Shown here: piece by piece, positions 1 to 42,279 of the stretch
How the letters are laid out: the number at the start of each line of letters is the position of its first letter
Position numbering within the stretch: position 1 is the stretch's first letter
Assembly (NCBI RefSeq): GCF_024124375.1
Contig: NZ_JAMXRZ010000024.1
Span: 1-42,279, forward strand
Direction of reading: 5' to 3'
DNA length: 42,279 nt
From: Klenkia sp. PcliD-1-E
GTDB taxonomy: Bacteria; Actinomycetota; Actinomycetes; Mycobacteriales; Geodermatophilaceae
The notes under the pieces: generated by a model
Database searches by the model: none
Told to the model about the DNA's origin: nothing
The model's input: the letters and a program-made list of their open reading frames with translations, nothing else
Translations under genes and position numbers: made by a program

Positions 1-1110
1 GGGCGCGTACCCGGCGCGGGGCACCTGCACCAGCACCGGTGCGCCGGCGGACAGCGCCTCGCGGGCCACCCGGAAGGCGAGGGAGGGCAACCGGGCGGTG
101 CGGGCGGCCGGGTCGCGGGCCAGCTCGGAGTCCGCACCCAGCGCCTGCACCCGCGGCGCGGCGGCGCGCAGCACCGCCCGGTCGGCCACCAGCTCGTGCG
201 CCCAGCCGGACTCCACCAGCAGCGCGGCCTCGGCGGTGCGGCCGGTCGCGGCCACCACCGCCGAGCAGCCGGCCAGGTGCGCGCGCTGCACCAGGACGTC
301 GCGGGTGTGCGGGTAGGGCGCGCGCGGCTCGGCGTGCAGGTCGTCGCCGTCGTCCCAGACCACGACCAGGCCGAGGTCGCGGACCGGGGCGAACATGGCC
401 GCCCGGGTGCCCAGCACCACCTGCGCGGTGCCGCGGGAGACGGTCAGGAACCGGCCGTAGCGGGTGTCGGGGGCGGCGTCGGCGCGCAGCACAGCGACCG
501 CCTCCTTCGGCAGCGCCGCGGCCGCGGCGTCGGCCAGCCGGTCCAGGTCCTTGCCGTCGGGGACCACGACCAGCGCACCCCGCCCGCCGGACAGCGTCGC
601 CCGGCACAGCTCGGCGAGACGGGTCGGCCAGTCCTCCCCGGGCAGGGCCGTCCACACCGCGCGCACCGGCCGGCCGGCGGCCAGCGCCTCCAGGAACGCC
701 TCGCCGGTCGGGTAGCGGGCGAACCCGGCCGGGTCGGGCGGGTCCGGCGGCGGGGGCGGGTCGGCGACCGGGCGCTTCTCCGGCGCGCCCCGGCGGGGCG
801 GCAGGGCCAGCCGCAGCACGTCGGTCAGCGTGCCTGCGTATCGGTCGGCCACCACCCGGGCGAGCTCGGCCACCTCGGGGGTGAGCACCGGCTCGGAGGA
901 CACCAGCTTCGCCAGGGGGGCGAGCTTCCCGGTGTGCTCGGTCGTCGTCCCCACCTCGAGGACGACGCCGTCGACGAGCCGGCCGGCGAACCGCACGCGG
1001 ACCCGGCACCCCGGGACCACCCCGTCCCCGAGGTCGTCCGGGACGGCGTAGTCGAACGGGCGGTCCAGGTGCGCCAGCGGGACGTCGACGACGACCCGGG
1101 CGACCCTCAC
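1..1110 (-). CDS. priA: Replication restart protein PriA (helicase-dead actinobacterial type), N-terminal part
   Basis: PriA recognises stalled replication forks and starts primosome reloading. The frame is open from a GTG at 1110 to the left edge (370 codons), so the C-terminus is missing. The N-terminus reads RVARVVVDVPLAHLDRPFDY, the typical PriA 3'BD start, followed by a Pro-rich linker. Where helicase PriA has a Walker A, this protein has WTALPGEDWPTR, with no GKT. Where DEAH is expected it has VVVWDDGDDLH. This matches the actinobacterial PriA group considered to lack helicase activity. The start lies 31 bases after the metK stop, so it is probably co-transcribed with metK. I see no in-frame ATG, GTG or TTG between the metK stop and this GTG. 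Confidence 0.9.
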   Translation of the reverse strand, partial: MRVARVVVDVPLAHLDRPFDYAVPDDLGDGVVPGCRVRVRFAGRLVDGVVLEVGTTTEHTGKLAPLAKLVSSEPVLTPEVAELARVVADRYAGTLTDVLRLALPPRRGAPEKRPVADPPPPPDPPDPAGFARYPTGEAFLEALAAGRPVRAVWTALPGEDWPTRLAELCRATLSGGRGALVVVPDGKDLDRLADAAAAALPKEAVAVLRADAAPDTRYGRFLTVSRGTAQVVLGTRAAMFAPVRDLGLVVVWDDGDDLHAEPRAPYPHTRDVLVQRAHLAGCSAVVAATGRTAEAALLVESGWAHELVADRAVLRAAAPRVQALGADSELARDPAARTARLPSLAFRVAREALSAGAPVLVQVPRAGYAP

Positions 1111-1141
1111 GCGGTCATGGTGCAGGGCACCACCGACAGGA

Positions 1142-2347
1142 TCAGAGGGCTGCCTCGAGCGCGTCGACGCGGTCGGTGCGCTCCCACGGCAGGTCCAGGT
1201 CGCTGCGGCCGAAGTGGCCGTAGGCGGCGGTCGGGCCGTAGATCGGCCGCAGCAGGTCCAGGTCGCGCACGATGGCGCCCGGGCGCAGGTCGAACACCGC
1301 GGTGATCGCCTTCTCCAGGACGTCGTCCGGGACCGTGCCCGTGCCGAAGGTCTCCACGAACAGGCCGACCGGGCTGGCCGCGCCGATGGCGTAGGCGACC
1401 TGCACCTCGCAGCGGCGGGCCAGGCCCGCGGCGACGACGTTCTTGGCCACCCAGCGCATGGCGTAGGCGCCCGAGCGGTCGACCTTCGAGGGGTCCTTGC
1501 CGGAGAAGGCGCCGCCACCGTGCCGCGCCATGCCGCCGTAGGTGTCCACGATGATCTTGCGCCCGGTCAGGCCGGCGTCGCCCATCGGGCCGCCGATGAC
1601 GAACTTGCCGGTGGGGTTGACCAGCAGCCGGTGGCCGGTGGTGGGCAGGCCGAGCGCGGCGAGCTCGGGCTGGACCACGAGCTCCTCGACGTCGGGGGTG
1701 AGCAGGGTGTCGATGGCGATGTCCTCGGCGTGCTGCGAGGAGACGACGACGGTGTCCACGCCGACCGGGCGGTCGTCCTCGTAGACCACGGTGACCTGGG
1801 TCTTGCCGTCGGGGCGCAGGTAGGGCACCGAGCCGTCCTTGCGGACCGCCGAGAGCCGCTTGGACAGCCGGTGGGCCAGCGCGATCGGCAGCGGCATGAG
1901 CTCGGGGGTCTCGTCGCTGGCGTAGCCGAACATCAGGCCCTGGTCGCCGGCGCCCTGGCTGGCGATGAGGTCCTCGGCCGCGGCGGCGCGGTCGGCGGCG
2001 GCCGTGCGGGACTCGTAGCCCAGGTCCACGCCCTGCGCGATGTCCGGGGACTGCGCGCCCAGGGAGACGCTGACGCCGCAGGAGGCGCCGTCGAAACCCT
2101 TGCGGGAGGAGTCGTAGCCGATGCCGAGGATGGTGCGCCGGACGACGTCCGCTATGTCTACATAGCCGGCGGTGGTGACCTCGCCGGCGATGTGCACCTG
2201 GCCGGTGGTGATCATGGTCTCGACGGCGACCCGGCTGCGGGGGTCCTGGGTGAGCATCTCGTCCAGGATCGCGTCGCTGATCTGGTCGGCGATCTTGTCG
2301 GGGTGGCCCTCGGTGACCGACTCGGACGTGAACAGGCGACGTGCCAC
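1142..2347 (-). CDS. metK: S-adenosylmethionine synthase
   Basis: Makes S-adenosylmethionine from methionine and ATP in the cytoplasm. The 401-residue protein is the usual length. Visible signatures are GHPDK (residues 14-18, ATP/metal site), [12 protein letters not shown] (about 132-143) and [19 protein letters not shown] (about 277-295, the P-loop-like MetK signature). The start is GTG at 2347, supported by a GGGAG ribosome site about 8 bases upstream. It lies 85 bases after coaBC. No SAM-riboswitch-like structure fits in that short gap. It is followed by priA. Confidence 0.98.
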
Positions 2348-2373
2348 TTCGGTGCTCCCTGGGGTTGCTGGTC

Positions 2374-2393
2374 GGACCCGCGACGGCGGGCCC
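2374..2393 (-). terminator. Small GC hairpin between coaBC and metK
   Basis: Arms 2374-2381 and 2386-2393 form an 8-bp stem around a 4-base loop. The one imperfect pair is A-C in plus-strand RNA but G-U in minus-strand RNA, so the fold is better in the direction of transcription. It lies 39 bases after the coaBC stop. There is no U-run, as is usual in such GC-rich genomes. It could be a weak terminator or a leader hairpin of metK. Confidence 0.35.
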
Positions 2394-2432
2394 TCTCTCG
2401 GCGTTCGTGGTGGGGACGCCCGGCGGACGAGG

Positions 2433-3647
2433 TTACCGGCGGGTGCCCACCCGCGCCGCGACGGCGTCCCAGATGCCGGCCGCCACGAGGTCCTTGGGGC
2501 CGGCCGGGACCTCGGCGGCCGAGCCGTCGGCGGCGAGCACGGTGACGGCGTTGTCGGGCCGGCCGAACACCTGGCCGGCGGAGACGTCGTTGACCACCAG
2601 CAGGTCGCAGCCCTTGCGGGCGAGCTTGGCGCGGGCGTGGCCCAGCACGTCGTCCTCGGCGTCCCCGGTCTCGGCGGCGAAGCCGACCACCAGCTGGCCG
2701 GCGGGCCGCGCGGCGACGAGCCCGGAGAGGACGTCGGGGTTGCGGGTGAGCGCCACCGACGACGGCTCGCCGGACCCGCCCTTCTTCATCTTGGCGGTGG
2801 CGACGTCGGTGGGCCGGAAGTCGGCGACCGCGGCGGCCATCACGACCACGTCGGCGTCCGGCGCGTGCTCGGCCATCGCCGTCCCGAGCTCGGCCGCCGT
2901 CCCGACCGGGACGACCCGGCAGCCGAACGGGGCGGGCTCCTCGACGTTGGCCGCGACCAGGGTGACGTCCGCGCCCCGGGCGGCGGCGACCCGGGCCAGC
3001 GCCCAGCCCTGCCGGCCCGAGGACCGGTTGCCGAGGAACCGCACCGGGTCCAGCGGTTCGCGGGTGCCGCCGGCGCTGACGACCACCCGGGTGCCGGAGA
3101 GGTCCTGGTGCAGCGACCCGCCGGCCAGCACGACGTCCAGGAGGGCGGCGACGTCAGCGGGCTCGGGCAGCCGACCGGGGCCGGAGTCGGGGCCGGTGAG
3201 CCGGCCCACCGCGGGCGGCAGCACGACGGCGCCGCGACGGCGGAGGGTGGCCACGTTGTCCTGCGTGGCCGGGTGCAGCCACATCTCGGTGTGCATGGCC
3301 GGCACGAACACCACGGGGGCCGCGGTGGCCAGCAGGGTGGCCGTGAGCAGGTCGTCGGCACGGCCCGCGGCGGCCCGGGCCAGGAGGTCGGCGGTGGCCG
3401 GGCTCACGACCACCAGGTCGGCGGTCTGCCCGATGCGCACGTGGGCGACCTCGGGGACGTCGTCCCACACCTCGGTGCTGACCGGGTTGCCGCTCAACGC
3501 CTCGAAGGTGGCGGCGCCGACGAACCGCAGCGCCGAGGCGGTGGGCACCACCCGCACGTCGTGGCCGCGCTCGGTGAGCGCACGCAGCAGCAGCGCCGAC
3601 TTGTAGGCGGCGACCCCGCCGCCGACGCCCAGCACGATCCTGCTCAT
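2433..3647 (-). CDS. coaBC: Bifunctional phosphopantothenoylcysteine decarboxylase / phosphopantothenate-cysteine ligase
   Basis: Carries out two coenzyme A steps: joining cysteine to 4'-phosphopantothenate (CoaB) and decarboxylating the product (CoaC). The 404-residue protein starts with the flavoprotein fold [16 protein letters not shown]. The CoaC active region [11 protein letters not shown] lies around residues 110-125. The CoaB half begins near residue 185 with [25 protein letters not shown] and contains [10 protein letters not shown] and KMKKG. The start is ATG at 3647. A terminator hairpin separates it from rpoZ upstream. Confidence 0.97.
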
Positions 3648-3674
3648 GCGCCCATCCTGCCCCGGGCACGACGA

Positions 3675-3700
3675 AGCCCCCGGCCCTGGGGCCGGGGGCT
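3675..3700 (-). terminator. Strong hairpin terminator after rpoZ
   Basis: A perfect 12-bp inverted repeat (arms 3675-3686 and 3689-3700) has a 2-base loop, or 11 bp with a 4-base loop. It lies between the rpoZ stop (3782) and the coaBC start (3647). It has no U-run, but very stable stems without U-runs are common at gene ends in high-GC actinobacteria. It probably ends or attenuates the gmk-rpoZ transcript. Confidence 0.65.
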
Positions 3701-3781
3701 CCCCCTGGTGAGGTACTGGAACGGCCCCCTCGCAGGGTCCCGGCGGGCGCGGAGCGTCTGCTGGGGGGCGAGGGGGTCCTT

Positions 3782-4045
3782 CTAGTTCTCGCCCGCGGTG
3801 TGGGTCAGCAGGCCCTCGTTGATCTCGCGCAGCGCGATGGAGAGGGGCTTCTCCTGGGGGGCGGTGTCGACCAGCGGGCCGACGTACTCCAGCAGGCCCT
3901 CGGAGAGCTGGCTGTAGTAGGCGTTGATCTGGCGGGCCCGCTTGGCGGCGTAGATGACCAGCCCGTACTTGCTGCTGGTGCGCTCGAGCAGCTCGTCGAT
4001 CGGGGGGTTGGTGATGCCCTCGGGGGCAGGTGCGACTCCGGACAC
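3782..4045 (-). CDS. rpoZ: DNA-directed RNA polymerase omega subunit
   Basis: Omega helps assemble RNA polymerase by binding the beta' subunit. The product is 87 residues, with the family core [20 protein letters not shown] followed by [12 protein letters not shown] (residues about 11-45) and the C-terminal [13 protein letters not shown] segment. The start is GTG at 4045, with GGAG about 11 bases upstream. A longer open frame continues upstream, but it overlaps gmk in another frame and carries no omega sequence. The neighbourhood gmk-rpoZ-coaBC is classic. It lies 47 bases after gmk. Confidence 0.96.
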
Positions 4046-4092
4046 GGGCGGGTGAGCTCCTCGGTAGGACGGCAGGCGCTGCAGGCGGGACG

Positions 4093-4662
4093 TCAGCCTG
4101 CGGGTGGCGCAGTCAGCAAGAGTACCAACTCGTCCGCGGCGCGGGCGAGGTCGTCGTTCACGACCACCACGTCGTAGTCCCCGACGGCGGCCATCTCGGC
4201 CCGCGCGATGGCCAGCCGGCGCTCGATGACCTCGGCCGGTTCCGAACCGCGGCCGGTCAGCCGGGAGGCGAGCTCCTCGAACGAGGGCGGGGCCAGGAAC
4301 ACCAGCTGGGCGTCCGGGGCGGTGGCCCGGACCTGGCGGGCGCCCTGCATCTCGATCTCGAGCAGGGCCGGCAGGCCGAGGGCCAGCTGCTCGTCGACCG
4401 GCGCCCGCGGGGTGCCGTAGCGGTTGCCCGCGTACTCGGCCCACTCCAGCAGGCCGTCGGTGGCGACCAGGTGGTCGAAGGCCGCGTCGTCGAGGAAGTG
4501 GTAGTGCTCGCCGTCGACCTCGCCGGCGCGGGGACGGCGGGTGGTCACCGACACCGACACCCACACGTCGGGGTGCCGGCGGCGGACCTCGGCGACCACG
4601 GTCCCCTTCCCCACGCCCGAGGGACCGGACAGCACCGTCAGGCGGGCACGCGTCACGACCAC
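4093..4662 (-). CDS. gmk: Guanylate kinase
   Basis: Phosphorylates GMP to GDP. The 189-residue protein has the P-loop GPSGVGKGT at residues 13-21, the GMP-binding segment [18 protein letters not shown] (about 39-56) and the [10 protein letters not shown] segment. The start is GTG at 4662. A second in-frame GTG two codons later (4656) is equally possible. It lies 35 bases downstream of mihF and just upstream of rpoZ, the usual actinobacterial order. Confidence 0.97.
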
Positions 4663-4697
4663 GGCGGGGCGACCTCGGGCGGGGGCGGGGGCGGTGC

Positions 4698-5024
4698 TCA
4701 GGCGGACTGCTCGCCGGCGAACTCGGCCTCCAGCGCCTTGCGCTGGTTGGCGCCCAGCCCGCGCACGCGGCGGGTCGGGGAGATCTCGAGGCGCTCCATG
4801 ATCTTCGCGGCGCGGGCCTTGCCGACACCCGGGAGGGACTCGAGGACCGCGGAGACGCGCATCTTGCCGATGACCTCGTCGGTCTCGCCCTGCTTGAGGA
4901 CGTCGCCGACCGAGGTGCCCTTGCTCTTGAGCCGCTCACGGAGCTCGGCGCGGACCTTGCGGGCCGCGGCGGCCTTCTCGAGGGCGGCAGCGCGCTGTTC
5001 GGGGGTCAGCTGGGGGAGAGGCAC
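4698..5024 (-). CDS. mihF: Actinobacterial integration host factor mIHF
   Basis: A small nucleoid-associated DNA-binding protein specific to actinobacteria, unrelated in sequence to IHF alpha and beta. It is 108 residues long. It begins with [21 protein letters not shown], a helical basic region, and contains the helix-hairpin-helix-like [19 protein letters not shown] (about 62-80), then [14 protein letters not shown]. The start is GTG at 5024. It is preceded by 233 bases without a gene, so it probably has its own promoter. It heads the mihF-gmk-rpoZ group. Confidence 0.95.
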
Positions 5025-5257
5025 GGGGACTACCCAATCATCGTCGTGGCGGCCGGAACGCCGCCGGATCGGTTCGGACTGCGGGGTGGTGTGGGTGGGC
5101 AGCGGCCCACGGGCTGGAGCCTGGGGAGGAACCTAGTCACCCCGGGCGCGGGGCGGCAGCACCCCCCGGCACCGGATCGACCGGATCGTGCGCCCGGCTC
5201 ACGAACAGGCGTCACAGTACAACCGACCCCCCTCTCCCCCGGCGGTGGTCCGGCTGG
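5025..5257. other. Intergenic region between pyrF and mihF
   Basis: 233 bases with no credible gene on either strand. It lies downstream of the pyrF stop and upstream of mihF on the minus strand, so it should contain the end of the pyr transcript and the mihF promoter. A minus-strand TAGGTT around 5132-5137 could be a -10 element, but I find no convincing -35. I find no clear terminator. Confidence 0.4.
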
Positions 5258-6139
5258 TCAGCCCCCCAGTTCGGCGGCCCAGCGCTGCGCCGCGGCGCGC
5301 AGCCCGGCCGGGTCGGGCCCGGCGGCCAGCACGTCCCTCGACACCGTGGGGACGACGGCCCGGCCGGCGCCGAACAGCCGCCGCAGTTCCGCCGGCGTCC
5401 CGCCCTGGGCACCGAGCCCGGGGGCCAGCACCGGCCCGCGCAGGCCGGCCAGGTCGACGTCCAGCTCGGTCAGCGTCGCGCCCACGACGACCCCGACGGA
5501 CCCGGTGTGCGGCCCCCACCTGCCCTGCAGGTCGGCGAAGGCCGCCGGGTCCGGTGCCGGGTCGCCGACCAGCCAGTCGGGGGCGTTCCAGGCACCGACC
5601 TGGTCGACCACGGCCTGCGCGACGGTGCGGCCGTCGTCGAGGCGGGCGTGCTGGAAGGTGGCCGCGTCGGGGTTGGAGGTGCGGGCCAGCACGAACAGCC
5701 CGCCGCCGTGCGCCCGAGCGGTGCGCACTGCCGGCTCCAGTGACCCGGCACCCAGGTAGGGGCTCACGGTGAGCGCGTCGACCTGCATCGGGTGCCCGGG
5801 CGCCAGCACGTCGGCGTAGCCGGCCATGGTGGACCCGATGTCGCCGCGCTTGGCGTCCAGCAGCACCAGGGCGCCGGCGTCCCGTGCGGTGGCGACGGCG
5901 TCCTCGAGCACCAGCAGGCCGCGGGACCCGTGCCGCTCGTAGAACGCCGACTGCGGCTTGAGGACGGCGACGGTGCCGGCCAGCGCCCCGACCACGGCGT
6001 CGGTGAACCGGCGCAGGCCGTCGACGTCGTCGGTCAGCCCCCAGGCGGCCAGCAGCTCGCGGTGCGGGTCGATGCCCACGCACAGCGGTCCGCGGCCGGC
6101 GACGGCGGCGGCCAGCCGCGCGCCGAAGGGCTCGCTCAC
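5258..6139 (-). CDS. pyrF: Orotidine 5'-phosphate decarboxylase
   Basis: Converts OMP to UMP, the last step of de novo pyrimidine synthesis. The 293-residue product belongs to the longer PyrF group common in actinobacteria. LCVGIDPHRELL lies near residues 19-30, LKPQSAFYE near 60-70, and the catalytic LLDAKRGDIGSTMAGYA near 95-111. PTVSRDVL is close to the C-terminus. The start is the GTG at 6139, overlapping the pyrD stop by 4 bases (GTGA). A longer open frame upstream belongs to an out-of-frame shadow of pyrD. It is the last gene of the pyr operon. Confidence 0.96.
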   Translation of the reverse strand: MSEPFGARLAAAVAGRGPLCVGIDPHRELLAAWGLTDDVDGLRRFTDAVVGALAGTVAVLKPQSAFYERHGSRGLLVLEDAVATARDAGALVLLDAKRGDIGSTMAGYADVLAPGHPMQVDALTVSPYLGAGSLEPAVRTARAHGGGLFVLARTSNPDAATFQHARLDDGRTVAQAVVDQVGAWNAPDWLVGDPAPDPAAFADLQGRWGPHTGSVGVVVGATLTELDVDLAGLRGPVLAPGLGAQGGTPAELRRLFGAGRAVVPTVSRDVLAAGPDPAGLRAAAQRWAAELGG

Positions 6140-7119
6140 GCGTGCCGCCCGGGCGGTCCCTCGTCGGGGGCGCGGTGGGCGTAGCCGACGGCGTCGGCCA
6201 GCCGGCCGAAGCCCCGCTCCCCCAGCGCCTCGGCCAGCTCCTCGTGGATCCGGGCCGGGGCCGAGGGGTCGTGGAACACCGCGGTGCCCACCGAGACCGC
6301 CCCGGCACCGGCCAGGACGAACTGCAGGGCGTCCAGGCCGGTGCGGATGCCGCCCATGCCCAGGATCGGCACGTTCGGCAGTGCGGCGTGCACCTGCCAG
6401 ACGCAGCGCAGCGCCACCGGCCGGATCGCCGGGCCCGAGAGCCCGCCGGTGACCCCGCCCAGCACCGGGCGCATGGTGTCGGGGTCGATGACCAGGCCCA
6501 GCAGCGTGTTGATCATCGACAGGCCGTTGGCGCCGGCGTCGGCGCAGGCCCGGGCGACGGACACGATGTCGGTGACGTCGGGGGTGAGCTTGGCGTAGAC
6601 CGGGTGCGCGGGGTCGGCGGCCTCCCGGACGGCGGCCACCACCGCGGCGGAGGCGTCGGGGTTGCAGGCGAAGACCTCGCCGCGGCTCTCCACGTTCGGG
6701 CAGGAGATGTTGACCTCGATGCCCAGCACGCCGGGCGCCCCGCGCAGCCGGGTGGCGAGCTCGGCGAAGTCCTCGGTGCGCGCACCGGCGATGGACACGA
6801 ACGACCGCACCCCGCGCTCGGCCAGCCAGGGCAGCTCGTCGGCCAGCAGGCCCTCGATGCCCGGCCCCTGCAGCCCGATCGAGTTGACCATGCCGCTGGG
6901 CGTCTCGGCCATCCGCGGCGTGGCCCGGCCCGACCGCGGGCGCAGCTGCACAGACTTGGTGACCACCGCCCCGATCGAGGTCAGGTCGAAGAACGGGTCC
7001 AGCTCCCGGCCGAAGGAGGAGCAACCCGATGCGGTCAGCACCGGGCTGACCACCGGCACCCCGCCGATGGAGGCCTGCATGTCCACGCTCGGCGTCTCGA
7101 CCTCGGGCAGCGTGGTCAC
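6136..7119 (-). CDS. pyrD: Dihydroorotate dehydrogenase catalytic subunit, class 1 (probably 1B)
   Basis: Oxidises dihydroorotate to orotate using FMN. The 327-residue protein carries NISCPNV (about 138-144), in which the catalytic base is Cys as in class 1 enzymes. Class 2 quinone-linked enzymes have Ser. The FMN-binding LGMGGIRTG follows near the C-terminus. The immediately upstream pyrK supports class 1B, an NAD-linked heterotetramer. It lacks the N-terminal membrane helix of class 2. The start is GTG at 7119, overlapping the pyrK stop (GTGA), and it overlaps pyrF by 4 bases. Confidence 0.95.
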   Translation of the reverse strand: MTTLPEVETPSVDMQASIGGVPVVSPVLTASGCSSFGRELDPFFDLTSIGAVVTKSVQLRPRSGRATPRMAETPSGMVNSIGLQGPGIEGLLADELPWLAERGVRSFVSIAGARTEDFAELATRLRGAPGVLGIEVNISCPNVESRGEVFACNPDASAAVVAAVREAADPAHPVYAKLTPDVTDIVSVARACADAGANGLSMINTLLGLVIDPDTMRPVLGGVTGGLSGPAIRPVALRCVWQVHAALPNVPILGMGGIRTGLDALQFVLAGAGAVSVGTAVFHDPSAPARIHEELAEALGERGFGRLADAVGYAHRAPDEGPPGRHA

Positions 7120-8098
7120 GGCGTCTCCCCTTCCTCCGCCGGCGTGTGCGCCAACGCCATCGCGTCGGCGCCCACCAGGTCCGGCGGCAGCGTGCCCACG
7201 TCGGCGAAGCGCACCCGGTCACCGGCGAACACCGGGCCGTCGGTGCAGGACCGGGCGAACCGGCTGTGGCCGTCGGCGCCCACCACCGGCAGCACGCACG
7301 TCATGCAGACCCCGACCCCGCAGGCCATCGACTCCTCGACGGCCACCCACGAGGGCACGCCGCGGTCGGTGGCGAGCCGGGCGACGGCGGCCAGCATCGG
7401 CATCGGTCCGCAGGCGTAGACCACCCCGGCGCCGCTGACCAGCTCGGTCACCGGTCCGGTGACCCGGCCGGCCCGCCCGGCACTGCCGTCGTCGGTGGTG
7501 ACCACGAAGGGCGCGGCGACCGCGGCCAGGTCCTCCACCGAGCACAGCCGGGCGGCGTCACCGGCGCCGACCACCGCGGCCACCTCGTGGCCCCGGGAGC
7601 GCAGCAGCCCGCCCAGCCCGACGAGCGCCGCGGCGCCGTACCCGCCGCCGACCAGCAGCGCGGGCGTGCCCTCCGGGGGCAGCGGGAAGGGCCGGCCCAG
7701 CGGGCCGACCACGTCCACCTCGTCACCGGGGCGGCGCGAGGCCAGCCAGCTCGAGCCCTCGGCGCGGGCGCTGACCACCACGGAGAAGCGGCCCTGCCCC
7801 ACCCCGGCGATGGCGATCGAGCGGCGCAGCAGCATCGCCGACGTCGGCCCGCCGACGGCGAAGGCGACGAACTGGCCCGGTGCCGCGGTGTCGGCGATGT
7901 CGGGCGCCTCGATGGTCAGCTCGGTGTAGGCACTGACCGGACGGGAGCCCACGACCACGGCCACGCCCTGCACCGGCGGGTGCGCGGCGGGGGGCGCGGG
8001 CTGCCCGAGCGGTGCGCGGGCGGTCCCGGGCACCGGGGGCAGCAGCCGGTCCCCGGACGGCAGCTGCACCACCCGGGTGCCGCCCTCGTCGTCCGCGC

Positions 8099-8102
<4 letters not shown>
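7116..8102 (-). CDS. pyrK: Dihydroorotate dehydrogenase electron transfer subunit PyrK
   Basis: Passes electrons from the FMN of PyrD through a 2Fe-2S cluster and FAD to NAD+. The 328-residue protein has an FAD-binding ferredoxin-reductase-like barrel ([20 protein letters not shown]), an NAD-binding part ([15 protein letters not shown]) and a cysteine cluster at 261, 266, 269 and 286 (C-x4-C-x2-C-x16-C). About 45 residues before the barrel are Pro/Gly-rich and look disordered, which is longer than usual. The start is GTG at 8102 by the 4-base overlap with carB. Earlier in-frame starts inside carB are unlikely. Confidence 0.92.
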
Positions 8103-11390
<3,288 letters not shown>

Positions 11391-11404
<14 letters not shown>

Positions 11405-12503
11405 GGTTGTCCTCCATCAGGTCCACGAAGCGCTGGAAGAGCGGGGCCGCGTCGTGCGGCCCGGCGGCGGCCTCGGGGTGGAACTGCACGCTGAAGGCGG
11501 GGACGTCGAGGCAGCGCAGCCCCTCGACGACCTGGTCGTTGAGCCCGACGTGGCTGACCTCCACCCGCCCGTAGGGGGTGTCGACGGCGCGGTCGAGCGG
11601 GGCGTCGACGGCGAACCCGTGGTTCTGGCTGGTCACCCGCACCGAGTCGGTGACCCGGTCGAGCACCGGCTGGTTGAGCCCGCGGTGGCCGAAGGGCAGC
11701 TTGTAGGTGCCCAGGCCCAGGGCCCGGCCCAGGATCTGGTTGCCGAAGCAGATGCCGAACAGCGGCCGGCGGGCGTCGAGCACCCCGCGCACCGCCTCGA
11801 CGGCGTAGTCGCTGGCCGCCGGGTCGCCGGGACCGTTGGAGAGGAAGACGCCGTCGGGGCCGGCGTCCAGCAGCTCGGCCGCGGTGGCGGTGGCAGGCAG
11901 CACCCGGGTCTCCACCCCGAGCTCGGCCAGGTGCCGCGGGGTCGCGGCCTTGATGCCGAGGTCGAGCGCCGCGATCGTGTACCGCCGCTCCCCCACCGCC
12001 GGGACCGTGTAGGGCTCCGGGGTGGTGACCTCCGGGGCGAGGTCGGCACCGGTCATCGACGGCGCCGCCTGCACCCGCTGGAGCAGCTCGTCGGCGGCCA
12101 GCTCGGTCGAGATGCCGACCCGCATGGCGCCGCGGTCGCGAAGGTGCCGGGTCAGCGCGCGGGTGTCGACGCCGCTGATGCCCACCACGCCGTGCTCGAC
12201 CAGCTCGTCGTCCAGGGTGCCGGTGGCCCGCCAGTTCGCCGGTCGGCGTGCGGGGTCGCGGACGACGAAGCCGGCCACCCAGATGCGGCGGGACTCGTCG
12301 TCCTCGCCGTTCACCCCGGTGTTGCCGATGTGCGGGGCGGTCATCACCACCACCTGGCGGTGGTAGCTGGGGTCGGTGAGGGTCTCCTGGTAGCCGGTCA
12401 TGCCGGTGGAGAAGACGGCCTCGCCGACCGTCGTCCCGGCGGCCCCGTAGGACTCGCCGCGGAACGTGCGGCCGTCCTCCAGGACGAGGATCGCTGTGCT
12501 CAC
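11391..12503 (-). CDS. carA: Carbamoyl-phosphate synthase small (glutaminase) subunit
   Basis: Hydrolyses glutamine and channels ammonia to CarB. The 370-residue protein has the N-terminal CarA domain ([33 protein letters not shown]) and a class I glutamine amidotransferase domain. In the latter the nucleophile is in [12 protein letters not shown] and the His/Glu pair in FSVQFHPEA. The start is GTG at 12503, overlapping the pyrC stop as GTGA. A longer open frame upstream is only a shadow of pyrC. The 3' end overlaps carB by 14 bases, consistent with coupled translation of the two subunits. Confidence 0.97.
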
Positions 12504-13779
12504 TTCTGCACCTTCCCGTCGCGTACCGACAGTTCGCCGCGCAGCAGGGTGTGCACCACGCGGGCGGGCAGCTCGCGCCCGGCGTAGGGGCTGTTGCGGC
12601 TCTTGCTGGCCAGCGCCGCCGGGTCCACGACCGCGCGGGCGCCGGGATCCACGAGCACCAGGTTGGCCGGCTCCCCCACCTCCAGCGGGCGGCCGTGACC
12701 GGCGAGGCGGCCGATGGCGGCCGGGCGGACCGACATGCGGTCGGCCACCTCCCGCCAGGTGAGCAGGCCGGTGTCGACCATGGTCTCCACGACCACCGAC
12801 AGCGCCTGTTCCAGTCCCAGCATCCCGGGCCGGGCCGCGGACCACTCGCACTCCTTGTCCTCCGCGGCGTGCGGGGCGTGGTCGGTGGCGACGGCGTCGA
12901 CGGTGCCGTCGGCCAGCCCGGCGCGCAGCGCCGCGACGTCCTCACCGGTGCGCAGCGGCGGGTTGACCTTGAACGTGGCGTCGTAGCCCTCGGCCTGCGC
13001 GTCGGTGAGCAGCAGGTGGTGCGGGGTCACCTCGGCGGTCACCTGCACCCCGCGCGACTTGGCCCACCGGATGAGCTCGACCGACCCGGCGGTGGAGACG
13101 TGGCAGACGTGCAGCCGGGCGCCCACGTGCTCGGCCAGCAGCACGTCGCGGGCGATGATCGCCTCCTCGGCGACCGCGGGCCAGCCGGTCATCCCGAGCC
13201 GGGCCGACCGCTCGCCCTCGTGCATCTGCGCGCCGACGGTCAGCCGGGGCTCCTCGGCGTGCTGGGCGACGACGCCGTCCAGGGCCTTGGTGTACTCCAG
13301 CGCCCGGCGCATCAGGGCCGGGTCGGCGACGCACTTCCCGTCGTCGGAGAACACCCGGACCCTCGCGGCGCTGTCGGCCATCGCCCCGAGCTCGGCCAGC
13401 CGCTCGCCGCCGAGCCCGACGGTCACCGCACCGACCGGGACGACGTCGACCAGGCCGGCGTCGGAACCCAGCCGCCAGACCTGCTCGACGACGCCCGCGG
13501 TGTCGGCGACCGGGTCGGTGTTGGCCATGGCGTGCACCGCGGTGTAGCCGCCCAGCGCCGCGGCGCGGGAGCCGGTGAGGACGGTCTCGGTGTCCTCCCG
13601 TCCGGGCTCGCGCAGGTGGGTGTGCAGGTCGACCAGGCCGGGCAGCAGCACCAGCCCGGCGGCGTCGACGGTCTCGCCGGTGGTGGACAGGTCGGTGCCG
13701 ATGGCGGCGATGACCCCGTCCTCGACCAGCACGTCGACGGCGTCCTCGCCGTAGGGCCTCGCGCCCTTGATGAGCAGGG

Positions 13780-13783
<4 letters not shown>
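12500..13783 (-). CDS. pyrC: Dihydroorotase
   Basis: Closes N-carbamoyl-aspartate to dihydroorotate. The 427-residue amidohydrolase has the zinc ligands [10 protein letters not shown] (about 53-62), HVCHVST (about 229-235) and [12 protein letters not shown] (about 303-314). It resembles the longer class I bacterial dihydroorotases. The start is ATG at 13783, overlapping the pyrB stop as ATGA. No extra gene lies between it and carA. Confidence 0.97.
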
Positions 13784-15316
<1,533 letters not shown>

Positions 15317-15346
15317 TCGTTAAAGGAGCGGGTAGGACCGGGTGCG

Positions 15347-15352
15347 ACGCTA
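15347..15352 (-). promoter_or_regulatory. Possible pyrR -10 element
   Basis: TAGCGT on the minus strand fits the TANNNT pattern. It would give a leader of about 50-55 bases that carries the PyrR-type hairpin. No good -35 is visible, so this is weak. Confidence 0.25.
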
Positions 15353-15429
15353 GCGCACGTCCGGTTGTGACCTGCGCCCGCACGGCGATCACCCGATCGG
15401 GGTGCTCGACGTGCTGCACACGACCCAAA

Positions 15430-15446
15430 TCACGTACTCTCCGTGA
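15430..15446. promoter_or_regulatory. bldD promoter -10 inside a TCACG/CGTGA palindrome
   Basis: The inverted repeat TCACG-N7-CGTGA encloses TACTCT (15435-15440), a good TANNNT -10 element for bldD, which starts at 15489. Described BldD sites are TGA/TCA-type inverted half-sites, so this is a plausible autoregulatory operator covering the -10. A looser GTGA-N18-TCAC pair lies further upstream at 15367-15392, between the two divergent promoters. Confidence 0.5.
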
Positions 15447-15488
15447 CCAGCAATCGCCGTGCACGACGACACTGAGTGAGCAGGAACG

Positions 15489-16025
15489 ATGAGCACCGAC
15501 TACTCCCGAGCGCTGGGCGCTCGCCTCCGGGCGATCCGGAACCAGCAGGGTCTCTCGCTGCAGGGTGTCGAGGACAAGTCGCACGGCCGCTGGAAGGCCG
15601 TCGTGGTGGGGTCCTACGAGCGCGGGGACCGGGCGGTGACCGTGCAGCGGCTGTCCGAGCTCGCGGTGTTCTACGGGGTCCCGGTGGCCGAGCTGCTGCC
15701 CGACCCGCGGCCGAGCTCGGCGATCACGAAGTCGACCAAGATCGTGCTGAACCTGGAGTCGCTGGGCTCGCTGCCCGCCGACGAGGCCGGCCCGCTGGCC
15801 CGCTACGCCTCGACCATCCAGGCGCAGCGGCACGACTACAACGGCAAGGTGCTCTCGATCCGCACCGAGGACCTGAAGTCGCTGGCGATCATCTACGACA
15901 TGAGCCCGGACGAGCTGACCACCCGGCTCATCGAGTGGGGCGTGCTGTCCCCCGGCGCCGACGGCAGCATCTACGCCGACGAGGACGAGGACGGCTGGAG
16001 CGACCGCCGCCGCTCCCCCCGCTGA
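15489..16025 (+). CDS. bldD: Developmental transcriptional regulator BldD
   Basis: In Streptomyces, BldD represses sporulation genes when dimerised by cyclic di-GMP. The 178-residue protein has an N-terminal XRE-type helix-turn-helix (residues about 5-70, containing GSYERGDRAVTVQRLSELA) and the BldD C-terminal domain (about 80-160). The c-di-GMP signature RGD-x8-RQDD appears here as R114-H-D116 and R125-T-E-D128. The arginines and the aspartates at 116 and 128 are kept at the same numbering, but the other three signature positions differ. An acidic tail, ADEDEDGW, follows. The start is ATG with AGGA five bases upstream. It is divergent from pyrR. Confidence 0.96.
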   Translation: MSTDYSRALGARLRAIRNQQGLSLQGVEDKSHGRWKAVVVGSYERGDRAVTVQRLSELAVFYGVPVAELLPDPRPSSAITKSTKIVLNLESLGSLPADEAGPLARYASTIQAQRHDYNGKVLSIRTEDLKSLAIIYDMSPDELTTRLIEWGVLSPGADGSIYADEDEDGWSDRRRSPR

Positions 16026-16038
16026 CCCCCGCACCGCA

Positions 16039-16076
16039 GAGGAGGCCCGCACCGGTGATCCGGTGCGGGCCTCCTC
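16039..16076. terminator. Bidirectional terminator between bldD and nusB
   Basis: A perfect 17-bp inverted repeat (arms 16039-16055 and 16060-16076) with a 4-base TGAT loop lies between the convergent ends of bldD (16025) and nusB (16087). The symmetric position and very high stability indicate that it stops both transcripts, although there is no U-run. Confidence 0.85.
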
Positions 16077-16086
16077 GCGTGCGGGA

Positions 16087-16494
16087 TCAGGCGGTGGGGA
16101 TCTGGGACTTCAGGATCCCGGCCAGGACGCCGTTGACGTAGCCGGCCGAGTCGTCGGTGGACAGGCTCTTGGCCAGCTCCACCGCCTCGTCCATGACCAC
16201 CGCGTCGGGGACGTCGTCGACCCACAGCAGCTCGAACACCGCCATCCGCAGGATCGCGCGGTCCACGTCGGGCAGCCGGTCCAGCGACCAGCCCTGGGCG
16301 TGCTCGCCGATCAACCGGTCGACGTCGGCGGCGTGCTCGACGACGCCCTCGACCAGCCGCACGGTGTGCTCGTTGATCGGCGGGTGGCCGTCGGCGATCC
16401 GCTCGGCGAGCAGCTCTCGCACGTCACGGCTGCGCAGGTCGGCCTCGTAGAGGACGTCGACCGCGCGCTTGCGCGCCTTGGAGCGGGCGGCCAC
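16087..16494 (-). CDS. nusB: Transcription antitermination factor NusB
   Basis: Binds boxA RNA with NusE for antitermination on rRNA operons. The 135-residue all-helical protein shows the family opening ARSKARKRAVDVLYEADLR, LDRLPDVDRAILRMAVFEL and the C-terminal DEAVELAKSLSTDDSAGYVNGVL. The start is GTG at 16494, three bases after the efp stop. It is the last gene of the long aro-pepQ-efp-nusB run. Confidence 0.97.
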   Translation of the reverse strand: MAARSKARKRAVDVLYEADLRSRDVRELLAERIADGHPPINEHTVRLVEGVVEHAADVDRLIGEHAQGWSLDRLPDVDRAILRMAVFELLWVDDVPDAVVMDEAVELAKSLSTDDSAGYVNGVLAGILKSQIPTA

Positions 16495-16497
16495 CGG

Positions 16498-17058
<561 letters not shown>

Positions 17059-18141
17059 CTAGAGGACCAGCAGTTCCTTGCTCGTGAGGGTCAACAACTC
17101 GGGCTCGCCATCGGTCACGATCAGCGTGTCCTCTATCCGGACACCGCCGTGCCCCGGGAGGTAGACCCCGGGTTCCACGGTGACGGCCATGCCGGCGGCC
17201 AGGGTACCCGCGCCCAGCGCCGAGATGCCCGGAGCCTCGTGGATCTGCAGGCCCACGCCGTGCCCGAGGCCGTGCGTGAAGTGCTCGGCGTGCCCGGCCG
17301 CGGCGATGACGTCGCGGGAGGCGGCGTCGACCGCGGTGACGTCGGTGCCCACCGCGAGCGCCGCCCGGCCGGCTGCCTGCGACTCCTGCACCAGCGCGTA
17401 GACCTCGGTCTGCCAGTCGGCGGCGTGGCCGAGCACCAGGGTGCGGGTCATGTCGGAGTGGTAGCCGTCGACGGTGGCGCCGAAGTCGAGCTTGAGGAAG
17501 TCGCCGGCCCGCAGCTCGGTGGTGTCGGGGCGGTGGTGCGGGATGGCGGAGTTCGTGCCGGCGGCCACGATCGTCTCGAAGGACGGCGCCTCGGCACCCA
17601 GGGCCAGCATCCGGGCGTCGAGCTCGCGGCCCACGGCCAGCTCGGTGCGGCCCGGGCGCAGCGCACCCTCGGCGGCGAGCTCGGCCAGCGCCTGGTCGGC
17701 GACGGTGCAGGCCCGCCGCAGCGCCTCGACCTCGTCGGCGTCCTTGACCGCGCGCAGCGCCTCCACGGCCTGGCGGAGGCTGACCAGCTCGGTCGACCCC
17801 ACCGCCCCCTCGAGGCCGCGCAGCCCGTCGACGGTGACCACGTGCGACTCGTAGCCCAGCCGGCCCACCCCGGCGGCGGCGCGGGCCAGCGCCCCGACGG
17901 TGGCCCGGTCGACGAGCAGCTCGACGTCGGGGACCTGGGTGCCGGCCTGGGTGGTGTACCGGCCGTCGGTGCCGAACACGTCGCTGCCCTCGACCCGGAG
18001 CAGCAGGGCACCGTTGGAGCCGGTGAACCCCGTCAGGTACCGGACGTTGACCAGGTCGGTGACCAGCACGGCGTCCAGCCCGCGCTCGGCCGCCAGGGCG
18101 CGCAGCCGCGCCCGGCGTCCGGCGTGGTCGTGCCGGGTCAC
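17059..18141 (-). CDS. Xaa-Pro peptidase (M24 family aminopeptidase P / prolidase)
   Basis: Removes residues before proline from peptides. The 360-residue protein has an N-terminal creatinase-type domain (about 1-120) and a C-terminal pita-bread M24 domain. Metal ligands are visible in [18 protein letters not shown] (two Asp), [13 protein letters not shown] (His), TVEPGVY (Glu) and GGVRIEDT (Glu). Whether it acts on dipeptides (PepQ) or longer peptides (PepP) cannot be told. The start is GTG at 18141, overlapping aroQ as GTGA. Confidence 0.94.
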
Positions 18142-18572
18142 CGCACACCCCGGTCGGCGAGGAAGCGCAGCGCGGCCTCGTAGCCGAACACGCCCAGGCC
18201 CGCGACGACGCCGGTGGCGACGGGCGAGACGTAGGAGTGGTGCCGGAAGTCCTCGCGGGCGTGCACGTTGCTGATGTGCACCTCGACCACCGGGGCGGGC
18301 ACCTGGGCCAGGGCGTCGCGCAGCACCACCGAGGTGTGGGTCCAGCCGGCCGGGTTGACCACCACGGCGGAGCCGGCGTCGGCGGCTGCGTGCACCCAGC
18401 CGATCAGCTCGGCCTCGCTGTCGGTCTGCCGCACCGTGACGTCCTGGCCGAGCTCGGCGGCGACGGCCTCGATGCGGGCGACCAGGTCGGGGTGGGTCGT
18501 CGTCCCGTACGTCTCCGGCTCGCGGGTGCCCAGCCGGCCGAGGTTCGCGCCGTTCAGCACGACGATGCTCAT
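18138..18572 (-). CDS. aroQ: 3-dehydroquinate dehydratase, type II
   Basis: Third shikimate step, dehydrating 3-dehydroquinate. The 144-residue protein has [19 protein letters not shown] (about 5-23, with the catalytic Arg/Tyr loop), [16 protein letters not shown] (about 73-88), [21 protein letters not shown] (about 97-117) and a C-terminal Ala-rich helix. It is the dodecameric small type II enzyme, not type I. The start is ATG at 18572, overlapping aroB as ATGA. Confidence 0.97.
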
Positions 18573-19645
18573 GGGGTCGCCTCCACAGCGGACCAGGCCT
18601 GGCGCACCCAGGCGTCGTCGGGGTCGGTGAGGATGCCCGGGGCGCCGAGACCGTCGAGGACGACGAACCTCAGCGACCGGCCGCGGGCCTTCTTGTCCAC
18701 CGCCATCGCCGGTCGCAGCTGGTCCAGGTCACCGGCGTAGGTGGTCGGCAGGCCCATCGCGGCGACCAGGTCACGGTGCCGGTCGGCGTCGGCGCGGGAC
18801 AGCCGGCCGGCCGCGGCGCCCAGCTCGGCGGCGAACAACATGCCCACGGCGACGGCCTCGCCGTGCCGCCACCGGTAGGACTCGCACCTCTCGATGGCGT
18901 GGCCCAGGGTGTGGCCGTAGTTGAGGAACTCCCGGCGGCCGGTGTCGTAGAGGTCCTCGCCCACCGCGTCGGCCTTGACCTGCACGGCACGGGTGATGAG
19001 CTCGGTGGTGGCCGACCGGCCGGTGGGGTCGGCCGCCAGCAGGTCGAGGATCGCGGCGTCGGCGATGAAGCCGCACTTGACCACCTCGGCCAGACCGGCG
19101 CGGAACTCGGCGTCGGGCAGGCCGTCGAGGACGTCGGTGTCGGCGAGGACGGCGACCGGCGGGTGGAAGGCGCCGACCAGGTTCTTGCCGGCGTCGGTGT
19201 TGATGCCGGTCTTCCCGCCGACCGCGGCGTCGACCATGCCGAGCAGGCTGGTGGGCACCTGCACGACACGGACCCCGCGCAGCCAGGTGGCGGCGACGAA
19301 GCCGGCCAGGTCGGTGAGCGCTCCCCCGCCGACGCCGACGACGACGTCGCTGCGGGTGTGGCCCAACCGGCCCAGCTCGGCCCACAGCCCCGCGGCGACC
19401 TCGACGGTCTTGGCGGCCTCGCCGTCGGGCACGACCAGGGCCTCGGCGGCCAGACCGGCGCTCTGCAGGGTGGCGACGACCTCGCCGGCCAGCGCGGCCA
19501 GCGGGGGTGCGTGCACCACGGCGGCACGGACGGCGCCGGCGAGGACGGTGCCGGGCAACAGGGCCAGCTCGTGGCGTGCGCCCGGGCCGACCACGACGTC
19601 GTAGGGCGCGCTGCCGGCGACGGTGACCCGGTGCAGGTCGCTCAC
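18569..19645 (-). CDS. aroB: 3-dehydroquinate synthase
   Basis: Second shikimate step, cyclising DAHP with NAD+ and zinc. The 358-residue protein has [23 protein letters not shown] (about 102-124), the GGKTGIN loop, and the metal-binding [16 protein letters not shown] and HGEAVAVGM segments. The start is GTG at 19645, overlapping the aroK stop as GTGA. Confidence 0.97.
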
Positions 19646-20187
19646 CGGGCACCGCCCAGGGCGGGCACGGCGGCCACGACGTCGGCGACCACCGCGGCGA
19701 CGGACCGGCCACCGGTCTGCAGGTGCAGGGTGGCGACCTCGCCGTACATCGAGGCCCGGGTCTCCAGCATCCGGCGCAGCATCTGCCGCGGGTTGACCCC
19801 CAGGATGGGCCGGTCACGGGACAGGCCCACCCGCTTGGCCGCGGTGGACAGGTCGACGTCCAGCCAGACGACGGTGCCGCCGGCCCGGCCGTGCTCCACG
19901 AGCAGGGCGCGGGTGGGCGCGCTGGTCACGGCACCCCCGCCGAGGGCCAGCACCCCGTCGTGCTCGGCCAGGGCCCGGGCCACCGCCCGCTCCTCCAGGG
20001 CCCGGAAGTGCGGCTCGCCCGCGGTGACGAACAGGTCGGCGACCGAGGTGCCGGTCTCGGCCTCGACGTCGTGGTCGGTGTCGCGGAAGGCGACGCCCAG
20101 CTCGCGCGCCAGCCGCGTGCCCACGGTGGTCTTGCCCGAGGCCGGCGGGCCGACCAGCACCACGGGTGGGTGGGCGGGCGCGTTCAC
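19642..20187 (-). CDS. aroK: Shikimate kinase
   Basis: Phosphorylates shikimate. The 181-residue P-loop kinase has [18 protein letters not shown] (Walker A, residues about 10-27), [12 protein letters not shown] (shikimate and Mg binding Asp), LALGGGAV (shikimate loop) and RDRPILG in the lid. The start is GTG at 20187, overlapping aroC as GTGA and adjoining aroB. Confidence 0.97.
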
Positions 20188-21365
20188 CGCCAGGCCAGCC
20201 CGTCGAGGTAGCCGGTGACGTTGCGGCGGGTCTCGGCCACCGAGTCGCCGCCGAACTTCTCCAGCACCGCGTCGGCCAGCACCAGGGCCACCATCGCCTC
20301 CATCACGACCGAGCCGCGGGGCACCGCGCAGGCGTCGCTGCGCTGGTGGATGGCGACCGCTGCCTCGCCGGTGGCGGTGTCGACGGTGGCCAGGGCGCGG
20401 GGCACCGTGCTGATCGGCTTCATGGCCGCCCGCACCCGCAGCACCTCGCCGTTGGTCATGCCGCCCTCGATGCCGCCGGCCCGGTCGGTGCGCCGGGCGA
20501 CGGTGCCCGCGCCGGTCACGTCGATCTCGTCGTGGGCGACCGAGCCGCGCCGGCGGGCGGTCTCCAGGCCGTCGCCGACCTCGACCGCCTTGACCGACTG
20601 CACACCCATCAGCGCGCCGGCCAGCCGGCTGTCCAGGCGGCGGTCCCAGTGCACGTGGCTGCCCAGGCCCGGTGGCAGTCCGTGCACCACGACCTCGATG
20701 ACCCCGCCGAGGGTGTCACCGCTGTCGTGCGCGTCGTCGACCTCGGCCTGCATGCGGGCGCTGGTCGCCGGGTCGGCGCAGCGCACCGGGTCGGCGTCCA
20801 GGGCGGCGTTGTCGTCGGGGCCGGGCAGCACGCCGTCGGGTGCGCTGACCGCCCCGATGCCGACCACGTGGCTGACCACCCGCACGCCCAGCACCTGGTG
20901 CAGGAACTGCTCGGCGACGGCGCCGAGGGCCACCCGGGCGGCGGTCTCGCGGGCGCTGGCCCGCTCCAGCACGGGGCGGGCGTCGTCGAAGCCGTACTTC
21001 TGCATGCCGGCGAGGTCGGCGTGGCCGGGCCGGGGCCGGGTGAGGGGGGCGTTGCGGGCGCGGTTCTCGATCAGTGCCGGGTCGACCGGGTCGGCGGCCA
21101 TGACCGTCTCCCACTTGGGCCACTCGGTGTTGCCGACCTGGACCGCGATCGGTCCGCCCTGGGTCACGCCGTGCCGGACGCCGCCGGTGAGGGTGACGAC
21201 GTCCTGCTCGAAGGCCATGCGGGCGCCGCGGCCGTGGCCGAGCCGGCGGCGGGCGAGCTGGGCGTCGATGTCGGAGGTCTGCACCTCCACCCCGGCGGGG
21301 AGCCCTTCGAGGATGGCGGTGAGCTGCGGACCGTGCGACTCACCGGCGGTCAGCCAGCGCAACAT
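20184..21365 (-). CDS. aroC: Chorismate synthase
   Basis: Converts EPSP to chorismate with reduced FMN. The 393-residue protein has the opening [50 protein letters not shown]-type region (about 102-121) and [31 protein letters not shown] lies near the C-terminus. The start is ATG at 21365, 36 bases after the prepilin peptidase gene. Confidence 0.98.
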
Positions 21366-21401
21366 GGGCTGCAGTCTGCCAGCCGGGTCCGACAGGCCCG
21401 C

Positions 21402-22043
21402 TCAGAGCGGTCCGGCCAGCACCACCGCCACCGCGGCCCCCAGCAGCAGGGGCGGCCCGAAGGGCACTGCCGTGCGCCACCCCGCCCGCCGGGTGGCCAG
21501 CAGCGCCAGGCTGCCGCCGGCGCCCAGGAACAGCCCGAGGAACAGGCCGGCGACCACCAGTGCGCCGCCGCCCCACCAGCCCAGCAGGACACCCAGCGGC
21601 GCGAGCAGCTTGACGTCGCCGAAGCCGAGCCCGGCGGGGGCGACCAGCCGCAGCACGACCCCGACCGCGAACGCCGCGGCGCCCAGCAGGGCACCGGACA
21701 GGGCCCGCACCCCACTGCCCTCGACCAGGGCGTCGACGGCGACCGCCCCCAGCAGGACGGCGAGCGCGGGCAGGGTGACGACGTCGGGCAGCCGGTGCAC
21801 GGCCAGGTCGACGCCGGCCAGGACCACCGCGGCGGCCCCGAGCCACAGCACCCCGGCCAGCAGCGGCCGCGGCCCGGTGAGCGCCGCGGCCCCGGCCAGC
21901 ACCACCCCGGTCAGCAGTGCCGTCAGGACCGTCCGCGTCCGGCCGGGGGCCGCCGCGGCGTCCCGTCGCGACAGCCGGACGGTGGCCCGGGCCAGCCAGG
22001 GGCCCAGCGCTGCACCGAGCAGCCCGGCCGCGAGGGCGAGCAC
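21402..22043 (-). CDS. Prepilin peptidase-like A24 membrane protease
   Basis: A polytopic membrane protein of 213 residues, almost wholly Ala/Leu/Val/Gly in about six helices. The two catalytic aspartates of the A24 family are visible in DLAVHRLPD (about 79-87) and in the GxGD motif GLGFGDVKL (about 138-146). The N-terminal cysteine-containing methylase domain of full PilD is absent, so it is the short type that processes type IV or Flp-like prepilins. No pilin gene is in the window. The same position next to aroC and aroE recurs in other actinobacteria. The start is GTG at 22043. Confidence 0.88.
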   Translation of the reverse strand: MLALAAGLLGAALGPWLARATVRLSRRDAAAAPGRTRTVLTALLTGVVLAGAAALTGPRPLLAGVLWLGAAAVVLAGVDLAVHRLPDVVTLPALAVLLGAVAVDALVEGSGVRALSGALLGAAAFAVGVVLRLVAPAGLGFGDVKLLAPLGVLLGWWGGGALVVAGLFLGLFLGAGGSLALLATRRAGWRTAVPFGPPLLLGAAVAVVLAGPL

Positions 22044-22046
22044 GGC

Positions 22047-22856
22047 TCAGCGCGGGACGGCGGCGTCCAGCACCGTGCGCATGGCCTCGAGGGGCGCCGG
22101 TCGGCCGGTGATCAGCTCGACCTGCACCGTGGCCTGCCAGAACAGCACGTCCAGTCCGTGCACCGGGGTCCCGCCGGCGGCCTGGACGGCGGCGGCGAGC
22201 GGGGTGGGCCAGCCGGCGTAGAGCACGTCGAGCACGGTCTGCCCGGGCTGCCAGTGCAGCCCGGCGACGGTGGTCTGGCCGTCGGTGGGCACGGTGCTGA
22301 CCACCACCGGGGCGGAGACCTCGGGGGTCTCGGCGAACGTGGCCACCCGGGCGGTGACCTCCAGGGCGTCCAGCACGCCGACGACCCCGGCCGCCCGCGC
22401 GGGGTCCCGGACGACGACGTCCACGGTGTGCGCGCCCAGGCTGGCCAGCGCGACGGCCGCCGCGCCCGCCGTCCCGCCGGCACCCAGGATCGCGGCGTGG
22501 CCGACCTGCTCGACCCCGGCCAGTTGCAGGGCCATGCCCACGCCGGTGACGTCGGTGTTCTCCGCCCGCCAGCCGCCGGGCACGCGCACCAGGGTGTTGG
22601 CCGCCCCGAGCAGGCGGGGCAGCGGGTCGGACTCGGTGGCCCAGGCCGCCGCGGCCTGCTTGCACGGCATGGTGACGGAGAACCCGCGCCACTCCTCCGA
22701 CAACCCGCCCAGCAGCACCGGCAGCTCGTCGGCGCCCAGGTCGAGCGCCTCGTAGGTCCAGTCGGTCAGCCCGAGCGCTGCGTAGGCGGCCCGGTGCAGC
22801 ACCGGGGACAGCGAATGGGTGATCGGGCGCCCGAGGACGGCGGCCCGCTCAGCCAC
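22047..22856 (-). CDS. aroE: Shikimate dehydrogenase
   Basis: Reduces 3-dehydroshikimate to shikimate with NADPH. The 269-residue protein has AVLGRPITHSLSPVLHRAAY (about 6-25), the shikimate-binding SVTMPCK with the catalytic Lys, NTDVTGVG, and the nucleotide loop ILGAGGTAGAAAVAL (about 125-139). The start is GTG at 22856, overlapping the mltG 3' end by 8 bases. An earlier in-frame start inside mltG would add non-homologous residues. Confidence 0.95.
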   Translation of the reverse strand: MAERAAVLGRPITHSLSPVLHRAAYAALGLTDWTYEALDLGADELPVLLGGLSEEWRGFSVTMPCKQAAAAWATESDPLPRLLGAANTLVRVPGGWRAENTDVTGVGMALQLAGVEQVGHAAILGAGGTAGAAAVALASLGAHTVDVVVRDPARAAGVVGVLDALEVTARVATFAETPEVSAPVVVSTVPTDGQTTVAGLHWQPGQTVLDVLYAGWPTPLAAAVQAAGGTPVHGLDVLFWQATVQVELITGRPAPLEAMRTVLDAAVPR

Positions 22857-24630
22857 CCGGGTTCTCGCGCAGCCACTGCTGGAACAGCGCCACGTTGGCC
22901 GCGTGCTCGGCGGCGGTGGCCGCGAACCGGGTGTCGCCGGTGTCGGGGTTGACCACCACGAAGTAGAGCCAGTCACCCGGGGTGGGGTCCAGGACCGCCC
23001 GCAGAGCCTCCTCGCCGGGGCTGTCGATGGCGCCCGGCGGCAGGCCGGGGTACCGGTAGGTGTTGTACGGGGAGTCGGTGGCGCGGTCCTCGGCGGTGGT
23101 GGTGATGCCGCTCTTGCCGGTGGCGTAGTTGACGGTGGTGTCGAACTGCAGCGGCATCCCGATGGCGATCCGGTTGTTGATCACCGTGGCCACCTTGGAC
23201 ATGTCCTCGGTGGTGGCGGCCTCGGCCTGCACCAGGCTGGCCTCGGTGAGCACCCGCAACCGGTCGGCCTCGGGGATGCCGAGCGAGTCGTAGGTCTGCT
23301 CGCCGCGGGCCACGACGGCGCTCAGCACGTCGGTGGCGGTCTGGCCGGGCTCGATGTCGTAGGTGGCCGGGAAGAGGTGGCCCTCGAGCATGCCGTTGGC
23401 CCAGGCCGGCAGGCCCAGCGCCGCCGGGTCCGCGGCGGCGGCCTGCAGGTCGGCCAGCGGGATCTCCGAGGCGTCGGCGATCCGCTGCAGCGCGGCGTCG
23501 ACCCGCAGCCCCTCGGGCAGGGTCACCCGCGAGAACAACCGGGACGCCGGGTCCAGCAGCCGGTCCAGCGCGGCCTGCCCGCTCATCTGCAGGGCCATCG
23601 AGTAGACCCCGGGCTGAATGCTGGCCGCGGCCGGGTTGGCCGACGCGGCGTCGACGAACGGGCCGGTGGAGGCGATGACGTCGGCGCTCTGCAGGGTGCG
23701 GGCGATGGCGGTGAGGGAGTCGCCGCTCTCCACCCGGATGTCCACCTCGCCCGAGCCGGAACCGCTGTAGTCCGCGGCCACCGGGTTGATCCGCTGGTAC
23801 AGCCACTGGCCGCCGAAGACGATGCCGACGACGAGGCCGGCCAGCACCAGCAGCGACAGCAGGATGGTGACCGGGCGACGCTTGCGGCGCGGACCCCGGG
23901 TGCGACCCCTGTCCCGGCGGCCGCGGCGCCCACCGTGGTGGTGGTCGTCGTCGTCGGCCCCGATCACCTCCAGGCCACCGGTCTGGTCCCACACCGGGTG
24001 CTCACCGGTGACCGGCCGCGCGTCCCGGTAGTCGTCGGCGTGGTCGACCGGGCCGTCGACGCCGTGGTCCTCGAGGTCACCGTGCGGGTCGTCGCCGTGC
24101 AGGTCGTCGGGGTGCTGGTCGTGCAGGTCGTGGTCCCCGTGGCCCTGCTCGTCCGCGTACCGCTGCTCGTCCGCGTACCGCTGCTCGGCGGCGACGGCGT
24201 GCTGCTGGCGGGTGGCCGGGTGGTCCTCGGTCGCCGGGTGGCGGGGGTGCCGGTCGGTGTCGTCGTCGGCGCGGACCGCCGGGCGTTCACCCGTCCCGCC
24301 GAGGGCCAGGCCCGACAGGGCGGACACCGGCGGCAGCGGCACGGAACCGCGGGCCTGCGGGGCGCCGGGTGCCCCGGGCACCAGGGGCGTGCGCACGGTG
24401 GCGTCGTCCTCGGGTGCCGGCGGCTGGGCGGCCCCGCGCCGGGCGGCCTCCTCCTCCAGCGCACGGCGACGGGCGCGACGGCCGCTGGTCACCGGTCCGG
24501 TGGGGTCGTCGCTGATCGCCGCGAACTCGCCGGTCTGCCACTCGCGGAGGAACTCCGAGGCAGGGCGGCCCTCGCCGTCGTGCCGGGCCCGGCGGTCGCT
24601 GCGGTCGCCAGCGTCGCTGCCCACGATCAC
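22849..24630 (-). CDS. mltG: Endolytic murein transglycosylase MltG (YceG-like) with a His/Asp-rich cytoplasmic region
   Basis: Cleaves nascent glycan strands near the membrane. The 593-residue protein has four visible parts. Residues 1-120 are charged and Pro/Ala-rich. Residues about 121-232 are extremely His/Asp-rich (16 His), including tandem RYADEQ at 151-162 and DDDDHHH near 226-232. A basic stretch and one membrane helix follow (about 254-275, stop-transfer on the cytoplasmic side). The extracytoplasmic YceG domain has a LysM-like start ([14 protein letters not shown]) and [24 protein letters not shown], whose conserved Glu is the likely catalytic residue. The start is GTG at 24630, overlapping ruvX as GTGA. 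Confidence 0.93.
24145..24180. repeat. Two perfect 18-bp tandem repeats inside mltG
   Basis: The 18-base unit at 24145-24162 is repeated exactly at 24163-24180, followed by a 7-base partial copy. In mltG it encodes two copies of the hexapeptide RYADEQ, in the disordered His/Asp-rich region. The unit is a multiple of three, so copy-number change would keep the frame. Confidence 0.9.
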
Positions 24631-25090
24631 GCTCCGCCCGCGGGCCGGCGGCGGTCCAGCCAGCTCTGCAGGATCACCACGGCGGCCTCCTGGTCGATGA
24701 CCGCGCGCTGCCGCCGGGCGTCGACGCCCCGGGCCCGGAGGGAGCTGGCAGCGGTCACGGTGGAGAGCCTTTCGTCGACGAGACGCACCGGGACGTCCCC
24801 GATCCGCGTGGCCAGTGAACCAGCGTAGGCGCCCGCATCGGCGGCGGAAGCCCCGGACGCACCCGACAGGTGCCTCGGCTCCCCCACCACCACCTCCACC
24901 ACCTCGTGTTCCACCACGAGGGCAGCCAACCGGTCGAGGTCGGAGGCGTCCTTGGCCCGGCGCAGGGTGGTCAGCGGCGAGGCGAGGAAGCCGGTGGCGT
25001 CCGACAGCGCGACACCGACCCGCACGGTGCCGACGTCCACCCCCAGCCGGCGGCCGGGGACCCAGGCCCCGGCGTCGTCCCCGGGGCTGC

Positions 25091-25094
<4 letters not shown>
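24627..25094 (-). CDS. ruvX: Putative Holliday junction resolvase / pre-16S rRNA nuclease RuvX (YqgF)
   Basis: RNase H-fold nuclease implicated in 16S rRNA 5' processing and in resolvase activity. The 155-residue protein has [17 protein letters not shown] (about 15-31, first catalytic Asp), [23 protein letters not shown] (about 105-117) and [16 protein letters not shown] (C-terminal Asp). The start is GTG at 25094, overlapping the alaS stop as GTGA. The order alaS-ruvX-mltG-aroE is conserved in actinobacteria. Confidence 0.94.
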
Positions 25095-27742
<2,648 letters not shown>

Positions 27743-27791
27743 CTCGACTTCGTCCTCGGGTGGGCGGGGAGCCCGGTGGGTGGTGCGGGTG

Positions 27792-28097
27792 TCAGGAATC
27801 GGCGGCGTGCGCGCCGCGTCGGGCCTGCAGGGCGGCCTGGCCGCCCGCGGTGGCCTGCTCGCGGGTGGGCAGCGGCGCGTCGAGGCCGGTGCCCTCGCGC
27901 AGTTCGTCCTCCCGCGAGGCCGCGGCCGCGCGGACGTCGGCGCCGAAGTCGGCGATGGCGTCGCCGAGGTCGCGCAGCCCCTCGGCCAGCTGGCTCGCGA
28001 CCGACTGCGGCGTCAACCGCTCGGCGGCGGCGGAGAGCTTGCGGACGACGAGCACGCCGATGGTGACGCCCATGGCCAGCCAGAACAGCCGGCGCAT
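27792..28097 (-). CDS. Small membrane-anchored protein of unknown function (DUF6167-like)
   Basis: 101 residues with one N-terminal membrane helix (about 3-18, LFWLAMGVTIGVLVV), then an amphipathic Ala-rich helical stretch (SQLAEGLRDLGDAIADFGADVRAAAASREDELREG) and a flexible tail. In position and sequence style it matches the small DUF6167 proteins found between a DUF948 gene and alaS in streptomycetes. The function is not known. The start is ATG at 28097, sharing one base with the stop of the DUF948 gene, so the two are translationally coupled. Confidence 0.75.
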   Translation of the reverse strand: MRRLFWLAMGVTIGVLVVRKLSAAAERLTPQSVASQLAEGLRDLGDAIADFGADVRAAAASREDELREGTGLDAPLPTREQATAGGQAALQARRGAHAADS

Positions 28098-28522
28098 CAG
28101 GCGGCCCGCCGCGCGGCGCGGCGCGCGCGGCGCTCGGCCTTCTGATCACGCTGCGCGGCGGCCAGCGCCTGGCCCTCGCGCTTCTTGCCGACCGCGCTGC
28201 GGACGCCGTAGCTGAAGGCGGCGGCCTTGATCAGCGGGCTGCCGAGGGTGGCGGCGAAGACGCTGGTCAGCGCGGCGACGTTGCTGGAGACGTTCGCGGC
28301 GTTGCCGGTGATGTCGTCGACCCGCTCGAGGTTGGCGTTGACGTGGGTGACCGTGGTGGAGGCCTGGCTGAGGATCGGCTGGCTCTGCTCACGGACCTGG
28401 CGGATGGTCAGCGTGGTCTCGTCGAGGGTGCGGCCGAGCTTGAGCAGCGGCACCGCGAGCAGCACCACCAGCAGCACCAGTGCGGCCGCGGCGATGAGCC
28501 CGGCGATCTCTCCTGCGGACAC
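28097..28522 (-). CDS. DUF948 family membrane protein
   Basis: 141 residues. An N-terminal membrane helix (about 7-28) is followed by a long coiled-coil-like stretch typical of DUF948 (LDETTLTIRQVREQSQPILSQ, VDDITGNAANVSSNVAALTSVF). It ends with a very basic tail rich in Arg and Lys (KAERRARRAARRAA) that may contact nucleic acid or membrane lipid. The function is unknown. The start is GTG at 28522. It sits 99 bases after rarA and is coupled to the next small gene. Confidence 0.85.
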   Translation of the reverse strand: MSAGEIAGLIAAAALVLLVVLLAVPLLKLGRTLDETTLTIRQVREQSQPILSQASTTVTHVNANLERVDDITGNAANVSSNVAALTSVFAATLGSPLIKAAAFSYGVRSAVGKKREGQALAAAQRDQKAERRARRAARRAA

Positions 28523-28621
28523 GTGGTGTCTCCCCTTGCTCGGCTGTGCACGACTGCGGTCCCGGCTGTCTCCAGGTCGGGGGCCACCCTAACTGCGGGG
28601 TCCGACACCGGGCGCCGGCAT

Positions 28622-29953
28622 TCAGCGGCGGCGGCGGACGATGGCGCGCAGCTTGCCCAGCCGGGCCCCGATCGCGGCCTCGGCACCCCGGCCGGTGGGC
28701 CGGTAGTAGTCGCGGCCGACGAGTGCGTCGGGCGGGTACTGCTGGGCCAGCACGCCGTCGGGGTGGTCGTGCGGGTAGGCGTAGCTGGCGCCGTGGCCGA
28801 GCTTCCCCGCCCCGGCGTAGTGCGCATCGCGCAGCCCCGGCGGCACCGGCCCGCCGAGCCCGGCCCGGACGTCGGCCACGGACTCGGAGATGGCGACGGT
28901 GAGGGCGTTGGACTTCGGCGCGGTGGCCAGGTGCGCGGTGGCCTGGGCGAGGGCGAAGTGGCCCTCGGGCATGCCGATGAAGGCCACCGCGTCGGCGGCG
29001 GCGACGGCGACCTGCAGCGCGGTGGGGTCGGCCATCCCGATGTCCTCGCTGGCGCTGATGACCAACCGCCGGGCGATGAACCGGGGGTCCTCGCCGGCCT
29101 CGACCATCCGGGCCAGGTAGTGCAGCGCGGCGTCCACGTCGGACCCCCGGATGCTCTTGATGAGCGCGCTGGCGACGTCGTAGTGCTGGTCGCCGGCCCG
29201 GTCGTAGCGGACGGCGGCCTGGGCGACCGCGGTCTCCAGGGTGGCCAGGTCGAGCGTGCCGGTGCCCGCAGCGGCAGCAGCCCCGGCGCCGGACTCCAGG
29301 GCGGTGAGCGCCTTGCGGGCGTCGCCGCCGGCCACCCGCACCAGGTGCTCCTCCGCCTCCTCGGTGAGCGTGACGGCGCCGGCCAGCCCGCGCTCGGACG
29401 TCAGCGCCCGGTGCAGCACGGCGCGCACGTCGCCGTCCGAGAGCGACTGCAGGGCGAGCACCAGCGAGCGGGACAGCAGGGGCGAGACCACCGAGAAGAA
29501 CGGGTTCTCGGTGGTGGCCGCGACGAGGCTGACCACCCGGTCCTCGACGGCCGACAGCAGGGAGTCCTGCTGGGTCTTGGAGAACCGGTGCACCTCGTCG
29601 ATGAACAGCACGGTGCGGCGGTTGCCGTGCACCAGCTCGGACTTCGCCCCCGCGATGACCGCACGGACCTCCTTGACCCCGGCGTCCAGGGCCGACAGCT
29701 GCACGAACTTGCGCTTGGTGGCCAGCGAGATGACGTGCGCGAGGGTGGTCTTGCCGGTGCCGGGCGGGCCGTAGAGCACCAGCGACATGGGCTCGTCGCC
29801 CTCGACGAGGCGGCGCAGCGGGGCGCGGGGGCCGAGCAGGTGCTGCTGGCCGACCACCTCGTCGAGGGCGCGCGGGCGCATCCGCACGGCGAGGGGGGCA
29901 CCGGGGTCGACGCCGGGGTCCGCGGTCGGCTCCGGGTCGAACAGGGTGCTCAC
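28622..29953 (-). CDS. rarA: Replication-associated recombination protein A (RarA/MgsA AAA+ ATPase)
   Basis: A clamp-loader-like ATPase acting at stalled forks. The 443-residue protein has [12 protein letters not shown] (Walker A, about 61-72), [16 protein letters not shown] (Walker B, about 115-130), [11 protein letters not shown] (sensor 1), and the C-terminal MgsA domain ([42 protein letters not shown]). The chosen start is GTG at 29953. The open frame upstream is antisense to the divergent aldo/keto reductase and is not part of it. No strong ribosome site is seen, so it could be leaderless. Confidence 0.96.
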
Positions 29954-30019
29954 GCGTACGACGCTACCGCCGGGGGCAGACAGTCCCCCGACGATCCGGA
30001 TCGAGGAGAGGACCCCTCC

Positions 30020-30892
30020 GTGCAGCACCGCACCATCGGCAACGACACCGTCGGCCGGGTGACCGTCTCGGCCATCGGCCTGGGCGCCATGCCCCTGTCC
30101 GTGGGCGACCGGCCCTCGCCCGAGGACGCCGAGCGGACCGTGCACGCCGCGCTGGACGCCGGCGTGACCCTCATCGACACCGCCGACGCCTACTGCCTCG
30201 ACGAGTCCGAGGTCGGCCACAACGAGCGCACGGTCGCCGCGGCGATCCGCTCCTGGGGCGGGTCGGACGACGTCCTGGTGGCCACGAAGGGCGGGCACAC
30301 CCGCGAGGGCAGCGAATGGGCCCTGGACGGCAGCCCCGAGTACCTGCGCCGGGCCTGCGAGGCCTCGCTGCGGGCGCTGGGCACCGACGCAATCGGCCTC
30401 TACCAGTTCCACCGGCCCGACCCGGAGACCCCCTGGGAGGAGTCGATGGGCGGGATGAAGGAGCTGCACGACGCCGGCAAGGTGCGGATGGTCGGCATCT
30501 CCAACGCCGACGTCGGCCAGATCGACGCCGCCCGGGCGATCCTGGGCGACGCCCTGGTGAGCGTGCAGAACCAGTTCTCCCCCGGCTTCCGGTCCTCGGC
30601 CGACGAGCTCGCGCACTGCGCGGCCACCGGTCTGGCCTGGCTGCCGTGGAGCCCGTTCGGCGGGATGGGCGGGGCGGGCTCGCTGGCCTCGACGGCGGCG
30701 GAGTTCGCCGCGGTGGCCGGCGAGCTGGGCGTGTCGGTCTACAAGGTGACGCTGGCCTGGCACCTCGCCCAGGCCGACGTCGTCATCCCGATCCCGGGCG
30801 CCAGCAAGCCGCGCTCCATCCAGGACAGCGCGGCAGCCACCCACGTCCAGCTGAGCCCCGAGCAACTCGCGAGGCTCAACACCGCCACCTGA
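30020..30892 (+). CDS. Aldo/keto reductase
   Basis: NADPH-dependent carbonyl reductase family; the substrate is unknown. The 290-residue protein has the catalytic set Asp/Tyr in [14 protein letters not shown] (about 51-64), Lys in [14 protein letters not shown] and His in [12 protein letters not shown]. The C-terminal [19 protein letters not shown] is the NADPH phosphate-binding region. The start is GTG at 30020 with GAGGAGAGG about 8 bases upstream. It is divergent from rarA across 66 bases. Directly after its stop come a C-run tract and the first 73-nt palindrome. Confidence 0.93.
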
Positions 30893-30916
30893 CCCCTGCC
30901 CCACCCCACCCCACCC
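30893..30916. other. Minus-strand G-quadruplex-type tract after the aldo/keto reductase
   Basis: Five C-runs (30893-30896, 30899-30902, 30904-30907, 30909-30912, 30914-30916) are separated by 1-2 bases. On the minus strand this reads as G3-T-G4-T-G4-T-G4-CA-G4, a textbook G-quadruplex motif with 1-2 base loops. It begins immediately after the stop codon and ends 5 bases before palindrome copy 1. Confidence 0.7.
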
Positions 30917-30921
30917 ATGCA

Positions 30922-30994
30922 GTTGATCATCGCCATCGGCAGGTGGGACGCGCTGATTCCCGGCCTGTCCCACCTGCACCTGGCGATGATCAAC
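30922..30994. repeat. 73-nt dispersed palindromic element, copy 1
   Basis: Outer arms 30922-30935 and 30981-30994 are a perfect 14-bp inverted repeat starting GTTGATCATCG. Inner arms 30940-30949 and 30967-30976 are a perfect 10-bp repeat (CAGGTGGGAC/GTCCCACCTG). They are separated from the outer arms by 4-base internal loops and enclose a 17-base apex. It lies between the aldo/keto reductase and the nuclease-like gene, in intergenic DNA. It has the same length and ends as copies 2 and 3. Confidence 0.9.
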
Positions 30995-31115
30995 GCGGGG
31001 TGGACGGCTAGCAGACCTGCGCGCGAGCCGCTGGCGGGCGTCCACACCCGCTGGCCCTGTCCACAGATGGGGCGGACGGCGGCCGTGCGCCCGCTCCTGG
31101 CGGCACGGTCGAGGG
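30995..31115. other. Upstream region of the nuclease-like gene
   Basis: 121 bases between palindrome copy 1 and the next gene. It holds CTGTCCACAG at 31057-31066, one base away from the actinobacterial DnaA-box form TTGTCCACA. It also has a partial inverted relation between GTGGACGG (30999) and CGTCCACAC (31039). No clear -10 is seen. Confidence 0.4.
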
Positions 31116-31991
31116 GTGCAGCCACCCCACGTCGTCACCGCCGCGCAGGCCACCGCCCTCGGCGCCGGCCGCGGTCGGCGGCAGGGCGCCGACTGGCTGC
31201 ACCTGGCACACGACCGTTGGGTCCAGCTGCCCGACGCGGTCGACGCCCGCGAACGCCTCGCGCTGCTGGCCCAGGGCCTGCCGCCCGACGCCGCCTACAG
31301 CCACCTCGCCGCCGCACACCTGCTCGGGGCGCACGTCGACCTGCCGGCCCGACCGACGATCGCGCTCACCCCGCGCCGGGTGCTACCGCAGCGCGCCGAG
31401 GTCGTCACCCGCACCCGCTCGCTCGCCGCCGACGACGTGGTGGTCGTCGACGGCCTGCGCGTGACCAGCGGCGCCCAGACCTTCCTCGACTGCGCCGCGG
31501 CGATGTCGGCCGACGAGCTGTGCGCGGTGGGCGATGCACTGCTCCGGGCCGGCACCCTGGACCCCGCGGAACTGGCGGCACGGCTGACCCGCGCGGGCCG
31601 CACGCGAGGCGTCGTCCGGGCCCGTGCGGTCGCCCCCCACCTGGACGGCCGGGCGATGTCGCGCCCAGAGAGCCAGGTGCGGTGGTGGCTCATCGACAGC
31701 GACCTGCCCCCGGTCGAGCTGCAGGTGCCGGTCCGCGACGCGAGGGGCGAGGTGGTCGCCCACGGCGACCTCGGCTGGGAGGCGTGGAAGGTGCTGGGCG
31801 AGTACGAGGGCCGCCACCATGCCGAGGCCGACCAGTTCGACAGCGACATCGACCGCTACTCGCTGATGGCCGCCGACGGCTGGCTGGTGCTGCGCTTCGC
31901 CAACCGCCACCGCAACCGGCGAACGGTGGTCGACCGCTGCCGCCGCGCCCTGGTCAGCCGCGGCTGGCAGCCCCCGCCCCGCCCCCGTTGA
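31116..31991 (+). CDS. AbiEi-like N-domain plus Vsr/DUF559-like nuclease-fold protein
   Basis: 291 residues, specific function unknown. The N-terminal part (about 1-75) is helical and resembles the AbiEi-type helix-turn-helix of many actinobacterial proteins ([25 protein letters not shown]). The C-terminal part (about 185-285) fits the Vsr/DUF559 restriction-endonuclease-like fold. It has a Glu in PESQVRWWL, an Asp in [20 protein letters not shown], then [20 protein letters not shown]. The start is GTG at 31116; the GAGG upstream is too close to be a good ribosome site. It is flanked by palindrome copies 1 and 2, and its stop codon lies inside copy 2. It could be a repair, defence or element-mobilising nuclease. 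Confidence 0.8.
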
Positions 31992-32059
31992 TCACCGCCA
32001 TCCGCGGGTGGGACGCGCCGGGGTGCGGCGTGTCCGGCCTGCAGCGGACGATGATCAAC
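31987..32059. repeat. 73-nt dispersed palindromic element, copy 2
   Basis: Begins GTTGATCACCG and ends CGATGATCAAC. The outer arms pair for 8 bp and then with mismatches. An inner stem pairs GGACGCGCC with GGCGTGTCC (one G-U in RNA). The TGA stop of the nuclease-like gene (31989-31991) is part of the GTTGATCA end. The element fills the gap between two convergent genes (stops at 31991 and 32085). A run of three C-blocks (31971-31986) lies directly to its left. Confidence 0.88.
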
Positions 32060-32084
32060 TGCGGGAGGCGCACGGACGAAGGGC

Positions 32085-33170
32085 TCAGGCGAGGACGTCG
32101 TCCAGCGCGGCCAGCACCAGGGCGACGGTGTCGGGGCGGGCGTTGTGGCCCATCATCCCGATCCGCCACACGGTCGCGGCGAACTCGCCCACCCCGCCGC
32201 CGATCTCGATGGAGTACTCCTCCAGCAACCGCTTGCGCACGCCCGCGGAGTCCACGCCGTCGGGCACCCAGACCGTGGTCAGCTCGGGCAGCCGGTGGCC
32301 CTCAGCGGCGAACAAGCGCATGCCGCGCTCGACCAGACCGGCCTGCAGCGCCCCGCCGGCGGCGGCGTGCCGGGCGTGCACGGCGGGCAGGCCCTCCTCC
32401 AGCACCCGGCCCAGGCCCGCGTGCAGCGAGACGACCATGCCGGTGGGCGCGGTGTGGTGGTAGGTCCGCCCGCCCGAGCCCGCGGCCTCGCCGGCGTACC
32501 CGCCGAGCATGCCGAGGTCGAGGTACCAGGACTGCGGCTTGGTGATCCGCCGCTCCCAGGCCCGGTCGGAGATCGTGAACGGCGCCAGGCCGGGGGCGAC
32601 GCCGAGGCACTTCTGCGAGCCGGAGTAGGCGATGTCCACGCCCCACGCGTCCAGCTCGACCGGGATCCCGCCGAGGGAGGTCACGCAGTCGGCGATGAGC
32701 AGCGCGTCGCCCTTGCCGGCGCCGAGCGCCGCCATGTCGGACTCCACGCCGGTGGAGGTCTCGGCGTGCACGGCGGCGATGACCTTGGGCGAGGGGTGCG
32801 CGGCGAGCACGCGCTCGGCGTCGACCGGCTGGCCCCACTCGTGCTCGACGGCGACCACCTCGGCGCCGGTGCGCGAGGCGACGTCGACCATCCGCTGGCC
32901 GAACAGCCCGTTGACGGCGACCACGGCGACGTCGCCGGGCCCCACGGTGTTGACGAAGGCGGCCTCCATGCCAGCCGACCCGGTGGCCGACAGCGGCAGG
33001 GTGCGCCGGTTCACGGTGCCGAACACGGTGCGCAGCCGGTCCGAGGTCTCGTCGAGCACCTGGAGGAACAGCGGGTCGAGGTGGCCCAGCAGCGGCTGCC
33101 CGAGGGCGACGGTGGCCTCCGGGTAGGGGTTGCAGGGACCGGGACCGAGCAGGGTGCGGGCGCGCAGCAT
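32085..33170 (-). CDS. Class V aminotransferase (alanine/serine-glyoxylate aminotransferase-like)
   Basis: PLP enzyme transferring amino groups, with glyoxylate as the likely acceptor. The 361-residue protein opens MLRARTLLGPGPCNPYPEA, characteristic of this family. It has ATGSAGMEAA, VIAAVHAETSTGVESD, DCVTSLGG (PLP-binding Asp region) and GSQKCLGVAPGLAPFTIS with the PLP Lys. The start is ATG at 33170. A GTG three codons earlier (33179) is possible, and neither has a clear ribosome site. A longer open frame to 33245 runs through palindrome copy 3 and is unlikely to be translated. The gene is bracketed by palindrome copies 2 and 3. Confidence 0.9.
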   Translation of the reverse strand: MLRARTLLGPGPCNPYPEATVALGQPLLGHLDPLFLQVLDETSDRLRTVFGTVNRRTLPLSATGSAGMEAAFVNTVGPGDVAVVAVNGLFGQRMVDVASRTGAEVVAVEHEWGQPVDAERVLAAHPSPKVIAAVHAETSTGVESDMAALGAGKGDALLIADCVTSLGGIPVELDAWGVDIAYSGSQKCLGVAPGLAPFTISDRAWERRITKPQSWYLDLGMLGGYAGEAAGSGGRTYHHTAPTGMVVSLHAGLGRVLEEGLPAVHARHAAAGGALQAGLVERGMRLFAAEGHRLPELTTVWVPDGVDSAGVRKRLLEEYSIEIGGGVGEFAATVWRIGMMGHNARPDTVALVLAALDDVLA

Positions 33171-33183
33171 GTGCCGCACGTTA

Positions 33184-33206
33184 CCCAGCACCCCAGCACC
33201 CCAGCC
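33184..33206. repeat. Short C-rich tandem repeat upstream of the aminotransferase
   Basis: A 9-base unit, CCCCAGCAC, is repeated about two and a half times, giving C-runs of 3, 4, 4 and 2. On the minus strand these are G-runs that might form a weak quadruplex. It lies between the aminotransferase start and palindrome copy 3, 4 bases from the element. Confidence 0.6.
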
Positions 33207-33209
33207 ACT

Positions 33210-33282
33210 GTTGATCATCGTCATCCGCAGGCCGGGCACGCCCACGGGGGCGTGTCCTCAGCTGCGGATGACGATGATCAAC
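33210..33282. repeat. 73-nt dispersed palindromic element, copy 3
   Basis: The most symmetric copy. Arms 33210-33230 and 33262-33282 are a perfect 21-bp inverted repeat beginning GTTGATCATCGTCATCCGC. An inner stem pairs GGGCACGCCC with GGGCGTGTCC (one mismatch, G-U in one strand). It lies between the aspS 3' end and the aminotransferase 5' end. Its last base (33282) is the third base of the aspS stop codon on the minus strand. Confidence 0.92.
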
Positions 33283-35012
33283 TACGGGTGAGTCTCCGGC
33301 GTCGCGTCGATGCCGGCTTCCTTGCGCTGGGCGGCGCTGATCGGGGTGGGGGCGCCGGTGAGCGGGTCGTAGCCGGCCCCGGTCTTGGGGAAGGCGATGA
33401 CCTCGCGGATGGACTCCACCCCGGCCAGCAGCGCGACCAGGCGGTCCCAGCCCAGCGCGGCGCCGGCGTGCGGCGGCGGGCCGTAGGCGAAGGCCTCCAG
33501 GAAGAAGCCGAACCGGTCCCGGGCCTCCTCGGTGGACATGCCGAGGGTCTCGAACACCCGCTCCTGCAGCGCCGCGTCGTGGATGCGGACCGAGCCGGAC
33601 ATGCACTCGTTGCCGTTGATCACCAGGTCGTAGGCGTCGGACAGCGCCGCGCCCTTGTCCTCGGCGAACCGCTCCCGCCACTCGGGGGTCGGCGAGGTGA
33701 AGGGGTGGTGCATGAAGGTCCACCCGCCGTCCTCGGTCTCCTCGAACATCGGGAAGTCCACGACGAACAGGAACGCCCACGAGCCCTCGGGGACCAGCTC
33801 CAGCCGCTTGGCGATCTCGTTGCGCGCCGCGCCGAGCAGCTCCTGGGCCGGCCGGCGGGGGCCGGCGGCGAAGAAGATGCAGTCGCCCGGCTGCGCGCCG
33901 ACGGCGGCGACCAGGCCCGCGCGCTCGGTGTCGGAGATGTTCTTGGTGACCGGGCCGCCGAGCGTGCCGTCCTCGGCGACGGTGACGTAGGCCAGTCCCT
34001 TGTGGCCGCGGGAGCGGGCCCAGTCCTGCCAGGCGTCGAAGGTGCGCCGGGGCTGCGAGCCGCCGCCGGGCATCACGACAGCGCCGACGTAGGCCGCCTG
34101 GAACACCCGGAACGGGGTCTCGGCGAAGAAGTCGGTCAGCTCGGTCAGCTCGACCCCGAAGCGGGTGTCGGGCTTGTCGGAGCCGAACCGGTCCATCGCC
34201 TCGCGGTAGGTCATCCGCGGGATCTCGCCCACCTCGTGGTCGGCCAGCTCGCGCCAGAGCGCGGTGACCACGGCCGAGGCGACGTCGAGCACGTCGTCCC
34301 GGTCGACGAAGCTCATCTCGAAGTCCAGCTGGGTGAACTCCGGCTGCCGGTCGGCGCGGAAGTCCTCGTCCCGGAAGCAGCGGGCGATCTGGTAGTACCG
34401 CTCCAGCCCGCCGATCATCAGGAGCTGCTTGAACAGCTGCGGGGACTGCGGCAGGGCGTACCAGGAGCCGGGCTGCAGCCGGACCGGGACGACGAAGTCG
34501 CGGGCGCCCTCGGGGGTGGAGCGGGTCAGCGACGGGGTCTCGACCTCGGTGAAGCCGAGGCCCGCCATGACGCCGCGGGCGACCCGGTTGACCTCGCTGC
34601 GCAGCTTCATCACCGAGGCCGGGCCCTGACGGCGCAGGTCGAGGTAGCGGTGGGCGTAGCGGACGTCGTCCCCGGCGGCCTGCGCGGTCTCGATCGGGAA
34701 GGGCAGCGGGGCCGACGCCGAGAGCACCTGCAGCGTCGAGGCGACGACCTCGATCTCGCCCGAGGGCAGCTCGGGGTTCTCGTTGCCCTCGGGCCGGCGC
34801 TGCACCTCACCGGTGACGAGCACGCAGAACTCGTTGCGCAGCGCGTGCGCCTCCTCCTCGCGGACGACGACCTGGGCGTAGCCCGAGCCGTCGCGGACGT
34901 CGAGGAAGACCACCCCGCCGTGGTCGCGACGGCGGGCGATCCAGCCGGCGAGGGTGACGGTGGTTCCGGCGTCGGACGCCCGGAGGGTGCCGGCGTCGTG
35001 GGTGCGCAACAA
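33282..35012 (-). CDS. aspS: Aspartyl-tRNA synthetase
   Basis: Charges tRNA-Asp, and in many actinobacteria also tRNA-Asn before GatCAB amidation. The 576-residue protein has the N-terminal OB anticodon domain ([23 protein letters not shown]) and the class II core with YDLVING-like insertions. It also has [24 protein letters not shown] (motif 2) and [13 protein letters not shown] (motif 3). The start is TTG at 35012, followed by a second TTG codon. A GAGAGG ribosome site 7 bases upstream supports it. The TAG stop touches palindrome copy 3. The second aldo/keto reductase lies 17 bases upstream. Confidence 0.96.
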
Positions 35013-35029
35013 GGAAGTGCCTCTCAGGG

Positions 35030-36019
35030 TTACCAGCGGGAGTGGACGTGGGTGCGGATGCGCTCGTCGTAGAGCCGCTCGAGGTCGGCCAGCTCGGTGT
35101 CGGTGAGCGGGGGCAGGTCCGCGGCGGCCGCGTTGGACGCCGCCTGCCGCACGCTGCTGGCGCCGGGGATGACGGCGGTCACGCCGGGCTGCTGGATGAT
35201 CCAGCGCAGCGCGACCTGGGCGGGGGTGCGGTCGCCGGCGACCTCGACGAACTCGCGGGCGGCCGCGACGCCGACCTCGTAGGGCACCCCGGCGAAGGTC
35301 TCGCCGACGTCGAAGGCCTCGCCGTTGCGGTTGAACTGCCGGTGGTCGTCGGCGCCGAAGGTGGTGTCCTCGGTGAACCGGCCGGTGAGCAGGCCGGAGG
35401 CCAGCGGCACCCGGGCCAGGATGCCGACCCGTGCTGCGGCGGCGGCGGGCAGCAGCTCCTCCAGCGGCTTGCGGCGGAAGACGTTGAGGATGACCTGGAT
35501 GGACTGCACGCCCTCGTGCTCCAGCGCGGTCAGGCCCTCGGCCACCGTCTCGACGGAGACGCCGTAGGCGGCGACCGAGCCGTCGGCGACGAACCCGTCG
35601 AGGGTGTCGTAGACGCGCTGGTCGGAGTAGACGGCGGGCGGCGGGCAGTGCAGCTGCACCAGGTCGAGGGTGTCGACGGCGAGGTTGCGGCGCGACCGGT
35701 CGACCCAGGCCCGCAGGTTCTCGGGCGTGTAGGTCTCGGCGACGAAGGGGTCGGCCCGGCGCCCGGCCTTGGTCGCCACGAACGGCCGGTCGCCGCCGCG
35801 GTCGGCCAGGGCGGCGGCGATGCGCTGCTCGGAGCGGCCGTCACCGTAGACGTCGGCGGTGTCCAGCAGGGTGACCCCGGCGTCCAGGGCGGTGTCGAGA
35901 GCCTGGCGGGCGGTGGCGTCGTCGACGTCGCCCCAGTCGGCGCCGAGCTGCCAGGTGCCGAGGCCGACGACGGAGACGGACGCGCCGGTGCGGCCCAGGG
36001 GGCGGGTTTCCATGCTCAC
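35030..36019 (-). CDS. Aldo/keto reductase
   Basis: 329 residues, distinct in sequence from the reductase at 30020. Catalytic features are [14 protein letters not shown] (Asp, Tyr, about 51-64), FVATKAGRR (Lys) and LVQLHCPPP (His). The C-terminal [17 protein letters not shown] binds NADPH. The substrate is unknown. The start is GTG at 36019, overlapping the hisS stop as GTGA; an in-frame ATG two codons later (36013) is an alternative. Its place inside hisS-aspS suggests co-transcription rather than a shared function. Confidence 0.93.
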
Positions 36020-37275
36020 ACGCTCGCACGCAGGCGGTCGGCCAGCTCACCGAGGGGGACGGCGACCTGCTCGCCGGTGGCCATCGTCTTCACCTGGGCG
36101 ACGCCCTCGGCCAGGTCGCGCTCCCCCACCACGACCACGCGTGCGGCGCCGGAGCGGTCGGCGGCCTTCATGGCGCCCTTGAGCCCGCGGCCGCCGTAGA
36201 CGGTGTCGGCGGCGACGCCCGCGGCCCGCAGCTGCCCGACCAGCCGGACGGCGAACCGCTTGGCGTCGGCGCCCAGGTGGACGACGAACACGTCCGTGCC
36301 GCCGGTGACCGGGACGTCCAGGCCCTCGGCCTGCACGGCGAGCAGGGTGCGGTCCACCCCGACGGCGTAGCCGATGCCCGAGAGGTCAGGGCCGCCGAGG
36401 GCCGCGGACAGCCCGTCGTAGCGCCCGCCGCCGCCGATGCTGGCCTGCGCGCCCAGGCCGCGGTGCACGAACTCGAAGGTGGTCTTGGTGTAGTAGTCCA
36501 GCCCGCGCACCAGGCGGGGCGCCTCGACCCAGGTCACCCCGAGGTCGGACAGGTGCTGGCGCACGGCGTCGTAGTGCGCCCTGGTCCCCTCGGACAGGTG
36601 GTCGACCATCAGCGGGGCGTCGGCGAGCTGGGCCTGCACCTCGGGCCGCTTGTCGTCCAGCACCCGCAGCGGGTTGATCGCGGCCCGCGCCCGGGTCTCC
36701 TCGTCGAGGTCCAGGCCGGCCAGGAAGTCCACCAGCAGCTCGCGGTACTGCGGCCGGCAGGTGGCGTCGCCCAGCGAGGTCAGCTGCAGGTCGTAGTCGG
36801 TGAGCCCGAGGCCGCGGAAACCGGCGTCGGCGAGGGCCACGAGCTCGGCGTCCAGGGCGGGGTCGTCGACGCCGAGGGCCTCGACGCTGACCTGGGTGAA
36901 GTGCCGGTAGCGGCCGGCCTGCGGCCGCTCGTAGCGGAACGCCGACCCGACCGTCCACAGCTTCGCGGGCAGGGCGCCGGCGAAGAGCCGGTGCTCGATG
37001 AAGGCCCGCATGACCCCGGCGGTGAACTCCGGCCGCAGGGTCAGCGAGCGGCCGCCGCGGTCGTCGAAGGTGTACATCTCCTTGGACACGACGTCGGTGG
37101 ACTCGCCCACGCCGCGGGAGAACACCGCGGTCTCCTCGAAGACCGGGGTCTCGATGTAGCCGTAGCCGGCGGTCAGCAGCGGGGCGACCAGCCCGTCGCG
37201 CACGGCCAGGTAGGTGGCCGAGTCGGGGGGCAGCCGGTCGAAGGTGCCCTTGGGGGCGCGCTGGACGTCGCTCAC
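36016..37275 (-). CDS. hisS: Histidyl-tRNA synthetase
   Basis: Charges tRNA-His. The 419-residue protein opens with [15 protein letters not shown]. It has [18 protein letters not shown] and [20 protein letters not shown] (motif 2), [18 protein letters not shown] (the histidine-binding HisA loop), GGGGRYDGL, and [14 protein letters not shown] (motif 3). The C-terminal anticodon domain is about 330-419. The start is GTG at 37275, overlapping the upstream hydrolase as GTGA. Confidence 0.97.
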
Positions 37276-37955
37276 AGCCCCCGCCCCCTCGGTGCGGCGG
37301 CGGCCTCGGCCAGGTAGGGGTTGGTGGCCCGCTCCCGCCCGATGGTCGTGGCCGGGCCGTGACCGGGGAGGACGACGGTGGCGTCGTCCAGCGGCAGGAC
37401 GACGTCGCGCAGCGACCCGAGCATCGACTCCCACGACCCACCGGGCAGGTCGACCCGGCCCACGGAGCCGGCGAACAGCACGTCGCCGGCCAGCAGCCCC
37501 GGGGCGTCGTCCAGGTCCAGGGAGAACATCACCGAGCCCGGCGTGTGGCCGGGGGCGTGCCGCACGACCAGGTCGACGCCGGCCAGCGACACGGTGGCGC
37601 CGTCCTCGAGGGTCAGCACGTCGGCCGGGTCGGGCAGCCGCACCCCGGAGACCAGGGGCGCCAGCTGCGGGCCGTGCCAGCGGACCGGGTCGGCGAGCAT
37701 GCCGGCGTCGTCGGGGTGCAGGTAGGCGGGGATGTCGTAGCCGTCGCAGACCGGCAGCACCGAGAAGGTGTGGTCCAGGTGCCCGTGGGTGAGCACGACG
37801 GCGACCGGCTTCAGGCCGTCGTCGGCCAGCATCCGCGCGAGCGGCTCGACGGCGTCCATGCCGGGGTCGACGACGACGCACTCGGCGCGCGGACCGGTGG
37901 CCACCGCGTAGCAGTTCGTACCGAATGCCCCGGCGGGGAACGAGCGGATGAGCAC
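37272..37955 (-). CDS. Metallo-beta-lactamase-fold hydrolase (glyoxalase II-like)
   Basis: 227 residues. The metal-binding signature [12 protein letters not shown] (about 60-71) is followed by [12 protein letters not shown] (third His), [20 protein letters not shown] (bridging Asp) and [14 protein letters not shown] (last His). This set is typical of the glyoxalase II-like branch, so a thioester hydrolase is likely but unproven. The start is GTG at 37955, before the [16 protein letters not shown] opening of the family. The same gene precedes hisS in many actinobacteria. Confidence 0.92.
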
Positions 37956-38032
37956 CCGAGCAGGGTACGTGGCACCGCCGACACGTCCGGCGTCCCGATC
38001 GGCGTCCCAGCAGGTCGCCAGTGAGGCCCGCC

Positions 38033-38038
38033 TAGACT
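38033..38038 (+). promoter_or_regulatory. Probable -10 element for a leaderless cyclophilin transcript
   Basis: TAGACT fits TANNNT and ends 8 bases before the GTG start at 38047. No ribosome site lies between (only CCCCCT). The spacing is what is seen for leaderless mRNAs in actinobacteria. Confidence 0.45.
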
Positions 38039-38046
38039 GCCCCCTC

Positions 38047-38883
38047 GTGGTCAGCAACAAGCAGCGCCGTCAGTCCGCCCAGCGTCACCTGCAGCGGCAG
38101 CTGGAGCGGCGGGCCGCGCAGCAGCGCAAGCGCCGCCGCAACCTGCTGGTCGGGGCCACCGTGGCCGCCGTCGTGGTCGTCGTGGGCGCCGCGCTGCTGA
38201 TCACCGGCATCGGCGGGGACGACGACACCACCGCCACCGCCGACGCCACCTCGACCAGCTCGGCGGCCGCCCCCACCGCTGGCCCCGGCGCCGAGCGGGC
38301 CGGGCAGACCACCACCGCCGGGTCCTGCACCTACACCTACGACGCGCAGGGCAGTGCCGGCTCCTTCGCCGTCGACGCCCCCTCGGGCGACCTGCCCACC
38401 GGGCAGCAGGCCGAGACCATCGCCACGAGCGCCGGCGACGTCCCGGTCACCCTGGACTTCTCCGGCCCCGGCGCCTGCGCGGCCGAGAGCTTCACGTCGC
38501 TGGCCTCGCAGGGCTACTTCGACGGCACCCCCTGCCACCGGCTGACCACCTCCGAGGGTCTGCAGGTGCTGCAGTGCGGGGACCCGTCGGGCACCGGTAC
38601 CGGCGGCCCCGGCTACACCTTCCCGACCGCCACCTCGGGCAGCGAGACCTACAGCCGCGGCGTGCTGGCCATGGCCAACAGCGGACAGGGCACCGACGGC
38701 AGCCAGTTCTTCCTGGTCTACGGCGACAGCCAGCTCCCGCCGAGCTACACCGTCTTCGGCTCGATCGGCGACGCCGGCCTGGGCGTGCTGGACACCGTCG
38801 CCGCGGGCGGTGTCGCGGACGGCAGCCAGGACGGCGCCCCCGCCACCCCGGTCACCATCACCGGAGTCACCCCGGCCGCCTGA
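38047..38883 (+). CDS. Membrane-anchored cyclophilin-type peptidyl-prolyl isomerase
   Basis: Speeds proline isomerisation in exported or surface proteins. The 278-residue protein begins with a very basic Gln/Arg-rich cytoplasmic stretch (1-31), then one membrane helix (about 32-55). A Thr/Ser/Ala linker (about 56-90) leads to a cyclophilin domain (about 115-275) with TPCHRLTTSEGLQVLQCGDPSG, GVLAMANSGQGTDGSQFFLVY and YTVFGSI. The catalytic Arg is the one after CH. The start is GTG at 38047. Its 3' end overlaps the next gene on the other strand by 17 bases. Confidence 0.93.
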   Translation: MVSNKQRRQSAQRHLQRQLERRAAQQRKRRRNLLVGATVAAVVVVVGAALLITGIGGDDDTTATADATSTSSAAAPTAGPGAERAGQTTTAGSCTYTYDAQGSAGSFAVDAPSGDLPTGQQAETIATSAGDVPVTLDFSGPGACAAESFTSLASQGYFDGTPCHRLTTSEGLQVLQCGDPSGTGTGGPGYTFPTATSGSETYSRGVLAMANSGQGTDGSQFFLVYGDSQLPPSYTVFGSIGDAGLGVLDTVAAGGVADGSQDGAPATPVTITGVTPAA

Positions 38884-39922
38884 CCCGCGGCCCGGCGGCC
38901 ACCGCCCGGCCGGTGACCGCGGCGACGACCTGCTCCAGCGGACCCCGCCCGACCAGCCGGGACCAGGCGGTGCACGCCACGAGGGCGGTCACCGCGAAGA
39001 CCAGGTAGACCGCCCAGCGCTGGTCCGCGGTCAGCGCCGAGCGGTCACCGCCGGCGGCGAGCCCGAGCAGGTGCACGCAGTAGGCGGTCAGCGGCATGGA
39101 GCCGACGGCGGCCAGCGGGACCAGCACCGGCCGCACCCGGTCGGCGAGCCACAGGCACCCGGCCAGCACGAGCAGGGCGAACCCGCCGGACCCGACCACC
39201 TCGGCCACCGACCCGCTGTGCGGGTCGGCCACCAGCAGCTGGTCGGCGGCCGGCACCAGGTCCCGCCAGGACGTCGCGCCCTCCTGCAGCACGAACCCGG
39301 GGACGGCGGGGTCGGCCCGCACGCCCAGCAGGGGCCCGACCCCGTACCCGACCACGGCCAGCCCGAGGCCGGCGCCGGCCAGGCGCACCCGGGTGCCGGC
39401 CGCGGTGAGGTCCAGCCGCCCGACACCCAGCCCGGTGACGACGAACGCCGCCCAGACGACCACCGGGTAGTAGCCGGTCACGGCCAGCTCACCGAGCACC
39501 CCGCCGCCGGGGCCGGCGGCGACCCAGGGCAGCAGCAGCTGGTGGAACAGCGGGACGACCACCGCCACCCACCCCGCGGCGAGCGCGAACAGCCGGCGCG
39601 GCGACCAGGTCAGCAGCGGCACGCACAGCGCGAGCAGCACGGCGTAGAACTCGAGGATCACGTACACGCCGGTGGTCAGCAGCTGCACCAGGCCACCGGC
39701 CACCAGCAGCAGGGCGGCCCGGGTGAGCACGACCAGCCGGGCCCGCACGAGCGCCTCCCCGGCCGGTGGCGCCGTGCGCCCGGTCAGCAGGGCGACCGAG
39801 ACGCCGGCGAGCACCGCGAACAGGATCGAGGACCGGCCGTCCACCAGCCCGGACCAGGTGCCCGGGTCGGTCCACACCAGGTCGTCGGTGGCCAGCAGGT
39901 GCGCCCCGAACATGCCCAGCAC
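38867..39922 (-). CDS. HGSNAT/DUF418-like multi-spanning membrane protein (start uncertain)
   Basis: A polytopic membrane protein with about 9-10 helices, resembling heparan-alpha-glucosaminide N-acetyltransferase-like and DUF418 proteins. Features are DGRSSILFAVLAGVSVALLTG, YYPVVVWAAFVVTGLGVGRLDL and VGSMPLTAYCVHLL. Its role is probably acyl transfer at the cell envelope, which is inference. The conserved opening RLVGVDVARGLAVLGM lies partly upstream of the first ordinary start (GTG 39922). In frame upstream there is only a CTG (39955) or GTA (39985), so translation may start at CTG or be coupled to the relA stop at 39982. Confidence 0.75.
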   Translation of the reverse strand: MLGMFGAHLLATDDLVWTDPGTWSGLVDGRSSILFAVLAGVSVALLTGRTAPPAGEALVRARLVVLTRAALLLVAGGLVQLLTTGVYVILEFYAVLLALCVPLLTWSPRRLFALAAGWVAVVVPLFHQLLLPWVAAGPGGGVLGELAVTGYYPVVVWAAFVVTGLGVGRLDLTAAGTRVRLAGAGLGLAVVGYGVGPLLGVRADPAVPGFVLQEGATSWRDLVPAADQLLVADPHSGSVAEVVGSGGFALLVLAGCLWLADRVRPVLVPLAAVGSMPLTAYCVHLLGLAAGGDRSALTADQRWAVYLVFAVTALVACTAWSRLVGRGPLEQVVAAVTGRAVAAGPRVRRPG

Positions 39923-39981
39923 GGCGAGCCCCCGGGCGACGTCGACGCCGACCAGGCGGGACGGCGCCCCCGCGCCGCTGG

Positions 39982-42279
<2,298 letters not shown>

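Follow-up and report, generated by a model that had tools for sequence, protein, structure and literature searches.

A predicted AbiEi-Vsr nuclease gene bordered by palindromes of its own type, and scattered solo copies of these palindromes, in Klenkia and other Actinomycetes

Results

The window analysed in this study is a stretch of 42,279 nucleotides from Klenkia sp. PcliD-1-E (contig NZ_JAMXRZ010000024.1). It contains three palindromes of 73 nt, to which no strand was assigned, at positions 30922..30994 (copy 1), 31987..32059 (copy 2) and 33210..33282 (copy 3). The first-pass annotation had stated that no neighbouring coding sequence explains them. This statement had to be given up, as a gene on the plus strand (31116..31991, GTG start, TGA stop, 291 aa) with a predicted nuclease product sits exactly between copies 1 and 2. 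Palindrome, gene and palindrome form a unit of 1138 bp (30922..32059, plus strand), which has an aldo/keto reductase gene on one side and a class-V aminotransferase gene on the other. Copy 1, the 5′ border of the unit, lies 29 nt past the stop codon of the aldo/keto reductase gene and 121 nt upstream of the start of the nuclease gene. The TGA stop codon of the nuclease gene is located inside the GTTGA of copy 2, the 3′ border. Copy 3 stands alone, as a solo flanked by the aminotransferase gene and aspS, and it ends on the very base that closes the aspS stop codon (TAG, 33284-33282, minus strand). Elsewhere in the window, ARAGORN reported a tRNA-Pro(cgg) of 94 nt on the minus strand (5354-5447), which is long for a tRNA-Pro.

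The length of exactly 73 nt was confirmed from the sequence for each copy, as were the shared ends: all copies start with GTTGATCA[T/C]CG[C/T]CATC and finish with CGATGATCAAC. The palindromes are imperfect, being self-complementary at 28, 25 and 26 of 36 positions in copies 1, 2 and 3, respectively. Single-strand folds of all three copies on both strands have energies between -45 and -61 kcal/mol, with z-scores between -5 and -13 (200 shuffles). The left-end motif was found 15 times in the window when up to 3 mismatches were allowed, compared to an expectation of 0.55, and six of the 15 hits are the ends of the three copies. Three imperfect palindromes of exactly 73 nt with common ends are far beyond chance. 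The genome search with paired ends that had been proposed in the first pass yielded nine occurrences in the 4.5-Mb genome and none for the reversed pattern used as control. A covariance model built from these nine copies identified 23 distinct places at E ≤ 1 in the same genome, a lower bound, since scoring covered 150 of 17718 first-look candidates. Random palindromes are ruled out by the motif excess, by the genome-wide paired-end count with its zero control, and by the self-complementarity.

Rfam gave no match above the gathering score and only two sub-threshold matches to microRNA precursors; on this ground a structured RNA was rejected. A match to an already catalogued repeat family, which had been named in advance as the outcome that would speak against a new family, was found neither above threshold in Rfam nor by a search for actinobacterial terms in the text of PMC3733652. 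Integron attC sites were set aside, as GTTGATC does not seem to fit the R-box consensus.

The N-terminal part of the 291-aa protein (about residues 1-177) was assigned to an AbiEi-like region and the C-terminal part (about residues 182-284) to a Vsr/EDxHD-type nuclease domain (DUF559-like). Residues E185, D218 and E229 of the latter are conserved, and H235 is conserved in the closest 14 relatives. Searches against Pfam, NCBIfam, PADLOC, PDB sequences and protein folds led to the same two parts, an AbiEi-like region and a Vsr/DUF559-type nuclease, and none of them gave a match to a Y1 transposase. The window protein is thus predicted to combine an AbiEi-like region with a nuclease fold bearing conserved acidic residues. 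No AbiEii partner was matched among the ten window proteins scanned, and the sole AbiEii match elsewhere in the genome is located on a different contig (C11). In one pattern-based scan (best segment), the named relatives closest to the window gene were those of Klenkia taihuensis (91%), K. soli (84%) and K. terrae (81%). A profile of the protein family built from 59 proteins matched 129 of 148 class genomes (E ≤ 1e-8), with up to 17 matches per genome; these counts are lower bounds, as 16 first-look candidates were scored per genome. Plasmid or phage cargo was rejected as an explanation: the plasmid collection contained three Arthrobacter records with less than 37% identity, and no phage record was found. 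One family gene of the type with 63-nt palindromes (G000:C188:25899-26752; L077, L091) is split over two frames and has retained both palindromes; it is likely a decayed copy. A record titled Bacillus sp. AZ43 (UNVERIFIED_ORG; L172) bears a gene and palindromes of the Geodermatophilaceae type, and the genome is probably misnamed.

The flanks of the family genes were compared in three sets. The Klenkia set was derived from 76 homologue rows of nine genus genomes, of which 69 were used (the other seven being three second pieces of the same gene and four weak matches) and 66 scored, three genes being dropped before the flank count for ill-defined frames. Of 49 named loci, 11 were left out as duplicates of Klenkia genes and three of the remaining 38 were dropped. 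Among 29 class loci (L184-L212, the best matches of their genomes), four were excluded because their flanks were short or the frame was poor. The test compared the left 300 nt with the right 220 nt of each gene, and shifted controls (63 for Klenkia, 33 for the named loci, 24 for the class loci) reached maxima of 20.0, 17.2 and 14.4, respectively. In 102 of the 126 scored genes, from Klenkia and other families of the class, the same palindrome type was present on both sides with a score above the largest shifted control of the set (Klenkia 54/66, named loci 27/35, class loci 21/25). A common threshold of 20 was exceeded by 97 of 126 genes across the sets. Because relatives and orthologues are present among them, genes were also counted by protein cluster: half or more of the members exceeded 20 in 42 of 51 clusters at 60% identity and in 21 of 26 clusters at 45% identity. 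Laxer scoring with longer flanks placed 49 of the 66 Klenkia genes above a control maximum of 44.

A second control consisted of 106 genes from outside the protein family, all drawn from aspS regions, which were taken from 40 of 56 genomes that had an aspS match. Four of the 106 genes exceeded 20, compared to 16 of the 17 genes of the protein family in these regions, and the two highest of the four are aminotransferase genes that are themselves flanked by elements. The regions downstream of aspS in the 40 genomes of the bacterial family contained elements of other fixed lengths (63, 72 and 73 nt) and with other stems, which were recurrently paired beside a gene of the protein family. These comparisons showed that bracketing by cognate palindromes is the rule of the predicted AbiEi-Vsr family.

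The stems of the palindromes differ between types, with TCGTCATCCGCAGGTGGGACACGCC in the window type, GGCGGGTGGCTG in the 63-nt type and ATGGGGTTGTTGCC, CTTGCAGAACGGCAACGG or CTTGGAGTTGTTCGG in others. In pairs of genes from different loci (97 genes), palindrome similarity above 18 was observed for 60% of the pairs with 60-97% protein identity (n = 50), for 12% of those with 45-60% (n = 417), and for 0-1% of those below 45% (n = 3821). Across different loci, protein and palindrome similarity were correlated with r = 0.387, a value reached in none of 2000 permutations, which ignore the tree. When palindrome labels were placed on a protein tree of 45 genes, 12 changes were required compared to 28.8 for shuffled labels, and none of 200 shuffles was as low; the labels are crude motif labels, at least one of which (L122) is wrong by eye. 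Two of the eight label groups (GTGGCTG and GTGCACG) were clustered no better than shuffles. At the level of sequence, these results show that the palindrome type co-varies with protein relatedness at unrelated loci, and that gene and palindromes are associated.

Solo copies were counted by lineage, and since model and profile searches score part of the first-look candidates, these copy counts are lower bounds. By reading of the sequences, 14 of the 23 covariance places in the Klenkia genome are of the window type at ≥60 bits, and the window lineage has about 12 solos in this genome. Among seven further lineages in the same genome, one had 23 places besides its gene, three had 2-3, and three had none (E ≤ 0.001). 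Matches of the window type at ≥70 bits were obtained in 4 of 57 genomes of the bacterial family, and the same four, out of nine genus genomes, have a window-type gene (≥80% identity). In genus g63, which belongs to another family of the class, exact-ended copies of the CTTGGAG type numbered 91, 68, 53, 53, 23, 12 and 2 in seven genomes; a sister genus, represented by one genome, had none, and reversed controls were zero. A genome of another family of the same order (G029) has 38 copies with the same GTTGATCAT ends (e.g., G029:C1:9205-9266), those listed being 62 nt long, with a one-sided GACACGCC box close to the apex. In the same family as Klenkia, the incomplete assembly of genome G012 (2.9 Mb, 79% complete) contains 11 copies with exact ends, 71-73 nt long, whose stems are richer in AT (GTTGATCATCGGAA...; e.g., L019:950-1020).

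The position of the copies relative to genes was determined with GC-frame gene calls, which are approximate. Of 53 copies in genome G201, 40 were examined, and 21 of these were found at convergent, 16 at tandem and 1 at divergent junctions, with 2 inside predicted ORFs. Other junctions of the same loci were convergent in 6, tandem in 21 and divergent in 12 cases (Fisher p = 0.0008 for convergent). Among 58 distances to adjoining stop codons in G201, 35 were 12-46 nt, seven were -4 and 12 exceeded 100 nt; at a distance of -4 the stop codon is the element's own TGA. In the Klenkia genome, 9 of 16 loci were convergent, 5 tandem and 1 divergent, and 1 was inside an ORF. The palindromes were thus shown, within the limits of the gene calls, to prefer gene 3′ ends.

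Ten solo loci were compared with 2-7 other genus genomes each over stretches of about 0.9 kb. At several of them (L001, L002, L004, L014), some species have the element where others have a gap, and at L004 two species have a 73-nt element and a third has a 63-nt element of another type. Five of 11 sites of the Klenkia genome that were searched are also filled in G002, so that some copies may be old, and losses may have occurred. Neither insertion ends nor a target duplication were readable at the solo loci, the empty sites being too diverged. A counterpart of copy 3 was absent, by sequence reading, from the junctions of G001, G002, G003, G004, G006 and G007, and in G005 the interval from the aminotransferase gene to aspS is occupied by a solo of that genome's own type. 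At the junction of the unit, a single palindrome of another type without a nuclease gene is present in L024 (K. brasiliensis) and L026 (K. marina). Across orthologues of the aminotransferase/aldo-keto reductase junction (window 30893-32084; L024-L063), differing gene-plus-palindrome types or a lone palindrome were observed depending on the species; given these varying occupants, the junction behaves like a long-lived site for the family. Palindromes of 13 nt were noticed at sites that are filled in relatives (L225/L009 in G002, L217/L001 in G003, L231/L013 in G001); two are GTYGATSATCRAC and one has a mismatch. The strict 13-nt pattern GTYGATSATCRAC occurs 1-7 times per genus genome, with a reversed control of 0. 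These short palindromes are possible scars of excision or internal deletion.

In the nine Klenkia copies, double (compensatory) changes were found at no more than 3 of the 25 base pairs predicted inside the palindrome. For G201, 38 distinct copies of 72 nt were compared, and pairing clearly beyond what the composition of the columns accounts for was observed at 5 of the nine variable stem positions (14-22). The apex of the G201 palindromes (L253-L292) is unpaired and has a conserved, oriented core with fixed mismatches, which gives each G201 copy a direction despite its palindromic ends. With optimised orientation, this apex reached 105.2 bits, compared to at most 96.1 bits in 15 null sets optimised likewise. 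The apex signal of 24 Klenkia copies was weak (110.3 versus ≤109.2 bits), and the nulls were biased here, as they consisted of unoptimised random orientations. Within 15 nt outside the ends of 40 G201 and 16 Klenkia copies, the tetranucleotide GTAG was found in 0 and CGTC in 10 of 112 cases. Inside the arms, CGTC is present in 14 of 16 Klenkia copies and GTAG in 16 of 40 G201 copies, and a tag may therefore lie inside the arm.

Discussion

The explanation that we hold to be probable, with considerable room for doubt, is a two-part selfish system resembling REPtrons, consisting of an AbiEi-Vsr nuclease gene, two border palindromes recognised by its product, and solos spread in trans. The AbiEi-like part would bind the cognate palindrome, either as duplex or as extruded hairpin, which is likely because AbiEi proteins are reported to bind inverted repeats (PMC7319586). 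The nuclease would nick or cut the bound palindrome, and replication or repair would then copy it to new sites downstream of stop codons; we infer that this copying is driven by the nuclease. Should the two borders recombine, the gene would be lost and one solo would remain. Like RAYT genes, the nuclease gene seems for the most part to keep its locus, while protein and palindromes diverge together.

Three other explanations start from the same observations. The solos could be the targets of a homing-type nuclease that cuts a solo allele, upon which repair, with a unit-bearing copy as template, inserts the gene and leaves a palindrome on each side. The solos at the junction of the unit in K. 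brasiliensis and K. marina are of types other than that of the window unit, the ten solo loci compared (about 0.9 kb, 2-7 genomes each) show palindromes or gaps and no gene-bearing alleles, and homing by itself makes no new palindrome loci, so that we consider this explanation unlikely. Somewhat more improbable still are hairpins with a function for the host, such as bidirectional terminators or stabilisers of mRNA 3′ ends, with the nuclease gene merely lying between two of them. The strong folds agree with this idea, as does the tendency of the copies to lie at gene 3′ ends and between convergent genes. A plain terminator role predicts neither that the palindrome type tracks the nuclease protein at unrelated loci, nor a near-fixed length of 72 or 73 nt, nor species-specific presence. 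In addition, a scan limited to short loops found no T-tract terminator in 30800-33400, and matched palindrome pairs are rare at ordinary genes (4/106).

The palindromes could also be operators of an AbiEi-like repressor in an autoregulation of the AbiE type, with the solos forming its regulon. The binding to inverted repeats in their promoter reported for AbiEi antitoxins (PMC7319586) and the position of one border upstream of the gene start are in line with this. The second border lies at the stop codon, the solos are found mostly at gene 3′ ends with 1 of 40 at a divergent junction, and no AbiEii was matched among the ten window proteins, the genome's only match being on contig C11; all this speaks against autoregulation, to which we assign the lowest probability of the explanations considered. 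Parts of the homing, terminator and operator readings may also be true.

Extended beyond Klenkia, the selfish two-part system would represent an Actinomycetes-wide class of units, each composed of one AbiEi-Vsr gene and a private palindrome that is copied to gene 3′ ends without a transposase. Many such lineages would coexist in a genome, and their nucleases would account for a substantial part of those intergenic palindromes in actinobacteria that lack an explanation; the class would be convergent with RAYT/REPIN while using an unrelated enzyme. We regard the chances of this broader proposal as evenly balanced. If true, it would explain where many palindromes scattered through the genomes of actinobacteria come from, assign a role to a common protein family that is mainly known under the name DUF559/AbiEi-like, and add a second case, evolved independently, in which a resident enzyme keeps a palindrome population. 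The private protein-palindrome pairs would amount to a natural code for DNA recognition of the AbiEi type and to possible site-specific nickases. What spreads such palindromes would become a directly testable question, requiring one protein and one 73-nt DNA.

To our knowledge, neither the AbiEi-Vsr protein nor the palindrome DNA belongs to any known mobile system. Among the matches listed for open-licence papers in PubMed Central, there was no description of a nuclease-palindrome system, and an earlier description could be missed in this way; judged by title and the start of the abstract, none of the DUF559 papers listed there deals with palindromes. The text of the survey of GTAG/CGTC REPs (PMC3733652) contains none of the six actinobacterial terms searched.

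Several known systems share single features with the one described here. EDxHD/Vsr-type homing endonucleases (I-Bth0305I, 3r3p) have a similar nuclease fold with conserved acidic residues, whereas here the gene lies between palindromes in intergenic DNA and the nuclease is fused to an AbiEi-like region. The type IV toxin-antitoxin system AbiE (AbiEi, 6y8q; Rv2827c, 1zel) includes a protein with the AbiEi-like fold, but the window protein has an additional nuclease domain, and no AbiEii (DUF1814) was seen beside its gene. MITEs and other non-autonomous palindromic repeats are likewise short, scattered and of near-fixed length with conserved ends; unlike for these, the protein linked to the window-type palindromes is a predicted nuclease, and no DDE transposase or parental IS came to light in searches directed at other targets. 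The empty sites were too diverged for a target duplication to be read. The first-pass suggestion of a dispersed family was supported in that the palindromes behave like REPs with respect to the many copies, their species-specific presence or absence and their location at gene 3′ ends, but they are not REPs in the strict sense, as the associated protein is not a HUH/Y1 transposase.

The architecture is that of REPtrons, described in PMC8266576 as coding sequences that have palindromes at their borders and REP repeats evolving along with them. As in the RAYT/TnpA-REP and REP/REPIN systems (PMC8266576 and PMC8049555), a gene is bordered by palindromes, solos are scattered, and enzyme and palindrome co-evolve. 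The enzyme is a HUH/Y1 transposase in REPtrons and an AbiEi-like protein with a Vsr-type nuclease here. REPtron palindromes measure 20-40 bp, according to PMC3733652, compared to strict-ended elements of 60-73 nt, and they have a GTAG/CGTC tag beside the hairpin, whereas no GTAG was found outside the ends of the elements described here. The AbiEi-Vsr system also differs in having several lineages per genome. With the same architecture and a different enzyme, it behaves as REPtrons do without being one of them; it may be new in kind, sharing the architecture alone with REPtrons, and a stricter reader may regard it as a variant of the REPtron type.
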